The notes under the pieces: generated by a model
Seen by the model: the letters and a program-made list of their open reading frames with translations, nothing else
The model's database searches: none
Told to the model about the DNA's origin: nothing
Part shown: positions 1 to 64,000 of the stretch, piece after piece
How the letters are laid out: the number at the start of each line of letters is the position of its first letter
Position numbering within the stretch: position 1 is the first letter of the stretch
Assembly: GCA_018823135.1 (NCBI GenBank)
Contig: JAHJJF010000065.1
Location: 1 to 64,000, forward strand
From: Pseudomonadota bacterium
Lineage (GTDB): Bacteria; Desulfobacterota; Desulfobulbia; Desulfobulbales; CALZHT01
Length of the DNA: 64,000 bases
Direction: 5' to 3'
Translations under genes and position numbers: made by a program

Positions 1-604
1 ACATGGTCTCAACATCAATGGCAAGGGTGCGCAGCCCGAGACAGTCGCCGGGCTGACAATTACAGATGGCGCCGATAAAGGGGGTGATCATCGTCCAGAT
101 CGTGTGCACTGCGCCGTCTTTTTCCAGGGCCTGCATCTGGCTGATTGCCGCCTCCGGGCTGAGGCTCTCAAGGCCCATGTCCGGCGCCTTGCCGAAATAA
201 CCCATATCCAGATCCTGATACCAGGTTTCAGGGGTATAGCTGACACTGTAGCAGCAGCGATTCTCTTTCTTCAGCGCCGCCCAGCGACAGGCGCAGGGCA
301 TCCTGACCACTGTTGCCGCCCGTCCGACAATTTCCCTGATATCCTCCATGGTCACCACCTGGCCGAAATGCTCCTCTTCGGCCTTGCCTACCATCTGGCG
401 TACCAGGCGATCCGGCAGACGTTTCTTTTTTTGATAGATGGTTTCCAGCCGCCCGATGGTGACGATCCCTTCTTCAATGGTGTTAGTGAAAAAATCTCTG
501 ATATACTTGCGACGATTAAGATCGGCCATCAGGTCATTGGCATAATTTGCCGCATTCTTAAACCAGACCTTGCCATCGCCATGCTTGGTACAAAATTCAC
601 ACAT
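1..604 (-). CDS. Cys-rich ferredoxin-like conserved protein, 3' end outside window
   Basis: An open frame starts at ATG 604 and runs without a stop off the left edge (201 codons seen). GGAG lies 10 nt upstream of the start. The protein opens MCEFCTKHGDGKVWF and later carries the Cys clusters CACRW, RCC and CNCQPGDC, so it probably binds a metal or an Fe-S cluster. No transmembrane segment or signal peptide is visible. Proteins with this opening occur in anaerobic deltaproteobacteria and are often named 4Fe-4S ferredoxin-like, from memory; the function is not known to me. The next gene upstream (yciH) is on the same strand 80 bp away and may be co-transcribed. The C-terminal length cannot be judged. 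Confidence 0.75.
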   Translation of the reverse strand, partial: MCEFCTKHGDGKVWFKNAANYANDLMADLNRRKYIRDFFTNTIEEGIVTIGRLETIYQKKKRLPDRLVRQMVGKAEEEHFGQVVTMEDIREIVGRAATVVRMPCACRWAALKKENRCCYSVSYTPETWYQDLDMGYFGKAPDMGLESLSPEAAISQMQALEKDGAVHTIWTMITPFIGAICNCQPGDCLGLRTLAIDVETM

Positions 605-683
605 TGTGCAACTGCTCCTTCAGAATACAAGGTTTCAGGGCTTGCATTGTTGCGAAAACAGAATCGCCATTCTGCCTGATTAG

Positions 684-1047
684 TCAGCCTCCTGCGAGTT
701 TAACCTTGAACCCTTGCTTTACCAGCATTTCCATTAAGACATCGCGATGATCGCCCTGAATCTCGATCACGCCGTTTTTGATCGAGCCGCCGGAACCGCA
801 TTTCCGTTTGAGTTGTCCGGCCAGTTCCTTGAGTCCGTCCTTATCCAATGACAGACCGGAAATCAACGATACCCCGCTGCCCTTACGCCCTTTGGTTTCA
901 CGACTGATTCTGACAATCCCGTCACCCGCAGGGAGGCTCTTCTTGCTGCAGCAGCATTGCCCGGCCGGATGGCCGCAACCGGAACAGATCCGACCCCGGT
1001 CGGTGGAGTAAACCAGAACACTGTTTTTTATACTTTTTTTTTGCCAT
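684..1047 (-). CDS. yciH: SUI1/YciH translation-initiation-factor-like protein, frame interrupted at an A9 tract
   Basis: The conserved part is a SUI1/eIF1 domain: VYSTDRGRIC, then DGIVRISRETKGRKG, then KRKCGSGGS and IEIQGDHRD, ending KVKLAGG as in E. coli YciH. It also has an inserted Cys-rich stretch (CSGCGHP, CCC). The conserved frame has no ATG, GTG or TTG ahead of the domain. The best start is ATG 1047, with GAGG six bases before it. From there the frame reads MA then lysines across nine A's (1034-1042) and goes out of frame. Removing one A (or adding two) restores a product of about 120 residues beginning MAKKSIKNSVLVYSTDRG, a normal length for the family. This may be a sequencing error, a real mutation, or slippage on the A tract. 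An internal TTG at 866 would give only 60 residues. Confidence 0.7.
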
Positions 1048-1055
1048 TGGCATCC

Positions 1056-1118
1056 TCAGCCTTTCAAGGTCTCAATGCCCAGAAAAAACGTGCCGATCAC
1101 CGATACCGTTTTTTTCAT
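1056..1118 (-). pseudogene. 20-codon remnant resembling the small membrane protein at 2609-2800
   Basis: The frame reads MKKTVSVIGTFFLGIETLKG then stop. Its start context (GAGG, five bases, ATG, run of A) is nearly the same as that of the 63-residue protein at 2609-2800, which begins MKKPVSLIVMVFLIGV and ends RLEALKD. It looks like a copy that has lost its middle. It lies just upstream of yciH, so it could also be a short leader peptide. A functional role is not shown. Confidence 0.3.
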
Positions 1119-1274
1119 GTGAACCTCGTTAGAAAATGCCTAATTCTGAATATTGATGGCTTCGTAAAAAGTAAAAACCTGAATTATCGCCCTTCATGAT
1201 CTCAACAAGTTAGAAACAAAATTCACACCCGTCTCGTGATTTTCACGAAACCGACAATGTTTGACGAAGAAGTA

Positions 1275-1661
1275 TTATTGAGTCCTGTTTATTTCACTGA
1301 TCTGTTCATTGATCGTCCAGAAATCATAAATAATCCCAACGAGAAACAAACCGCCGGTGAACAGATAGATGAGTCCGGTCACCCACTTGCCGAGATAAAA
1401 CCGGTGTACGCCGAAAACCCCCAGAAAGGTAAGCAGTATCCAGGCGATATTATAATCAATGATCCCTGCTGTATAGGCAATGTCCGCTTTTCTGTTCATC
1501 GATGGGATCAGGAACAGGTCAACAATCCAGCCGATGAATAAAAGCCCCAGTGTAAAAAAATAAATGGTGCCGCTGATCGGCCGTCCAAAATAAAAGCGGT
1601 GCGCCCCGATGAATCCGAAAATCCAGAGCAGATACCCTATTACCGCACTATGTGTGTTCAT
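1275..1661 (-). CDS. TM2 domain protein, two tandem copies
   Basis: The 128-residue protein has two TM2 units. The first, at about residues 5-55, carries the hallmark GAHRFYFGRPISG followed by a second hydrophobic helix ending in IVDLF. The second, at about 70-120, carries GVHRFYLGKWVTG and ends GIIYDFW. Each unit is two membrane helices joined by a short turn, so four helices are expected in the inner membrane. The start at ATG 1661 has GAGGA close upstream. TM2 proteins are widespread and their bacterial role is unknown. It stands apart from the aldo/keto-reductase-like gene upstream by about 130 bp, which holds only a T-rich stretch. Confidence 0.85.
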   Translation of the reverse strand: MNTHSAVIGYLLWIFGFIGAHRFYFGRPISGTIYFFTLGLLFIGWIVDLFLIPSMNRKADIAYTAGIIDYNIAWILLTFLGVFGVHRFYLGKWVTGLIYLFTGGLFLVGIIYDFWTINEQISEINRTQ

Positions 1662-1789
1662 CGTTCATCCTCGTTCAACACAAATTCTTTTTTTTGAGAA
1701 ACTGCGGGGCACAAAACGAATAATGGGGCAGCCTCTTATCCTTGAGAAAAACACTTCCAGAAAACTGACAGATAGCTTGCTGATCCTGT

Positions 1790-2584
1790 TCACCCATGAA
1801 CATACCTGCCGATTCTTCGAATCCGTTCAATTTCCTCTTCTTCTAACGACCCGCGGTCCAGAAGCGCCAGATTTTCCTGCATCTGCTGCCGGTTTTTCGC
1901 ACCCATCATGCAGACATCAACCCCTGGATTTGCCAGGACGAACCCATAGCATTCCGCTGCGGTCAGAGGTTTTTCCCCTGCAGGCATCTTGCCCTTTTTA
2001 AGAAGATTACCCCAGTCCGTGGCAGTGAAAGAAACCATCCCCGACCGGTTTTCTTCAGGCAGGTGCGGAAAGATATCAACCTCCGCACCGGGATGCGCCG
2101 GGCTGTAACGGAAATGAAAGACATCGAAAATATCTTCCCTGGCGAGTTCCACAAAGAGCCTGCGGTTATGGCTGGTGATTCCCAGATGGCGCACCAGTCC
2201 CCGCTCTTTAAGTTGCAAAGCGCCGTCAATGACTTTCTGGGGCGGCCGTTTCGGAAAATAACCGAGAAGCAGAACATCGGTATAATCGGTTTTCAGGGTC
2301 TTGAGGCCGCGCTCAAGAAAAAACGTCGTAAGCGTCGATTGATGTGCATAGGTGAGCATGGACAAAATGAGTTGATCACGCTTTCCCTGTGCAACAATAT
2401 TTCTGACCGCATCGGCCATGGGTTTAGATCGACCCCGGATAAAGGTGCCCCAGGTAAAATAATTGCAGCCCCGCTCAAAGGCCTCTTCATAGGCTGCAGC
2501 CGGAGCGCCGAAACTCGATGAGATCCCCAGCCTGCCGGCTCTAAGCCCGGTCCTGCCAAGTGTTCTCTTCTGATGAAAATCCAT
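1790..2584 (-). CDS. Aldo/keto reductase family protein with unusual catalytic residues
   Basis: The 264-residue protein follows the AKR TIM-barrel pattern: RTLGRTGLRAGRLG at the N-terminus, then a GCNYF strand, a TDYTDVLLLGYF strand, RGLVRHLGITSHNRR, and a C-terminal GVDVCMMGAKN cofactor region. The canonical tetrad is not intact by eye. The usual DTA(x)xY after NYF is TWGTF, the lysine strand reads LILSMLTY, and the histidine after LLL is replaced by GY. It may be a reduced-activity or re-purposed AKR. The start ATG 2584 has GGAGGG ten bases upstream. It is co-directional with the small membrane protein gene downstream in sequence (2609-2800), which is transcribed first. Confidence 0.8.
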   Translation of the reverse strand: MDFHQKRTLGRTGLRAGRLGISSSFGAPAAAYEEAFERGCNYFTWGTFIRGRSKPMADAVRNIVAQGKRDQLILSMLTYAHQSTLTTFFLERGLKTLKTDYTDVLLLGYFPKRPPQKVIDGALQLKERGLVRHLGITSHNRRLFVELAREDIFDVFHFRYSPAHPGAEVDIFPHLPEENRSGMVSFTATDWGNLLKKGKMPAGEKPLTAAECYGFVLANPGVDVCMMGAKNRQQMQENLALLDRGSLEEEEIERIRRIGRYVHG

Positions 2585-2608
2585 GGAAAAGCCCTCCGCT
2601 CAAGATTT

Positions 2609-2800
2609 TCAGTCTTTCAGGGCTTCAAGTCTCAGGAGCACCGCAAGGACTGCCGGGCCGATTGTCCCTAAAATACTCATCCACAGGGGAATCTCGGAGC
2701 CGTCCACCGTAACCTGGACCTGAAACACCAGCCGCAAAAGATGCAGCAGTGACACCCCGATCAGAAAAACCATGACAATGAGAGATACCGGTTTTTTCAT
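2609..2800 (-). CDS. Small two-helix membrane protein
   Basis: This 63-residue protein has two hydrophobic stretches, at about residues 5-27 (SLIVMVFLIGVSLLHLLRLV) and 38-57, joined by a polar loop with VTVDGSEIP. The start ATG 2800 has GGAGG five bases upstream, a strong ribosome site. It ends 25 bp before the start of the aldo/keto-reductase-like gene, so the two are probably one transcript. I do not recognise a function. A shortened relative seems to lie at 1056-1118. Confidence 0.65.
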   Translation of the reverse strand: MKKPVSLIVMVFLIGVSLLHLLRLVFQVQVTVDGSEIPLWMSILGTIGPAVLAVLLRLEALKD

Positions 2801-2885
2801 GTGAGCCTCCTTTGTTATTGTAGCTGTTTAAACTCCACAATAAGACTTGAATTATTGTCTTTTTGAGTGGGAATCCGCAGGAGAA

Positions 2886-4046
2886 TTACCGCACCTCCAT
2901 GATCATCGGTTTGCGGCCGACTTTAATCTGCGACTCCAGAGTCATCGAGGCAGTGTTGATCCGGTTGAGCATGCCGTCGGCGGCGTTGAGCATGTAGAAG
3001 GAACCGTCAGATGCCATATAACCGGAGTGACCTTGTTTTGCACCTTTGCCCACTATGATGCTTCTCATCACTTCCTGTGCCGCCGTATCAATAACCGATA
3101 CGACGTTGTCATCGTGGCAGACCACAAAGGCTCTGCCGCCATCTTTGGTGAACATCGCGTGCCCGGCGCCCTTGCCCACCTGGATAGTTTTCACCAAAGT
3201 CATGGTGGCGGCATCTATGATGGCCATGGTCCGGCCACCTTCATTGCAGAGGTAAAAACTCTTGCCATCGGGACTGAAGACCCCGTGGTGACCGTCGGCC
3301 TTCTCCCCCTGGGCCATAGGTATATCAATGGCCTTGACGGTCCGGTCCGATGCGGCGTCAAGGATGGTGAGCGTCAGGGCGCTGTTTTTCCCCTTGCCAT
3401 GAATGACATAAATATACCTGCCCGTGAGGTCGGCAATGAAGTGATGGGTCGTGGCCTGGAGCGGCAGTGTCGCTGTGACCATAAGGGTCCCGGCATCGAT
3501 CTTCACCACGGTCTTGTTGACTTCGTCGCCGGCATAGACAAAGCGTCCGTCCACTGACCAGAAGGGATGTTTTATCCTGATGGTTTTCGCCCCTTCTCGG
3601 TCCGTGCCCACTGCAACGCTGCCCAGAATCCGATCGCTGGCCGTATCAATAAAGGTAATCAGGAGGGCGTCCTTATAGCCCACCGCCAGGGTCCTGCCAT
3701 CAGGAGACAGGGCAAACTGCATGGAGGTGGCTGGCAACGGGATGGTTTTCAGCACCGTAAAGGAATTGCCGTCGATCACTGTCAGGCTTGGTTCGCCCCG
3801 GTTGTTGACATACCCCTTACCCTCAACAGTGAAGACCAGTGCGTGGGGGATCTTGCCGGTGTCCAGGGTCTTGACCACCTTTTCCGTTTCAAGATCCACC
3901 ACCATCAGATTATTGTCGTCCTCGTTGGTGACATAGGCATAACGACCCTGTTGCCCGTCCATCCCCGCCTGCGCCATCCCGACGCAGAAAAAACCGACAA
4001 CCGCCACCACTGACCAGAAAATCAAATAATTATTCTTCATTCCCAA
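2886..4046 (-). CDS. Periplasmic YVTN/YncE-type beta-propeller protein
   Basis: The 386-residue protein starts with a signal peptide (hydrophobic residues about 7-27, ending GMAQAG). It then carries repeated propeller blades with motifs such as YAYVTNEDDNNLMVVDL, KVVKTLDTGKIPH, SPDGRTLAVGY, FIDTASDRILGSV and IDAATMTLVKTIQVGKG. These are YVTN-type seven-blade repeats, usually extracytoplasmic and often linked to redox or metal proteins, though substrates are rarely known. The start ATG 4046 has AAGGAG about ten bases upstream. It is a single gene between two stretches without genes on its own strand. The function is unassigned. Confidence 0.85.
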   Translation of the reverse strand: MGMKNNYLIFWSVVAVVGFFCVGMAQAGMDGQQGRYAYVTNEDDNNLMVVDLETEKVVKTLDTGKIPHALVFTVEGKGYVNNRGEPSLTVIDGNSFTVLKTIPLPATSMQFALSPDGRTLAVGYKDALLITFIDTASDRILGSVAVGTDREGAKTIRIKHPFWSVDGRFVYAGDEVNKTVVKIDAGTLMVTATLPLQATTHHFIADLTGRYIYVIHGKGKNSALTLTILDAASDRTVKAIDIPMAQGEKADGHHGVFSPDGKSFYLCNEGGRTMAIIDAATMTLVKTIQVGKGAGHAMFTKDGGRAFVVCHDDNVVSVIDTAAQEVMRSIIVGKGAKQGHSGYMASDGSFYMLNAADGMLNRINTASMTLESQIKVGRKPMIMEVR

Positions 4047-4561
4047 CTCACTCCTTAGAGAACTCCAAGGTTTGTTTTATTACCCTGAAAAAAACAGGAC
4101 AACATTTTATCAATGAATCATTCATCTCATCTTCTGGGCCAGATACTCTTTCATCTGGATAATGGTCGCCGGACTGCCACTGTTTTTTCTCAACTCGGGT
4201 CTTGATCGTTTGCTCCGGGATGCCTTGAAAAGATGAATGAAATAATACTGGAACGGCTGCACCCTTACCCTTGGCGGCAGAGGCTGAAAACAATCTATAC
4301 CCGGAATCATTTCAGGTCAATGACTATGACAGGAGAAGTGAACCGAGCCAAGAGACGAGCAGGGAAAATCAATATTTCTGGGTCAGCTTTTTCCCCGGCT
4401 TTAATCTTTTCAATAAAAATAACCTTGCAGCAGCCAGGCTGCCATGCTAAAAAACTCCCTTTTTCAATCATAAACAAATGATTATCGGTTATCACCCCGC
4501 AACCCCATGACCTTGCGGAATCTTCCTTTATATTTTTTTCTTTTAATGACGAGACCTGTTG
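4047..4561. other. Intergenic region between divergently read genes
   Basis: About 515 bp separate the propeller gene (minus) from the ABC-F gene (plus). The stretch should hold both promoters, but no convincing -35/-10 pair was seen. A minus-strand open frame of 62 codons (4122-4310, ending ATIIQMKEYLAQKMR) lacks a ribosome site and any recognised relative. I treat it as non-coding. Confidence 0.4.
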
Positions 4562-6193
4562 ATGATCCACCTGACCAATATCAGCAAACAACATGGCAAC
4601 CAGATCCTCTTTGCCAATGCCAGCTTTCAGATTCTGCCCGGGGTGCGCACCGGCCTGGTCGGTCCCAACGGCGCCGGCAAGAGTACCATCTTCCGGCTGA
4701 TCACCGGCGAGGAGGAGGCGGACCGCGGCGAAATCACCTGCGCCAAACGCACCGTTATCGGCCATTTCTCCCAGCAGGTCGGCGACATGGCCGGCCGCTC
4801 GGCCCTGGCGGAAACCATGGCCGCCGTCTCCCAGATCCTGGACCTGGGCCGGGAGATCAAGAAAATGGAGGCCGCCATGGCGCAGCCCATGGCCGACGAT
4901 GAACTGGCTGCATTGCTGGAACGTTACGGAAACGCCCAGGAGGAATTTGAGCACCGGGGCGGCTATGATCTGGAAACCCGGGCCCAGAGCGTGCTCACCG
5001 GCCTCGGCATCGGCCCCGACGATTTTAACCGGCCGGTGGAATCATTCAGCGGCGGCTGGAAGATGCGCATTGCTCTCGCCAAAATACTGACCATCAACCC
5101 CGATGTCCTGCTGCTGGACGAACCCACCAACCATCTGGACATCGAGTCCATCGTCTGGCTCGAGGAGTGGCTCAAGAACGAATTCAAGGGGGCGGTGCTG
5201 ATGACCAGCCATGACCGGACCTTCATGAACTCCATTGTCAGCCGGATCATCGAAGTGGCCAACCAGACGGTGACCACCTACAGCGGCAACTATGATTTCT
5301 ACCTGCGCGAACGGGAGATCCGCCGGGAGCAGCTTATCGCCAGCCACCGGCGCCAGCAGGAGATGCTGGCCAAGGAGGAGGAGTTCATTGCCCGCTTTGC
5401 CGCCCGGGCATCCCACGCCTCCCAGGTGCAGTCGCGGATTAAAAAGATTGAAAAAATCCAACGTATCGAACTGCCTGCCGAACAACGGGTCATGCGCTTT
5501 GAATTTGCCGAGCCGCCCCGGAGCGGCGACGATGTGGTTGCCATGGCAGACCTTGCCAAGACCTGGCCGGCTGACGGCGACAGCAGTGAAAAACCCGTGT
5601 TCAGCGGCGTCTCAGGAATGATCCGCCGCCAGGAAAAAATCGCCGTGGTGGGAGTCAACGGCGCCGGCAAATCCACCTTTCTCAAGGTTCTGGCCGGCAG
5701 GACCGAGCCCACCACCGGCAGCGTCACTCTCGGCGCCAATGTCGCGGTGGGCTATTTCAGCCAGCATTCCATGGATGTCCTGGATGGCAACCGTACCGTA
5801 TTCGAGACCGTACAGGACGTAATGCCCCAGGCCAACATCGGCACGGTGCGCAACCTCTGCGCCGCCTTTCTCTTCCAGGGCGACGATGCCGACAAACGCA
5901 TCGCCCAGCTCTCAGGCGGCGAAAAAAGCCGGGTGGTCCTGGCCACCCTTCTGGCCCGCCCTTTAAACTTCCTGATCCTCGACGAACCCACCAACCATCT
6001 GGACCTGCAATCCCGCGAGATCCTGCTTGAGGCGCTGCAGAAATTCACCGGTACCGTGGTCCTGGTGAGCCACGACCGCCATTTTCTGCGTTCTCTGGTG
6101 GACCATGTCATGGAAATCGACCACGGTGAGATGCGCCTGTTCGGCGGCGACTACGAATATTACCTGCAGAAGTCGGCAAGCATGAAGTCTTGA
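4562..6193 (+). CDS. ABC-F family ATPase (Uup/YheS/EttA-like)
   Basis: This 543-residue protein has two ABC ATPase domains and no membrane part. Domain 1 has Walker A GPNGAGKST (residues 34-42), signature SGGWKMR and Walker B LLLDEPTNHLD. Domain 2 has GVNGAGKST, SGGEKSR and LILDEPTNHLD. The linker between them is charged and helical (REIRREQLIASHRRQQ), as in ABC-F proteins that act at the ribosomal E site, or in antibiotic protection and translation control. The start was placed at ATG 4562 rather than TTG 4559, because MIHLTNISK aligns with the family start. It is a lone gene, ending before a convergent two-CW gene. The exact ABC-F subgroup was not determined. Confidence 0.93.
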   Translation: MIHLTNISKQHGNQILFANASFQILPGVRTGLVGPNGAGKSTIFRLITGEEEADRGEITCAKRTVIGHFSQQVGDMAGRSALAETMAAVSQILDLGREIKKMEAAMAQPMADDELAALLERYGNAQEEFEHRGGYDLETRAQSVLTGLGIGPDDFNRPVESFSGGWKMRIALAKILTINPDVLLLDEPTNHLDIESIVWLEEWLKNEFKGAVLMTSHDRTFMNSIVSRIIEVANQTVTTYSGNYDFYLREREIRREQLIASHRRQQEMLAKEEEFIARFAARASHASQVQSRIKKIEKIQRIELPAEQRVMRFEFAEPPRSGDDVVAMADLAKTWPADGDSSEKPVFSGVSGMIRRQEKIAVVGVNGAGKSTFLKVLAGRTEPTTGSVTLGANVAVGYFSQHSMDVLDGNRTVFETVQDVMPQANIGTVRNLCAAFLFQGDDADKRIAQLSGGEKSRVVLATLLARPLNFLILDEPTNHLDLQSREILLEALQKFTGTVVLVSHDRHFLRSLVDHVMEIDHGEMRLFGGDYEYYLQKSASMKS

Positions 6194-6261
6194 TTTTCAG
6201 ACGAAAAACAGGCCAGCGCCAGGAGCCCCGAATACCGGGGGCAAGGGAATGGGAGTGCAGC

Positions 6262-6564
6262 TTATTTCTTCAATCTGATCAGAATATCCGTGGTGCTGGT
6301 CCAGGTATTGCCTTCCTCATTTTTGACCAGCTCAAAAAATTTACAATGCAGGCAATCATTGATTTTTCTGGCAAAGGTTCCCTGCACCTTCCCGAAACAC
6401 ATGGTGCCGGCCACAGCCCAGCAAGACCTGCCGGCATTTTTACCCTGGTTGATATTATTCAGTTTCTGCTCCTGAGGCACCGGACAGATCCCTAACTCGT
6501 CCGCATTTAAACCTCCTGGCTCGCGACCGCATTCCATTATTTCCCAGCAGTTTTTCTTTTTCAT
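6262..6564 (-). CDS. Two-CW domain protein
   Basis: The roughly 100-residue protein begins MKKKNCWEIMECGRE and has a second CW motif in GRSCWAVAGTMCFG, followed by CLHCKFFELVKNEEG. Paired CW motifs with four or more additional cysteines define the two-CW domain, common in Desulfobacterota and often found alone or beside sensor domains. A redox or metal-binding role is likely but unproven. The start could also be GTG 6573, three codons upstream; neither has a strong ribosome site. A second member lies at 44138-44386. It converges with the ABC-F gene. Confidence 0.8.
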   Translation of the reverse strand: MKKKNCWEIMECGREPGGLNADELGICPVPQEQKLNNINQGKNAGRSCWAVAGTMCFGKVQGTFARKINDCLHCKFFELVKNEEGNTWTSTTDILIRLKK

Positions 6565-6684
6565 CCTGCTCACGGTTTATTGTTCATTGTGAATACCACA
6601 AATTTCCGGCCATGACGGTGACAAAAAGGAGGGATGGCATGGCATCCTGCTCCTTGCGTTGAAACTCGAAAGAAACCTGGTTGT

Positions 6685-7755
6685 TCATTGATCTGTTTTC
6701 ATTGGTTTGTCAAAATGCACATCCAGCTGCGGAAAAGGAATGGTGACGCCCTGTTCCCTGAAGGCATGATAAACGGCAGTGAGAAGATTGTGGGTCTGGA
6801 GCCCCTTGACACTGGGTTCATGGACCCAGACCAGGAGTTCGAAATCAAGCGAAGAATTATTAAAGGCGCGCAGACGAACCCGGGGAGCAGGATCTGTCAC
6901 CACGCTGGAATTGGCTGCGGCAACCTCCAGCAGGACATTTTCCACTTTTTCAAGATCGCTGCCATAGGCCACTCCCACCGGAATCCTGATCCGGAAGCGG
7001 GGTTCCGGGGCACTCTCGTTGACGATCTTTGAATTGGCCATAATGGAATTCGGGATAGTGACCAGCACATCGTCCCTGGTCTTGATGCGGGTTGAACGGA
7101 TTCCCACCTCCACAACCTCGCCGCGTTCGCTGGAATCAAGAATGATATAATCTCCCACCTTGAAGGTTTTGTCGAGGAAGATGCTGATCCCGCCAAAAAA
7201 GTTGGCAAGGGTATCCTTAGCTGCCAGAGCCACCGCGATTCCTGCGATCCCCGCGGAGGCAAAAAGCGGCGTCAGGTCCAACTTCCAGATGGAAAGCATC
7301 CAGAACAAACCGAGAATCACCAGGAGTACACGCAGGATATTTTTGGACATGTAAAAAAAATCACTGCCGATCTTGCCGCGGGAAAGAATCTTATCTGCGC
7401 TCTGATGTGCCAGGACATTGAAAATCCGGATCAGGGCGATCAGCCAGACGAACACAATTGTTGTCTTAGTCAAAGACGGCAGCACGGTCTGCCATGGCGC
7501 CGGCAGGACACCCAAAACCAGCGCATGGAGAATGCCAAGGGAAAAAATCGTCCAGAGCACCGGGGCATGGAGCAGGGCTATGAGGGTATCATCGACTTCC
7601 ATACTGGTGCGCCGCGCCAGTCGCATTACCCCCTGAATAATGAAGAGATCGGCAACCTTGGCGCCAACAGCGTAGATGATGACGATGGACAACTGCTTTA
7701 ACAGAAGATTTTCTTCGATAATCTGATAATGTTCCAGTAATGATGCAATATCCAT
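6685..7755 (-). CDS. MscS family small-conductance mechanosensitive channel
   Basis: The 356-residue protein has about four N-terminal hydrophobic helices (residues 15-170). The pore-type helix that follows is rich in Gly and Ala (FASAGIAGIAVALAAKDTLANFFGG), then comes the beta domain GDYIILDSSERGEVVEVGIRSTRI and VTIPNSIMANSKIVNES. These are hallmark MscS sequences. The channel opens under membrane tension to release solutes after a drop in outside osmolarity. The start ATG 7755 is preceded by GGGGA. It lies about 300 bp from a divergent flavoprotein gene. Confidence 0.93.
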   Translation of the reverse strand: MDIASLLEHYQIIEENLLLKQLSIVIIYAVGAKVADLFIIQGVMRLARRTSMEVDDTLIALLHAPVLWTIFSLGILHALVLGVLPAPWQTVLPSLTKTTIVFVWLIALIRIFNVLAHQSADKILSRGKIGSDFFYMSKNILRVLLVILGLFWMLSIWKLDLTPLFASAGIAGIAVALAAKDTLANFFGGISIFLDKTFKVGDYIILDSSERGEVVEVGIRSTRIKTRDDVLVTIPNSIMANSKIVNESAPEPRFRIRIPVGVAYGSDLEKVENVLLEVAAANSSVVTDPAPRVRLRAFNNSSLDFELLVWVHEPSVKGLQTHNLLTAVYHAFREQGVTIPFPQLDVHFDKPMKTDQ

Positions 7756-8051
7756 TTCATTCCCCGTTTTCTGTATTGTGCTTTCGCCTTAAAAAGATCG
7801 TAAACCCCGTCCTGATCATTTTTCCAAGGTTGTAACTGCCAACAATTTATACCCCACTCGCCTGGACATTTCCAGTCAATACTGACAACCACCCCGTCCC
7901 TGCAGGACTTGATCAAAAGCCCAGCCAAACAGTTTACCCAAAAAAATTATATCTATTCACTCCATTTCTCATTTGCACTTCTGCGCCTTTTCCGAATAGA
8001 CTTAATGCTATCTCCTCCTTACTAATTCAATATGACCTTGAGGTATGCAAA

Positions 8052-9230
8052 ATGGTTGATTACCTGATCATCGGATCCGGGGTAGCAGGTTTGACCGCAG
8101 CCGAAGAAATCCGCAAACAGGACCAGAAAGGAAGTATCACCATAATCAGCGAAGAAGATCTTCCCTTTTATTATCGAATACGGCTCAATGATTTTATTGC
8201 CGGTGAAATCCCAGAGGAAAAACTCGTCGCAAAAAACCAGGCCTGGTATGACGAGCAGAAGATCATCATTCTTACCGAAACCCGGGTTATTGGTGCCGAC
8301 CCGGAGACCAGAACCGTGTTCACCGATGATAATCAGGAAATTTCTTATAAGCGCCTGCTGATTGCCACCGGCAGTCACTCCTTTGTACCTCCCATTCCCG
8401 GCACTGACCTGGAGGGAGTGTTTGCGCTGCGGGATATCAGCGATGCACGGGCTATTGCGCATTTTGCCGACAATATTACCAATGCGGTGATTATCGGCGG
8501 CGGCCTGCTTGGGCTTGAAACCGGCGACGCCCTTGCCAGGCTCGGGAAAATAATTACCGTGGTGGAATTTTCCCCAAGGCTCCTGCCCCGTCAGCTTGAC
8601 GGCCCAGGGGCATCGCTGCTTCAGGGATTTTTTGAAAAATCAGGATTTTCATTCAGGCTCGATGCCCGGACCAGAGAAATCAACGGAACGAAATCGGTAA
8701 CCGGCGTCACCCTGGAAAGCGGTGAAACCCTTGAGGCGCAGATGGTAATCATTTCGGCAGGGGTGCGGCCGAACATGGAACTTGCCGCCCCCCTTGGTCT
8801 CAAAACCGATAAAGGCATCCAGATAAACCAGTACATGGAAACAAGTGTCAATGATATCTATGCGGCCGGCGACGTCTGCCAGTTCCAGGAAATACCACCA
8901 TACGGGATCTGGCCGGCAGCCTCGCAGCAGGGGCGAATAGCCGGGGCCAATATGGCCGGGGACAAACTGGCATATTCGGGCACAACAATTTCCACCAAGC
9001 TCAAAGTGGCTGGAATCGATCTGGCTTCGGCAGGAGAAATCGACCCTGAGAACAAATTCGATTGCCGCATCGATTCCCAGGCGGACCGTTATAAAAAAAT
9101 CGTCATCGATCAAAACAGAATAATCGGCTGCATCCTGCTGGGTGATACCAAAAAATTTACCAAATACACCAAAGCGATTACCGAAAAAACCGAACTCCAG
9201 GATATCCCCGCAGAATTGATCCCGCAATAA
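8052..9230 (+). CDS. NAD(P)/FAD-dependent oxidoreductase, rubredoxin/nitrite-reductase type
   Basis: The 392-residue protein has an N-terminal FAD motif (YLIIGSGVAGLTAAEEIR, about residues 4-21), the ATG motif in LLIATGSHSFVPPIPG, an NAD motif (VIIGGGLLGLETGDALARLG, about 145-164) and the second FAD motif in DIYAAGDVCQF. This is the pyridine nucleotide-disulphide oxidoreductase fold, closest in layout to NADH:rubredoxin reductases and the FAD part of NirB. The partner is unknown and no rubredoxin is adjacent. The start ATG 8052 has GAGG eight bases upstream. It converges with the MORN gene, whose terminator lies between. Confidence 0.9.
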   Translation: MVDYLIIGSGVAGLTAAEEIRKQDQKGSITIISEEDLPFYYRIRLNDFIAGEIPEEKLVAKNQAWYDEQKIIILTETRVIGADPETRTVFTDDNQEISYKRLLIATGSHSFVPPIPGTDLEGVFALRDISDARAIAHFADNITNAVIIGGGLLGLETGDALARLGKIITVVEFSPRLLPRQLDGPGASLLQGFFEKSGFSFRLDARTREINGTKSVTGVTLESGETLEAQMVIISAGVRPNMELAAPLGLKTDKGIQINQYMETSVNDIYAAGDVCQFQEIPPYGIWPAASQQGRIAGANMAGDKLAYSGTTISTKLKVAGIDLASAGEIDPENKFDCRIDSQADRYKKIVIDQNRIIGCILLGDTKKFTKYTKAITEKTELQDIPAELIPQ

Positions 9231-9292
9231 TCCGCCAGCCAGGAATCCTCATTTATCAAAGCGCAATGATCCGGAACAAACCGCTTGATTAC

Positions 9293-9322
9293 AAAAAAAG
9301 CCCGGAGGCAAGACCCCCGGGC
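9293..9322 (-). terminator. Rho-independent terminator of the MORN gene
   Basis: Read on the minus strand, AGCCCGGGGG, a short loop and CCTCCGGGCT form a GC-rich stem followed by seven T. It sits about 30 bases past the stop of the MORN-repeat gene. Confidence 0.85.
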
Positions 9323-9354
9323 TATACAAACTAAAATGATGCGTTAAATCTCAT

Positions 9355-11205
9355 TTATTTTTCGGTGAATTGATTGTTCTTCCAAACTCCGGCGGTTTTC
9401 TTCCCCTCCCGGTCAGTAAAAACACCGTTGCCTTCGGCTGCGCCGGTTACAAACTGACCATCATATTCACCACCATCGGAAAACATAAACACTCCTTTGC
9501 CGTGAAAAAGATTATCCTTGAATTCACCTTCGTAAAAACCACCGTCAATGAATTCGTAAACACCCTTGCCCTGCCGAATTCCATCATGAAATTCACCAAT
9601 ATAGACATCACCGTTGGGATAACGGTATTTGCCCTTGCCGGTGGCCCTGCCTTTCTTCCAATCCCCTGAATACTCCAGACCATAAAGAGGAGACATTGTT
9701 CCTTTGCCGTCAAAGACGCCGTCGGTGAAATCTCCATGATAATAGACATTTCGAGAAAATGTTCTCTTGCCTGGGCCATTATATTTCCCATCCTTGAACG
9801 CACCCTCATAACTCCCGCCGTCATCAAAAGACAGCTTCCCCTCGCCATGCATTACCCCATCGCTGAACATCCCTTCGTATACACCCACACCCGGGATAGT
9901 CAATACTCCTTTGCCATGAAACCTGCCATCCCGGAACTGCCCATCATATTTTTTCCCGTCATGAAGGACCAGGGTCCCCTCGCCGTTATAGTCGCCGTAC
10001 TTGAATTTTCCCTGATAACGACTGCCGTCAGTGGCGGTGACAACCCCTTCACCGTCTATTTTGTTGCCGATGAAAGAACCTTCATATTTTTTCCCATCGG
10101 AATGGGTGTACACTCCTTCACCGGCCATTTGATTATCAAGCCACTGCCCTTCATATCTGCTGCCGTCAGGAGATGAAAAAACACCCAGGCCATTGAATTT
10201 ACCGCCAACAAAATCTCCATCGTATTTCGAACCATCAGGGAAGGTCATGAGCCCCTTGCCATTGGGCAGGTCATTTTCAAATCTGCCGCTGAACTTTCTG
10301 CCGTCCGAATACTCCAGAATACCCTCTCCGTGACGGACGCCTTCCTTGAGACGGCCAATGTATCTGGCGCCGCCTTCATAGGTTTCTTCACCTTCGCCGT
10401 GCTTCTTGCCATCGCGCCATTTCCCTGTATAGGTGCCGCCGTCACCAAAGAAAAACGTCCCGGTGCCATGTTTTTTGCCGTCCTTGAACTCACCCTGGTA
10501 TTTACCGCCATCAGGATAGATCTTCAGCCAGTTTCCCTGCTTGACGCCGTTTAAAAACTTTGCCTCAAACCTGCCGCCCTGGTCATGGAAGCGGATACCG
10601 TCGCCGTCCGGCTTGTTGTTAACAAACAAACCTTCATGGGTCATGCCGTCCGGGAAAGTGAAAAGCCCGTTTCCGTAATACTTGCCGCTTCTCCAGTCAC
10701 CGGCATATTTCCCGTTGTCCGGAGAGGTTATCGTGCCCTTGCCGTCCGGTTTACCGCCACGGAATTCCCCGTTGTAGACAACGCCGTCGGCATAGGTGAA
10801 TACTCCTTCACCGTGAAACGTATCATTTTCAAAATCACCGATATATTTGCTGCCGTCAGCAAAAGAAATGCTTCCCTTGCCCGTTCTTTTATCTTCCAAA
10901 AAGGCGCCGATGTATTTACTGCCGTCAGGAAATTTAAATGACCCTTGTCCGTGTTTGAGACCGTCCTTCCAGTCGCCCGCATATTCACTGCCGTTGGAAT
11001 AAATCCTGGTCCCTTTGCCGTTGCTCCGTCCGCCCAGAAAACTGCCGATGTATTTACCGCCGGATGAATATACCTTGGTTCCTGTGCCATCCACACAGTC
11101 GCCCTCAACACAATCGGCAAAGACACTGGAAACACTTACGGCCAAAAACAACAATGCACCGAGAGCCGTTGCCGCAATCAATGTATGTTTCTTGCAAAAA
11201 TTCAT
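9355..11205 (-). CDS. Secreted MORN-repeat protein, 24 repeats
   Basis: The 616-residue protein has a signal peptide (hydrophobic residues about 8-30, ending SVFADC). Almost all the rest is a tandem array of 23-residue MORN units of the form YxGxFxxGxxxGxGxxxxxDGxx. I count 24 units from about residue 50 to the end, plus a worn 25th. Unit 8 (FEAKFLNGVKQGNW) is the most degenerate. The start ATG 11205 has AAGG near. MORN arrays form long beta-hairpin ribbons that act as scaffolds or bind lipid in eukaryotes. In bacteria they are mostly uncharacterised and exported to the periplasm or surface. The protein has no catalytic domain. The DNA of the repeats is diverged, so no recent unit expansion is evident. 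Confidence 0.92.
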   Translation of the reverse strand: MNFCKKHTLIAATALGALLFLAVSVSSVFADCVEGDCVDGTGTKVYSSGGKYIGSFLGGRSNGKGTRIYSNGSEYAGDWKDGLKHGQGSFKFPDGSKYIGAFLEDKRTGKGSISFADGSKYIGDFENDTFHGEGVFTYADGVVYNGEFRGGKPDGKGTITSPDNGKYAGDWRSGKYYGNGLFTFPDGMTHEGLFVNNKPDGDGIRFHDQGGRFEAKFLNGVKQGNWLKIYPDGGKYQGEFKDGKKHGTGTFFFGDGGTYTGKWRDGKKHGEGEETYEGGARYIGRLKEGVRHGEGILEYSDGRKFSGRFENDLPNGKGLMTFPDGSKYDGDFVGGKFNGLGVFSSPDGSRYEGQWLDNQMAGEGVYTHSDGKKYEGSFIGNKIDGEGVVTATDGSRYQGKFKYGDYNGEGTLVLHDGKKYDGQFRDGRFHGKGVLTIPGVGVYEGMFSDGVMHGEGKLSFDDGGSYEGAFKDGKYNGPGKRTFSRNVYYHGDFTDGVFDGKGTMSPLYGLEYSGDWKKGRATGKGKYRYPNGDVYIGEFHDGIRQGKGVYEFIDGGFYEGEFKDNLFHGKGVFMFSDGGEYDGQFVTGAAEGNGVFTDREGKKTAGVWKNNQFTEK

Positions 11206-11595
11206 AATGCCTTATAATCCCTGTTAAACTTTCTGAAAAAAACTTAAACCGTCAAGACTGTCCCTATCAGTTTGATGAAATAATAAAATACTTTCCAAAT
11301 GTACATACAAATTTGCATATTAACAACAATTCCATTAGTGAAGCAAGGCATAGTTCATCCTTGAAAATCCAACCATTCGCATCATAAAAACAACTCAAAC
11401 AACTCTTTTTATGCGAATTTACTCTGGGCAAATAAATTTCATACTGTATGCTGACCGGAACATGAAAACCTGATTACCATAGAATCTCTGCCGGAGCACA
11501 TGAGCCTGAACATCCAAAAAAGCTGCGAATTATTCAGAGCAACAATAATTTCAAACACTGACCTACATAAAATCTGCCAATAGACATCAACAATC
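11206..11595. other. AT-rich intergenic region with an imperfect inverted repeat
   Basis: About 390 bp lie between the divergent MORN gene (minus) and the radical SAM gene (plus). The stretch is AT-rich and should carry both promoters, though none was clear. It contains an imperfect hairpin at 11376-11417 with arms TTCGCATcatAAAAA and TTTTTATGCGAA. No open frame of note was seen. Confidence 0.45.
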
Positions 11596-12705
11596 ATGAA
11601 AGACCCGGCTCAATCCATAACCACCATCCATGTTGAGAAAAACTGCCTGGACCTTCCCTATACCAGGGAAATCCTCAGCCGCGCACCAACCGACAACATC
11701 AGGGTAATCCCTGAAAAATCCTTTCCACAAATCGATTACGGGCCTTACCCGGAAAGTCTCTCTTCCGGCAAGAAACACCTCCTTCTCAGCTTGAACCGGG
11801 GTAAATTTCTCAAGCCCTGCCCGGCCACCAGGGAATACCGCTGCTGCGACTATCAGGTTTTAAATATCGGCATGAACTGCCCGATGGATTGCGTCTACTG
11901 CATCCTGCAGGCCTATCTGAACAATCCCTGGTTGTCTTTTTTCGTAAACGTCAACGATCTGCTTGCCGAAGTCAGTGAGCACCTGCACAAGAATCCGTCA
12001 CAATTTCATCGAATAGGAACCGGCGAATTCACCGACAGCATGGCCATTGACAGCATGACCGGCTTAAGCAGAATCCTCATTGATTTCATGCGCGACAAGC
12101 CTAATGCGGTGCTCGAACTCAAGACCAAAACCGCAGTTATCGACAACCTGGAAAACCTTGACCATCAAGAGCGGACAATCGTCGCCTGGTCGCTCAATGC
12201 TTCTGAAATCATGAGCCGCGAAGAAATCAGAACCGCCACGCTTACCGAAAGGCTCAACGCCGCAAAACTCTGCGCATCCTGGGGCTACAGACTCGCCTTT
12301 CACTTTGATCCGATAATTTACCACCCCGGCTGGCAGCAGGGCTATGCCGACACTATTTCGTTACTGTTCGATACGGTTCCTAAAGAGCAGATCGCCTGGA
12401 TCAGCATGGGCTGCCTCAGATATCTTCCGGCCCTTAAAACAATCGCGGTGAACCGTTTCTCCAATTCAAAATTTTTCCATGAAGAATTCGTCATCGGCCT
12501 TGACGGGAAATACCGCTACTTCAGGACGCTGCGGGTTGAAATGTACAAATTCATCTATAACCTGCTCAAGGAAAGAGCCGCAGCCCACACCTGTATTTAT
12601 CTCTGTATGGAAAGTGATGAGATCTGGCGGGAAGTCTATGGATTTACCCCTGATGAATGCGGCGGGCTTGGTGCGATGCTCGACCGCTCGGTGAATAACC
12701 GATAA
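11596..12705 (+). CDS. SPL-family radical SAM protein (spore photoproduct lyase-like)
   Basis: The 369-residue protein carries the radical SAM motif CPMDCVYC (Cys 95, 99, 102; CX3CX2C), followed by ILQAYLNNP, and flanking SPL-like blocks (GTGEFTDSMAID, KTKTAVIDNL, WSLNASEI, FHFDPII, WISMGCLRY, CMESDEIW). In true spore photoproduct lyases a cysteine (about position 141) near this GT.E..DS block donates hydrogen to the product; here the block reads GTGEFTDS with no Cys. Further cysteines (CPATREYRCCDY) lie ahead of the cluster. The window gives no sign of spore formation, so repair of thymine spore photoproduct is unlikely. The substrate is unknown. The start ATG 11596 lacks a strong ribosome site. 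Confidence 0.85.
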   Translation: MKDPAQSITTIHVEKNCLDLPYTREILSRAPTDNIRVIPEKSFPQIDYGPYPESLSSGKKHLLLSLNRGKFLKPCPATREYRCCDYQVLNIGMNCPMDCVYCILQAYLNNPWLSFFVNVNDLLAEVSEHLHKNPSQFHRIGTGEFTDSMAIDSMTGLSRILIDFMRDKPNAVLELKTKTAVIDNLENLDHQERTIVAWSLNASEIMSREEIRTATLTERLNAAKLCASWGYRLAFHFDPIIYHPGWQQGYADTISLLFDTVPKEQIAWISMGCLRYLPALKTIAVNRFSNSKFFHEEFVIGLDGKYRYFRTLRVEMYKFIYNLLKERAAAHTCIYLCMESDEIWREVYGFTPDECGGLGAMLDRSVNNR

Positions 12706-12898
12706 TATCCGGCATGATTCCCGGAATGGGACTGTCGGAAAGTTTTTTTCCCGGTTGCTTTTATTCCTCTGTGTTCTTAATATATCCTATCGCAATCTGA
12801 TCGGGTCCGTAAAAAATCCGGCAACATCCCCAGGGATACTATAACTACTTGAAATAAAAACACTTATTTGACTCGAACCAATTTATTAAGGAGAAACA

Positions 12899-13300
12899 AT
12901 GGTTAACAAGGCCATCATTATCGGAAACCTCGGGAAAGACCCTGAAGTTCGTTATTCACAAAGCGGCACCGCGGTTGCCAACTTCAGTGTAGCAACAACT
13001 GAAACCTGGAAAAAACCGGACGGCTCAAAAGAGGAGCAGACCGAATGGCATAAAATTGTCGCATTTGGCCGCCTTGGTGAAATTTGCGGCGAATACCTTT
13101 CCAAGGGATCAAAGGTATACGTCGAAGGACGCATCCAGACCAGAAAATGGGACGATAAGGACGGCAACACCAAATATACAACTGAAATCGTTGCCCGTGA
13201 AATGAAAATGCTCAGCGCCAAAGGTGCTGGAAGCGGTTCATCGCAAATGGAGGAACCGCCTTTTCCGGAACCGACCATGGGTGATGATGTCCCGTTTTAA
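12899..13300 (+). CDS. ssb: Single-stranded DNA-binding protein
   Basis: The 133-residue protein is an OB-fold [52 protein letters not shown] and [16 protein letters not shown] flexible Gly/Ser linker precedes the acidic C-terminal tip GDDVPF, which recruits replication and repair partners; E. coli ends DDDIPF. The start ATG 12899 has AAGGAG six bases upstream. The linker is short compared with E. coli SSB (178 residues). It lies 150 bp upstream of the DnaJ-like gene on the same strand. Confidence 0.96.
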
Positions 13301-13453
13301 GCGGCCTTCTCCGGAATAGATACAGGTAATAGTCAACACCCTTTTTCATTAATACTTTCCATTTCAGTGTGTTCCGACAGCACAAAAACATGCATGCCAA
13401 ACCCACTTTCTCCTGAGAAGGAAGTATTATAACCCCGAGATTTATCGACAATT

Positions 13454-14386
13454 ATGGACTATTACGAATTACTTGGCGTTTCTAAAACAGCCACTGCGGA
13501 TGAAATCAAGAAAGCCTACAGGAAACTTGCACTCAAATACCATCCGGACAGGAACAAGGACAATAAAGAGGCTGAGGAAAAATTCAAACAGATCAGCGAG
13601 GCCTATGCTGTTCTTTCCGATAAGGAAAAACGCGAACAATACGATACATACGGTTCAACCGGTTTCCAGCAGCGCTACTCCCAGGAAGACATCTTCCGGG
13701 GCTCCAATCTGGGCGATATCCTGAGAGAATTCGGCATCAATATGGGCGGCGGTGGTTTTCGCACTTCAGGCGGCGGCAGTCCCTTTGATGCGTTTTTTGG
13801 CGGCATGGGCGGCGGCGCGCAAGGGTTTCGCGGCGGCCACCACCAACAGCAGACCCAGATGGTCAAGGGCGGCGATCTCAGCCTTGAGTTGCCGATCAGC
13901 TTAAACGAAGTCTTGATCGGCGGAGAAAAAACAATCGCCCTGGGCAGAGGGGCCGGAGCCGGCAAAGTATCAGTAAAAATCCCTGCCGGCATTGAGGACG
14001 GCAAGAAACTTCGAATCTCGGGAAAAGGTTCGCCATCCCCCATGGGCGGCCCTGCCGGCGACCTCTATTTATTGATCAGAATACAGCCGCATCCCACCTT
14101 CACAAGAGACAACAACGATCTCATCGTTGAGAAAAGCATCCCGATAAGCGCGTCGATCCTGGGAACCGATCTGGCGGTGCCCACACTTGAAGGAAAACAG
14201 CTCAAAGTAAAAGTGCCTTCAGGCACTCAACCCAATGCAAAGCTGCGCCTCAAAGGTCACGGGTTACCATCTGGCCCCAAGGGCCCCCGCGGCGACCTCT
14301 TTGTCAAAATCGCCATTTCCGTACCCAGCAAGCCCACCAAGGAACAGAAGGAACTCGCTGAAAAGCTTGCTGAGGCTGGATTATAA
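13454..14386 (+). CDS. DnaJ-family co-chaperone without zinc finger (CbpA-like)
   Basis: The 310-residue protein has an N-terminal J domain (residues 3-68, with HPD in KYHPDRNKD), a Gly/Phe-rich linker (about 95-135, including a patch of Gly-Gly-Gly) and the two beta-domains of DnaJ C-terminal regions ([22 protein letters not shown], then [14 protein letters not shown] and GDLFVKIAI). The four CXXCXGXG zinc repeats of DnaJ are absent, as in CbpA. It stimulates DnaK ATPase and holds unfolded proteins. No dnaK or grpE is nearby. The start is ATG 13454. Confidence 0.92.
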
Positions 14387-14408
14387 TTCCCTTCAGAGTA
14401 CTTACTTC

Positions 14409-15185
14409 CTAATCGTCACTCATCGTAATCCAGCCGATCTCCCGGGCGGAAACCGGGCCGATGACCGTATCCCGTAACATCTGGGGCCAGTCGCTGGTGG
14501 TTTCGGAAACCGGGATCAGGCCGCCCATAATTTCCGCCTTTTGCTGCGGGTATCGCGGCTGCCGCTCAGGGTTTGCATAGCCTTCCGGAAATATCGGCTG
14601 GCTGGTTTGAGGATCGTATTTATCCGTTGCTCCCAGGGTATGAAGCAGTTCGTGGGCGATAATCACATTGTTCCGTGCCGCAAGATTGCGGCTGGCAAAG
14701 GCGTTGACCATGCAAACCATACCCTTTTCAAGTCCAAGGGAATGATCCAGTTCCTTATGGGCGTCTGTATCAAAATAAAGAACAAAAGCCTTGATATTGC
14801 CGGGGCCGTCATATTTGTCAACGCGCCATGCCCACCAGCGCATCTTAAGACTCCACAGCATGATTGCCAAACGGCTGCCGCCAAATGGCGCCTGAGGCGG
14901 CAAGCTGCTTACTTCCTCGGTCAAATCAATGGTAATGGGTTCTGACAACGGCAGGTCATGCTGTTTTGCCTGTTTGACAAAATAATCGGCAACCGGCTCA
15001 AATGTATCCCTTTCAAGGGACGAAATATACCTGGCAGCAGCAGCGCTACCATCACCATTTACCGGATAGACAATCACTCCCAGGGGAATGTCCCAGTCTG
15101 TACTCCAGACCCTGGAAAAAAATGTTCTCCCACCAACAATTGTCAGGATCAGCAGGAGAATAACGATTCTGATTTTTTTAAACAT
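14409..15185 (-). CDS. Membrane-anchored putative zinc metallopeptidase
   Basis: The 258-residue protein has an N-terminal hydrophobic anchor (about residues 7-22) and an extracytoplasmic part with the motif HELLHTLGATDKYD, an HEXXH zinc site followed by a Gly and a further Asp/Lys/Tyr, as in metzincin-like or archaemetzincin-like folds. The later PEGYANPERQP and the VSAREIGWI end look conserved. The first half (EPVADYFVKQAKQHDLP, LTEEVSSLPPQAPFGG) has no recognised domain. The start ATG 15185 opens MFKKIRIVILLL. It converges with the DnaJ-like gene (22 bp gap). The peptidase class and substrate are inference. Confidence 0.7.
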   Translation of the reverse strand: MFKKIRIVILLLILTIVGGRTFFSRVWSTDWDIPLGVIVYPVNGDGSAAAARYISSLERDTFEPVADYFVKQAKQHDLPLSEPITIDLTEEVSSLPPQAPFGGSRLAIMLWSLKMRWWAWRVDKYDGPGNIKAFVLYFDTDAHKELDHSLGLEKGMVCMVNAFASRNLAARNNVIIAHELLHTLGATDKYDPQTSQPIFPEGYANPERQPRYPQQKAEIMGGLIPVSETTSDWPQMLRDTVIGPVSAREIGWITMSDD

Positions 15186-15276
15186 CTTCTGCCCCGGAAA
15201 TTTGTTATCTGAAATGTCACATTAAGCGATAAAATCATTCATTCCCATGACCCGAATCCAGAACGGCAAGCAATGA

Positions 15277-16659
15277 TTACTTTTCCAGAGGAGCAGCCGA
15301 CTTCAGATACGAGGGAAGTTTATCGTAGACTTCAATGGGCGCATTAAGCGGTTTGCGTCTGTTAATCTGCAACTCTTCCCTGCCCACTTGTTCAGCGAGA
15401 TTAATCGGCGCGGATTGCTTTTTCAAGGCATCCCCTTTTGTATCGGTAAAAGGAATGACCAGCGGCCCGCTGCTGTCCATAACATAAGCAAGTTGATTAT
15501 TATTCAACGTCACAATGCTTCCCGGTGGATAAATCCCGATTGACTTGACAAAAGAGTGCAGCATGAACTGCAGAATATGATCTTTCTCCGCATATCTGCG
15601 GAAAATATCGGTGACCACGGTCGTGGGATTGCAAGCATCCTTGTAACACCTCTTGGAGGTCATCGCGTCATAGATGTCCGCAAGTTTACATATCTTCACA
15701 TAGAGGGGTATTTCAATGGGAAGCCGGTTCTGGGGATAACAACGATCTTCACCGACAAACAAGGCGCTGTGATGATACTTGGCAATATTCCTGGTGTAGG
15801 GATTATCTATCTTATTTTTTTCAAGTATCTCAACGCCTTTTTCATAGGAATGGGTTTTGACTATTTCAAACTCTTCGGCGGTCAACGGCCCTTTCTTGTT
15901 GAGAATTTTGTCAGGGATCAGAATTTTACCAATATCATGCATGAAAAAACCCAACGAGACATCCTGCATGTCCGCCGGCAGATAATTTACGTAGGAGACC
16001 GTGCTCTCATCCTCATAATCGATTGTGCTTTCAAAAACACTGACAAGATGCTTGTTTATCGCCTCGCTGAAATTATCATTAAACCTGTTTAAAATAGCGG
16101 TGCCGATGGTGCAGACATTAATCGAATGATTATACAGATAGTCGTCATAATTCAGTATTTCCTTTGTAAGATAGGAAAAAGCACTCTCGTTAACAGTCAG
16201 AAAATCAAAGAGTTCCTGAACGGTTTGCTTGACAAGCCCCAGATCGATCTCTCCGCCGGTCTTTTTGATGTCGGTGAAAACCTGTTTGGTGCTTTCCTTG
16301 GCCTTTTCGTAGCGGACCGATGCCTCTTTTTTCAGCTGATTGATGGTCTGAATCTTCTTTTCAATCTCCGACCTGGGGGCGGGGGCGGCTTTCTTCTCTT
16401 GTTTCCGGGGCGGAGTTGCACCAAAAGACATTTGCCTGCCTTTATTGTCCCAGACGCCGCCCGCCAACTCCGGATGAATCGGAATATCATACACCCCGCT
16501 GTGCTTGATCAGCAGAAGGGTTTTCACCTTGGTGACCAGCACATCCTTTTCAAGAAGAAGAAGCCCTTTCCTGTTTATAATATCAACCCCGGTTTTGACC
16601 GCCCCGCCCCGTGAAACAATTTCTATAAGGGTGTCAATATTGATTCTGCTTCCTGGCAT
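15277..16659 (-). CDS. HD-GYP domain phosphodiesterase-like protein with atypical GYP motif
   Basis: The 460-residue protein has an N-terminal region of about 150 residues (with a charged helical stretch) and a C-terminal HD-GYP domain. The metal residues appear in NHSINVCTIG, FFMHDIGKILIPDKIL, KTHSYEKGVEIL, KYHHSALF and CKLADIYDAMTSKRCYK. The normally invariant GYP is replaced by DRCYP (VGEDRCYPQ). HD-GYP enzymes hydrolyse c-di-GMP or related dinucleotides, and loss of the glycine may weaken this or change the ligand. A DUF3391-like N-terminus is possible. The start ATG 16659 has GGAGG 12 bases upstream. It is a single gene. Confidence 0.85.
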   Translation of the reverse strand: MPGSRINIDTLIEIVSRGGAVKTGVDIINRKGLLLLEKDVLVTKVKTLLLIKHSGVYDIPIHPELAGGVWDNKGRQMSFGATPPRKQEKKAAPAPRSEIEKKIQTINQLKKEASVRYEKAKESTKQVFTDIKKTGGEIDLGLVKQTVQELFDFLTVNESAFSYLTKEILNYDDYLYNHSINVCTIGTAILNRFNDNFSEAINKHLVSVFESTIDYEDESTVSYVNYLPADMQDVSLGFFMHDIGKILIPDKILNKKGPLTAEEFEIVKTHSYEKGVEILEKNKIDNPYTRNIAKYHHSALFVGEDRCYPQNRLPIEIPLYVKICKLADIYDAMTSKRCYKDACNPTTVVTDIFRRYAEKDHILQFMLHSFVKSIGIYPPGSIVTLNNNQLAYVMDSSGPLVIPFTDTKGDALKKQSAPINLAEQVGREELQINRRKPLNAPIEVYDKLPSYLKSAAPLEK

Positions 16660-17141
16660 TCTTTGAATTAAGCCTCCTGATCAATGGGAACCTGCGGCAT
16701 CCTCAATAAGAGAATATGAGAGTGATTATTATTTATACCCAATAAGCCCGGTGCTATCAAATAAAATTACGAACAAGTTGATTGCTGCTGCAGAACCCGA
16801 CGGTTGTTTGCAATAATCAGCCAGGGAAATGGTGATTATTCGGGGATCAGTTTTGATGCCGGCGGTAGAGCGCCATGCCAGGATAGTTTTGGAGTAAATT
16901 GTCGCGTGTCTCAGAAAAAATAATGTCGAAATGAAGCTCAACACATGAGGTAGGCAACAACTTCGAATGAAGTTGGAACATACCTCGCTTTGCACAGGCA
17001 AATAGAAACTGATCAGGAAAAAAAGAATGAACCTTAAGGGTGAAGGAAGGGAAATCAAAACCCTGCGCGAAAAATTATTGCCGGTCTGCCTCACTGCAGA
17101 CAAATCCTTGCTGGCCAGAATTTCCAGCAGAACCAGTCTCC
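16660..17141. other. Intergenic region without a supported gene
   Basis: About 480 bp hold no gene I can support. A minus-strand open frame (16729-17103) is Ser/Phe/Leu-rich, has no ribosome site and no family resemblance. The promoter of the HD-GYP gene should lie near 16680-16800. Confidence 0.4.
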
Positions 17142-17173
17142 AAAAAAAACCGCCCCGGAAAACTCCGAAGCGG
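17142..17173 (-). terminator. Rho-independent terminator of the TusA-family gene
   Basis: On the minus strand CCGCTTCGG, a six-base loop and CCGGGGCGG form a nine-pair stem (two G-T pairs), then eight T. It lies just past the stop of the gene at 17205-17441. Confidence 0.8.
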
Positions 17174-17204
17174 CTTCTATATATAATCGCCGGTTAAAGC
17201 GGGA

Positions 17205-17441
17205 TTATCCTTTTTTGATAAAGAACCGGAATACTCCCCCCTCATCGGTACTGCCGACAAGTTCATGGCCGGATTTTTTGATCCAGTCAGGAATATCGTT
17301 CTTCGAACCGGGGTCAGTGCCGATTACTTCAAGAATCTGGCCTGACGCGACATTCTTCATGGTTTTTTTGGTTTTCAACATGGGCATCGGGCAGCTTAAT
17401 CCCTGGGTGTCCAATACGTGATCAGCGGTGATTGCGCTCAT
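17205..17441 (-). CDS. TusA/SirA family sulphur carrier protein
   Basis: The 78-residue protein has the TusA hallmark LDTQGLSCPMPMLKTKK, with the sulphur-bearing Cys in CPMP, then a beta-alpha-beta fold with GTDPGSKNDIPDWIKKSG. Such proteins pass persulphide sulphur, in tRNA thiolation or in dissimilatory sulphur metabolism; which applies here is unknown. The start was placed at ATG 17441 (MSAITADHV), with GGAGG seven bases upstream, rather than at the longer in-frame start at 17498. It is a single gene with its own terminator. Confidence 0.92.
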   Translation of the reverse strand: MSAITADHVLDTQGLSCPMPMLKTKKTMKNVASGQILEVIGTDPGSKNDIPDWIKKSGHELVGSTDEGGVFRFFIKKG

Positions 17442-17616
17442 AGTTTTTCCTCCAGTAATCGATTTTTCCGCATCATGCCTGCCGGGCCGGATAAACATCC
17501 GTCGTTGAATATTTTCTGGGTCTTCGGCATGCAGCTCAAAGGTATAGAAGTTAGCTAAATAATTAACTTCTTAACCATCTTAGCTGAATACCCGGCGGGT
17601 GTCAACATAAAATCTT

Positions 17617-17638
17617 CCCCCGGGATTTCCCCAGGGGG
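17617..17638 (-). terminator. Possible terminator of purC
   Basis: A GC hairpin (CCCCC-GGG-ATTT-CCC-ca-GGGGG in plus orientation) lies 25 bp past the purC stop. The T-run after it on the minus strand is short (ATTTT), so the terminator is weak or only a hairpin. Confidence 0.4.
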
Positions 17639-17662
17639 CAAAAAATATCCGCACCCGCCAGG

Positions 17663-18547
17663 TCAGGATCCGATGATCCGGGTAACTGCTTCACCGTAAC
17701 GGGCCGCAGTTCTTGAGAGGATATCCTCGGGAAGTTTCGGTGGTGGCGGGGTCTGATCCCAGTCAAGAGACAACAGATAATCCCGCAGAAACTGTTTATC
17801 AAAACTCGGCTGTCCGCTGCCGGGTTTATACTCATCCATCGGCCAGAACCGGGAAGAATCCGGGGTCAGCACTTCGTCAATGAGAATCAACTCGTTGTTA
17901 TCCCAACCCAGTTCAAATTTGGTGTCTGCAATGATAATTCCTTTGGTCCGGGCAAAATCCGCTGCCTTTTCATAGAGTCGGATGCATACATCAGATATCC
18001 GCCTGGTTTCATCGACTCCCATAAGATTTTCCATCTGCTCAAGAGAAATATTTTCATCATGTTCGCCAAGTGCCGCTTTTGTTGAAGGCGTAAACAGCGG
18101 TGTAGGAAATTTATCCGACTCCAGTAAGCCCTTGGGTAAATCAACTCCACAGACAGTGGTATTTTTCTTATACGCCTTCCAGAAGGATCCGGAAATATAA
18201 CCGCGGACAATGCACTCAACCGGCAACGGCCGCGCTTTTTTCACCAACATGCTGCGCCCCTCAAGAATCTTGCGGTATGGTTTACATACAGCTGGAAACT
18301 GATCCACATCAGCGGTGATCAGATGATTGGGAAGAATACCTTTGAGATAATCCAGCCAGAACAGCGATAATTTCGTAAGTATGGCGCCTTTGCCGGGGAT
18401 GGGGTCATCCATCACAACATCAAAGGCAGAAATCCGGTCCGTGGCGACCATTAACAGTTTGCCCTCAACCTCATAAAGGTCTCGCACCTTGCCCCTGTGA
18501 ATGAGGTTGAGATTTCCAAACCGGGTTTCGGTTACTGGTTTTGTCAT
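17663..18547 (-). CDS. purC: Phosphoribosylaminoimidazole-succinocarboxamide synthase (SAICAR synthase)
   Basis: The 294-residue enzyme joins CAIR and aspartate using ATP in purine synthesis. Family features are HRGKVRDLYEVEGKLLMVATDRISAFDVVM at the N-terminus, then VECIVRGYISGSFWKAY, DTKFELGWDN and LIDEVLTPDSSRFWPMD, followed by PSFDKQFLRDYL. The length is that of the longer class of PurC (about 290-300). The start ATG 18547 has GAGGA nearby. It lies downstream of the fructokinase gene on the same strand with a 76-bp gap, and may be a separate unit. Other purine genes of the window (purE, purD) are 14 kb away. Confidence 0.97.
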   Translation of the reverse strand: MTKPVTETRFGNLNLIHRGKVRDLYEVEGKLLMVATDRISAFDVVMDDPIPGKGAILTKLSLFWLDYLKGILPNHLITADVDQFPAVCKPYRKILEGRSMLVKKARPLPVECIVRGYISGSFWKAYKKNTTVCGVDLPKGLLESDKFPTPLFTPSTKAALGEHDENISLEQMENLMGVDETRRISDVCIRLYEKAADFARTKGIIIADTKFELGWDNNELILIDEVLTPDSSRFWPMDEYKPGSGQPSFDKQFLRDYLLSLDWDQTPPPPKLPEDILSRTAARYGEAVTRIIGS

Positions 18548-18623
18548 GAATGTGTCCTCAAATCTTTTTCAGTTATAAGTTATGCATAAAAGTACATGCA
18601 GTTTTTAAAACAATAAAATCTTT

Positions 18624-19478
18624 CTACAAATATTCCGGCATCTGCGGAGTCGCCCCGTTTTGCGAAGCAACGTATGCGCCTCGCTTATTAGCCCTCGCCA
18701 GACTCTCGGCCCAGGGCACTCCTTTTACATACCCTTCAATCAGGGCGGCGAAAAACGAATCACCGGCGCCCACCGTATCTGAAATCTCAACTTTGACGCC
18801 GGAATCTTCAAAGTACTGATCACCGGTTACAAGCCATGCCCCCCGGGAACCTTCGGTGACAACCAGCACCTTGATATCAAAGCGCTCAAGAAGATTACGT
18901 GCTGAATCTTTTTTTGACTCGCCGCCGCATCCCGACCATCCGGCAATCTTAAGCAACTCATGGCCATTGACCTTTGCTATATCATTTTGCCCAAGAGAGT
19001 CAAGAACAAGTTCAGGGGTAGTAAAGGGAGGTCGCAGATTTACATCATAAAACCGTCTGGACGCCTTTGCCCGTAATTTACCGATAACATTTCTACTGCG
19101 ACTGTCCCTTTGCGCCAGAGTGCCGAACACCAGGTCAAATTTCGAGTCTCCTGCAAAATCCATCGCCAGACCTTCATCCAGATTGTCCCAGGCTGCAGGC
19201 GCGATGATTTCAAAATGCGGCTCATTATTACCATCCACCGTTACCTGCACCTCTCCGGTGGGAAGATCGCCGCGCTGCAGACCATCCAGGGGAAGGCCCA
19301 GTGCCTTGAATTTTTCTACGGTAGCCTCGCCCAGGATGTCGCTACCGATCCTGCTGATGATGCCGATTTCAACCCCAAGGGTGTGAAGGTGATATGCGAC
19401 ATTGACCGGCGCGCCGCCCAATACTTTTCTCCCATCCGGGAACATGTCCCAGACAACCTCTCCCACTGCTATGATCAT
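18624..19478 (-). CDS. PfkB-family carbohydrate kinase, probable fructokinase
   Basis: The 284-residue protein has the ribokinase-family start MIIAVGEVVWDMFPDG, the GGAPVNVAYHLHTLG substrate site, and the C-terminal PfkB signature SDTVGAGDSFFAALIEGYVKG with the catalytic Asp in GAGD. The subgroup with VNVA and DLVFGTLAQRD resembles bacterial fructokinases. Its place just downstream of sucrose synthase suggests it phosphorylates the fructose released by sucrose cleavage. The start ATG 19478 has GGAG seven bases upstream. The gap to the sucrose synthase gene is 162 bp and includes a 12-bp tandem repeat. Confidence 0.88.
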   Translation of the reverse strand: MIIAVGEVVWDMFPDGRKVLGGAPVNVAYHLHTLGVEIGIISRIGSDILGEATVEKFKALGLPLDGLQRGDLPTGEVQVTVDGNNEPHFEIIAPAAWDNLDEGLAMDFAGDSKFDLVFGTLAQRDSRSRNVIGKLRAKASRRFYDVNLRPPFTTPELVLDSLGQNDIAKVNGHELLKIAGWSGCGGESKKDSARNLLERFDIKVLVVTEGSRGAWLVTGDQYFEDSGVKVEISDTVGAGDSFFAALIEGYVKGVPWAESLARANKRGAYVASQNGATPQMPEYL

Positions 19479-19593
19479 TGGCCTGCTCCAAAAGACATAT
19501 TTTCAACTGTTACAGGAAATCCCCTTCTCGCTTAACAAAGCGATCAAAGTCAGCGACAAACAGGAATAATTAAATATTTTTATTGTTCTTCCA

Positions 19594-19629
19594 CTTTGTG
19601 CCTGCCTTTGTGCCTGCCTTTGTGCCTGA
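19594..19629. repeat. Three-copy 12-bp tandem repeat
   Basis: The unit CTTTGTGCCTGC occurs three times head to tail, the last ending in A. It lies 11 bp past the stop of sucrose synthase, between it and the fructokinase gene. Such a repeat may vary in number between strains. Confidence 0.9.
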
Positions 19630-19640
19630 TGTAAGCCGGC

Positions 19641-22031
19641 CTAGCGGATCTCTTTCGCCCTGTTCTTAAAATAGAGATTATACAGGAGATGACAATACTC
19701 TCCCAATCGTGATTTAGCCTTCTGGGAAATTGAATATTTCCAGAAGCCATACACCTTGGTTAACCGGGTCAATCGCTGGCAATGGAGGTCCCAGGTGAAA
19801 TGGGTGCGGGCCCTCTCCATTCCCTTTTTTGATATTTCCAGCCAGTATTTGTTGTTGCCGGCTGCCTTATCGAAAAAATCACAGATTTTGGCAGTCATGT
19901 AATCCGGGTCCGTAGGATTGATCAAAAAACCGGACTTGCCGTTTTCAATGATTTCCAGGGGGCCGCCGAACTGAGTTGCAAACACCGGCAGCCCGGAATG
20001 CATTGCCTCAAGGATAGTGAGGCCGAAGGCTTCAAACAATGCGGGTTGCACAAAAATTCCCCCTCGGTCAGCCATCATCCGGTAAATTTCCCCGGTTTCC
20101 TCGCTGGACAATACCTTGCCGATCCAGCGGATGTTTCCGGCAAGCTCATACTTTTCTATGAGCTCGTGCATCTTGCGTATTTCAGCTGCCTCTTCATGAT
20201 CTCGGGAGCTTTCGGGATCAAGCTTGCTGGCAACAAACACCAGATTCGCCCGCTTGCGCAGCTCCTGGTTTCGGCCATAAGCCTCAACAAAACCGGTGAG
20301 GTTCTTGATGCGATCAAGTCTGGCAATGGAAAAAATCGGCGTTTTATTCTGATCGTCAAGGTGACCGAAACAATCCTGATCCTCGGTTTCAAAAATCATG
20401 GTTTTGAGCTCGGCAAACTTCTTTTTCTTTCTCTTTCTTTTCTCCTTATATGGAAAAAAAACGGCATTATTCACTCCGGGAGGAATCACATTAAACCTGG
20501 GATGAAAAAGATCAATGCCGCGAACGACCTGCATTAATCCAGGCATTGTGAAAAACTGATATGATTCATACTGACCGATTGAGCTGTCCGTCCCGGTAAT
20601 TTCCTGCTTTGTGCTGGTAACGATGAAATTGGCCTGATTCATCGACATCAGGTCCGCCATGAACTGGACACTGAAATTATATTCTTTTTCAAAATCCTGC
20701 CAGTACAGATCGCTGAACAGATATTTGGATTTTTCCAGCGCATGGGCAATGTTACACTGAATGACCCCCATACTTTTTGACAGCTGGGTGGCAACAAGAT
20801 TTCCATCGGAATAATTACCGACGATCAGGTCCGGCAATCCATCGAACTCTTTACCAATCTCATCCTCAACGTCAACTGCGAACTGGTCAAGGTACGGCCA
20901 CACCTTGAATCTGGAAATCCAGAGCGGCACAACCTCTCCCCGCTGATCCACAAAGGGAACCCGCAGAATAAAAACATTCTTGGTGCCATGAACCTTTTCA
21001 AGCCGCTGGTTTGATGTAGTGCCTTCATGCTCCGGGATCAACCTGGTGACAATAATGATCCGGGGACTGATCGGCAAACCCGATCTCCTGATGTCCTCTT
21101 CGAGATAAGTTTCCAACGCCCTGGCCTGATCCAGCACATAGACAACCTGGCCGCCGGTATCCGGGCGTCCCAGGACATTTTCCTGACCGAACCAGCCATG
21201 TGGTGATATCAAGGCGATTTTTGAAACCATTGGTATTCTAGCAAGAAACTCTTCAAGGGTCGCTTCGTTGGGCTGCTCAAGAATATCCTGAAGCAGATGA
21301 ATCGTTTCAAGGATCCGCTCCCCGGTGTCTCCCCAGCCGTCGAGAAATCCCAGTCCCTTCAGTTTGGACCGCAGATACGCCATGTCTTCCGGGCAATCGC
21401 AACGTTCCAGGAAATCCACCGCATCCTCAAGGGCGCTTTCAAGTTCACCGGTGTTCCGTATCCTGCCGCCGTCAAGAAGAAGCTGCACCCCATGAAGATG
21501 ATGCAGTTTAAGAAATTCATAGAGCACGTGATTCCAGCGCTCCGGCTGCCTGGCAAGACTTGCCGACATATACCTGTTGAGATGCCGAATACCGTTGCCG
21601 ATGGTCTCCGGATCTTTCAGGTTCGGCCCGTAATCATAAAAAGAGGCGAGATTAATTTCCATGGTCCGCTGATTATAGGGCAGATCCGGTTTAATCAACC
21701 GCTCTTTGATATCCAGAAATTCTCTGGTGGAAAGTTCTATGATTTCATGCTGGTGACCGTTGAGTGAATAAATCCGGCAGGTTGCCTGTCGGTGACGGTA
21801 AACGATTATCAGACGCTCCCGGAGGTTGAGTATTTCCTGGACTTTGCTCAAGAATCGTCTGGAAGTGGACAGGGACGGCAATCCATCGTGGTCGGCAACA
21901 TACTGTTGTAAAGCAAGCAATATGTCGTTTCTGAGGATGATCTTGTTATCGGTTGTTAAAAGCTGTGATAAAAAATCCAGCAGCACAGGAATCTCAGAGT
22001 CATCGATGAAACTCGACAGGGATTTATTCAC
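19641..22031 (-). CDS. Sucrose synthase
   Basis: The 796-residue protein is a GT-B glycosyltransferase of family 4. An N-terminal helical region of about 270 residues leads into the catalytic part, with SPHGWFGQENVLGRPDTGGQ (nucleotide-sugar and acceptor site), HALEKSKYLFSD, PVDQRGE-type loops and the donor motif EAFGLTILEAMHSGLPV. Sucrose synthase reversibly converts sucrose and NDP to NDP-glucose and fructose. Length and layout match bacterial SuSy (about 790-800). The start was set to GTG 22031, which has GGGAGG five bases upstream, rather than TTG 22046. It overlaps the end of SPS by eight bases, so translation is probably coupled. Confidence 0.93.
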   Translation of the reverse strand: MNKSLSSFIDDSEIPVLLDFLSQLLTTDNKIILRNDILLALQQYVADHDGLPSLSTSRRFLSKVQEILNLRERLIIVYRHRQATCRIYSLNGHQHEIIELSTREFLDIKERLIKPDLPYNQRTMEINLASFYDYGPNLKDPETIGNGIRHLNRYMSASLARQPERWNHVLYEFLKLHHLHGVQLLLDGGRIRNTGELESALEDAVDFLERCDCPEDMAYLRSKLKGLGFLDGWGDTGERILETIHLLQDILEQPNEATLEEFLARIPMVSKIALISPHGWFGQENVLGRPDTGGQVVYVLDQARALETYLEEDIRRSGLPISPRIIIVTRLIPEHEGTTSNQRLEKVHGTKNVFILRVPFVDQRGEVVPLWISRFKVWPYLDQFAVDVEDEIGKEFDGLPDLIVGNYSDGNLVATQLSKSMGVIQCNIAHALEKSKYLFSDLYWQDFEKEYNFSVQFMADLMSMNQANFIVTSTKQEITGTDSSIGQYESYQFFTMPGLMQVVRGIDLFHPRFNVIPPGVNNAVFFPYKEKRKRKKKKFAELKTMIFETEDQDCFGHLDDQNKTPIFSIARLDRIKNLTGFVEAYGRNQELRKRANLVFVASKLDPESSRDHEEAAEIRKMHELIEKYELAGNIRWIGKVLSSEETGEIYRMMADRGGIFVQPALFEAFGLTILEAMHSGLPVFATQFGGPLEIIENGKSGFLINPTDPDYMTAKICDFFDKAAGNNKYWLEISKKGMERARTHFTWDLHCQRLTRLTKVYGFWKYSISQKAKSRLGEYCHLLYNLYFKNRAKEIR

Positions 22032-24213
22032 TTCGACCTCCCTCAAAGAATCGATAATGTCTCATGCCATCAAGAATTCCCGCTGCATACTCCTGCTTAC
22101 TGAAATACACTCGTCTTAATCCTTTTAATTTTTCAAGTTCCTTGCTGTAATTCCCGACAACTACGCCGCTTGTGTCGCCCCGCAGCATATCTTCATCATT
22201 TCCGGAATCACCGCAGACAACAATATCGGGGAGTTGTATTTCCCATTTATAACTCAGATAGCGGACCGCTTTGCCTTTGGACGCCCGATACGGCAAAATA
22301 TCCAGAAACTGGCCGTTTGAAAAAATAAGGTTATAGCGGATTTTTCTTGCCTGCAAGGCCTGATGGACCATGGCAAGATAATCCGGATTATCTTCCATGT
22401 AGTAACTTATCTTAAAGCGTTGCTGGGTTTCCTTCTCCTGTAATTCGAGAAAATCGAGTTTGGCAAGTTCAAGTTTGATCGCCTCGGGTTTCCAGTTATG
22501 TGCGATATGCTGTTGCCAGCCTTTATCCGGATTGAGCCGCGGACCATAATATATTTCCGTACCCACCGAACAGATTATGATATCCGGCACCGGGATGGTG
22601 TTTTCCTTCAGATATTCCAGGGTCAGACTGAGACATCTTCCCGTTGCCACGCCCCAACAGACCTTTTGGCTATTGGCAGCCAGCAGAGATAAAATCTCCT
22701 CCATGGATTCATCTTCGCCCACCAGGGTATTATCGACATCGGTTATAAGCAACTTATTGACAAACGCCAGACGCTGACCGATAGCCAGGGGCTTTGCGAC
22801 TGTCGCAACCAAGCCGTCGCCGGGCATCTCATGCAAAGCTTCCTTGACAAGCTCCACGGTTTTTTCACAATGAGTAGCCCAGGAGTAATGTTCGCGAACA
22901 CCAATAATACCGTTCCTGGAGTAATCCTCCCACAATTCCTTATCAACCAGTATTTTACGGCAGGCAGCAGATAACTCCTCAGGTTTTGTCGGGTCAACCA
23001 GGATGCCGTTATTACAGTTGCCGATTATATCAGCAGGGCCTCCCTCTCGAGTGGCAACAATCGGCAAACCGCATGACGCAGCCTCGATCAGGGTGAGGCC
23101 GAAAGGCTCAACAAGGGCCGGGTTGACAAATACACCGCGACTTTCAGCGCAGAGCCGGTAGAGTTCCGGAACCTCCAGAGTAAAATCGTGTTTTTTAGGA
23201 ATGGCGAGTTTTCCATAGAGATCATAACGGTCCATGAGCAGAAGCATTTCAGTGAGGACATTTCGCTCATTTTCCTCCATCAGATTGATGCTCTTTCTTA
23301 TCCCTGCAAAAATCGCCAGATTGGCAATGGCCTGGAGTTCCTTGTCTTCCCCGTATGCAGTAATCAATCCGGAGATATTTTTCCGCTGATCCGGTCGGCA
23401 GAGCACCAGGATGAACGGTTTATGCGGACCTACCCAGAAACGATGCAATTCATGGAGAAGAACCATGTGGGCATGCTTGGTCTGCTCGGTCTCCAGATTA
23501 AAATCAAGCTGTGTGTCATAATACGGATAAAATGTCTCAACATCGATTCCCGGAGGAATGACCATGAAATGCCCGTCTGAAAAGTTTTCATAGAGAGCGT
23601 ATTGATTATCGATCTCATGGTGGGTGCTGGTTATTATCCGTTCGGCATCCTTGATGATTCTCTTTTCCGCATCAATTCTGAAATCAATGCGGTATCGCCT
23701 GTTGATCTCCTCCGAGGTCATTCCTTCGGACAATAATTTACTTTTTTTATGCTGGCCCATGGAATGACCGGTAAAGATAAAAGGCGTCGCGAAGATGCTT
23801 GCCAATTGACGGGCAACATAGCCGCCATCTGCATAATGGCCGTGAAAAAAATCAGGCACGTTACCTTCTGATTTTATGAACTTGAGAGTTTTATCAACGA
23901 ACTCATCAAGGTGCGGCCATAAGAGTTCTTTACGGATATATTTAAGGCCGCCACAACGGATACGCACGATACGCGCTTTTTCGGATAAAGCCTCAATGGG
24001 CTTGGAATAATCTTCGGAAACCGCTTTGTCTTTAATGAGCCTGGTTACAAGGTCAACCCGGGCGACATCCGGGTGTTGGGTCAGGGCCTGAGCTAACTCC
24101 AGAACGTATTTTACCTGGCCGCCGGTATCGGCATCGCGCCCGAGTTCAGGAGATCTTCCCCTGATGAGGCCGTGAATACTGAACAGTTGAATGTACAAAC
24201 CAGAAATTGCCAT
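22024..24213 (-). CDS. Sucrose-phosphate synthase with C-terminal sucrose-phosphatase domain
   Basis: The 729-residue protein has an SPS-type GT4 domain (residues about 5-460: HGLIRGRSPELGRDADTGGQ, HGHYADGGYVARQLA, TGHSMGQHKK, EPFGLTLIEAASCGLP) and a C-terminal HAD phosphatase (LLITDVDNTLVGEDES with the DxDNT nucleophile motif, then VVCGDSGNDEDML). Together they can make sucrose from UDP- or ADP-glucose and fructose 6-phosphate. The C-terminal part looks intact, with all HAD motifs, so it may be bifunctional. The start ATG 24213 follows AGGAG. It heads the SPS-SuSy-fructokinase unit, with mutL upstream (58 bp). Confidence 0.94.
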   Translation of the reverse strand: MAISGLYIQLFSIHGLIRGRSPELGRDADTGGQVKYVLELAQALTQHPDVARVDLVTRLIKDKAVSEDYSKPIEALSEKARIVRIRCGGLKYIRKELLWPHLDEFVDKTLKFIKSEGNVPDFFHGHYADGGYVARQLASIFATPFIFTGHSMGQHKKSKLLSEGMTSEEINRRYRIDFRIDAEKRIIKDAERIITSTHHEIDNQYALYENFSDGHFMVIPPGIDVETFYPYYDTQLDFNLETEQTKHAHMVLLHELHRFWVGPHKPFILVLCRPDQRKNISGLITAYGEDKELQAIANLAIFAGIRKSINLMEENERNVLTEMLLLMDRYDLYGKLAIPKKHDFTLEVPELYRLCAESRGVFVNPALVEPFGLTLIEAASCGLPIVATREGGPADIIGNCNNGILVDPTKPEELSAACRKILVDKELWEDYSRNGIIGVREHYSWATHCEKTVELVKEALHEMPGDGLVATVAKPLAIGQRLAFVNKLLITDVDNTLVGEDESMEEILSLLAANSQKVCWGVATGRCLSLTLEYLKENTIPVPDIIICSVGTEIYYGPRLNPDKGWQQHIAHNWKPEAIKLELAKLDFLELQEKETQQRFKISYYMEDNPDYLAMVHQALQARKIRYNLIFSNGQFLDILPYRASKGKAVRYLSYKWEIQLPDIVVCGDSGNDEDMLRGDTSGVVVGNYSKELEKLKGLRRVYFSKQEYAAGILDGMRHYRFFEGGRSE

Positions 24214-24271
24214 TTATCTCCTGTCGTATTTACCGGAATGAATTCTAATTAAGACAAATCTTGCCTATATA

Positions 24272-26197
24272 TCAGGTCCTCCGGAACCACTTCTTTATCT
24301 CATCCCCTGTAAAACATTTCACCACCGGTCTTCCATGGGGGCAATGGGAAAAAACATCCGCCTCTTGCATTTTTGCAAGGAGATGTTCGATTTCTTCATC
24401 CTGTAAAGAATGACCGGCCTTGATCGCCGCCTTGCACGCCAACCCGGCGAGGACGCTTTCCATCCCCCGGGGGGATTGTAACGCCGCATCATTTCCCCGG
24501 GCCGAAAACCTTTCAAAAATCCCCTGCAGCACCTCCTCGGGAAGCAGATCCTTAAGAATCGCCGGAACCGCCTTGATCACATAACTTGCACCGCCGAATT
24601 CCTCAAGCTCAACCCCTAACGCGGCAATCTCATTTTCATACTCTTTGACCATGGCTCTTTCCTCAGGTTCAAACTCCAGGACCTTTGGGAAAAGCAGTTT
24701 CTGGCCGGCAATGGCACCTCTTGAAAAATCCTTTTTCAATTCCTCGAAAATCAGGCGCTCCTGGGCGGCATGCTGATCAATTACCACCAGCCCCTTGTCT
24801 GTTTCACAGAGCAGATAGGAATTCATCAGCTGACCGATGGGCCGTATAAAACTCCACCCCATTGTAACAGATGTCGCGCCGGAGTCAAAAAAAGACTCAT
24901 GAATGACCATACCACAGGCGCTTGTAGCGGGCACTTGCTCACTATCAGGATATGCCACTTGCTGGTGCTGCGGTTCATTTTTTTCAGAATTATTGTCACC
25001 GAACAGGGATGTATATCCAGGGGTTGCCGCAGGTTCTGCAGCCTTTATGTTTTTTGGAAAAACCGACTGCCTCACCCACTGATGCTCTATGGCAAAGGGC
25101 GCCTGTCTGGCGGACAAACCCTCTTCTCTGGACGGCCTTTCTTCTTCACTGATTATCGGCGTCCCAAACAGGGAATACTTCAACTCTTCCTGAAAACGCC
25201 GGAGGGCCTTGCTTACTTCTAAAATAATGAGTTGATGCACAACGTTGGGTTTATGGAAACGGATCTCCTGCTTGGTGGGATGAACATTGACATCGATATC
25301 CCCACAGGGAAGATCTATAAAAATAACCCCTGCCGGATGCCCACCCTTCATCAGGAAACCGCGCATGCCCTCAGCAACCGCGTGAGCCACCATCCTATCC
25401 CTGACGATTCTGCCATTAACGAACATCCTGAGCCTTGCGTTGACTCCCATATCCTCGGGTGGGAATAAAAGTCCGGAAACACTTATCCCTGCTGAAGATT
25501 CAGTTTCCACATCTCTTTTTCCCAGGGATATGAGCAATCCGCCAGAGCGACCGCCCAGAAGTCGCAACACCCTTTCCTCCGGGGAATCGGAATCCGCCGG
25601 CAGGTTAATGATCTCTTTGTTGTTTACCGAATAGGAAATGCCCAGTTGATGAAGAGCCAACCCGTAATTACGGATGACCTCTTCTATATGAAACAGCTCA
25701 GTCCTGGTTGATTTCAGGAATTTCTTTCTTGCAGGAACATTACTGAAGAGATCTTTCACCTCCATAACCGTACCAAAAAAGCTGCCGGTTTCATGGACCT
25801 TTAAAACCGTTCCATACCGAACTTCAACTTTGGATCCGAGAGATGCAGCCGCGGGCCGCGAGATGATCGTCAGGCGGGACACCGAGGCAATACTGGGGAT
25901 CGCTTCCCCCCTGAAACCCAGGGTTTTAATCTCCCCGAGTTGCCGCTCATCAATAAGCTTACTGGTGGCATGCCGCTCAAGACACAGAAGCAGATCATCC
26001 TGGTCCATGCCGGCCCCGTCATCAATCACCCGTATGAGTCTGGTTCCGCCGCCTTCTATCTGAATTGTAATATGCCGGGCGCCGGCGTCTATGGCATTTT
26101 CGATAAACTCCTTGACCACGGACGCCGGCCGCTCCACGACCTCACCCGCGGCAATCTGGTTTGCTAAATTTTCTGGAAGGATCTTTATCTTTGACAA
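24272..26197 (-). CDS. mutL: DNA mismatch repair protein MutL with endonuclease motif
   Basis: The 641-residue protein has the GHKL ATPase domain (ANQIAAGEVVERPASVVKEF, DDGAGM, GFRGEAIPSIASVSRL; residues 1-330) and a C-terminal dimerisation domain with the metal motif DQHAAQERLIFEE (DQHAX2EX4E) and CPHGRP. The motif marks MutL proteins that nick DNA themselves, typical of bacteria without MutH. The start is a TTG at 26197 (MSKIKILPENLANQ) with no clear ribosome site, but alignment to family starts supports it. The gene is followed by the sucrose unit and preceded by a dispersed repeat and the M23 peptidase. Confidence 0.96.
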   Translation of the reverse strand: MSKIKILPENLANQIAAGEVVERPASVVKEFIENAIDAGARHITIQIEGGGTRLIRVIDDGAGMDQDDLLLCLERHATSKLIDERQLGEIKTLGFRGEAIPSIASVSRLTIISRPAAASLGSKVEVRYGTVLKVHETGSFFGTVMEVKDLFSNVPARKKFLKSTRTELFHIEEVIRNYGLALHQLGISYSVNNKEIINLPADSDSPEERVLRLLGGRSGGLLISLGKRDVETESSAGISVSGLLFPPEDMGVNARLRMFVNGRIVRDRMVAHAVAEGMRGFLMKGGHPAGVIFIDLPCGDIDVNVHPTKQEIRFHKPNVVHQLIILEVSKALRRFQEELKYSLFGTPIISEEERPSREEGLSARQAPFAIEHQWVRQSVFPKNIKAAEPAATPGYTSLFGDNNSEKNEPQHQQVAYPDSEQVPATSACGMVIHESFFDSGATSVTMGWSFIRPIGQLMNSYLLCETDKGLVVIDQHAAQERLIFEELKKDFSRGAIAGQKLLFPKVLEFEPEERAMVKEYENEIAALGVELEEFGGASYVIKAVPAILKDLLPEEVLQGIFERFSARGNDAALQSPRGMESVLAGLACKAAIKAGHSLQDEEIEHLLAKMQEADVFSHCPHGRPVVKCFTGDEIKKWFRRT

Positions 26198-26252
26198 GGT
26201 TATTCGCTAGTTAACTCAACTTTCTGACTTATTCAAATTTATTGAAATTATT

Positions 26253-26377
26253 GATGGACTCGTAGATAAGCGAGAGAAACGAGACTTCGAAAAATCGCTG
26301 TAGAAAAAGGTCCACCACACAAAATCAACATGTTACAAGCAATAACTCGATGAAATCAGTCTTTTTACGATTTCATC
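26253..26377. repeat. 125-bp dispersed repeat, copy A
   Basis: This segment (ends GATGGACTCGTA and ACGATTTCATC, near-inverted) shares a core of about 75 bp with 39480-39605, in opposite orientation: TCGAGTTATTGC, AACATGTTGAT, TTGTGTGGTG and ACCTTTTT are common. It lies between mutL and the M23 gene, outside coding sequence. The ends look like short terminal inverted repeats, as in MITE-like elements, but no transposase is inside. Confidence 0.75.
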
Positions 26378-26432
26378 AAATTATGCAGTTATATTAATAA
26401 ATAAGTGCCATTGATTCACTATCAGAAAAAGC

Positions 26433-26491
26433 CAGGAGTCAGGATAACTGATTGTACCGCATTTCTTCTGGATTCGGACTCCTGACTCCTG
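26433..26491. repeat. Inverted repeat with 12-bp arms
   Basis: The arms CAGGAGTCAGGA (26433-26444) and TCCTGACTCCTG (26480-26491) are perfectly complementary with a 35-bp spacer. It lies past the M23 stop on the minus strand. No T-run follows, so it is not a plain terminator. Confidence 0.7.
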
Positions 26492-26534
26492 AATTTCAGG
26501 TGCTATGCTAACTCAGAAAATTCAGTTGAATACG

Positions 26535-27911
26535 TTATAGATGGCTTTCAATATTCAGGTTCAGCCAGCTTGCATCCCACCATTCAATGGGGTTGACAAA
26601 CACGCCGTTTATCAGCATGGCGAAATGCAGATGATCTCCTCCAGCCATTCCTGTGGTACCCGTAAGGCCCAGGGTCGCCCCTTTCTCATATGAATCACCG
26701 ACCTGAGCGCTGACCTGGCTTAAATGCGAATAAAGGCTGAAAATCCCCTGCCCATGATCCAGGATCACCGTATTGCCGTAAATACCCATATAATCGGCAA
26801 AAACCACCAGGCCATCATTTGCGGCAGTAACGGTAGCATGGCGAACCGAGGCGAGATCTATTCCAAGATGATACTGCTGATCTATATTTTCATCCTGATA
26901 ATAATAACTCCGGAATTCGGCAAACCCGGCCCGTCTGCTGCTCCGCGGCAACCGCTTGAAAGTCCCTTTCCAATGCTTTTCAGCCACGGATTTCCGACAG
27001 ATTTCTGTAATTTTCCCGGCGTTATCCTGGCGCACCGTATTATTCACATAGAGGTACTGCTCTACATCGGTACCGGACATTTCCGGGTAATATTGTGAGA
27101 ATTCGGGAAGTTTCTGTTTGAAAAACGCATCACTTAAATTTATACGATCCTTTTCATAAACAACTTTTCGCAGAATCACCCCGAAAACCGATTTTCCCTC
27201 ATTGCCGGCATTGTCGGCAGCCGAAACCATCGCCGTCTCAATTTTTTCAGTATTAAACGGTATGCCGATGTACGAGACAAACATCCCTTCGACACGGTTT
27301 TCCAACTGAAATCCCGGGTAAAAAATATCGTTGATGGTCACTCCATGCCCAATAACCGCTTCATTCACTTTATAAACCACAACACCCGAGCCGCCGGGTT
27401 TGATATAACGGGATGAGTAAATGACCGAAACCGCTGGCGGCTGCGTATCAATCATGGTGGAATATGAAACTGATGCGGTGTTGCCTTCCATCCAGCCGCT
27501 CCAGGAATGGTCTTTCACCTCAATGATGATTTCAGCCCGACCGTCATCAAATCCGAGTTCCCGGGGAGCGATCATCACAACCTCTTCAATCCGATGCGGC
27601 CCTGCATTAAAAAACAAACTGTGTTTAGGAAATTTCTTCCCGTACAGTTTTGTCTTGTTGGCGCCCTGCTTCATGGTGATTTCCATTTCGCTTATGCCGC
27701 TTTTCGCATCCGTCACCACTATACTGACTTCCCTGGAAATTCCTATCCTGGTTATATCCGTCAACAGGGTAACCTGCGGCCGCTCCCTTTCATACAGCTT
27801 CACTAATAAAAAACCTGCCACTCCCAAAACTATGAGGCCGACGATTAAAAGGATCTGTAGAAAATTACTTCCTGCTTTAATTCTCTTTGATGGCGATGAT
27901 TGTAATGACAT
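26535..27911 (-). CDS. M23 family peptidoglycan metallopeptidase with N-terminal membrane anchor
   Basis: The 458-residue protein has an uncleaved-looking hydrophobic segment at about residues 18-40 (FLQILLIVGLIVLGVAGFLL), a long beta-rich region of unknown type, and a C-terminal M23/LytM domain. The zinc motifs are YHLGIDLAS (HxxxD) and GDHLHFAM (HxH), with the conserved loop TVTAANDGLVVFADYMGIYG between them. LytM enzymes cut cross-links in peptidoglycan in cell division or growth. Both zinc motifs look intact, so activity is likely. The start ATG 27911 has AAGGA upstream. It is followed by the repeat region and mutL. Confidence 0.92.
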   Translation of the reverse strand: MSLQSSPSKRIKAGSNFLQILLIVGLIVLGVAGFLLVKLYERERPQVTLLTDITRIGISREVSIVVTDAKSGISEMEITMKQGANKTKLYGKKFPKHSLFFNAGPHRIEEVVMIAPRELGFDDGRAEIIIEVKDHSWSGWMEGNTASVSYSTMIDTQPPAVSVIYSSRYIKPGGSGVVVYKVNEAVIGHGVTINDIFYPGFQLENRVEGMFVSYIGIPFNTEKIETAMVSAADNAGNEGKSVFGVILRKVVYEKDRINLSDAFFKQKLPEFSQYYPEMSGTDVEQYLYVNNTVRQDNAGKITEICRKSVAEKHWKGTFKRLPRSSRRAGFAEFRSYYYQDENIDQQYHLGIDLASVRHATVTAANDGLVVFADYMGIYGNTVILDHGQGIFSLYSHLSQVSAQVGDSYEKGATLGLTGTTGMAGGDHLHFAMLINGVFVNPIEWWDASWLNLNIESHL

Positions 27912-28427
27912 TTAAATCCTTCCAGCCCTTTTCATGAGGCATTTATATTATTATTGTTGGTGAACAGAAACAACGAACGAGTCTGATAAAGATAACATCC
28001 TTACCCAAGGAGATTGTCTGCGGGCTTTAATTACGCGGACTTGAAGATGGTATCATCCTTAATTTGTGCAGGCAGTAATTCTAAAGTAAAAAAAAATGTT
28101 ACGTGTGCAATTGCACCGCAGCTCACGGTCCTTTCCGGCCAAAAACCGGAGCTGCAACCTTCCCAAAACAGGCATCTTCTGCAATGGACAAGCTCTTGTT
28201 GGTTATTTCCTGATTGCCCGTATTACTTAACATCACTACCATTTTATTCAACAAAAAGTGTAAGAAGAGTTGAAATTCTTTAATTATTCGACAATTTTTT
28301 CCTGGAACAGTTTCAACTTTTTTAATATGCCGGGGTCCTGTCCGGGGCTGCCATACCTGTTATTGCTTGACAGATGGAACACCACCCTCTATACCTTCCC
28401 AGGTTTTCATTCCAATAAAGAGAAAAT
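27912..28427. other. Intergenic region between divergent genes
   Basis: About 515 bp lie between the M23 gene (minus) and the flavoprotein gene (plus). The palindrome GTGCAATTGCAC is found near 28104 and a small GC hairpin (CCGG, seven bases, CCGG) near 28134. No gene or riboswitch was recognised. Both promoters should lie here. Confidence 0.4.
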
Positions 28428-29471
28428 ATGGAAGTGATTTTGCCTAAAAAAAACTCCTTTGAAATCATCATAATCGGTGCCGGTCCTGGCGGCCTTGCAT
28501 GTGCCACCGAACTTGCAGAAAATGGCAGGCAAGTCCTGGTTATTGAAAAAAACGCCCAAGTCGGTCCCAAGGTATGTGCAGGAGGTGTTACCTGGTCCGG
28601 TCTGGGGCAATACCTGCCAGACGACCTGATAGAAAAGTCTTTTCCCGAACAGATTATTCAATCAAACCTGCAAAGGATCAGGATTTCTTCCGCCAAGCCG
28701 ATTATCTCGACTGTGGACCGGAAAAAACTCGGGCAATACATGCTCAGCAAGGCAGAAAATGCCGGTGTAACAGTTAAGATCTCAACAGACGCAAAGAAAA
28801 TCAGCCGCCGGCAGATCACCACAAACACCGGAGATCTTGAATTTAAATATCTGGTCGGCGCTGACGGCAGTTCTTCTATTGTGCGGAAATTCCTGGGTAT
28901 CCCCACGAAACATGTCGGGGTGGGAATTCACCATCAGGTCCCCGGTGCTTATGACAAGATGGAATGGCACCTGAACTCAAAGCTGTTTGACAGCGGCTAT
29001 GCCTGGATTTTCCCGCATAAAACAAGCGCTTCCATCGGCGCTTATGCCTACCGTCCGGCCATACCGCCCAAGGAACTCCAACAAAACTTCTATCAGTGGG
29101 TTACGAAAAAGGGCATTGATCTCAAAAATTCATCCCCAAAGGCGGCGCTGATAAACTTCGACTACCGGGGAATCTGCTTTGGCAACTTTTTTCTGGTAGG
29201 CGACGCGGCCGGCCTTGCATCCGGGCTCACCGGCGAAGGCATTTATCCGGCAATCCTTTCCGGCCACGAAGCAGCCAGTGCTATTCTTACCGGGGATCAT
29301 CCATCTTCCAGGTTGAAAAAACTTCTCAGAAGACATACTATCCATAAGCAACTGACGTTGATATCTTCTCGCCACAAAATCTGCTCAAAGCTCATAATGG
29401 AAATCCTGGTCGCCGGATTACGAATAAAATGCATCCCTTTCAGCGCCCTTGAAATGGGCTGCCAAGACTGA
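28428..29471 (+). CDS. Geranylgeranyl-reductase-family FAD protein
   Basis: The 347-residue protein has an FAD-binding Rossmann start (EIIIIGAGPGGLACATELAENG, about residues 11-32), a middle CAGGVTWSGL, DGSSSIVRKFLG, and the late FAD motif NFFLVGDAAGLASGLTGEGIYPA. This layout is that of geranylgeranyl reductases and related flavoproteins that reduce isoprenoid double bonds (e.g. quinone side chains, archaeal-type lipids). The true substrate is unknown. The start is ATG 28428. It stands alone, with a repeat-rich stretch downstream. Confidence 0.85.
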   Translation: MEVILPKKNSFEIIIIGAGPGGLACATELAENGRQVLVIEKNAQVGPKVCAGGVTWSGLGQYLPDDLIEKSFPEQIIQSNLQRIRISSAKPIISTVDRKKLGQYMLSKAENAGVTVKISTDAKKISRRQITTNTGDLEFKYLVGADGSSSIVRKFLGIPTKHVGVGIHHQVPGAYDKMEWHLNSKLFDSGYAWIFPHKTSASIGAYAYRPAIPPKELQQNFYQWVTKKGIDLKNSSPKAALINFDYRGICFGNFFLVGDAAGLASGLTGEGIYPAILSGHEAASAILTGDHPSSRLKKLLRRHTIHKQLTLISSRHKICSKLIMEILVAGLRIKCIPFSALEMGCQD

Positions 29472-29476
29472 TACAC

Positions 29477-29726
29477 CCCCACCTAATTGAAGCAGGTGGT
29501 TTTAAACTCACGGACTTAAAGTCCAGCAAGACCTGCGTGTACCGGTTTAAGACCTACTTGAACCGCAGAATATTGAACACCGAATATCGAATGTCGAAGG
29601 AAGGTCCTTTCTCAATTGATACATCTTCCACCCTTCATCATTCAGTATTACTTATTCGACATTCGATATTCAGAAAAATCAACCCCTAACAAAAGGCGAG
29701 CCTCCTGAAAGGCTGGGGGGTTAAAC
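29477..29726. repeat. Mosaic of palindromic repeats in a 290-bp intergenic stretch
   Basis: Two hairpins frame the stretch: CCACCT-N8-AGGTGG followed by TTTTAAAC near 29482-29510, and AGCCT-N6-AGGCT followed by GGGGGGTTAAAC near 29699-29724. Between them lies a perfect 17-bp inverted repeat, GAATATCGAATGTCGAA at 29582-29598 and its complement at 29655-29671. No open frame crosses it. This looks like assembled intergenic repeats rather than one element. Confidence 0.7.
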
Positions 29727-29761
29727 CTTGAAAACGGACTAATTAATAAGGAATTCTTGAA

Positions 29762-30037
29762 GTGGAAACAAAACCTGATCAAAAAAAATCTTACGCGCTT
29801 CATGCACTTTTCATTGCCGTCTGTATCGGCGTGTTTCTCTTTTTATGGAACGCCCCGCCAAGCACAACCGCAAAACTCCCTGCAGACGAGGTACACAAGA
29901 AATACTACCCTCTGGGCAAAAAGGAAGCTGAAAAAGAATGCGAGAGCTGCCATAACCCCAAAGGAGAAGCCCCCCTTCCCGAAGGCCATCCGCCCAAATA
30001 CCGCTGTCTTTTCTGTCATAAGAAAATAAAGGGTTAA
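29762..30037 (+). CDS. Membrane-anchored small di-haem c-type cytochrome
   Basis: The 91-residue protein has one N-terminal hydrophobic helix (LHALFIAVCIGVFLFLW, about residues 13-29), likely an anchor facing the periplasm. A polar part follows, with two haem c motifs, CESCH and CLFCH. No distal ligand is obvious. It resembles no named small cytochrome that I know. The start is GTG 29762, with AAGGA ten bases upstream; other codons nearby are less likely. tsaE begins eight bases after it, so the two are probably co-transcribed, though no functional link is evident. Confidence 0.75.
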   Translation: METKPDQKKSYALHALFIAVCIGVFLFLWNAPPSTTAKLPADEVHKKYYPLGKKEAEKECESCHNPKGEAPLPEGHPPKYRCLFCHKKIKG

Positions 30038-30044
30038 ATTTGCT

Positions 30045-30503
30045 ATGGGCAACCCATTAAAGCTGACACTTGGAACACTGGCAGACACCTTGGTCCTTGG
30101 AGAAAAGCTTGGCAGGCAAGCGCAAGCCGGGCAGGTTATCACTCTTGGCGGAAGCCTGGGGGCCGGCAAAACCACCCTTACCCAGGCAATTGCAAAAGGC
30201 CTGGCGGTGCCGGACTCATTCTATATAACCAGTCCGACGTTCGGACTGCTGCATGAATATCCCGGGCGTCTCCCCTTTTACCATATGGATCTCTACAGGC
30301 TGTCAGGGGAGGAGGAAATTGAAGATGCCGGGCTGCTCGACTATATTTACGGTGAGGGGCTTGCGGTTATCGAATGGCCTGAAAAGCTGGGCCGGCTCAT
30401 GCCGGAAAACAGAATGCATATTCAAATCGATTTCATCTCGGAATTTTCAAGGAAATACCTGCTCACTCTTCATGGAAAGGGACTGGAAAATCTTCTTCCG
30501 TAA
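30045..30503 (+). CDS. tsaE: tRNA threonylcarbamoyladenosine biosynthesis ATPase TsaE
   Basis: The 152-residue protein has the P-loop GSLGAGKTTLTQAIAKGL, the SPTFGLLHEY motif and the FYHMDLYRL motif, typical of TsaE. It works with TsaB, TsaC and TsaD to make t6A37 on tRNAs reading ANN codons. The TsaC-like gene lies 640 bp away at 31145-31762 on the other strand. The start ATG 30045 follows a weak AAGGG. It is of normal length. Confidence 0.96.
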   Translation: MGNPLKLTLGTLADTLVLGEKLGRQAQAGQVITLGGSLGAGKTTLTQAIAKGLAVPDSFYITSPTFGLLHEYPGRLPFYHMDLYRLSGEEEIEDAGLLDYIYGEGLAVIEWPEKLGRLMPENRMHIQIDFISEFSRKYLLTLHGKGLENLLP

Positions 30504-30511
30504 AAAGAGGA

Positions 30512-30838
30512 TTATTTCAGACTCTCAAGTTCCCCGGCCAGAGCTTCGAGTTCCGGAAGATGCTTGATCGCGACCTCAAGATCATTTTTGCGACCGGCCT
30601 TTTCCATCTCATAGGCAACCTTGCTCATTGCTTCAATGCCGAGACTTGCGGCAGCGCCTTTTATGCTATGCGCCGCTTCTCCAACCGCTTTTGCATCCTG
30701 AGCGCTTATCCCTGATTTAATTTTTTCAAGATCCGCGGCCGTTGACTCGCGAAAAAGATCCAGGAGTTCAGCAAGAATCTCTTCATCTTCACCAGACTGC
30801 TCAAAGGCGAATGCCCTGTTCCATTCTAAATCAGCCAT
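30512..30838 (-). CDS. Hpt phosphotransfer domain protein
   Basis: The 108-residue protein is a single Hpt domain: LAELLDLFRESTAADLEKI, then the phospho-acceptor site AHSIKGAAASLG (His in HSIKG), followed by the helical end VAYEMEKAGRKND. It relays phosphate between hybrid kinases and response regulators; partners are not in the window. The start ATG 30838 overlaps the stop of the preceding gene by eight bases. It forms a three-gene unit with the unknown protein and the TsaC-like gene. Confidence 0.92.
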   Translation of the reverse strand: MADLEWNRAFAFEQSGEDEEILAELLDLFRESTAADLEKIKSGISAQDAKAVGEAAHSIKGAAASLGIEAMSKVAYEMEKAGRKNDLEVAIKHLPELEALAGELESLK

Positions 30839-31148
30839 AAAGCTCCCCTATACGCATATTTTGCCCAATGTTTCTTATTTCCGTCGTGACTGACATCTCG
30901 TTATCAATAAAATAGTGAATATAATTCTTATACCCTCTTTTCATCGATAAAAAAAGCCCGAATCGGTCATGGAGTCCTGACACATTCTCTGTAATCCTCG
31001 ACGCCAGGGAATAGTTGAAGAAAATTCCATCTCTAATAAATTCTCGCATGTTACAATCCGGGCAAATTGTTTTGAAGCTCCCGGTGGCAGGAAAACGAAA
31101 AACTCCAAGCTGCGGCGAATGCACCCGCAGGGCATAAAAACGTTTCAC
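30831..31148 (-). CDS. Unknown 105-residue protein in the TsaC-Hpt operon
   Basis: The start is GTG 31148, overlapping the TsaC-like stop by four bases (GTGA), which makes it translationally coupled and likely real. The stop overlaps the Hpt start. The protein carries CPDCNMREFIRDG in the middle and FLSMKRGYKNYIHYFID toward the end. It has no obvious membrane segment and matches no family known to me. The placement next to Hpt suggests signal transduction, by position only. Confidence 0.65.
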   Translation of the reverse strand: MKRFYALRVHSPQLGVFRFPATGSFKTICPDCNMREFIRDGIFFNYSLASRITENVSGLHDRFGLFLSMKRGYKNYIHYFIDNEMSVTTEIRNIGQNMRIGELYG

Positions 31149-31762
31149 TCTGCATGTTCAATTTCTGAAAACGGCACCACGCCTTCACGGATCAAATACA
31201 CCTTGTTTCCTCTATAGCCGATAATCGTTGAGCCTTTCTCCCCTGGAGTCCTTCCGCCGTCAAGGACCATATCAATACTTCCTCCCAGCTGAGAAACCAC
31301 CTCCTGGGCACTGACCGCCGCAGGTAGACCGGAGATATTTGCGCTGGTGGCGGTCACCGGGCTGCCGATCATTTCAACCAGTTTCCGGGCCACGGGATGG
31401 GAAGAACAACGCACCCCAACAGTGCCGGTATTGCCCGTGAGCAGGGATGAAAGCTCCTCCTTGGCCTTGAAAACCAGGGTAACCGGTCCAGGCCATTGTG
31501 TTTCCATGACCGGCCGGTAAACATCCGGCACTTCTTTTACGAGAAATTCCAAGGACGATGGATTATCAATAATTAGCAGAATGGGCTTTTGGGCCACACG
31601 TTGCTTAATTAAAAAAAGACGCTTTAAAGCCGCCGGATTAAAAGGATCCACCGCCAGGCCGTAATATGTTTCCGTTGGCAAAGCAACCATGCCCCCGGAA
31701 CGTATTAAAGAAACAGCATCCTTAAAATCTTTTTCCGATACCGGTTTCATCCGACAACTCAT
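31145..31762 (-). CDS. tsaC: L-threonylcarbamoyladenylate synthase (TsaC/Sua5/YrdC family)
   Basis: The 205-residue protein has the YrdC fold: GGMVALPTETYYGLAVDPFN, then LIKQRVAQKPILLII, WPGPVTLVFKA, VGVRCSSHPVA and SPVTATSANISGLPA. It makes threonylcarbamoyl-AMP from threonine, bicarbonate and ATP for t6A. It is a short form lacking the C-terminal Sua5 domain. It heads the TsaC-unknown-Hpt unit, and TsaE is encoded close by on the opposite strand. The start is ATG 31762. Confidence 0.94.
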   Translation of the reverse strand: MSCRMKPVSEKDFKDAVSLIRSGGMVALPTETYYGLAVDPFNPAALKRLFLIKQRVAQKPILLIIDNPSSLEFLVKEVPDVYRPVMETQWPGPVTLVFKAKEELSSLLTGNTGTVGVRCSSHPVARKLVEMIGSPVTATSANISGLPAAVSAQEVVSQLGGSIDMVLDGGRTPGEKGSTIIGYRGNKVYLIREGVVPFSEIEHAE

Positions 31763-31783
31763 TTCCGAGGTTACTGACGAAAA

Positions 31784-32281
31784 TTATTTCAGCAGATTCC
31801 TGGCCTTTTCGTCAACCTGGGCGGCCATTTCCTTCTTGAACTCAACGAGCTTTTCAGCAAGCCTCTCATCTGACAACGATAAAATCTGGGTAGCCAGGAT
31901 GGCTGCATTTTTCGCCCCTGATTTTCCTATCCCCATGGTGGCTACGGGAACGCCCGGCGGCATCTGTACTGTGGAAAGCAGGGCATCAAGACCCTGAAGC
32001 GGCGAAGCGTCGATGGGAACGCCGATTACCGGTAAAGTCGTGTGAGCTGCCAAAACCCCTGCAAGATGAGCAGCCATCCCGGCGCCGGCGATTATCACCT
32101 TGATGCCCCGCGCCCTGGCTGTGCTCGAAAATGTTGCCGCCCTCTCAGGCGTCCTGTGGGCGGAAGCAACGGTCATTTCATAAGGAATAGCCATTTTATC
32201 AAGAAAATCGGCTCCAGCCTGCATGACCGGCAGGTCTGAATCGCTTCCCATAACAATACCTACAAGCGGTGCATTACTCAT
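31784..32281 (-). CDS. purE: N5-carboxyaminoimidazole ribonucleotide mutase
   Basis: The 165-residue protein is a class I PurE: VGIVMGSDSDLPVMQAG, EMTVASAHRTPERAATF, IIAGAGMAAHLAGVLAAHTTLPVIGVP and LLSTVQMPPGVPVATMG. It moves the carboxyl group of N5-CAIR to give CAIR in purine synthesis. It overlaps the purD stop by eight bases and is translated from ATG 32281. PurK is not in this window. Confidence 0.97.
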   Translation of the reverse strand: MSNAPLVGIVMGSDSDLPVMQAGADFLDKMAIPYEMTVASAHRTPERAATFSSTARARGIKVIIAGAGMAAHLAGVLAAHTTLPVIGVPIDASPLQGLDALLSTVQMPPGVPVATMGIGKSGAKNAAILATQILSLSDERLAEKLVEFKKEMAAQVDEKARNLLK

Positions 32282-33557
32282 TGTTCATTCTCCCTAAAGC
32301 TTTATGGCCTATATCTTTCCGGTAATAACAGTCTTCCCAGTGTATTTTGTTTACAGCCTCATACGCCGCATCTATCGCTTCCTGCAAAGTATCACCCAGA
32401 GCGGTTACTCCAAGTACCCTGCCGCCTGCATTAACCAGATCGTTGCCCTGCATTGCGGTTCCGGCATGAAACACTTCAACCAGAGGATTTTGCGAAGCAT
32501 CATCAATGCCGGCAATCACCTTGCCCTTGTCATATGCGCCGGGATATCCCCCTGAAGCCATGACCACGCAGACCGTCGGCCTCGGGTCGACATCAAGGAC
32601 AATTTCGTCCAAGCGGCCGTCAATGGCGGCTTCCATAATATCAACCAGGTCGGTTTTCACCCGCATCAATAGCGGCTGCGCCTCAGGATCTCCGAATCTG
32701 CAATTGAATTCCAACACTTTTGCAACGCCCTTGTCAATCATCAATCCCGCATACAGCATTCCTTTAAAAGGTATGCCTTCAGCTTTAAGAGCATTGATCG
32801 TCGGGATCATAACTTTATCCATTGCCTGCCGGTGCATTTCATCGGTTACAACCGGCGCCGGAGAATAAGCGCCCATACCGCCGGTATTGGGTCCTTTATC
32901 CCCATCATAAACCGCCTTGTGGTCTTGGGAAGTGGGCAGCGGCAGAATAGTTTTGCCGTCTGAAAAGGCAATAAAAGAGGCTTCCTCGCCCACGAGAAAC
33001 TCTTCAATAATGACCCGGGCACCGGCTTCGCCAAACGCCTTGTCAGCCTTAATAAGATTTACGGCTTCTTTGGCCTCAAGAACGGTCTGGGCAACGATAA
33101 CACCCTTCCCGGCTGCAAGCCCATCAGCCTTGACTACGACAGGAGCGCCCAACCTGTCTATACATTCATTGGCTTCATGCTGATTTTCAAAAACTTCATA
33201 TTCTCCGGTTGGGATGCCGTATTTTTTCATGAGGTTCTTGGAAAAAACCTTACTGCCCTCCATGGCCGCCGCCTGTTTTGAAGGGCCGAACACCCTCATT
33301 CCCGCCGCTTCAAAAATATCAACTATTCCTTCGGTCAGAGGGACTTCCGGGCCGACGATGGTCAGGTCAATTCCTGTCCCTTTGGCAAATTCCAGAATTT
33401 TTTCTATATCAGAGGATTCCAGGGCAACGCATTCGGCAATTTTATTTATTCCGGCATTTCCGGGTACGCAATAAATTTTATCAACACGCGGACTCTGTTT
33501 GAGTTTCCATACAATTGCATGCTCTCTACCGCCGGAACCAACCACCAGAACCTTCAT
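32274..33557 (-). CDS. purD: Phosphoribosylamine-glycine ligase (GAR synthetase)
   Basis: The 427-residue protein has the ATP-grasp layout: MKVLVVGSGGREHAIVWKL, GPEVPLTEGIVDIFE, KADGLAAGKGVIVAQT, EEFLVGEEASFIAFSDG and DHKAVYDGDKGPNTGGMGAYSP, then LEFNCRFGDPE. It makes GAR from phosphoribosylamine, glycine and ATP. It is of full family length. The start is ATG 33557. It forms an operon with purE; the promoter should lie in the 286 bp before the divergent TetR gene. Confidence 0.97.
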   Translation of the reverse strand: MKVLVVGSGGREHAIVWKLKQSPRVDKIYCVPGNAGINKIAECVALESSDIEKILEFAKGTGIDLTIVGPEVPLTEGIVDIFEAAGMRVFGPSKQAAAMEGSKVFSKNLMKKYGIPTGEYEVFENQHEANECIDRLGAPVVVKADGLAAGKGVIVAQTVLEAKEAVNLIKADKAFGEAGARVIIEEFLVGEEASFIAFSDGKTILPLPTSQDHKAVYDGDKGPNTGGMGAYSPAPVVTDEMHRQAMDKVMIPTINALKAEGIPFKGMLYAGLMIDKGVAKVLEFNCRFGDPEAQPLLMRVKTDLVDIMEAAIDGRLDEIVLDVDPRPTVCVVMASGGYPGAYDKGKVIAGIDDASQNPLVEVFHAGTAMQGNDLVNAGGRVLGVTALGDTLQEAIDAAYEAVNKIHWEDCYYRKDIGHKALGRMNNE

Positions 33558-33741
33558 CAGAAAATCTCCTTACCTTGCTGATATAATTCACAAAAAACAA
33601 TGTTCACCCGTATCAATTATTCCTTTTTTTTTGACCTTTACAAATGCAGGAAAGACTACCTCCCACAGATATCCTTGTCAAGAAAACGCGACATATTCTC
33701 ACTCTTTATAAAAAAACATCTAATAACAACAACTTTTACTC

Positions 33742-33770
33742 TTGACACTACTTATAAGCCTTTTTATGAT
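33742..33770 (+). promoter_or_regulatory. Sigma-70-type promoter of the TetR-family gene
   Basis: TTGACA (33742-33747) and TATGAT (33765-33770) are spaced by 17 bases. The -35 is perfect and the -10 has one mismatch. Transcription should begin near 33777. Confidence 0.8.
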
Positions 33771-33783
33771 AGCTGTGATAAAA

Positions 33784-33801
33784 TGAATGGGCACTCATTC
33801 A
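33784..33801. promoter_or_regulatory. FadR-type operator palindrome
   Basis: TGAATGGGCACTCATTCA is an 18-bp interrupted palindrome (TGAATG...CATTCA) of the form bound by Bacillus FadR-like TetR proteins. It lies just after the predicted start site of the promoter at 33742-33770, so its own regulator could repress itself. Confidence 0.75.
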
Positions 33802-33843
33802 AAAATAAGCCGTCAAAATCTTTGACGCATATTCTTCTGATAT

Positions 33844-34446
33844 ATGAGAACAGCGAACAAACACGAAAAAATCATTCAGGCTGCGGTAAAGGTCTTAGCA
33901 CGAAAAGGCTTTTTCAATGCGAGGATATCAGATATCGCCAAAGAGGCTCAAGTTGCCGACGGCACCATCTATCTTTATTTCAACAACAAATACGATATCC
34001 TGATATCCCTCTTTGAAGAGGAAATCGGAAAAATCATCCAGGACGTCAAAGAGTTACTGGCCCAGGAGACAGATCCGCGCAGGATGATTGAGCTCTTTGC
34101 CGTCCATCACATGAAACTGATGAAGGATAAAAGGGAACTTGCAGAGGTTCTCCAGGTTGAACTCCGACAGAGTAATAAATTCATGAAAGAATACCGAAAC
34201 ACCAGATTCATGGAATATGTCGATATCATCTCAACCATTATCCATCTGGGAAAGGATCAGAACATCTTCCGGCAGGATATTCAGCCGGGGATTGCCAAAA
34301 GGGCTTTTTTCGGAGCGTTGGACGAGATGTCCAGACTTTGGACTTTAAGTCCGAAACACCAATATACCCTTGAAGAGACCGGTTTGCATATCGCCGGCAT
34401 GTTCCTGAATGGACTCGTCGACCATAAAATCCCTTCCCTTGCCTAG
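33844..34446 (+). CDS. TetR-family regulator, FadR-like (fatty-acid metabolism)
   Basis: The 200-residue protein has a TetR N-terminal helix-turn-helix (KIIQAAVKVLARKGFFNARISDIAKEAQVADGTIYLYFNNK) and a FadR-type C-terminal domain (VLQVELRQSNKFMKEY, FFGALDEMSRLW). Its resemblance to Bacillus FadR, and the TGAATG/CATTCA palindrome in its leader, suggest an acyl-CoA-responsive repressor of fatty-acid degradation genes. No such genes are adjacent, so the regulon lies elsewhere. The start ATG 33844 lacks a clear ribosome site. Confidence 0.9.
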   Translation: MRTANKHEKIIQAAVKVLARKGFFNARISDIAKEAQVADGTIYLYFNNKYDILISLFEEEIGKIIQDVKELLAQETDPRRMIELFAVHHMKLMKDKRELAEVLQVELRQSNKFMKEYRNTRFMEYVDIISTIIHLGKDQNIFRQDIQPGIAKRAFFGALDEMSRLWTLSPKHQYTLEETGLHIAGMFLNGLVDHKIPSLA

Positions 34447-34481
34447 TGGGGTCTCAATTACCTCTGATTTCCAGAAAGCCT

Positions 34482-34967
34482 TTAAGCCCTCTCCGAAGAT
34501 TTGATATCCAATATTTCAAGCTGCCGGTTGCCACCCGGGGTGTCGAATTGTATTTCGTCCCCGACGTTTTTGCCTATCATTGACCGGCCAAGCGGCGACA
34601 GAACCGAAATACTGCCATTCTTGACATCACTTTCATCTGGTCCCAGCACCTGATACTGAACTTCCTCATTGGTATCCAGATCGATTAAAGTCACCACGGT
34701 GCCGAATACAACCCGATCACAACTGACCGATGAACAGTCGATGATTTCCGCCCGGCCCAGTTTGTCTTTGAGCTCCATGATTCTGCCTTCGATAAAACCC
34801 TGTCGTTCCTTGGCGGCGTGATATTCGGCATTTTCTTTCAAATCCCCGTGGCCCCGGGCAACTTCTATGGATTTAATAACTTCCGGCCTTTCTTTTTTAT
34901 GCAGCCTGTTCAATTCTTCCTGCAAAACGGTATAACCCGTTTTAGACATTGGTACTCTGACAACCAT
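34482..34967 (-). CDS. greA: Transcription elongation factor GreA
   Basis: The 161-residue protein has the two GreA parts: an N-terminal coiled coil with DLKENAEYHAAKERQGFIEGRI (tip acidic residues) and a C-terminal FKBP-like domain ending GNRQLEILDIKSS, with SPLGRSMIGKNVGDEI. It rescues backtracked RNA polymerase by promoting transcript cleavage. The start ATG 34967 has GGGAG upstream. It is a lone gene. Confidence 0.96.
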   Translation of the reverse strand: MVVRVPMSKTGYTVLQEELNRLHKKERPEVIKSIEVARGHGDLKENAEYHAAKERQGFIEGRIMELKDKLGRAEIIDCSSVSCDRVVFGTVVTLIDLDTNEEVQYQVLGPDESDVKNGSISVLSPLGRSMIGKNVGDEIQFDTPGGNRQLEILDIKSSERA

Positions 34968-35169
34968 AAGTAATTCTCCCTAAATAAAATATATCCTCAT
35001 ACTATGGCCGGATCATTCTTACCGAGTGTCCGGACATAATATACATTAATAAAAAACACTGTCCCTGCAGATAGCTGTTCAGCCGATTAAGCCGGCCTAA
35101 AAATAAAGAAGGACAGAGATTGAATAATCCCGGCCCTAAAACAACTTCTCAAGTAACAACCCTATTATA

Positions 35170-38100
35170 TCACCACCGATAGACGGCGGAAACAATTACT
35201 TCCCTTTTTCTATAAACCTGCGATGAAGTTATTTCCCCGACAGCCTCAAAGATCAGGTTCTCGGTTGATTCCAGGAAAAAACCACCCCTGAAGGTCTGTT
35301 GCCCATATCCCTTGGAGTCATAGCCAAGAGAATATTCTACAGTATAATACCGCGGCACGCCACGGGAAAGGGTATCTTCTGAAAATTTATGTTTGAAGTA
35401 CAGACTAAAGAGATTCACCCAGTAGTTCTTAGGGGTCCAGTATGGGTGATCATATTCAGCAAAGCCGTCCTCAGTGAGCGGGCCGACAGATCTGCCTTCC
35501 CGGGAATCCTTAAAATCGTAAGAATAGCTTAACTTAAGAAAAGTGGGATCGGACAAGATTATATATGATGTCCAAAAAGAATACCCTGTTATTTTGTTTC
35601 CGTCTGAGTAATCAGTGAAACCGTAATTTCCGCCTGCCATGAGACGAGGCAAAATATCAAGCGAGATACCGCCTGCCGAATCTTCCCGAACAACGTTTCT
35701 TGTAATGCTTGCCGTTGTATCCTCAACAACATCACGGGTAAAAGACATCGTGCCGGTGAGTGTATCGCCGATTTTCCCCTTGAGAGCGCATTTCGCCAAA
35801 ACAGTATCGGAGCCCCCATCCCCCAGTGCCTGCACCCCGGTCCCCAAGGAAAACGTCAAGCCATTCATTATCCCGGCCTCATAGGAGAGGAAGGCTCTGG
35901 TGGCATGAATTTTATTTTCAAACGCCATGGAGCGGTAATTGATGTTGTCCACCGAAAGCTCAAATTCCTGCCTGAGCCATGGGGAAAGCCACAAAGAAAC
36001 ACCACCCCAATTCTTTTCCATGGACTTATAATCGTCCCGCCCTGCTTCACGTCGCAAACCATAGCTGACCGTATTCCTCGGGCTGCGCTTGAAATGATTC
36101 CGCTCCTTGGCCTCAGTCAGTCCGGGATAATTACTGTTACGCATTCCAAGCTGCTCGTAGAGTGATGCCTCTTCGCCGAGCCTCCCCAGATGGGCATATA
36201 TGCCGGCAAGATCAAAAAGGATGGAATCTTCGCCGGGATACTCCCTCATAAGAACCTCGTATTCATTGACCGCCTGAAAATATTCCCTTCTTTTGACAAC
36301 CCTCCGTGCAGAGAGTTCTTTTTCAAACAATCGCTGCCAACTGAACTGGGCATAAAAAGGTGCTGCAATTGTATTCACCAGTCTTTGGCCCGGTGATTCG
36401 TTTTCAGCGGCATATACCACGTCCATGATAATTTCTGAGAAATCATCATCATCAGTCCTGTCAAAATCAAATATATCCCAGAAAGATTTTTTCTTTGCAG
36501 CCGGGGCAAGCACTACACCTGTTTCCTCGGCCTTGGCTCGCAATAAATCCTCTACGGGTGTTTTGAGGAAACTCTCATATGCCTTGATTGAATTATCCCA
36601 GTCGTTCATGGCCCAGAGGCTTCTCGCTTTAACGAGCAGAATGTCGGGGCTGTCCGGCCGGGTCTTAAGTAAAATATCGCTTTGCTTTACTGCTTCGTCG
36701 TACATACCAGCTCTAAACAACATCCCGGGAAGCTTGTGTTCCGCGGATGTGCTGTCGGGCATTTCAGTAATAATCTGCTTGATGAGATCAAGAGCACCTG
36801 CAATATCACCAAGCTTTTCAAGGGCCTCAACCTGCAGGATGCCTGCGGTAACCGAATCCGGAGCTCTCCGGCGTGCGACCTTGGCGATCTGCAGCAATTC
36901 AGGAAATCGTCTTTGCCGTTTATAGATTTCAGCCATTGATAACAATACTGACAAGTCCTTGTCAGCTGCGGAAAGCGTTTTTGTAATTTCCAGAAAACCC
37001 GGGTCATTGCCGGTCACTTCATAAATTTCCTGTAAATAAAGGCGCGCCTCAAGATCAAAAGAGGTATTGAGGAGATTGCGAAAATACTCTTCAGCCTGTT
37101 CAAACTCACTTGCCAGCACCAGAAATCTTCCCAAGGCAAATTCCAGCTCCGCAGATTGCTCACCGACCGCGCCGTCCTCTTTTTCCTTCATTTTTTTCTG
37201 CTGTGCTAAGAGTTTTCGGGTCAGCCCTATAGCGCCCCAATGACCACCCCTTGCCGACATCATTCTCGCTTCAAGAAGATCCTGACTGATATTGCACCGG
37301 TCATTTGCCGAAATGGAGGAAAGCCAGATCTCCGGATCAATTTCCTGCACATGTCTTTCCAACGATAAATCAAAAAGCGCACTGAGCACATCGCATGACA
37401 GGTGATCGATGGTGAGAGCTCTCCGCAAGAATTGTTCCGCCTCAAAATACCTGCCTGTTCCTCGAAATAGCTCCGACATTTCCAGCAAGGCAGGGATTTG
37501 ATGCCCATCTGACCCTGACTCCGGTTCCTGATCCACGATCCACCTATACAGCGCCAAAGCCTGGTTCTCATCGCCGCTGTGGGCCAGAGCCTGTGCAAAA
37601 ATCAAGTGTTCTTCAGCGCCCCAGATTTGCCGATTTTCATAATCAAGCTCTTTCAGGTGATTATGAACGGAATGCAGTTTCCCCAATTGCCCGGCAAGGA
37701 TAATGCATCGTTTCCTGATATCTTTCTCGGACCAACCGAATTCCTTCTGCCATTCTTTCCCGGAAACCAGCAACGCCTCAAAATCATTCAAGGCCTTTCC
37801 CTGTTGGCCGGTACGTTCATACAATAATCCACGGAATAGCAGGAATTTCTGCCCCTTGTGGCCAGCCTGCGCCAAAATGTCAAAGTGCTCGCCGCTCTTT
37901 ATATAACTTTGCTTTTCAAAATAAAGTATTGCGAGTTTCAGGGTAATCTCTTGATCCTCGGGCTCCAGTTGATGAATGACCTCCAGCACTTCGATCAAAT
38001 CGTCTTCCCTGCCAAGGCGGTCAAGCAGATTCGCCATGGAACGAAACACTGCAGCCCCACGGGTTGTAATCCGCGAAGGATACCTCCAGATGGAAAGCGC

Positions 38101-39453
38101 TCCTTCGTTCACGCCTATGGCCAGCAGATCCTTTGCCAGGGCGGTCAGAATTTCCGGATCACCTGGGGTGATTGCAAACAATTGTCGATACAGGGGGAGT
38201 GCCTCCTTGAAACGGCCCGTGGCTTCATATAACCGCGCCGCTTCCTTGAGATCTACTTCCTTCTTCGGGGGTTCCACGGCAAAATAACTTTCAAGTGCGG
38301 CAAAAGTCTCCTCTTTGTTCCCCTGAGCCGCATGGAGAGCAATCAACGAACGAAGTGCTTTTTTGTCATGGGGTTTTTTCTGGACATACCGAATGAGATG
38401 GGGCAACGCCCTGGCCGGTTGATTTGTTTCCAGATATAAATTCGCCACCTGATATAAAATTGCTGGGTCATCCGGACTCTGGTCAAGGAGTACCAGTGAT
38501 TGCTCAAGAGCTTCCTGTTTCCTGCCCTCTTTTTTATAAAACGCCGCAAGGCGTGCATGTGCTTCTTTATTTCCGGTGTCACGGTCCGCCAGCCGTTTCC
38601 AGAAACCAATGGCCAGATTTTCCAAGCCCAGGGCATCATGAACCCGGGCCGCCGTGATCAGGACTTCGCTGTCAGCCTGATCAGCTGCGGCCAAACCGCC
38701 AACATAGACCCTGGTTTTCTCAAAATCCCCGAGATCATAAGCCAAATCGGCAATAATCCCTTTAAGTGCTTGATCCTCGGGCCTGCTTTTACGCATCACC
38801 TCAAAACCGTCCAGGGCCTCTGATTTGCGGCCGAGTTCGAGCAGGCAGTAGGTTAATCCGGCAAGCGCCTGCCGGTTCTCAGGCTCCTTGACAAGTATTT
38901 TCTGATACAGATCAATGGCCCGGCCCGAATGCTTATTTTCAAGCTTTATCCGGGCAAGTTTTTTCACATACACTAAATCTTCCTCGGTCTGCTCCACCAG
39001 TTCCTCAATAACCGTTTCAGCTGCTGCAATATTTCCTGTTTTGAGAAAGGCCTGAACAAGCTCCCACTGGACAATTTCATTATCGCGCTTGAGCTCTAAT
39101 ACTTCACGGTAGAGTTCCACTGCTTTAGAAAAATCGCCTTTACGAATTTCCGCCCGTGCTTCCTTCAACTTTCTCAGCCAGACCGGTGCTGCGCTTCCTT
39201 GAAGGACTATTTCTCTCGCAGGAATCACTTCTTCCAGTAACGGCGAAAGCATTTTCCCCAAATAGGCTTCCTGCGGTTTCGTGAGGGATTGGGCATAAAC
39301 AGGTTGGAGCAGAAACACCAGCAAAGCAAGTATTCCGGCAAAAAGACCGGCAAAGCGGACAAAACGGCTGAGATCGCACTTTCCCACGACGGATAACGGC
39401 GCCGGAAACACCGCCACTTCGTTATCGAGCTGCAAGGAATGCGTTTGGCGCAT
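35170..39453 (-). CDS. Large TPR protein with C-terminal outer-membrane beta-barrel
   Basis: The 1,427-residue protein (from ATG 39453) has a hydrophobic stretch at about residues 30-52 ending VYAQS, which fits a signal peptide with a longer N-region. About 1,000 residues of tetratricopeptide-like helical repeats follow, of the form ALYRxLxxxxPxDxxIL. The last about 300 residues are beta-strand-rich with alternating aromatic residues and end YRW, consistent with an outer-membrane barrel. This TPR-plus-barrel layout resembles the exopolysaccharide exporters PelB and BcsC. No polysaccharide synthase genes are nearby, so the cargo is unknown. The start is uncertain: upstream in-frame codons run into a repeat element and no strong ribosome site is seen. 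Confidence 0.8.
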   Translation of the reverse strand: MRQTHSLQLDNEVAVFPAPLSVVGKCDLSRFVRFAGLFAGILALLVFLLQPVYAQSLTKPQEAYLGKMLSPLLEEVIPAREIVLQGSAAPVWLRKLKEARAEIRKGDFSKAVELYREVLELKRDNEIVQWELVQAFLKTGNIAAAETVIEELVEQTEEDLVYVKKLARIKLENKHSGRAIDLYQKILVKEPENRQALAGLTYCLLELGRKSEALDGFEVMRKSRPEDQALKGIIADLAYDLGDFEKTRVYVGGLAAADQADSEVLITAARVHDALGLENLAIGFWKRLADRDTGNKEAHARLAAFYKKEGRKQEALEQSLVLLDQSPDDPAILYQVANLYLETNQPARALPHLIRYVQKKPHDKKALRSLIALHAAQGNKEETFAALESYFAVEPPKKEVDLKEAARLYEATGRFKEALPLYRQLFAITPGDPEILTALAKDLLAIGVNEGALSIWRYPSRITTRGAAVFRSMANLLDRLGREDDLIEVLEVIHQLEPEDQEITLKLAILYFEKQSYIKSGEHFDILAQAGHKGQKFLLFRGLLYERTGQQGKALNDFEALLVSGKEWQKEFGWSEKDIRKRCIILAGQLGKLHSVHNHLKELDYENRQIWGAEEHLIFAQALAHSGDENQALALYRWIVDQEPESGSDGHQIPALLEMSELFRGTGRYFEAEQFLRRALTIDHLSCDVLSALFDLSLERHVQEIDPEIWLSSISANDRCNISQDLLEARMMSARGGHWGAIGLTRKLLAQQKKMKEKEDGAVGEQSAELEFALGRFLVLASEFEQAEEYFRNLLNTSFDLEARLYLQEIYEVTGNDPGFLEITKTLSAADKDLSVLLSMAEIYKRQRRFPELLQIAKVARRRAPDSVTAGILQVEALEKLGDIAGALDLIKQIITEMPDSTSAEHKLPGMLFRAGMYDEAVKQSDILLKTRPDSPDILLVKARSLWAMNDWDNSIKAYESFLKTPVEDLLRAKAEETGVVLAPAAKKKSFWDIFDFDRTDDDDFSEIIMDVVYAAENESPGQRLVNTIAAPFYAQFSWQRLFEKELSARRVVKRREYFQAVNEYEVLMREYPGEDSILFDLAGIYAHLGRLGEEASLYEQLGMRNSNYPGLTEAKERNHFKRSPRNTVSYGLRREAGRDDYKSMEKNWGGVSLWLSPWLRQEFELSVDNINYRSMAFENKIHATRAFLSYEAGIMNGLTFSLGTGVQALGDGGSDTVLAKCALKGKIGDTLTGTMSFTRDVVEDTTASITRNVVREDSAGGISLDILPRLMAGGNYGFTDYSDGNKITGYSFWTSYIILSDPTFLKLSYSYDFKDSREGRSVGPLTEDGFAEYDHPYWTPKNYWVNLFSLYFKHKFSEDTLSRGVPRYYTVEYSLGYDSKGYGQQTFRGGFFLESTENLIFEAVGEITSSQVYRKREVIVSAVYRW

Positions 39454-39479
39454 GATGATGCTTAATTGGATCGCTGATT

Positions 39480-39605
39480 GATGAAATCGTAGATAGCGAA
39501 TGCAAAGAGACTTCGAAAAGACTGATTTTATCGAGTTATTGCACGTTAACATGTTGATCTTGTGTGGTGAACCTTTTTGCTACATCGACTTTTAACGGAG
39601 CCGTC
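39480..39605. repeat. 126-bp dispersed repeat, copy B
   Basis: Its core matches copy A at 26253-26377 in reverse orientation, while the left arm (CGTAGATAGCGA...GAGACTTCGAAAA) matches the left arm of copy A in the same orientation. It lies 27 bp upstream of the TPR-barrel gene start and just past the rpoH stop, so it may influence their expression or stability. Confidence 0.75.
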
Positions 39606-39646
39606 ACTGATTGCCAAAACACAGAGGATAGCCGATGAACTCCTGT

Positions 39647-40621
39647 TCAGGTCCGCCAGGTCTCGAATAAGTCATCAAGGAAACTTCTAATATCCGGGAC
39701 TTCTTCTTCAAGATATTTCTTCATCTTCTTGAGCAAATTGGCCTCAATCTGCCGGACTCGTTCTCTGGAAACACCGAATTCATCAGCGATTGTCTGTAGG
39801 GTTATGACCTCATCGGTTAGCAGTCTTCTTTCGAGGATCGCAAGCTCTTTATCATTCAAGAACACTTTAATTTTCTGGATAAGTTCCTGGACCTTTTCGT
39901 TTACTTCTTTTTCTGCAACTTTCTCTTCAATGGTCGGTCCGCCGCTGGGGAAAAAATTCTTCTGTTCCTCGTCCGAGTCTTCCCTTACCGGACTTTCAAG
40001 GGAAACATCCCAGCCGTCCATACGCTGGCTCATTTCAATGACTTCGCTCTCTTTGACGTTCAGTCGCTCAGCCAACAATTTCACCTCGGGCTTAAACCCT
40101 TGGGATTCAAGGAGTTTTTTCTCCTTGTTAAGGCTGAAAAAAAGCTTTCGCTGGGCCTGGGTGGTGCCGATTTTAACCAATCGCCAGTTATCCATGATGA
40201 ATTTAAGGATATAGGCCCGTATCCAATATGCGGCGTAATAAGAAAATTTCACCCCCCGGTACGGATCGAATTTTTTTACCGCCTGAACAAGACCGACGTT
40301 TCCTTCCTGAATAAGATCAAGAAAGTTCTGCATCCAGTATTTCTGGAAATCCATTGCCACTTTGACAACAAGGCGAAGATTAGCGGTAACCAGTTTATAG
40401 GCAGCTTCCTGATCCCCTTCCTCATTAAGACGGATGGCCAGGGCCTCGGTCTCCTCACGGGTGAGAAGCTCGTATTGGCTTATCTCCTTGAGATAACGAT
40501 GCAATCCGGGATGGGTCATTGCCGGCAGATTACTGTCATCAGGCAATGCCACCAGCGGATAGATGTGCTCTTCCGACCCGAAGTCCTCAGATTCCTCTAT
40601 TATTTCTGATTCTTTTTCCAT
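39647..40621 (-). CDS. rpoH: RpoH-like sigma-70 family factor
   Basis: The 324-residue protein has sigma region 2 (LRLVVKVAMDFQKYWMQNFLDLIQEGNVGLVQAVKKFDP, then FSYYAAYWIRAYI), the RpoH-box-like AQRKLFFSLNKEKK, region 3 and region 4.2 (TIADEFGVSRERVRQIEANLLKKM). The N-terminus is short, without region 1.1. The RpoH box suggests the heat-shock class, which would fit with the chaperone genes in the window, but the exact subgroup should be checked by phylogeny. The start ATG 40621 is preceded by AAAGAATT. Confidence 0.85.
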   Translation of the reverse strand: MEKESEIIEESEDFGSEEHIYPLVALPDDSNLPAMTHPGLHRYLKEISQYELLTREETEALAIRLNEEGDQEAAYKLVTANLRLVVKVAMDFQKYWMQNFLDLIQEGNVGLVQAVKKFDPYRGVKFSYYAAYWIRAYILKFIMDNWRLVKIGTTQAQRKLFFSLNKEKKLLESQGFKPEVKLLAERLNVKESEVIEMSQRMDGWDVSLESPVREDSDEEQKNFFPSGGPTIEEKVAEKEVNEKVQELIQKIKVFLNDKELAILERRLLTDEVITLQTIADEFGVSRERVRQIEANLLKKMKKYLEEEVPDIRSFLDDLFETWRT

Positions 40622-40643
40622 AATTCTTTATATTTCTTAATAA

Positions 40644-40859
40644 TCAGGGAAGTGGAAGGACCTCCTTCCCGGAAACAATTTTTAATAAATCATTGAAACT
40701 TCCCGCAGCAGGAAAGTATCCGCAAGGGGTATGAATTTCGACTCCAAGCTCCTGGGAAAGCACTCGCTGTTCCAGTTCAAATATTCTGGAATCATTGTCG
40801 GGCAAGTAATCTTCTTTTGCAAAACAAATCAACAAAAAACCATGCCCTTTTTTCGACAC
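40644..40859 (-). CDS. Possible small protein upstream of rpoH
   Basis: This 71-residue frame starts with GTG 40859, is co-directional with rpoH, and ends 22 bp before its start. It has hydrophobic and polar order (HGFLLICFAKEDY, EIHTPCGYFPAAGSF), but neither a ribosome site nor a known family. It may be real, or a chance frame in the rpoH leader. Confidence 0.35.
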   Translation of the reverse strand: MSKKGHGFLLICFAKEDYLPDNDSRIFELEQRVLSQELGVEIHTPCGYFPAAGSFNDLLKIVSGKEVLPLP

Positions 40860-41292
40860 CAAGGTTATTTCAAGGATTCAATCCATAGAAAAATCCTCAT
40901 TTTTTTTTCATCTGTACCATATCCCACAAAAAAAAGTATAAACTTTACTCGATGAAAATAACCAGGGCAATGGCTTTCCAAGAATCGAAATATGCAAAAT
41001 TATATTTTTTAATACTTTGATTTATGTTAATAATTTGTAGTTTTACTCTGGATTTTTGTTACTGCACAGGTCAAAAGACTATAGACATCCAGGCCGTGGG
41101 TTTTAGAAAAAACAGACAAACATAATCTTGAGCGCCCGGCTTCGATCAATGCACAGCCAGGATCCCAAGGGTATAAACTTCGACATCAAAAACTAACAAC
41201 CGACAGTCTAACCAACCTGGGTTGTTACGTTTTTTATCAAACAACGGATACTCATTCCTCCAACAGATACCCTATCAGGCAACTGTACATTT
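40860..41292. other. Intergenic region upstream of lepA
   Basis: About 430 bp of AT-rich sequence between the rpoH side (minus) and lepA (plus). No gene, riboswitch or clear promoter pair was recognised. Confidence 0.4.
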
Positions 41293-43089
41293 ATGAAAAA
41301 TATTAGAAATTTCAGCATAATAGCACATATAGATCATGGGAAATCAACTCTGGCCGACAGATTTATCCAGCATTGCGGCATGGTTACCGCCCGTGAATTC
41401 CATGACCAGCTTCTCGACAATATGGACATTGAAAGAGAGCGCGGCATCACCATTAAAAGCCAGGCGATCTGTTTGCCCTATAAGGCAAAAGACGGCACAG
41501 AATACATCCTGAACCTGGTTGATACACCGGGGCATGTTGATTTCAGCTACGAGGTGTCTCGGGCTCTTGCGTCCTGTGAAGGTGCTTTACTGTTAATTGA
41601 TGCGGCGCAGGGAGTGGAGGCGCAAACCCTTGCCAATCTCTATCTTGCCATGGAAAACAATCTGGAAATCATCCCGGTGATTAATAAAATCGATCTGCCG
41701 TCAGCCGACCCCACAGCCATTGCCCTGCAGATTGAAGAAGATCTCGGTCTGGACGCCGAGCGCACCGTTGCATGTTCTGCTAAAACCGGTAAGGGCGTCG
41801 ATGAAGTCCTTGAGGCGGTGGTCAAATTTCTCCCGCCACCCCGAGGTGATGTCGCCGCGCCCCTGGAGGCGCTGATTTTTGACGCACGCTACGACGCCTT
41901 CCGAGGAACGATTATCTCCTGCCGTATCTTTCAAGGCCGCGTACGTCCGGGCGATACGATCAAATTCATGTCGAACAAGGCTTCATACCGGGTTGAAGAG
42001 GTTGGGGTCTTTCGCTTGAAACGCGAATCAAGAAAAGAACTTTCCGCCGGCCAGGTGGGTTATATCATTGCCGGCGTAAAAACTGTAAGCGACACCAAAA
42101 CCGGTGACACCATTACCCTTAAGGACAATCCCTGCACAAAAGCCCTGCCCGGTTTCAAGGAAATTCAGCCGGTGGTATTCTCTTCCCTCTATCCCATCTC
42201 AACGGATGAATATGAAAACCTTGCAACGGCAATTGAAAAACTCAAACTCAATGATGCCTCGCTGTCATATCAGAAAGACGCGTCATCAGCCCTGGGTTTT
42301 GGGTTTCGTTGCGGCTTCCTTGGCCTTCTGCACCTGGAGGTCGTCCAGGAACGACTGGAACGCGAATTCGACATCCCGCTTATCCTTACCGTACCGTCGG
42401 TAAAATATCATTTTTACCTTCAGGACCAAACCATGCTGGAAGTGGACAACCCGGCATATTTTCCTGATCCTGCAAAAATCCTCCGCACCGAAGAACCGTA
42501 TATCAAGGCAACGATTCTCATACCGGAACGCTATATGGGGGTTATCATGACCCTTTGCATGGAACGCCGGGGCGAAAACACCAATTACCATTATCCCATG
42601 CCCGGCCGCATAGAATTCACCTGTGAACTGCCCCTTGCGGAAGTCATTTATGACTTTTATGACAAACTCAAATCCATCACCCAGGGGTATGGCTCCTTTG
42701 ATTACGCTCTGATCGATTACCGGCCCAGCGATCTTTCCAAACTGGATATTCTGGTAAATGGTGAAAGGGTCGACGCCCTCTCGCAACTGGTTCATAAATC
42801 AAAAGCACGTGAACGTGGCCTTCATGCCTGCGAAAGGCTCAAAGAAGAAATCCCCCGCCAAATGTTTAAAATCGCCATCCAAGGGGCGATCGGCGGCACA
42901 ATCATCGCCCGTGAAACCATTGCCGCCCTCCGAAAAGACGTTACGGCAAAATGCTACGGCGGCGACATTTCAAGAAAGCGCAAACTGCTTGAAAAGCAGA
43001 AAGCCGGCAAGAAACGGATGAAGACCGTCGGCAACGTCGACATCCCCCAGAAAGCCTTCCTGGCGGTCCTCAAATCCGAACAGACCTGA
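41293..43089 (+). CDS. lepA: Elongation factor 4 (LepA)
   Basis: The 598-residue GTPase has G1 AHIDHGKSTL, the switch MDIERERGITIKSQA, G3 DTPGH, G4 NKID, and the LepA-specific C-terminal domain with YGSFDYALIDYRPSDLSKLDILVNGE. The end (CYGGDISRKRKLLEKQKAGKKRMK) is the LepA tail. It binds ribosomes and affects translation or assembly. The length is typical (about 600). The start is ATG 41293. Confidence 0.97.
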   Translation: MKNIRNFSIIAHIDHGKSTLADRFIQHCGMVTAREFHDQLLDNMDIERERGITIKSQAICLPYKAKDGTEYILNLVDTPGHVDFSYEVSRALASCEGALLLIDAAQGVEAQTLANLYLAMENNLEIIPVINKIDLPSADPTAIALQIEEDLGLDAERTVACSAKTGKGVDEVLEAVVKFLPPPRGDVAAPLEALIFDARYDAFRGTIISCRIFQGRVRPGDTIKFMSNKASYRVEEVGVFRLKRESRKELSAGQVGYIIAGVKTVSDTKTGDTITLKDNPCTKALPGFKEIQPVVFSSLYPISTDEYENLATAIEKLKLNDASLSYQKDASSALGFGFRCGFLGLLHLEVVQERLEREFDIPLILTVPSVKYHFYLQDQTMLEVDNPAYFPDPAKILRTEEPYIKATILIPERYMGVIMTLCMERRGENTNYHYPMPGRIEFTCELPLAEVIYDFYDKLKSITQGYGSFDYALIDYRPSDLSKLDILVNGERVDALSQLVHKSKARERGLHACERLKEEIPRQMFKIAIQGAIGGTIIARETIAALRKDVTAKCYGGDISRKRKLLEKQKAGKKRMKTVGNVDIPQKAFLAVLKSEQT

Positions 43090-43506
43090 AATGAAAGATC
43101 ACAGGAGGTCGCTTTTTCAGCGGTTTGCAAAACTTTTCGATCATCGCCGAAATCCGTAACAACCTGTCTATCATTCCACAGTATCGCTGCCAACTCCTGT
43201 AAATTTCCGACAAAACCCATGCCATAAACTATCTCCGGGATATAATCACCTTATTTCCAGATAGTTAGCTTGTGGCGCGAGGAAATAGCGCTGATCAGCG
43301 TTGAACCATGCCAGCAACCAGGAAAATCCCGTCTTATCAAGCCGAACTATTGGACTGAAAAAACCAACGATAACAGATGGTTGAGGCTAAACAAAAAAAC
43401 ACGACAGATCAATGAGTTAAAAAAACTTGACTTGCCACTTTCCGCCGTAATAAAAAGGAGCAAAGTACAACTTCTTAAGAACTTAAAAAAAAGGGAGGGC
43501 AATGCC

Positions 43507-43812
43507 ATGCAGAAAGAAATAATCAAGCAAAAATACCGCTCCTTCCTGAAAGAAATTGAAACCGATCTGCAGGGGAAAGCACAGGGGTACATGAAAACCC
43601 TGAAGATCGGTAAAAAGATATTTCCCTTCTGCATCAGTCCCCAGATTGAGGTGATCCTCCTTGATCCCGAGGACCAAACCATCATCTACAGAAGAACTTC
43701 AGACCCTGATGCCCTGATCAGAAAAAAAGGTGAATGGATAGTAGGAAAACCCCTGGATGTCGTGTGCAACGCCATCAACTGGGCAGAACTGATGAAGCGT
43801 CAAAAACAATAA
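43507..43812 (+). CDS. Unknown 101-residue protein
   Basis: The start is ATG 43507 with GGGAGGG about seven bases upstream; an upstream in-frame stretch (from 43270) has no such support and is not included. The protein starts with a charged helix (MQKEIIKQKYRSFLKEIETD), then a beta-like section (ICISPQIEVILLDPEDQTIIYRR is split here: ISPQIEVILL and DQTIIYRR), and ends NAINWAELMKRQKQ. No domain was recognised. It lies 418 bp downstream of lepA. Confidence 0.6.
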   Translation: MQKEIIKQKYRSFLKEIETDLQGKAQGYMKTLKIGKKIFPFCISPQIEVILLDPEDQTIIYRRTSDPDALIRKKGEWIVGKPLDVVCNAINWAELMKRQKQ

Positions 43813-44006
43813 GGTCTTTTGCACAATTGGCACACTTCCCTTTGGGGAAGGGACCAAAAACCGCTTTTCGGCAAGCACATATTGTCAACAACGGCAAACT
43901 GGAAAAATGCTGAAAAAACAAATAGTAAAACGAACAGGTTGGCAGTGGGTAGGAAACGCAAACTTCTGGACCGGAGCAGGAAAAAGAACAAGATAATTAT
44001 GATAGA

Positions 44007-44039
44007 TCAGCGATAACGCTCCGAAGGGAGCGATGCTGA
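44007..44039. repeat. Small imperfect hairpin
   Basis: CGCTCC-GAAG-GGAGCG forms a perfect inner stem, and TCAGC with GCTGA forms an outer stem with an internal loop. It lies past the stop of the two-CW gene on the minus strand, about 100 bp away. No T-run follows. Confidence 0.5.
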
Positions 44040-44137
44040 CCGGAACCCTGGCGGACAATTTCTTCTTAAAGAGGATCTATGCGAAGACAGGAATTTTTCA
44101 GGTTAGGGGCATAGCTGATGTTCTTTGCGCAGAAAAT

Positions 44138-44386
44138 TTATCCAGCGAGTATACAAACGCCGCGGTTGGCAAGAATAGTCTGGATTTCCTGATCGGGAAG
44201 TCTGCAGTTCTGCTGCTTCATGAGGTAAACGATACAGTCTTTGCAGACGGCAAAAGTGCTTCGGTAATCATCAAGTGTTTCGACGATTTCCCAGCACGGC
44301 GTTCCGGAATTTTGATAGGCCTTACAATTTTCAGGGTTACTGCACTTCATAATTTCCCAGCAGGGCAAGTCACTCATCACAGACAT
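44138..44386 (-). CDS. Two-CW domain protein, second copy
   Basis: The 82-residue protein starts at ATG 44386 (MSVMSDLPCWEIMKC) with GGGGGAG ten bases upstream, and has the second CW motif in GTPCWEIVETLDD, then CKDCIVYLMKQQNC and a short tail. This is the same family as the protein at 6262-6564, with different spacing between the CW motifs. Cys residues suggest metal or redox chemistry. No partner is adjacent. Confidence 0.75.
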   Translation of the reverse strand: MSVMSDLPCWEIMKCSNPENCKAYQNSGTPCWEIVETLDDYRSTFAVCKDCIVYLMKQQNCRLPDQEIQTILANRGVCILAG

Positions 44387-44501
44387 ACAGTTAACGCTCC
44401 CCCAATAAACCTCAGTAAATAAGCTCCAAATGGGAATCCACCTCTTACCCATTCAGCCCCGACCAATAGCACCTCCCCAGGCACGAAATATCAATAAACC
44501 A

Positions 44502-45083
44502 CTAACTGAGAAAATGGTCAAGTCCGACACGTAAATTATCAACACCCTCACCGGTTTTTGCGGAAAAAAGAATCCGCGCGGCAGGGATGATACCAAGGGA
44601 TGCATCAAGGGCCTTGGCATTTTTATACTGCTGATTTTTGGACAGTTTATCCGTTTTCGTATAAACCGGAAGCACCGGAATATTATGGGCATTGAGCCAT
44701 CCCACTAAATCACGGTCCTGATCTTTCAGGTCATGACGAATATCCAGAATGACAACCACACAACGCAATGTCTCCCTGGATTCCAAATAGCCGGTAATCA
44801 GTTCCTGCCATTGGGCCTGCACACTCTTAGGCACTTTGGCAAAACCATATCCCGGGAGATCCACCAGGTAATAGGAGGCATCCTCAACCAGAAAATAATT
44901 AAGGCTCTGGGTTTTACCCGGCTTGGAACTCACCTTGACGAGATTGCGGCGGTTTATCAGCTTGTTGATCAGACTTGATTTACCAACGTTTGAACGCCCG
45001 GCAAAGGCGATTTCCGGAAATTCCGGTTCGGGCAACTGCCGCAAACTATAAGCGCTTATCACAAAGCTGACATTTTCATACAT
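44502..45083 (-). CDS. engB: Ribosome biogenesis GTPase EngB (YihA)
   Basis: The 193-residue GTPase has G1 GRSNVGKSSLIN, the KTQSLNYF switch, G3 DLPGYG, and G4 TKTDKL. The start is ATG 45083. It is needed for large-subunit assembly in many bacteria. It lies one base past the hisG stop, so it is probably part of the hisI-hisG unit. Confidence 0.95.
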   Translation of the reverse strand: MYENVSFVISAYSLRQLPEPEFPEIAFAGRSNVGKSSLINKLINRRNLVKVSSKPGKTQSLNYFLVEDASYYLVDLPGYGFAKVPKSVQAQWQELITGYLESRETLRCVVVILDIRHDLKDQDRDLVGWLNAHNIPVLPVYTKTDKLSKNQQYKNAKALDASLGIIPAARILFSAKTGEGVDNLRVGLDHFLS

Positions 45084-45084
45084 A

Positions 45085-45957
45085 TCAGATGACCTTGTTC
45101 AGCGAGTATTCGATGATTCCCTGAGCGCCGGTTTTTAAAAGCTGCGGGACAAGATCGCGCACCTTTTGTTCAGTAATCACCGTTTCAACGGAATACCATT
45201 TCTTCTGATACAGATGCGCAATTGTCGGAGCGTTCATGCTTGGCAGGAGAGCAATCACCGCGTCCAGCTTTTCTTCAGGAACATTCATTTTAAGACCGAC
45301 AATCCGGTCAGCATTCAGCGCCCCTTGGAGCAGAACGGCCATATTCTTGATTTTTTCCTGTTTCCAGGGATCTTCCCATGCGGTTTTATTAGCTATGAGC
45401 TGGGTGTTTGAAGTCATCAATTCCTTGATAATCCGTAATCCGTGGGCACGGATCGTGCTCTCGGTTTCAGTCACTTCAACAATGGCATCGGCAAGGCCTG
45501 ATACAACCTTGCCTTCCGTTGCCCCCCAGGAAAATTCGATATCAACGTTAATACCCTTTGCTTCGAAATACTTCCTGGTAAAATTCACCAGCTCCGTGGA
45601 AATCTTTTTACCTTCAAGGTCTTCAAGCTCCTTGATATCGGAATCACCCGGTACTGCAAGCACCCACCGGGTTGGCCGCCTGCTGACCTTGGAATAGATG
45701 AGATCGGCGACCACCACTACATCAGATTCATTTTCGCAAATCCAGTCCTTACCGGTAATCCCGACATCAAGCACCCCTTTTTCAACATATCGTGACATTT
45801 CCTGGGCGCGGCAGATGGAACAGGCCAGTTCAGGATCATCAACTTCCGGGAAATAACTCCGCGATGAAAGCTTGATCCGCCAACCGGATTTTTCGAACAG
45901 CTCGATAGTTGCCTTCTCCAGACTCCCCTTGGGAAGCCCCAGCTTCAATACATTCAT
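45085..45957 (-). CDS. hisG: ATP phosphoribosyltransferase, long form
   Basis: The 290-residue enzyme begins [22 protein letters not shown] and has GITGKDWI and the phosphoribosyl-binding [19 protein letters not shown]. The extra C-terminal about 75 residues form the histidine-sensing regulatory domain, which marks the long form not needing HisZ. It performs the first step of histidine synthesis. The start ATG 45957 overlaps the hisI stop (ATGA). Confidence 0.96.
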
Positions 45958-46331
45958 TTTTTATATACCTCCCCGGGATCAAACACCGGTTCATCTTTAA
46001 CAATAAATTTTTTATCTTCCACCCTGCGAAAAAAACAGCTGCCATATCCTTTATGACATGCGGCAGATCCCAACTGCTCCACCCGATAGACCACGGTGTC
46101 CTCATCACAATCCACCAGGACTTCCTTTATCAACTGATAATGCGAGGAAGTTTCGCCCTTCAGCCAGAGCTTGCTCCTCGAACGACTCCAGTAATGCGCC
46201 TTGCCGGTCTCCAAGGTCTTTTCCCAGGCTTCTTTATTAATATAGGCCAGCATCAACACCTCGCCGGTTTTATAGTCCTGCACTATGGCCGGCAGCAGGC
46301 CGCCGCCTTTTTCAAATTGCAATTCATCCAT
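45954..46331 (-). CDS. hisI: Phosphoribosyl-AMP cyclohydrolase
   Basis: The 125-residue protein begins [20 protein letters not shown] and has [21 protein letters not shown] and the metal-binding [15 protein letters not shown] and [10 protein letters not shown]. It opens the ring of PR-AMP in histidine synthesis. No PR-ATP pyrophosphatase domain is fused, so hisE must be elsewhere. The start ATG 46331 follows GGGAA. It is coupled to hisG by a four-base overlap. Confidence 0.95.
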
Positions 46332-46444
46332 ATTTTTCCCAGCCGATCCTGGATGCTTTTGAAAAATATCAAAGGAAAACAGCTTTGCCTCCCCTGATAT
46401 CCATGATTGGAAATACCGCTTTTTAAAAATTCTCGGAAATCTTA

Positions 46445-46630
46445 CTACTCGCCGCCTGCTGGCTCCTTTTCCGGATCCTTTTTTCGTTCCTGCAAGACTT
46501 CATCCGTTCTTTCATTTTTCAGGTAATTGATGATACACGATGACCTGAACTTACAATATTCTTCCTGGTGATGGCAAACTGCATCTTCAGACTTGATGTT
46601 TTTTTTATATTTTTCACAGATTAGATCCAA
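46445..46630 (-). CDS. Small four-cysteine protein
   Basis: The 61-residue frame starts at TTG 46630 and carries four Cys as C-X13-C-X6-C-X5-C (with [15 protein letters not shown] and CKFRSSC), followed by a helical acidic tail. A similar spacing occurs in the protein at 50497-50673. No ribosome site is clear, so the start could differ. It is co-directional with hisI (113 bp gap). It may bind a metal or an Fe-S cluster. Confidence 0.5.
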
Positions 46631-46983
46631 CGTTATTCACGATTTGAGAGTGCTGAAACCGCGCCCTGCTCTCACCAACCGCCTCCCTAGAATCCGCAGT
46701 CCTTTTAACTCCCCTCGAAACAAAGCGCCTGCGGTTTTCACAAGACCGACAAAGTATGCTTATCTTGCTGATTTGTCAAGTCTTCAGGGTAATAGCATGT
46801 ATATAACATTGTTTATCTCACCGGCAAAAAAAATTGACTCCAAACAACCAAATCGGTTAAATTATTATCTTTTTTATAAATAATAATACATTATTCCTCG
46901 TCCAACACGCTTCGAACTGATTCATGCATCCCGTGGCCCATATTTTTTTTGAATGACCCAGAGGCAACCGGCACCAAACCCAT
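46631..46983. other. Intergenic region with candidate promoter
   Basis: About 350 bp, AT-rich near the right end. A plausible promoter for the gene at 46984 is TTGACT (46834-46839), 17 bases, TTAAAT (46857-46862). A run of A/T from 46861 to 46893 follows. Confidence 0.4.
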
Positions 46984-48414
46984 ATGGAAGAACTAACCGA
47001 TAAAATTACAAAGACAAACAAAACTTTTGCCGCCATAAAACAATCAGCAAACCAGCTGATGAATCACTCGAATATGTCACAATGGTGTCATGTTGAATTC
47101 GATTCAATTCGTCCCGTAGTCTTGAAACAACTCAATCTACCTAATGATCTTGAACGGGTCTGCAGCGAATGCCGGGATATGGCAAAATCAGTCCAGTATC
47201 ACCTTGAAGAACTGGAGTACATTTCTGATGATATCAGGACCGACATCAACCACAAGACCATAAATCCTCAACAGGCTCTCACCCGCACATTGGAATATGA
47301 AAAAAAATGCACGGGCCTGTCTCAACTTGTTCAACAGCTTGAGGACACAGGCAGGCCTCTTGCTGATTCCTACGAACAGGTATTAACCGCACTGAACTTC
47401 GACACTCTTATCAAACTGTCGCAGACCGCACCGGACGTTAAAGAAGGAATATTTTTGGACGGTTACAGGATATACCTCATAGTCACCGAAGAGGATAATT
47501 CCAGAAATAATGATGAAAAATTATCTGCGTTTGCCGCCAAAGCAGCAAGACTCGAAAGCCTCCTTGAAACAGTTGAAAAGCCCGATCTACCAGGACTTTC
47601 CGGAGCGATCGTCGCACATAACGTCAAAAAGGTGCTTGTGGTCATCAGAACACTTAAGGCCTTTTTTGACGATACAAAATTGGAGTTTAAGGACAAACTC
47701 ACCGCAGTTGATACCATAAAAAAAGAAATCACGACTCTTTTTGAAAACCCGAATCTGCCGAAAATAATTCCATCCCTTGACAAAATAATTCAGACGCTGG
47801 GCAAACATATTTCGGAATTTCAATACAAGGAACATATTCTGGATGAACTGCAAACTGCCTCGGAGTTACTCCACGACATCAATACATTCCAGTCGGTAAT
47901 ACGCCAAGCCTTTCTCCAGGACCTTCGGCAACAGGTTCAGTCCCCTGGGGCAGCCCTTAATCCCGAAACAATCAGCGTGGCAAAGGCAGACGAATTCTTT
48001 TCAGGATTTTTCGGGCTCATCCGCACCGTTAAACTGCTTATTTTGTCAATTTCCGGCACACCGGTAATCAGCGAGGCCGAACTTGAAGAAAAACTCTCTC
48101 AAGCACTGAACGCCTGCACTACTTTTTACGGTAACGACAAAAAAGCCATTGAAAAAATGACAGCCTTTATCGATGTCTTCCTGCAGACATACCAACAACC
48201 ATTTCCCTACAATGGACTCTTTACACTTTTCAAACACGCCATTGTCGATTACGGCGACCGCGTTGAAAAATTTTTGTTCAAATTCAAACTAACTAAAGAA
48301 AACACTCCCCAGGAAGAAGCGGGCTTCTTTTCTAAAGTCACGCCCCTGCCTCCTGATCTTGGAAAATTAATTGCGAGGATCAACAAACAATCCCAACAAT
48401 TTATCCAGTCCTAG
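46984..48414 (+). CDS. Unknown 476-residue helical protein
   Basis: The protein is rich in Leu, Lys, Glu and Gln, without a signal peptide or a clear membrane segment (one mild hydrophobic stretch near residue 345, GLIRTVKLLILSI). Long amphipathic helices are likely throughout. No domain or motif was recognised. The nearest downstream gene is the FKBP, 300 bp away. The start ATG 46984 has no strong ribosome site. The size and codon use make it a real gene. Confidence 0.75.
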   Translation: MEELTDKITKTNKTFAAIKQSANQLMNHSNMSQWCHVEFDSIRPVVLKQLNLPNDLERVCSECRDMAKSVQYHLEELEYISDDIRTDINHKTINPQQALTRTLEYEKKCTGLSQLVQQLEDTGRPLADSYEQVLTALNFDTLIKLSQTAPDVKEGIFLDGYRIYLIVTEEDNSRNNDEKLSAFAAKAARLESLLETVEKPDLPGLSGAIVAHNVKKVLVVIRTLKAFFDDTKLEFKDKLTAVDTIKKEITTLFENPNLPKIIPSLDKIIQTLGKHISEFQYKEHILDELQTASELLHDINTFQSVIRQAFLQDLRQQVQSPGAALNPETISVAKADEFFSGFFGLIRTVKLLILSISGTPVISEAELEEKLSQALNACTTFYGNDKKAIEKMTAFIDVFLQTYQQPFPYNGLFTLFKHAIVDYGDRVEKFLFKFKLTKENTPQEEAGFFSKVTPLPPDLGKLIARINKQSQQFIQS

Positions 48415-48715
48415 AGTCAGGTATACCGATAGGTTCTGCCATTCAAAATGGTCCCAGTGCCAATGGCGCCTGTCATTAAGTCCTTGACCGATACCAGGGA
48501 GGTTGAAAAACCATTGCAAAAAAGAGTTCTTTGCCGTTATACACAGTACAAAAAAGTGCGCTTAAGTTGGCAGCACAAAAAAATCAGTAATCTGGACAAA
48601 AATGCCTGAAAAGGCATCATCCAACTGATTCGGCACCAATTATCCTATAAAAACTTCCGGCAGGCCGTTTGATTCGGTCCCGGTGGAACGCCAAATTATC
48701 GTGGGGAATATCAAC
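48415..48715. other. Intergenic region with a small GAAA hairpin
   Basis: About 300 bp between the orphan and the FKBP gene. A hairpin ATGCCT-GAAA-AGGCAT lies at 48602-48617 with no T-run. No gene was recognised. Confidence 0.4.
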
Positions 48716-49183
48716 ATGCAACGAGCCAAACTGAAAGATTTCGTAACAGTAATCTATGAAGGAGTACTTGAAACCGGGGAGATATTCGAATCTTCAGCCG
48801 ACACAGGGCCTCTTTCATTTATCACCGGTAACAAGGAGGTATTACCGGCTTTTGACCAAGGGGTTATAGGGATGACCATCGGAGAAACAAAAACCATCCG
48901 GGTCGAACCAGAGGATGCCTTCGGCCCCAGAAACGAAACCCTGATCCATACCTTTCCCCCGGAAACTTTCGGAGACAACAAAGAGATCAAACCGGGCATG
49001 ATTGTCGGCATGACAATGGAACAGGAGGGGCAGCCTCGCCAGGTACCGGCCCTTGTTGTGGAAGTTAAAAATAACGGAGTTGTGGTTGACTTCAATCATC
49101 CGCTTGCCGGAGAGGTGCTCACCTACCAGATAACGCTCCAGAGTATTGATGAGAGTCCGGGCGCATCAAGCAACGACTCCTGA
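48716..49183 (+). CDS. FKBP-type peptidyl-prolyl isomerase, SlyD-like
   Basis: The 155-residue protein starts at ATG 48716 (MQRAKLKDFVTV) with GGGGA eight bases upstream. It has the SlyD fold: YEGVLETGEIFESS, GPLSFITGNKEVLPAFDQGVIGM, then the inserted flap GETKTIRVEPEDAFGPRNE, then MEQEGQPRQVPALVVEV and FNHPLAGEVLTY. It isomerises proline bonds and acts as a chaperone. It lacks the His-rich metal tail of E. coli SlyD. thiD begins 12 bases after it. Confidence 0.93.
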   Translation: MQRAKLKDFVTVIYEGVLETGEIFESSADTGPLSFITGNKEVLPAFDQGVIGMTIGETKTIRVEPEDAFGPRNETLIHTFPPETFGDNKEIKPGMIVGMTMEQEGQPRQVPALVVEVKNNGVVVDFNHPLAGEVLTYQITLQSIDESPGASSNDS

Positions 49184-49194
49184 TAAAAAAACCC

Positions 49195-50028
49195 ATGACC
49201 CGAAATCCTTATGCCGTAGCCTTGTCCATTGCCGGCTCCGACCCTTCCGGCGGTGCGGGCATCCAGGCCGACATCAAGACCTTTACAGTGCTCGGGGTCT
49301 ACGGCGGCGCGGCAATCACCTGCCTCACATCCCAGAATACCAGGGGGATACGATCCTTTCAACCGATCGCCGCTTCCTATGTGACGGAACAGGTAAAGAC
49401 AGTACTTACGGATCTTCCTGTGTCCCATATCAAAATCGGCATGGTGGGCAACGCTGAAATTGCTCGAGCCCTGAGCCTGATCCTGGCTGATTTCAATGGC
49501 GAAATCATCTTTGACCCCGTCCTTGCCGCCACAGGCGGAGAGCCCCTTTCAGAAAACAATCTGATCAGCGCCCTGCACGATGATCTCCTGAAAAGAATTA
49601 CCGTAATCACACCCAACATAATCGAGCTTGAAAAACTTACATCTCATCCTTGTCCGGACAAAAATCAAGTGCGGCAGGCAATGGACCTGTTGATGGACCG
49701 TTACCCAAATATCCGTGCGGTAATAACCAAGGGAGGGCATTTAAAGGAAAATGAAGATACGATAATCGACATGCTGGTATTGAAAAATAACCATGCCCAG
49801 GACCGAAATGAATTCATTGCCTCACACCCGAGAACAAAGGGCATTGAATTTCATGGAACCGGTTGCACTTTCGCCTCGGCTTTCACGGCTTTTCACATGC
49901 ATACCGGAGATTATCAACAGGCCTTTTTCAAAACGGTTGATTTTATGGATCGCCTTATTGCGCAAAGCACTGAAATGAAAATCGGCCAAACCATGCAACC
50001 CCTTGCCACGCATCTCCTGAAAGGATGA
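49195..50028 (+). CDS. thiD: Hydroxymethylpyrimidine/phosphomethylpyrimidine kinase
   Basis: The 277-residue kinase has ALSIAGSDPSGGAGIQADIKTF, then GAAITCLTSQNT, KIGMVGN, the FDPVLAATGGEPL site and HGTGCTFASAFTAF. It phosphorylates HMP and HMP-P for thiamine synthesis. The start is ATG 49195. No thi riboswitch was seen upstream. It shares its last bases with the next gene (ATGA overlap) and follows the FKBP gene closely. Confidence 0.95.
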   Translation: MTRNPYAVALSIAGSDPSGGAGIQADIKTFTVLGVYGGAAITCLTSQNTRGIRSFQPIAASYVTEQVKTVLTDLPVSHIKIGMVGNAEIARALSLILADFNGEIIFDPVLAATGGEPLSENNLISALHDDLLKRITVITPNIIELEKLTSHPCPDKNQVRQAMDLLMDRYPNIRAVITKGGHLKENEDTIIDMLVLKNNHAQDRNEFIASHPRTKGIEFHGTGCTFASAFTAFHMHTGDYQQAFFKTVDFMDRLIAQSTEMKIGQTMQPLATHLLKG

Positions 50029-50471
50029 GTCCCGCGACAATGCAGCTAAAAAACAAGTGGTCTGTATTGATGTTTCTTGTTTTGTTTCTTTTGCCGATTG
50101 CAGTACATGCTGGTTCCGAATCTGCAGAATGCAAGAAACTCTCCTATAAAGTGACTGATTCCCCGAAAAATTACTCCGTTTACGCAGATATCTACGGAAT
50201 CATCACCTTCACGGACATTCAATGCGCAATACAGATCAGAAACACCGATCTTTGCGCAACCGAAATGGCAACTTTCGACGCAACTGCAAAGGTATATGAT
50301 ATTGTCTCAGGCAGGGAACTTGAGATGTCAAAATCTTTCTTTGTCGTCGAAACTCCTGGTGAGACAAGGATTACCGCCTTTGAGCGGAAAAACGATGCAG
50401 AAATTCACATTACAGATAAAGGCGGCGGGCGGATTATTACTTTCGATCAATTAACAAATTATGCTCCGTGA
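50025..50471 (+). CDS. Secreted NosL-like protein without the copper Cys motif
   Basis: The 148-residue protein has a signal peptide (WSVLMFLVLFLLPIAVHAG) and a mature part with FTDIQCAIQIRN, then TAKVYDIVSGRELEMSKSFFVVETPGETRITAFER and a KNDAEIHI stretch. These blocks resemble the NosL order (IxCM, arDyxSg, AfyV..TP..ItAF). The C-x2-3-C or CG.M copper-lipoprotein motif of NosL is absent. It overlaps thiD by four bases and may be a second gene of the FKBP-thiD unit. The function is unknown. Confidence 0.6.
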   Translation: MSPATMQLKNKWSVLMFLVLFLLPIAVHAGSESAECKKLSYKVTDSPKNYSVYADIYGIITFTDIQCAIQIRNTDLCATEMATFDATAKVYDIVSGRELEMSKSFFVVETPGETRITAFERKNDAEIHITDKGGGRIITFDQLTNYAP

Positions 50472-50496
50472 TCACTGGCTTTGAATTTATAGAAAT

Positions 50497-50673
50497 TCAT
50501 CGACACTTTTTCTTTTCTCTCTTTTTATCCAATTCCTCCAGACGTTTGGCAAGTTCCTCACTGACGGCGACCCTTCCTTCAAGAACACAGCCACGTCTGC
50601 CCGGAATACATTCTGCATGCAACTTTCTGCAGAAATCCGTTCCGAACTCATAGTTTTTACAAGAAAATGTCAT
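50497..50673 (-). CDS. Small four-cysteine protein with CIPGRRGCVLEG motif
   Basis: The 58-residue protein starts at ATG 50673 and reads MTFSCKNYEFG, then DFCRKLHAECIPGRRGCVLEG, then a helical charged tail ending KKKCR. The four Cys are spaced C-X9-C-X6-C-X6-C, close to the protein at 46445-46630. Similar short proteins with PGRxGCVLEG occur in Desulfobacterota as far as I recall, without known function. It may bind a metal or Fe-S cluster. It converges with the NosL-like gene (25 bp). Confidence 0.65.
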   Translation of the reverse strand: MTFSCKNYEFGTDFCRKLHAECIPGRRGCVLEGRVAVSEELAKRLEELDKKREKKKCR

Positions 50674-50781
50674 CTTTTCGCACCACCTGTCCTAAAAAAC
50701 CTGTACGCCTTTTTTTTACAATAAAAGAACTCATTATCATGTAATTGCGGAACGATCGCTGAATAGTCCCGATGATTTCCC

Positions 50782-50815
50782 AAAAAAAAAGCCCCACGAT
50801 ACTAACCGTGGGGCT
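50782..50815 (-). terminator. Rho-independent terminator of the cold-shock gene
   Basis: On the minus strand AGCCCCACG, an eight-base loop and CGTGGGGCT form a nine-pair stem, followed by about nine T. It lies 25 bp past the stop of the gene at 50841-51041. Confidence 0.9.
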
Positions 50816-50840
50816 TATATTTTATCAGGTCGAAAAAAAA

Positions 50841-51041
50841 TTATAAGGCTACAACATTTTCAGCTGCCGGGCCTTTCTTACCATCGACAATATCAAATTT
50901 TACTTTCTGCCCTTCTCGCAAGGTTTTAAATCCATCGCCCGAAATCGCTGAAAAATGGACAAAGACATCTTTTCCGTCTTCCGCTTCAATAAAACCAAAT
51001 CCCTTAGACTCATTAAACCACTTTACAGTACCTTCTGACAT
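50841..51041 (-). CDS. Cold-shock-domain protein (CspA family)
   Basis: The 66-residue protein is a single cold-shock domain: [23 protein letters not shown] with RNP1 KGFGFIE and RNP2 VFVHFS. It binds single-stranded RNA and DNA as a chaperone. The start was set to ATG 51041, which has GGAG eight bases upstream, rather than the in-frame ATG 51062. A leader of some length is possible. It is a single gene with its own terminator. Confidence 0.95.
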
Positions 51042-51275
51042 TTGATTTACTCCTTTATTCATAATAACAAAATAAATTTACACAGATTTTTCATAGTAAA
51101 AAAAAGAACGCACAGCCGGTTAAGGGTACTGCACATAGCTATAATAACTACGAAAAACTGCTCTACATTGGGGCGATACTACCAGATAATATTTCAAGAA
51201 GCAACACAAAATAAAGAGGCAATTCATTGTTATCCTTTAAATATACATACGATATCAAACACTCCAGTTCTGATG

Positions 51276-51488
51276 TCACATCATCCTGATACGACCGCAA
51301 TCCGGGCATATCCAGGTCGGGCCGTTACTCATGCCCCATTTGTTTTCTTCAAAACATTTTTCACAGATCTGGAAACCGCAGAGACAATTATAGCAGTAAG
51401 GTAATTCACGCCCACAGCAATGACAGCGAAAAATCCTGGGGGTCCCCCTTTTCCGCCTGGTTCTGTTTTCCCCCTGACCGTCCATCAT
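51276..51488 (-). CDS. Small zinc-ribbon protein downstream of cutA
   Basis: The 70-residue protein has CHCCGREL, YCYNCLCGFQICEKCFEEN and WICPDCGRI, eight or more Cys in CXXC pairs, as in two zinc-binding knuckles. It starts with ATG 51488, overlapping the cutA stop. The function is unknown. It may be co-translated with cutA, itself a metal-linked protein. Confidence 0.7.
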   Translation of the reverse strand: MMDGQGENRTRRKRGTPRIFRCHCCGRELPYCYNCLCGFQICEKCFEENKWGMSNGPTWICPDCGRIRMM

Positions 51489-51820
51489 TGTTTCCCTGAT
51501 TCCCTTTGCAGCTCCGCATCAAGCCATGCCAGATAATCCACATTGCCCGAAAGCACTGGCACGGCAAGTATTTCCGGAACATCATAGGGATGAACTGCCT
51601 TGATCGCCGATTCAAGGGCCGGATAGATGTCCTGCCGACTTTTAATCACACACTGATACTCCTCAGCCTGTTCCAGCTTGCCCTGCCACCAGTATTTGCT
51701 GGTTACGGGTCCGACTATCTGAACACAGGCCGCAAGCCTCAGGCCAAGGATTTCATCGGCAATTTTTTCTGCATCAGCCCGTGTTTCCACAGTTGTAATA
51801 ACCTGGATATACCTTGTCAT
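51485..51820 (-). CDS. cutA: CutA1 divalent-ion tolerance protein
   Basis: The 111-residue protein starts at ATG 51820 (MTRYIQVITTVETR), preceded by GGGGAGGGGAGC, and shows the CutA pattern: ADEILGLRLAACVQIVGPVTSKYWWQGKLEQAEEYQC and IKAVHPYDVPEILAVPVLSGN, then YLAWLDAEL. CutA forms stable trimers and is linked to copper tolerance in E. coli, though its role is unclear. It lies downstream of the three Hsp20 genes on the same strand, and overlaps the next gene (zinc ribbon). Confidence 0.93.
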   Translation of the reverse strand: MTRYIQVITTVETRADAEKIADEILGLRLAACVQIVGPVTSKYWWQGKLEQAEEYQCVIKSRQDIYPALESAIKAVHPYDVPEILAVPVLSGNVDYLAWLDAELQRESGKQ

Positions 51821-51907
51821 GCTCCCCTCCCCAGACGCCTCAAAACATCTTTTCCCGGAGGCTTTGCTATATAGCCTCACGCTAACCATGTTTAAGGAAT
51901 AATCCAA

Positions 51908-52309
51908 TCAGCCGATTTTGACTTCTACTTTTTTTGGTTTTGCCGGTTCCACCTTGGGAAGAATCAAGGTCAGTATGCCGTTTTTTATGGTTGCTTGAAT
52001 TTTTTCCTGGTCGATATTTTCGGAAATCGAAAATTTTCTCAGAAAATGGCCGACTTCATATTCGCGGAGCAACACTCTTTCCCCACTCTTTTCCTCGACA
52101 TCCTGGGTACCTTTTATGGTCAGAATTCCTTCGTCAAGATCTATATCAACCCCTTCCTTTTTTACTCCCGGCATTTCCGCCTGCACCGTCACCGCAGCCT
52201 CGGTTTCGAAAATATCCACGGCCGGGATAAAACGCCTCACAGGCTTGGTTGACTCGGCGTTTCCTGAAACTTCCTGCTTTTCCTGTACACGCATTTCTTT
52301 TTCAGTCAT
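51908..52309 (-). CDS. Small heat-shock protein (Hsp20), third of three
   Basis: The 133-residue protein has an N-terminal arm rich in Glu and Lys and an alpha-crystallin domain (FIPAVDIFETEAAVTVQAEMPGVKKEGVDIDLDEG to IKNGILTLILPKVE). The tail ends KVEVKIG and lacks the I-X-I motif seen in some family members. It holds unfolded proteins. The start is ATG 52309. It follows two other Hsp20 genes in a minus-strand array. Confidence 0.93.
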   Translation of the reverse strand: MTEKEMRVQEKQEVSGNAESTKPVRRFIPAVDIFETEAAVTVQAEMPGVKKEGVDIDLDEGILTIKGTQDVEEKSGERVLLREYEVGHFLRKFSISENIDQEKIQATIKNGILTLILPKVEPAKPKKVEVKIG

Positions 52310-52361
52310 ATGATTTCCTCCGCTCTTTACGACACGTTAAGACATAAAGTCCCGCATTCCG

Positions 52362-52817
52362 TTAATCCACCCGAACAGTAATTTTCCTGGGCTTTACTTC
52401 TTCAGCCTTGGGCAATGTTATTGTCATTAATCCGTCAAGGGTCTTTGCCTCAATCTTTTCAAGATTAATCTTGGTGGGCAGCGTGACCGCGCGACTGAAA
52501 CGGCCGGTTTCGATTTCCCTTCTGTGGTAGGAATGTTTCTGTCCGGCGGTGCTTGATTTACGTTCACCCTTGATTGTCAGGGTTTCACCTTCAATGGAGA
52601 TGTCCAGATCAGCAGGATCAACGCCGGGCACCTCTGCTCTTACCAACACGGTGTTTTCATCTTCTGAAATATTTATCGCCGGATACACCGTCACCCTTGG
52701 CAGAAATCCATAATCATCGGCGCCTCCACTTGACAACCTCTCCATTTCACGCCGCATTTTCTCAAAATCCGCCCATGGATTATGAAAAGGCCTGTCCATG
52801 AATCTGATAATCGCCAT
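52362..52817 (-). CDS. Small heat-shock protein (Hsp20), second of three
   Basis: The 151-residue protein (from ATG 52817, GGAGG seven bases upstream) has the N-terminal arm MAIIRFMDRPFHNPWADFEK, a crystallin domain (VYPAINISEDENTVLVRAEVPGVDPADLDISIEG) and the end RKITVRVD. It is a normal-length family member and probably acts with its neighbours as a hetero- or homo-oligomer. Confidence 0.94.
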   Translation of the reverse strand: MAIIRFMDRPFHNPWADFEKMRREMERLSSGGADDYGFLPRVTVYPAINISEDENTVLVRAEVPGVDPADLDISIEGETLTIKGERKSSTAGQKHSYHRREIETGRFSRAVTLPTKINLEKIEAKTLDGLMTITLPKAEEVKPRKITVRVD

Positions 52818-52912
52818 AACTTTTTCCTCCATGTTTTCTTGCTGTTTATGATTATCCAAAAGCGGGTCCGTTTAATCACGAACCCGCTTCTGCTTCATTT
52901 ACGGAATCAGGC

Positions 52913-53251
52913 TTAATGGACTTTCACATGAGTTATTTTCTTTCTGTCCGCTTCAACCTTTGGAAGAGTGATATCAAGGACGCCGTTGGTATATTTGGCG
53001 TCTATCTTGTCTCTATCAACTTCTCCCGGCAATCTCACTGCCCGGTAAAAAGAACCGAAAGAACGTTCAACTCGATGATACCGTTCGCCGGACTCCTCCT
53101 TTTCATGTTTCTTTTCACCTTTGATAACCAGCATGTCCCGATCAATGGAAATGTCGATATCCTTGGGCTCAATACCCGGCACTTCCGCTTTGACGGTGAT
53201 TTTGTCATCCGATTCAAGCAAATCAAGTTGAGGGTTCCAGTCAACTTCCAT
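52913..53251 (-). CDS. Small heat-shock protein (Hsp20), first of three, short N-terminus
   Basis: The 112-residue frame starts at ATG 53251 and covers most of the crystallin domain (NPQLDLLESDDKITVKAEVPGIEPKDIDISIDRD to VKVH). It lacks the usual N-terminal arm. Upstream at 53307 a strong ribosome site leads into MTGLVPFRSRTGVPN then stop, out of frame with this gene. That short peptide resembles an Hsp20 N-terminus, so the gene may have a frameshift or a small deletion between 53251 and 53265. If so, the 112-residue product is what remains. Confidence 0.75.
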   Translation of the reverse strand: MEVDWNPQLDLLESDDKITVKAEVPGIEPKDIDISIDRDMLVIKGEKKHEKEESGERYHRVERSFGSFYRAVRLPGEVDRDKIDAKYTNGVLDITLPKVEADRKKITHVKVH

Positions 53252-53259
53252 ATCCGGAA

Positions 53260-53307
53260 CTAATTCGGAACACCAGTGCGGGATCTAAATGGTACCAGGC
53301 CTGTCAT
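53260..53307 (-). other. Out-of-frame leader resembling an Hsp20 N-terminus
   Basis: From ATG 53307, with GAGGTG close upstream, the frame reads 15 codons (MTGLVPFRSRTGVPN) and a TAG, ending eight bases before ATG 53251. It is probably the true start of the first Hsp20 gene, cut off by a shift, or else a coupled leader peptide. Confidence 0.45.
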
Positions 53308-53390
53308 TTCACCTCACCCCCTTTACATTAATCACTTGATATTGTTATATGTTTTTTTCCTTTTTAAAAAATAATTATCCCGGAAATCGT

Positions 53391-53419
53391 TGTCAAGATT
53401 ACCAATCCTTCCTGGTAAT
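53391..53419 (-). promoter_or_regulatory. Inverted repeat next to a TTGACA box ahead of the Hsp20 genes
   Basis: On the minus strand ATTACCA-N8-TGGTAAT (53398-53419) sits one base before TTGACA (53391-53396). It may be an operator next to the -35 box. The -10 box is weak. In plus orientation the same repeat precedes seven T, so it could also act as a terminator. Confidence 0.4.
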
Positions 53420-53665
53420 ATTTTTTTATCGGGATCTTCAAACCACAATGAACGGCTCGACTGACAGCATAGACATGAAATCCAACAAAACGGCTTCCAT
53501 GGAAACGAATTAATATTTTCGTGAAAAGCAGGATTTAGGGTATCATCCCGATGAAAAATCATGTATAGTTGCTCGCCTTAAAGTCAAGTTTAATTTGTAG
53601 TGCACTACACTCTCACTTTCGCGAAACATCCAATCATAGCGACAAGACAAATCAGGAGGTTACAC

Positions 53666-54313
53666 ATGAAACTTATTTTACTGGGCGCCCCAGGCGCCGG
53701 AAAAGGAACCGTTGCCAAACTACTTACAGCCCTTGACGGATCGGTGCAGATTTCAACCGGAGATATTCTCCGCGGCGCGGTGCAGGCCGGAACGGAACTT
53801 GGGAAAGAAGCGGAAGGCTACATGAACCGCGGCGATCTTGTCCCTGATTCATTAATCATGGGAATCATGGAAGGACGCCTGCAGGAATCTGACTGTAAAA
53901 ACGGCTTCCTGCTGGACGGCTTCCCCCGGACAATTCCCCAGGCAGAGGCCTTGACCCAACTGCTCAAAAAGCTGAAGATCAAACTGGACATGGTTGTCGA
54001 TATCCAGGTGCCCCGCGATGTCATCTTTGATCGTCTCTGCACCCGCCGCACCTGCGAAAATACAAGCTGTCAGGCCATTTATAATATAAAAAGCATGCCT
54101 CCGAAAAAAGAAGGTATCTGTGATAAATGCGGCAGCGCCATCGTTCAACGTGCCGATGAGACCGAAAAAGCAATCGGCCATCGCCTGGACACCTACAATG
54201 AAAAAACCGCGCCCCTCGCAGGTTTCTATGAAAAAGCCGGCCTGCTGAAAAAAGTCGTCGGCACCTCAAGTGACATTGTTGTCAATGCGATCAAGAAGGA
54301 ACTGGGCATCTGA
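53666..54313 (+). CDS. adk: Adenylate kinase with Cys-containing LID
   Basis: The 215-residue enzyme starts at ATG 53666 with AGGAGG six bases upstream. It has the P-loop GAPGAGKGTVAK, the NMP site GDILRGAVQAGTELG, GFLLDGFPRTIPQAE, and the LID motif with CENTSC and CDKCG, a zinc-binding LID known from Gram-positive and some deltaproteobacterial Adk. It interconverts ATP, ADP and AMP. The first half of the LID spacing (C-X4-C) is unusual. Confidence 0.95.
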   Translation: MKLILLGAPGAGKGTVAKLLTALDGSVQISTGDILRGAVQAGTELGKEAEGYMNRGDLVPDSLIMGIMEGRLQESDCKNGFLLDGFPRTIPQAEALTQLLKKLKIKLDMVVDIQVPRDVIFDRLCTRRTCENTSCQAIYNIKSMPPKKEGICDKCGSAIVQRADETEKAIGHRLDTYNEKTAPLAGFYEKAGLLKKVVGTSSDIVVNAIKKELGI

Positions 54314-54346
54314 CAAGCCTCAATTCCTTTAAATATGACAGTAAAG

Positions 54347-54382
54347 CGGCTCCTTCTTATTTAAGACTGGGCCGTTTTTTTT
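54347..54382 (+). terminator. Rho-independent terminator of adk
   Basis: CGGCTC (54347-54352) and GGGCCG (54369-54374) pair with one G-T pair and a 16-base loop, then eight T. It lies about 35 bp after the adk stop. Confidence 0.7.
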
Positions 54383-54492
54383 AAGGGGATTTGAACGTCT
54401 ATAAGACTCTTGCAAGCTGAGAAAAGCCTTCAATCTGCTAGATAAAAGAATCCCGGGCCGCTTAATGAGTGGCCCTTGACACTACCTTGCAA

Positions 54493-54530
54493 CAACCAAC
54501 CCCGCCGCAAAGCAGCGTGGTATTCGGTTG
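54493..54530. repeat. Hairpin repeat, left of the glycosyltransferase
   Basis: CAACC and GGTTG form the outer pair, and the inner sequence CCCGCCGCAAAGCAGCGTGG is of the same type as the hairpin at 56280-56319 in opposite orientation. Both carry ACCACGCnGC in one reading. They look like REP-style palindromes. Confidence 0.55.
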
Positions 54531-54707
54531 ACTGAAACAACTTTAGTTGCTGCCTTAGAAGTTCTTTGTATTGACTAGGTTGACCTGTTTTCACATAATT
54601 CTGAATGAACTTTTTCACTCAGAATCCCCTTCAAGTAATCTTACGAAAAAATTCTACTTCCGGGCATCGCTATTTTTCGGGGGGTAAGCTTTGCTCCATA
54701 ATTCAGG

Positions 54708-56114
54708 TCAGTTATTTGTTGTCATTTTCTTGATGTAAGTCTCTTGCAGGAAATTGTCTCGAAACTTAATTTCATCAGCATAAAAAGAATGATTTATATA
54801 AAAGAGTATGCAACATAGCACGATTGCAACCGCAATCTTTTTCATCTCTCTTTTCTTCAGGTATTCAATGAATCGATTTAAGAATAAGGCTGCAAAAAGA
54901 CATAGAAAAGGTACTGCCGGTGCTCGATAACGCGAACTAACAAGCAACATCATTCCAGAAATCAGATAGATGGAAATAATTCCATACAACGGAATCAGCT
55001 TCTTCCTTTCAGAAAACATAATGATAATCCCCAATAGACCTAAAGTGGAAATCAATCCGTATCGGATAAACGGCAGAGCCTTAGTCTCCTGATATTCTAT
55101 AAATGGAAAAAGAAGATAATGTATTTCATATTCATGAAAAAACAGCTGGAACTTCTGGATTTCCAGCAATAAGTAACTGAACGGATCAGAAAAAATATCT
55201 TTCAGGGTTACCGATACCCAGTACCTGGCCGCCTGAGAGGGCAATAAAGCCTTCCCTGATAAAATGTCTGCTGCTTTCCTGAATTTTTCATGTTCACCGT
55301 CTGGCCCCCAGGAGCCCTGTATTTCATAGGGAAGGTGCTTCGGAAAAAACGGGCTTGAACCTTTCGAGTTGCCATGGAAAAACACCTTGCCGTAATCCGC
55401 TGTCACCAATACAAAATCATTAAACTTGTTATAATTTCTGATGGTCACAGGGCTGACCACAGCAAGTGTTATTAAGACATATCCTACCGATAGAATACAA
55501 TTTTTTTGTGCGGATATTCTTTTCTTAAGAACAAAAAAGAATGTCAATAACGCGACCGGGATAAATAAAACAAAGTTAGGTTTTATTAATATTGATATCC
55601 CGGAAAATATTGCTGCCAGCAAAACATAGACATACAACTTATAATCGTTTTGCTTCGTTACAGTAAAACTCATCAAAACCATTACCGTCAGAAGCGTAAA
55701 CAACTCATAAAAGACCAGAGGTTCCAATGATAATTCCAGGGCAATGCCATTGCCGTAGCAGGCATACAGGAAAGCGCCAACCAGACCGACTCCTGTGTTT
55801 TTAATTATCTTTCCCAAGCGAAACAACAACAGAGTATTGCAGGTGCCGATTAATGCATGAAGAAATTTTAATGTTTGAATATCCGTATTAAAATACTTTT
55901 TGACTGCTGCCACAAAATATAAATAAAATGGGCTTAAATCCAAAAGGCGGGTATTAATGTCAATGCCGTTTATTAACTGATCGGCAAAATATGGATACTT
56001 TCTGAATACAAAAGGGATATCAATATAAATCAGAAAAAAAACTCTTAAACCCAACGCAATAAGAATCAGTATCGTGACAAAAAAGAGATCTTTTACTATA
56101 CAATTTAATTTCAA
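54708..56114 (-). CDS. Membrane glycosyltransferase of the GT39/ArnT-like superfamily
   Basis: The 468-residue protein has an N-terminal helix, then the luminal loop with YPYFADQLINGIDINTRL, and at least ten hydrophobic segments (e.g. LVGAFLYACYGNGIAL, FVLFIPVALLTFFFV). It lacks an obvious DxD, but the layout fits polyprenyl-phosphate-sugar-using membrane glycosyltransferases. The gene is clearly richer in A+T than adk and trmFO, which suggests transfer. It starts with TTG 56114 without a clear ribosome site and is flanked by related hairpins. Confidence 0.75.
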   Translation of the reverse strand: MKLNCIVKDLFFVTILILIALGLRVFFLIYIDIPFVFRKYPYFADQLINGIDINTRLLDLSPFYLYFVAAVKKYFNTDIQTLKFLHALIGTCNTLLLFRLGKIIKNTGVGLVGAFLYACYGNGIALELSLEPLVFYELFTLLTVMVLMSFTVTKQNDYKLYVYVLLAAIFSGISILIKPNFVLFIPVALLTFFFVLKKRISAQKNCILSVGYVLITLAVVSPVTIRNYNKFNDFVLVTADYGKVFFHGNSKGSSPFFPKHLPYEIQGSWGPDGEHEKFRKAADILSGKALLPSQAARYWVSVTLKDIFSDPFSYLLLEIQKFQLFFHEYEIHYLLFPFIEYQETKALPFIRYGLISTLGLLGIIIMFSERKKLIPLYGIISIYLISGMMLLVSSRYRAPAVPFLCLFAALFLNRFIEYLKKREMKKIAVAIVLCCILFYINHSFYADEIKFRDNFLQETYIKKMTTNN

Positions 56115-56502
56115 GATAAATGGCTGATAGTTAGCGATAGGATTATAAAAAACAGCTTTTCATCGATTTTTTTTAAAAAAAACTCGACTTTGCCGGACCA
56201 AAAAGCAACCTATCACACCCTTGCTCCAATTTCAACTCCGGAATATTTCCGGTACTATTCATGCAAATCCCACACCAGCAAAGAACTACCACGCCGCAGA
56301 ATAGCGAGGGCGGTTCTTTACATTTGTCGGATCAAATCGTCCCATAGAATCTTCATTCCCTGAAAATCCGTTACAACAGTTGTCATTTTGACTTTAAGTG
56401 TGGCTACCAGGAACTGGCGGAAGATTAATGGTAATCAGATATTTAAATCATCTTCTTGGATATTCAGAAAAAGTCTGGCTTTCTTAAAAGAAATAATTAT
56501 TA
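56115..56502. other. Intergenic region with hairpin
   Basis: About 390 bp between the glycosyltransferase (minus) and trmFO (plus). It contains the hairpin at 56280-56319 and a CCGGAATATTTCCGG palindrome near 56239. No gene was recognised. Confidence 0.45.
56280..56319. repeat. Hairpin repeat, right of the glycosyltransferase
   Basis: AAAGAAC and GTTCTTT form the outer stem, and the inner CGCC with GGCG forms a second. It shares CGCCGCA and AGCG blocks with the hairpin at 54493-54530. Confidence 0.55.
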
Positions 56503-57858
56503 ATGGAACCCATGAAATCAGAAATTCCACAACAAAATGCAGACATAACCGTCATCGGCGGCGGCCTTGCGGGCTGCGAAGCCGCATGGCAGGCGGCAAA
56601 CCGCAACTGTTCGGTAATCATCTATGACATGAAGCCGAATAAATTCAGCCCGGCCCACGTCTCACCGAACCTTGCGGAACTGGTCTGCAGCAACTCTTTA
56701 CGCTCCGCAGATATTCACTCCGCCGTGGGGCTGCTCAAAGAGGAAATGCGGCAACTCAACTCGCTGATCATCGCCACCGCAGAAGAGACGCGAGTGCCTG
56801 CCGGCAAAGCCCTGGCCGTGGACCGGGAACAATTTGCCGAGTCAATCACCAGGCAAATCCAGGACCACCCGCTGATCACTGTGGTGCGGGATGAAATAAC
56901 CGCAATTCCCCAGAGCAAAGGGCCGGTGATCATTGCAACCGGGCCGCTGACTTCGGATTCTCTGGCAGAGGCCCTTGCTGTTCTTGCCGGAGTCAGGCAC
57001 CTGGCTTTTTATGATGCAATCGCGCCGATCATCGCTGCTGACTCCCTTGATTACAACACGGTATATGAGGCCTCACGCTACCAGGAAGGCCCGGGGGATT
57101 ATCTCAACTGCCCGATGAACAAGGAGCAATACATAAATTTCATTGAGGCTGTTCGCAACGCCCAGAAAGTGCCGCTCAAGTCTTTTGAGGAACAAAAATA
57201 CTTTGAAGGATGTCTGCCAATAGAGGTGATGATTGAACGGGGCGATGAAACCCTTCGCTTCGGACCGTTGAAACCCGTAGGTTTACCAGTCCCGACAACC
57301 GGTGAAATACCCTATGCCGTTGTACAGCTTCGCCAGGAAAACCGTGAAAAATCAAGCTACAACATGGTGGGCTTCCAGACCAAACTCACCTATGCCGAAC
57401 AGAAACGGATTTTCTCGATGATTCCGGGAATGGCTAAGGCGGAATTCCTCCGCCTGGGAAGCATCCACCGGAACACCTTTGTCTGTGCCCCGGCAGTGCT
57501 TGATCCCACGCTGAAATTCAAGGGAGCAAACAATATATTCCTTGCCGGTCAGCTGACTGGAGTGGAAGGATATGTAGAATCAACCGCCATGGGAATCCTT
57601 GCCGGAATAAATGCCGCACGGTCGGTGCGGGGTGAGGATTTCATTGTCCCACCGGTGGTTACAGCGCTGGGTGCACTTGTCTCGCACCTCACCAATACGG
57701 AAGTGAAAAAATTTCAGCCCTCAAATGTTAATTTCGGGCTTTTTCCGGATTTCACCCAAAAAATACCTAAAAAATTAAGAGGACAATACCGTGCAGAAAA
57801 TGCCCTCAGAGCATTGCAGCAATGGATTCAAGAAAACTCCATCAATACAGGAAGTTAA
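56503..57858 (+). CDS. trmFO: Methylenetetrahydrofolate-tRNA-(uracil-54-C5)-methyltransferase
   Basis: The 451-residue flavoprotein has the FAD motif [20 protein letters not shown] and TrmFO blocks: [50 protein letters not shown] and [16 protein letters not shown]. It methylates U54 to ribothymidine using methylenetetrahydrofolate, in place of TrmA. It is of normal length. The start ATG 56503 could be ATG 56512 instead. It ends 118 bp before the M1-ChaN-PDZ gene. Confidence 0.96.
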
Positions 57859-57976
57859 GGGTTATCATCCCAGTAAAAATCACTCTGCCGACAGGCATTC
57901 TGCACCCAACCTCTTAATTTTATCAGGCCCTGTTGATGACAACGAAACTTTTTACGAATGCAACAAGGATTCTAAA

Positions 57977-60900
57977 ATGAATACCTGGCTCTTGATTCCC
58001 TTTCTTGTCTTTACCCTTTGCTTTTTCAGTGTAAAAGAAATCAATGCGGCGCAAACTCCAGCCTTGCACAGGATTAAAATATCCTTTGACCTTGAAGCAC
58101 CATCCTTTACCGGTGCCTCGTTTATCGAACTGCCACCGGATACCAGGGCAGTTATTCATTTAGGAGACCTGACTATCCTGGGTTTTTCCTATACCGGCTC
58201 CGGTTTCACTTTAGACGATTCAAAGAAAACCCTTTCCCTGGAACCTGCCGCAAAATCCGAAATCGTCTCCATTTCATTTGAAAAAAAATTAGCCGATGAA
58301 AACGGCATGCATGGCAACCTGGTCAGCAAAGCAGGCATAACTTTAAGCGGTCACTGGCATCCGGTGCTTGATCTTAAGGCAATCCATCAGCTCACCGCAA
58401 CGGTCCCTGAAAATTTTGAAGCAATCGCCGAGGCCGAGGAAATAAAACAGACCTCAACCCCGCGGGGCAAAGAATTTGAGTTCCTTTTTCCGTATCCGGT
58501 CAATGACATTCATTTCACCGCCGGCCCCTATGTTATCGCACAAACTCCTTTCGGCAACGGCAAAGCGCTTTACACCTATTTCTTCCCGGAAGATAAAGAC
58601 CTTGTTGCCGAGTATCAGGAAATGGCACTCTCGTATCTTGACCGCTATGAAAAACTCATCGGGCCATATCCCTACAATCGTTTTTCCGTGGTGGAAAACC
58701 GGCTGCCAACCGGCTTTGCCATGCCGACCTATACCCTTCTGGGCCAGGCAGTGGTGCGCCTGCCGTTTATCACCCAAACCTCCCTTGGCCATGAGGTAGT
58801 CCATTCCTGGTTCGGAAACAGCGTTGACATTAATTATGCTCGCGGCAACTGGGCAGAAGGCCTGACTACTTATCTCGCCGACCACCTGTATGACCGGGAC
58901 AAAAACGAGGATGCGGTTTTCCGTAAGAATCAACTGATAAAATATGCCAGCTATGTGAACAAGGACAATGCCATTTCCTTGAAACAATTCACCTCCGCCT
59001 TCCATCTCGACCCTACCCAGCGAGCCCATGCGGCGGTGGGGTATTCCAAGAGCATGATGGTCTTTCACATGCTCTACACCAAGCTGGATGATGAGGTGTT
59101 TTTCAAGGCAATAAGCGATTTCTACACGAGAATGCAGGGCCGCGATGCGGATTGGGACGACCTTAAAGCAAGTTTTGAGAAAGTCACCAGTTCCGATATG
59201 AACCAATTCTTTTCCCAATGGCTTGAGCGCACCGACATCCCGAAACTTGTCGTGCTTGACCTCAAATCGGAAGAAAGAGACGGTAGACCCGTTCTTCTTT
59301 TCAAACTTGTCCAGGAAAACGAAAACGCCTACATACTCGAAGTACCGATGCTGATCAAAACCATGGGCGGAGAAATCCACAAAACAGTTTCCGTCACTGA
59401 AAAGGAAACCCCGATTGAAATCCCCCTGACCCAGACCCCCCTTGAATTGATAATCGACCAAAACTACGACCTCATGCGCCAACTCACCGGCAATGAACTG
59501 CCGCCCGTATGGTCACGCTTCCTGGGAGAACCCCATAAACTTGCGGTGGTCAAAGACAAGTCCGAGAAGACGATTTATGGGCCGCTGCTCGAGATGTTTC
59601 ACTTTGAAGAAGGCCATGTGATCTCTGCCGCGGAAACAACGGATGAACTGCTTGCCGGGCATTCGGTGATATTCATGGGTGCCGATCTGGCGCCGGCCCG
59701 GGCAATCTTTGCAACCGCAGGCCACGAAGAATCCGGCTTCACCCTTGATGTCCGGACCAATCCGTTAAATATCGAAACCACTGCGATATTGGTCAGTGCC
59801 TCCACAGACAATGAGCTTAATGCCGCCCTGGGGAAACTCAAGCATTACGGCAAATACAGTTATCTGCATTTTGAAAACGGCCGCCTGCAATCCAAGGAAA
59901 CTAAAGCAACAGAATCTGGACAACGCTATCACCTGAAGCCACCCCCACGGGGGTTCGCCACCAGGCAGACCCTGGCTTTCGAGTCGATTATCAACGACCT
60001 AGCCAAGAAAAGGGTGGTTTATGTCGGAGAAAACCATACGCGCTACGAGGACCACATTCTGCAGCTTGAAATTATCAGGGCGCTGTACGAGTTGAACCCC
60101 AACCTGGCCATCGGCATGGAAATGTTTTCACGAGTCGACCAGCAGGCGATTGATAATTACATTGCCAGAAAAACCGACGAAAGAACCTTTCTCAAGGAAT
60201 CATCCTACTTCAAAAAATGGGGTTACGACTATCGCCTGTATCGCGACATTATCAACTTTGCCCGCCTGCATCACGTGCCCATTGTCGCCCTCAATCTCGA
60301 AAAAGAAATTGTCAGCACAGTATTCAAGGGCGATGGGGTGTCAGGGCTTGACGGAGAGCAGCACGAGTCAATCCCTAATGACCGGGCTCTGGATATCCCC
60401 GGATATCGAGAGCGGCTTGCCGGCTTTTACATGCTTCATAGCCGTTCAGACACCGAACCGGATAAATTCAATAATTTCCTGCAATCCCAGGCCTTGTGGG
60501 ATGAAACCATGGCTGAGACCATCGCCGGCTATCTTGGACAACACCCCGATGATCAAATGGTTGTTATCATTGGCCAGGGACACGCAGTGAAGGAAAATGC
60601 CATCCCGCCGAGAGTGAAAAGAAGAATTGACGTTGAACAGGCGGTTGTGGTCAATGCCGCTGATGGCGAGATTGATCCGAATCATGCTGATTATCTGGTG
60701 CACATGCCGTCTTCCTCCCTGCCCCAGGCAGCCATTCTAGGCGTTTTACTCGAGGACACCGATGCTGGCATTCTGGTTACCAAGCTTTCAGAGCACGGCG
60801 GTGCAAAACAGGCAGGGATAAAAGAAAAAGATATTATCCTGACCATAGACGGTGTGGCTGCCCCAGACATATCTGCATTAAAAATTGAAATGCTTTTCAA

Positions 60901-60991
60901 AAAAACCGATAAACCCGTGTTGGTAAAAGTCAAGCGGCAAGGGTCTTTCTTTTCATCGGATAAGGAAATTGATATTGAGGTCAAACTCTAA
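57977..60991 (+). CDS. Exported fusion: M1 peptidase, ChaN-like and PDZ domains
   Basis: From ATG 57977 (AAGGA seven bases upstream) the protein is 1,004 residues. A signal peptide (MNTWLLIPFLVFTLCFFSV, ending NAAQ) leads into an M1-family metallopeptidase region (to about 570) with HEVVHSWFG and a Glu in GNWAEGLTTYLADH; the spacing is one residue shorter than the classic HEXXHX18E, as in a known M1 subgroup. Next, at about 650-900, is a ChaN/haem-binding-lipoprotein-like domain (VVYVGENHTRYEDH, IGMEMFSR, VVIIGQGHAVKENAIP). The end (about 910-1000) is a PDZ domain (GILVTKLSEHGGAKQAGIKE, IILTIDGVAAPD). It acts in the periplasm or at a membrane. It is downstream of trmFO by 118 bp. Confidence 0.85.
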   Translation: MNTWLLIPFLVFTLCFFSVKEINAAQTPALHRIKISFDLEAPSFTGASFIELPPDTRAVIHLGDLTILGFSYTGSGFTLDDSKKTLSLEPAAKSEIVSISFEKKLADENGMHGNLVSKAGITLSGHWHPVLDLKAIHQLTATVPENFEAIAEAEEIKQTSTPRGKEFEFLFPYPVNDIHFTAGPYVIAQTPFGNGKALYTYFFPEDKDLVAEYQEMALSYLDRYEKLIGPYPYNRFSVVENRLPTGFAMPTYTLLGQAVVRLPFITQTSLGHEVVHSWFGNSVDINYARGNWAEGLTTYLADHLYDRDKNEDAVFRKNQLIKYASYVNKDNAISLKQFTSAFHLDPTQRAHAAVGYSKSMMVFHMLYTKLDDEVFFKAISDFYTRMQGRDADWDDLKASFEKVTSSDMNQFFSQWLERTDIPKLVVLDLKSEERDGRPVLLFKLVQENENAYILEVPMLIKTMGGEIHKTVSVTEKETPIEIPLTQTPLELIIDQNYDLMRQLTGNELPPVWSRFLGEPHKLAVVKDKSEKTIYGPLLEMFHFEEGHVISAAETTDELLAGHSVIFMGADLAPARAIFATAGHEESGFTLDVRTNPLNIETTAILVSASTDNELNAALGKLKHYGKYSYLHFENGRLQSKETKATESGQRYHLKPPPRGFATRQTLAFESIINDLAKKRVVYVGENHTRYEDHILQLEIIRALYELNPNLAIGMEMFSRVDQQAIDNYIARKTDERTFLKESSYFKKWGYDYRLYRDIINFARLHHVPIVALNLEKEIVSTVFKGDGVSGLDGEQHESIPNDRALDIPGYRERLAGFYMLHSRSDTEPDKFNNFLQSQALWDETMAETIAGYLGQHPDDQMVVIIGQGHAVKENAIPPRVKRRIDVEQAVVVNAADGEIDPNHADYLVHMPSSSLPQAAILGVLLEDTDAGILVTKLSEHGGAKQAGIKEKDIILTIDGVAAPDISALKIEMLFKKTDKPVLVKVKRQGSFFSSDKEIDIEVKL

Positions 60992-61081
60992 CCCGACTTT
61001 CATGCCATTCGATGAGGTTTGATCGTATTGACTTTTCGAATAGTATTTGCCAGGCAATAACCGGCAGGAAATCAAATTCAT

Positions 61082-61660
61082 ATGAAACAACCGTCATCTC
61101 AATCCATTATAATTCCAGGTGTCGGTCCGGTACTCCTTGAACGAAGCAATCGCGCCAAACGGCTCTGCATTACAGTCATGCCATTATACGGCATCCGCGT
61201 CGCAGTCCCCAAGGGCATTTCTTTCAGCCTTGCACAGCAGCTCATTCTCAATAAAATCCCCTGGATGTCGCAAAGCCTTGCACGGCTCAGGCAAACAAAG
61301 ATTGAACACGGCGATCTGCCGGTGAGAAACAACGCACTGAGCAGAGCCCAGGCCCGGGATAAACTGCTGTCCCGGCTTGACGCCCTTGCCAGAGAACACG
61401 GTTATCATTACAAGAAAGTTTTTGTCAAGAATCAGAAAACCCTCTGGGGGAGCTGTTCTTCCAAAAACAATATCAATCTCAATCTAAAGCTCCTAAGTCT
61501 CCCGGAAGAACTCATGGATTTCATTCTGATCCATGAACTGGTGCACACCAGAATAAAAAACCACGGGCCGCTTTTCTGGGCTGCACTGGAAGGCATCGTC
61601 CCCGATGCAGTCTCATTGAGAAAGCGTCTGAAAAGATACCGACTTCACTTTCTTGAATAA
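61082..61660 (+). CDS. YgjP-like (DUF45) metallopeptidase-fold protein
   Basis: The 192-residue protein has an N-terminal beta region and the C-terminal zinc motif HELVHTRIKNHGPLFW (HEXXH plus a later His), preceded by KTLWGSCSSKNNINLN. This is the YgjP/WLM/SprT-like pattern. Substrates are unknown for most members. The start ATG 61082 has AGGAAA upstream. It follows the fusion gene by 90 bp on the same strand. Confidence 0.9.
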   Translation: MKQPSSQSIIIPGVGPVLLERSNRAKRLCITVMPLYGIRVAVPKGISFSLAQQLILNKIPWMSQSLARLRQTKIEHGDLPVRNNALSRAQARDKLLSRLDALAREHGYHYKKVFVKNQKTLWGSCSSKNNINLNLKLLSLPEELMDFILIHELVHTRIKNHGPLFWAALEGIVPDAVSLRKRLKRYRLHFLE

Positions 61661-61784
61661 ATGCGTCTTCGCCTTATCATGTTCAGAAAAGTGCCAAGCT
61701 CCGCGTTTAATCTAAAAAACAATTATAATAATTATCCCGAACCATTTAGTATAAAGATAAAATTCCACTAAAGAGGAGATGCTT

Positions 61785-62657
61785 ATGAGGATTTTTCTTG
61801 CCGCACTGATTATTCTCAGCCTGTATGGATGCAATATGCAGCACATGACCGGAAGCGGACACGAACACCAAGGCGACAAGCATGCCAAATTCGAGGCCCA
61901 TTATGCCGAAAGCCTCTTTGCGGTTACTGAAAACAATCTGTTCAGTGTTGAAATGGTGCTTAAAGGAGGGGATCTTTTCATCGGTCCCAATTCCCTTGAT
62001 ATTATCATTCACGGCCAGGGCAACAAAGATCTCGAAGAGGCAAGCATCAAAGTGGCCCCTTTCATGCCGGAACATAACCATGGGGTAATGGAAGAACCGG
62101 TGGTCACCGAAATCGGCGCAGGGCTCTACAATGTCGACAATGTCAATCTTACCATGGAAGGCCTCTGGGAAATCACCATAACTATTCTTGCAGGAAACCA
62201 GCTTGATAAGGCGGTTTTTTCTTTTCCCGATGTAACGCTTAAAAAAAATATGGGGCATGAAGGCATGCATTCCTCCCAGGGCCATCCTGACCAGCCGACA
62301 CAAAAACCGAAAAAAATCAATCTCACCACCAGCACGGTGTCAGAGCGCAAACTGCTGAATGTTTCCTATGCAACAGACCTGAACAGGATTCCCTTGAACA
62401 AGATCCACTCCTGGACCCTTAAAATTCATGACCGAAGCGGCAAACCGGTTTCGGATGTCAAAATCAAAATAACCGGCGACATGCCGGAGCACGGCCACGG
62501 CATGCCGACAAAACCCCAAGCCACCATGGAGACCGAACCGGGTGTCTATATCATTGAGGGAATGAAGTTCACCATGCCCGGCTGGTGGGCGGTGAATTTT
62601 TATCTGGACACGCCCCAGGGCACTGATGCCGTGACCTTCAATCTCGATCTCAAATAA
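61785..62657 (+). CDS. Lipoprotein with two YtkA/FixH-like domains
   Basis: The 290-residue protein starts at ATG 61785, with GGAG six bases upstream, and has a lipoprotein signal (LIILSLYGC, lipobox LYGC). A His-rich segment follows (HMTGSGHEHQGDKH). Two similar domains each carry the motif MPxHxHG: PFMPEHNHGV at about residue 105 and DMPEHGHGMP at about 240, with WEITITILAG- or WWAVNFYLD-type strands after them. YtkA/FixH-like domains with such motifs can bind copper. The next gene is the peroxidase, 41 bp away and likely co-transcribed. Confidence 0.8.
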   Translation: MRIFLAALIILSLYGCNMQHMTGSGHEHQGDKHAKFEAHYAESLFAVTENNLFSVEMVLKGGDLFIGPNSLDIIIHGQGNKDLEEASIKVAPFMPEHNHGVMEEPVVTEIGAGLYNVDNVNLTMEGLWEITITILAGNQLDKAVFSFPDVTLKKNMGHEGMHSSQGHPDQPTQKPKKINLTTSTVSERKLLNVSYATDLNRIPLNKIHSWTLKIHDRSGKPVSDVKIKITGDMPEHGHGMPTKPQATMETEPGVYIIEGMKFTMPGWWAVNFYLDTPQGTDAVTFNLDLK

Positions 62658-62698
62658 GGCTTGTTCCCAGGAAAACAACTGCAACGAGATTGCGAAAA

Positions 62699-63967
62699 AT
62701 GATAAAGACTATGTTCAAAAAAATTCTCATCTCCACAGGCCTGCTGATCTATCTTTTTCCCGGAATTTCTTATGCCGCCCATCCGGATGTTCATACCTGG
62801 ACTAGTGAGGAAAAAGAATTCCTCCAGTCCCTGTGGCTCGGCTCGCTCCCCCCCTTGCCGGATGACCCTTCAAACGCCTATGACACCAAGCCCGGGGCCG
62901 TATCCTTCGGAAAGAAACTCTTTTCCGATGAACGCCTGAGCGCCAACGGCAAGGTATCCTGCGCCACCTGCCATATTCCGGAAAAAACCTTTACCGATAA
63001 TCTGCCGCTGGCGCACGGCATTGAGGATACCACCAGAAGATCCATGCCCCTTGCCGGCATGGCATACAGCCCCTGGCAGTTCTGGGATGGACGCGCCGAC
63101 AGCCTGTGGAGTCAGGCGCTGGGACCTATTGAAAATCCGCTGGAGCATGGGATCAGCAGGACAAAATGCGCCATCATCATTCACCAGTTCTACCGCGAAG
63201 AATACGAAACCGTTTTCGGCCCCGTTCCTGAACTGGATGAAAAATACTCCGACAAAGCCCGACCCGCCACGGATAATCAAGAAATACACGCGCTCTGGAA
63301 CGCCATTGACACCAAGGACCGGCAAGCGATCAGTATTTTTTTCGCAAACATCGGCAAGGCGATCGCCGCCTTTGTCCGGACAATTATGCCCAGCGCCGCC
63401 CCCTTTGATAGCTATGTTCAGGCAATTTTAAATAATGACCTTGATGAGGCGGTTAAGCATTTAAACCCCGACCAGGCATTCGGCCTCAAACTGTTTATTG
63501 GTAAGGCAAAATGCATCAACTGCCATAACGGACCATTATTCACCAACAATGATTTCCATAATGTCGGCGTGCCGGACCGCAAGGGTCTGAAAAGGGATGT
63601 CGGACGTGCCGCAGGGATCACCCAGGTCATGGCAAACGAGTTTAATTGCCTGAGTTCCCATAGTGATGCCGGACCAGGTGATTGTGCTGAACTGCAATAT
63701 ATCGATACCGACACGACAAAATACCTCGGAGCTTTTAAAACCCCATCCTTGCGAAATGTTGTTGACCGGCCACCTTACATGCATGCCGGCCAGTTCAAAA
63801 CTATTACCGAAGTGCTGCACTTTTATCAGCAAGAGGCAAAAAAACGAACGTCAGGCAAAAACAAAGGCTTTGCCACCGACATCATACATGGCGAATTGAC
63901 CGATGAAGATCTGCTTTATCTTGAATCCTTTCTTGGTTCATTAAGCGCTCCGGTTCAATCGCAGTAA
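62699..63967 (+). CDS. Di-haem cytochrome c peroxidase / MauG family protein
   Basis: The 422-residue protein has a signal peptide (LISTGLLIYLFPGISYA), a first haem motif CATCH, followed by SMPLAGMAYSPWQFWDGRADSLWSQAL, and a second haem motif CINCH, followed by FHNVG and later LRNVVDRPPYMHAGQF. This is the CCP/MauG layout, reducing peroxide or modifying a protein. The start could be one of several close codons (ATG 62699 or ATG 62711); no strong ribosome site is seen. It follows the YtkA-like lipoprotein. Downstream genes lie outside the window. Confidence 0.9.
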   Translation: MIKTMFKKILISTGLLIYLFPGISYAAHPDVHTWTSEEKEFLQSLWLGSLPPLPDDPSNAYDTKPGAVSFGKKLFSDERLSANGKVSCATCHIPEKTFTDNLPLAHGIEDTTRRSMPLAGMAYSPWQFWDGRADSLWSQALGPIENPLEHGISRTKCAIIIHQFYREEYETVFGPVPELDEKYSDKARPATDNQEIHALWNAIDTKDRQAISIFFANIGKAIAAFVRTIMPSAAPFDSYVQAILNNDLDEAVKHLNPDQAFGLKLFIGKAKCINCHNGPLFTNNDFHNVGVPDRKGLKRDVGRAAGITQVMANEFNCLSSHSDAGPGDCAELQYIDTDTTKYLGAFKTPSLRNVVDRPPYMHAGQFKTITEVLHFYQQEAKKRTSGKNKGFATDIIHGELTDEDLLYLESFLGSLSAPVQSQ

Positions 63968-64000
63968 AAGTCAGCGACAATTAACCAGTTGCTTGGGTTG

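Follow-up and report, generated by a model that had tools for sequence, protein, structure and literature searches.

A conserved two-gene unit pairs a YtkA-domain lipoprotein with a MauG-type di-haem enzyme that may oxidise it at a copper site

The locus

The DNA analysed here (the window) is a stretch of 64,000 nucleotides, bases 1-64000 of a contig that continues to 76148. Near its right-hand end lie two genes on the same strand, lipoprotein first, with the following features.

61785..62657, + strand: lipoprotein with two YtkA (CrdA-like) domains, 290 aa (PF13115, 96.4 bits)
62064..62084, + strand: domain 1 motif, MPEHNHG (from the sequence)
62481..62504, + strand: domain 2 motif, MPEHGHGM; Met233, His236 and His238 are the proposed copper ligands
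62574..62588, + strand: MPGWW, with Met264 and Trp268 (conserved rows of the alignment)
62699..63967, + strand: MauG-type di-haem enzyme (CCP_MauG, PF03150, 132.1 bits); start ATG 62699 or TTG 62690
62960..62974, + strand: haem-binding motif 1, CATCH; both Cys and the His invariant (42/42)
63512..63526, + strand: haem-binding motif 2, CINCH; both Cys and the His invariant (42/42)
63824..63826, + strand: Tyr at the MauG Tyr294 position, proposed sixth haem ligand (from the alignment)

A ribosome-binding-like GAGGAG at 61773-61778 is consistent with a start of the lipoprotein gene at 61785. Extension of the contig to the right, which the original prediction had called for together with a check of gene co-occurrence, reveals, 3' of the pair, genes whose products resemble, by eye, DUF898 proteins, M48 proteases and thioredoxins. 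When both sides of the pair were compared with the nearest related locus (L021, an uncultured Desulfobulbaceae whose lipoprotein is 59% identical), no flanking gene was found in common, and thus we take the unit to be the two genes. Elsewhere in the window, at 57962-60991 (+ strand), Pfam recognizes M1-peptidase, ChaN-type haem-binding and PDZ domains joined in one protein.

A two-domain lipoprotein with a CrdA-like fold

The first gene encodes a protein with a signal peptide and an LYGC lipobox (Cys codon 61830-61832, assigned by eye), and two stretches of it match YtkA well above the curated PF13115 cut-off of 25.9 bits. Its N-terminus and linker are rich in His and are modelled with low confidence, pLDDT falling below 50 in the mature protein at positions 5-14 and 143-153. 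Both Pfam and the sequence bear out the original description of a two-domain YtkA lipoprotein with His motifs and a His-rich linker directly before a di-haem gene; the accompanying term "FixH-like" can be dropped, as YtkA alone was matched. The predicted model of the lipoprotein has a pLDDT of 87.7 and a pTM of 0.53, the latter leaving the placement of the two domains unsure. The best fold match of domain 1 is CrdA (9ll4; Z 14.4, rmsd 1.8 over 100 residues), and domain 2 matches copper-bound FetP (Z 9.6), with the proviso that many unrelated Ig-like chains likewise match the fold of the lipoprotein. CorA, MopE, CopC and MbnP are absent among the fold matches listed for the lipoprotein, an absence that excludes nothing.

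Where might a metal bind? For CrdA, a Cu(I) cluster made up of Met69, 72, 75, 78 and 99 has been proposed (PMC9182242), and CrdA Met69, Met72 and Met99 map to Met233, His236 and Met264 by way of a weak domain 1 alignment (E 0.07) moved to domain 2 through the shared motif. On this mapping, the motif of the lipoprotein would overlie the proposed CrdA copper cluster, with Met-to-His substitutions there and copper as the probable metal. The Met, Gly and Trp of the MxGxW motif are invariant in 45/45 rows of the alignment, Trp268 is the sole invariant aromatic residue, and most single-domain members have an extra His directly before the Met of MxGxW. Two-domain relatives mostly have WMPxMGHG at the domain 1 motif, the Trp of which is replaced by Phe in the window. 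This Trp directly before the motif was considered as a universal substrate and rejected, given the Phe in the window and its absence from most single-domain members.

A MauG/MbnH-type enzyme outside both named families

The second gene product belongs to CCP_MauG by its score (against a PF03150 cut-off of 25.6 bits) and by its two haem motifs. Its predicted model has a pLDDT of 94.8, and with Z scores of about 28-31 to peroxidases and MauG alike in the top rows (29.9 to MauG), the fold comparison is uninformative as to which of the two it resembles. The alignment, on the other hand, places the Tyr at 63824-63826 with MauG Tyr294 and with a Tyr of MbnH, as opposed to the Met of the peroxidases 1iqc and 3o5c; we take the MauG ligand number to be Tyr294, which agrees with the PDB title Y294H. 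Tyr occupies this position in 66/66 partner enzymes, and the other 29 rows of our tree have Tyr (18), Phe (5), Met (4), Leu (1) or His (1), such that Tyr is invariant in the pair yet not unique to it. With Tyr rather than Met at the sixth haem-ligand position, the enzyme is, judged from its sequence, probably a MauG/MbnH-type oxidant and not a classical bacterial peroxidase, and the "peroxidase" of the original prediction is probably the wrong label. The MauG haem has Tyr-His ligation, and in BthA, another relative with a Tyr ligand, the bis-Fe(IV) state is stable (PMC6405878).

Neither named family claims the enzyme, however: in its best NCBIfam matches it scores 140.5 bits against the NCBIfam cut-off of 362.85 for MbnH (TIGR04039) and 133.2 bits against 443.85 for MauG (TIGR03791), and three relatives likewise fall below both cut-offs. 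MbnH was found above its cut-off in 0/19 genomes, and the MbnP model (TIGR04052) hit neither the lipoprotein (searched to E 1) nor four relatives (searched to E 0.01).

In a tree of 95 di-haem proteins built by a quick method, 66 partner enzymes and four lipoprotein-less enzymes split from 25 other CCP_MauG proteins with an SH-aLRT of 100; the tree omits the partial enzyme of L044, counts L031 as a pair and includes 15 of the 27 Planctomycetota loci described below. The four clade enzymes that have no adjoining lipoprotein are located near selD or arsenic genes, and hence at least some members of the clade act on something else. By eye, those at L121:4030-5340, L122:689-1972 and L123 adjoin a selD-like gene and a TauE-like permease. 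A second clade enzyme of genome G018, without a lipoprotein neighbour (L120:2664-3947), has ArsR-, ACR3-like and permease/thioredoxin-like genes of arsenic type around it, again by eye.

Conservation of the pair

When genome contigs were scanned by sequence pattern, 45/47 related loci proved to have an enzyme homologue adjoining the lipoprotein gene, with genes called from simple ORFs (by a rough script in the neighbour survey). The two misses are L044, whose contig ends 240 bases past the lipoprotein gene with a 46-residue enzyme-profile match at that end, and L059, which has no enzyme homologue beside the lipoprotein gene. Adjacency is kept even where gene order is flipped (L025) or the strands differ (L039, L042, L055). 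The scan used motif peptides as queries, which inflated the E and G of MPEHGHG in the alignment and could bias the result, and so a protein-similarity search, free of this bias, was run as a repeat: 149 Planctomycetota-centred genomes yielded 27 loci in 19 genomes, with MPxHxH in 27/27 and the enzyme adjoining in 25/27 (the misses being L202, a short piece of 1852 bases, and L227, which has full flanks). Among 96 genomes of the order, 10 have a full-length lipoprotein (E <1e-60), all 10 of these have an enzyme match (<1e-100), and three more have an enzyme match at that level without the lipoprotein.

By record title, the 66 partner enzymes come from Planctomycetota (22), Pseudomonadota (7), Thermodesulfobacteriota (4), Myxococcota (4) and Nitrospirota (2), with 27 whose titles do not tell; named strains with the pair are Stella sp. 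ATCC 35155, Sneathiella glossodoripedis JCM 23214 and the gammaproteobacterium HTCC2148. As far as sequence can tell, then, the pairing is no coincidence: the two-gene unit is maintained across at least five phyla. A mirror-tree correlation (r 0.84, n 46; largest of 1000 permutations 0.15) was dropped, as shared species history yields the same.

The His motif and the enzyme go together. A Pfam-profile search gave 74 YtkA loci, of which 66 remained after the removal of five repeats (L118, L119, L147, L162, L163) and three loci without a readable YtkA frame (L116, L117, L144). The enzyme adjoins 26/28 of those with MPxHxH and 0/38 of those without, the latter mostly carrying MPAMPGMPAM; the two misses are L111 and L110, the gene of which extends as far as the end of its contig. 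As 23 of the loci come from genomes picked for containing a pair, we also counted without them, with the enzyme beside 9/11 HxH and 0/34 no-HxH YtkA loci; no p-value is given because the loci are related by descent. The variants MPQHGHG, MPGHGHG and MPGHDHG are also accompanied by the enzyme (L149, L165, L166), and three MPxHxH proteins lack it with no contig end as the cause (L059, L111, L227). Conservation, one of the two points on which the original prediction had staked itself, thus holds in each survey (45/47, 25/27, and 26/28 versus 0/38). Trp268, for its part, is retained in YtkA proteins without the enzyme too and so may be structural only.

Genomic context across hosts

In two Myxococcota (L030, L048) the pair lies within cytochrome oxidase clusters, with CtaG in both and Sco in L030, and in a zetaproteobacterial locus (L055) it lies beside COX2 and COX1. 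At L030:1489-8424, the pair stands between CtaG and Sco. The neighbour survey found most pairs not adjoining oxidase genes, and the window's own genome, which is 95% complete, has no match to the haem-copper oxidase family (PF00115), and oxidase assembly as the general role was on this ground rejected for this genome. With oxidase clusters in some hosts and no oxidase in the window's genome, the pair is portable, and the copper that it handles may serve different ends in different hosts. The most frequent upstream gene encodes an NHL propeller (18/45 loci), and large downstream proteins at 16 loci form one BLAST cluster; as neither is universal, we place both outside the unit. Planctomycetota loci, e.g. 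L036 and L049, often combine an NHL propeller upstream with a downstream gene for a large secreted protein that carries LVIVD or dockerin.

YtkA domains also occur in fusions. A domain with MPxMGHG is fused to a multicopper oxidase at L016:1345-2991 and also at L015, L017, L018 and L168, and at L019:883-1908 (- strand) and L013:1501-2172 (- strand) the fusion partner of the YtkA domain is Cys-rich and metallothionein-like.

Proposed mechanism and its rivals

What does the enzyme do to its neighbour? We consider it likely that the lipoprotein is oxidised by the enzyme, whether by residue modification or by copper(I) oxidation, and the probable outcome is a copper site that is completed or switched. 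The reading that we put first, with a rough probability of 45%, is that the pair forms a self-contained unit driven by H2O2, in which the enzyme oxidises a lipoprotein residue at or near the copper site and so completes the site. Such a unit would sit in the cell envelope. H2O2, the presumed oxidant, would activate the MauG-type di-haem enzyme, which would draw electrons from the YtkA lipoprotein encoded next to it; oxidation would strike an aromatic residue, with Trp268 as the candidate, in or close to the mixed His/Met copper site; and the oxidised residue would complete the copper site, by analogy with kynurenine in CorA and MopE.

The main rival, a cuprous peroxidase or a dedicated electron donor, has the His/Met sites of the lipoprotein present Cu(I), which the enzyme would oxidise to Cu(II) with H2O2, such that toxic Cu(I) and peroxide are removed and no residue is modified. 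His/Met sites suit copper that changes charge, it is His residues and not Trp that distinguish the enzyme-linked YtkA proteins, and multicopper oxidases, a second oxidase joined to this domain, occur in fusions with related YtkA domains in the same order. With only His special and with these fusions at hand, copper(I) oxidation stays alive as a rival, albeit the less likely of the two: the oxidase-fused domains have MPxMGHG rather than MPxHxH and no adjoining di-haem gene (L168), and the Tyr at the ligand position of the enzyme is of the MauG/MbnH type, MauG being described in the available text of PMC6405878 as acting on protein residues. Oxidase clusters in L030, L048 and L055, together with the implication of the YtkA-family protein CtaK of Bacillus subtilis in CuA assembly (available text of PMC13344008), could instead suggest a copper chaperone for oxidases, with the enzyme merely shielding the site from peroxide; we judge this improbable, as the window's genome lacks PF00115 and most pairs lie away from oxidase genes. 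Even less credible, and to our minds very improbable, is that the two are simply neighbouring genes with no joint function. Four clade enzymes do occur without a lipoprotein, but adjacency in at least five phyla despite changed order and strand, the link to the motif and the separate clade all speak for a partnership. The original prediction had suggested that the lipoprotein supplies the enzyme with either copper or a protein substrate. The protein substrate is the better half of this suggestion, and copper supply was set aside as unlikely because, to our knowledge, the di-haem relatives of the enzyme need no copper.

If oxidation of a lipoprotein residue is indeed the reaction, the pair may stand for a further MauG-type enzyme/substrate class that spans five phyla or more. 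Its di-haem enzyme, driven by H2O2, would equip a small protein of YtkA/CrdA fold with a copper site containing an oxidised residue, and the Met-to-His change would mark the partner that needs the enzyme. We advance this generalization still more tentatively than the mechanism itself.

Significance

MauG-type enzymes with a known protein substrate are few. The pair is a candidate for such an enzyme and its substrate, and it is simple to recognize by MPxHxHG together with the gene next door. The evidence throughout is sequence and predicted structure, and in the open-licence literature we found no relevant paper on YtkA or FixH family proteins paired with MauG/di-haem peroxidases, or on MauG-like proteins with a copper-binding protein or MauG genome neighbourhoods. 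What does the large unnamed branch of CCP_MauG do, and do oxidised residues at copper sites exist outside methanotrophs? The pair puts both questions within reach of experiment.

Comparison with known systems

With CrdA of Helicobacter pylori the lipoprotein has its domain fold in common (Z 14.4), and with CtaK of Bacillus subtilis, in the available text of PMC13344008, its YtkA domain. CrdA, however, has a Met-only cluster without His in the available text of PMC9182242, whereas the window motifs MPEHNHG and MPEHGHGM contain His, and the YtkA proteins without MPxHxH have a MauG neighbour at 0/38 loci. MauG, which acts on protein residues (available text of PMC6405878), resembles the enzyme in fold (Z 29.9) and in the Tyr294 position and differs in its family model (133.2 vs 443.85 bits). 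No methylamine dehydrogenase genes were noticed in the ORF lists around the enzyme.

MbnH forms a kynurenine in its partner MbnP. The two make up a comparable conserved pair (PMC3621798), in which a di-haem enzyme goes with a secreted protein of small size, and the enzyme again has Tyr at the ligand position. Our enzyme nevertheless scores 140.5 against 362.85 bits for MbnH, and the MbnP model does not match the lipoprotein. In CorA/CorB and MopE/SACCP, as PMC3912023 describes them, two His bind the copper next to a kynurenine, and a co-transcribed di-haem protein has been proposed as the oxidant. These systems likewise couple a surface copper protein to a MauG-like di-haem partner, and two His are present in the motif of our lipoprotein; kynurenine is invisible in DNA. 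The lipoprotein differs from CorA and MopE in that it matches only YtkA in Pfam and CrdA best by fold, and CorA and MopE are methanotroph systems, whereas the hosts of the present pair extend beyond methanotrophs. The logic is nonetheless the one found in CorA/MopE and MbnP/MbnH, carried by another fold, and thus our first choice for what this pair may do is that the enzyme oxidises the lipoprotein at the copper site.
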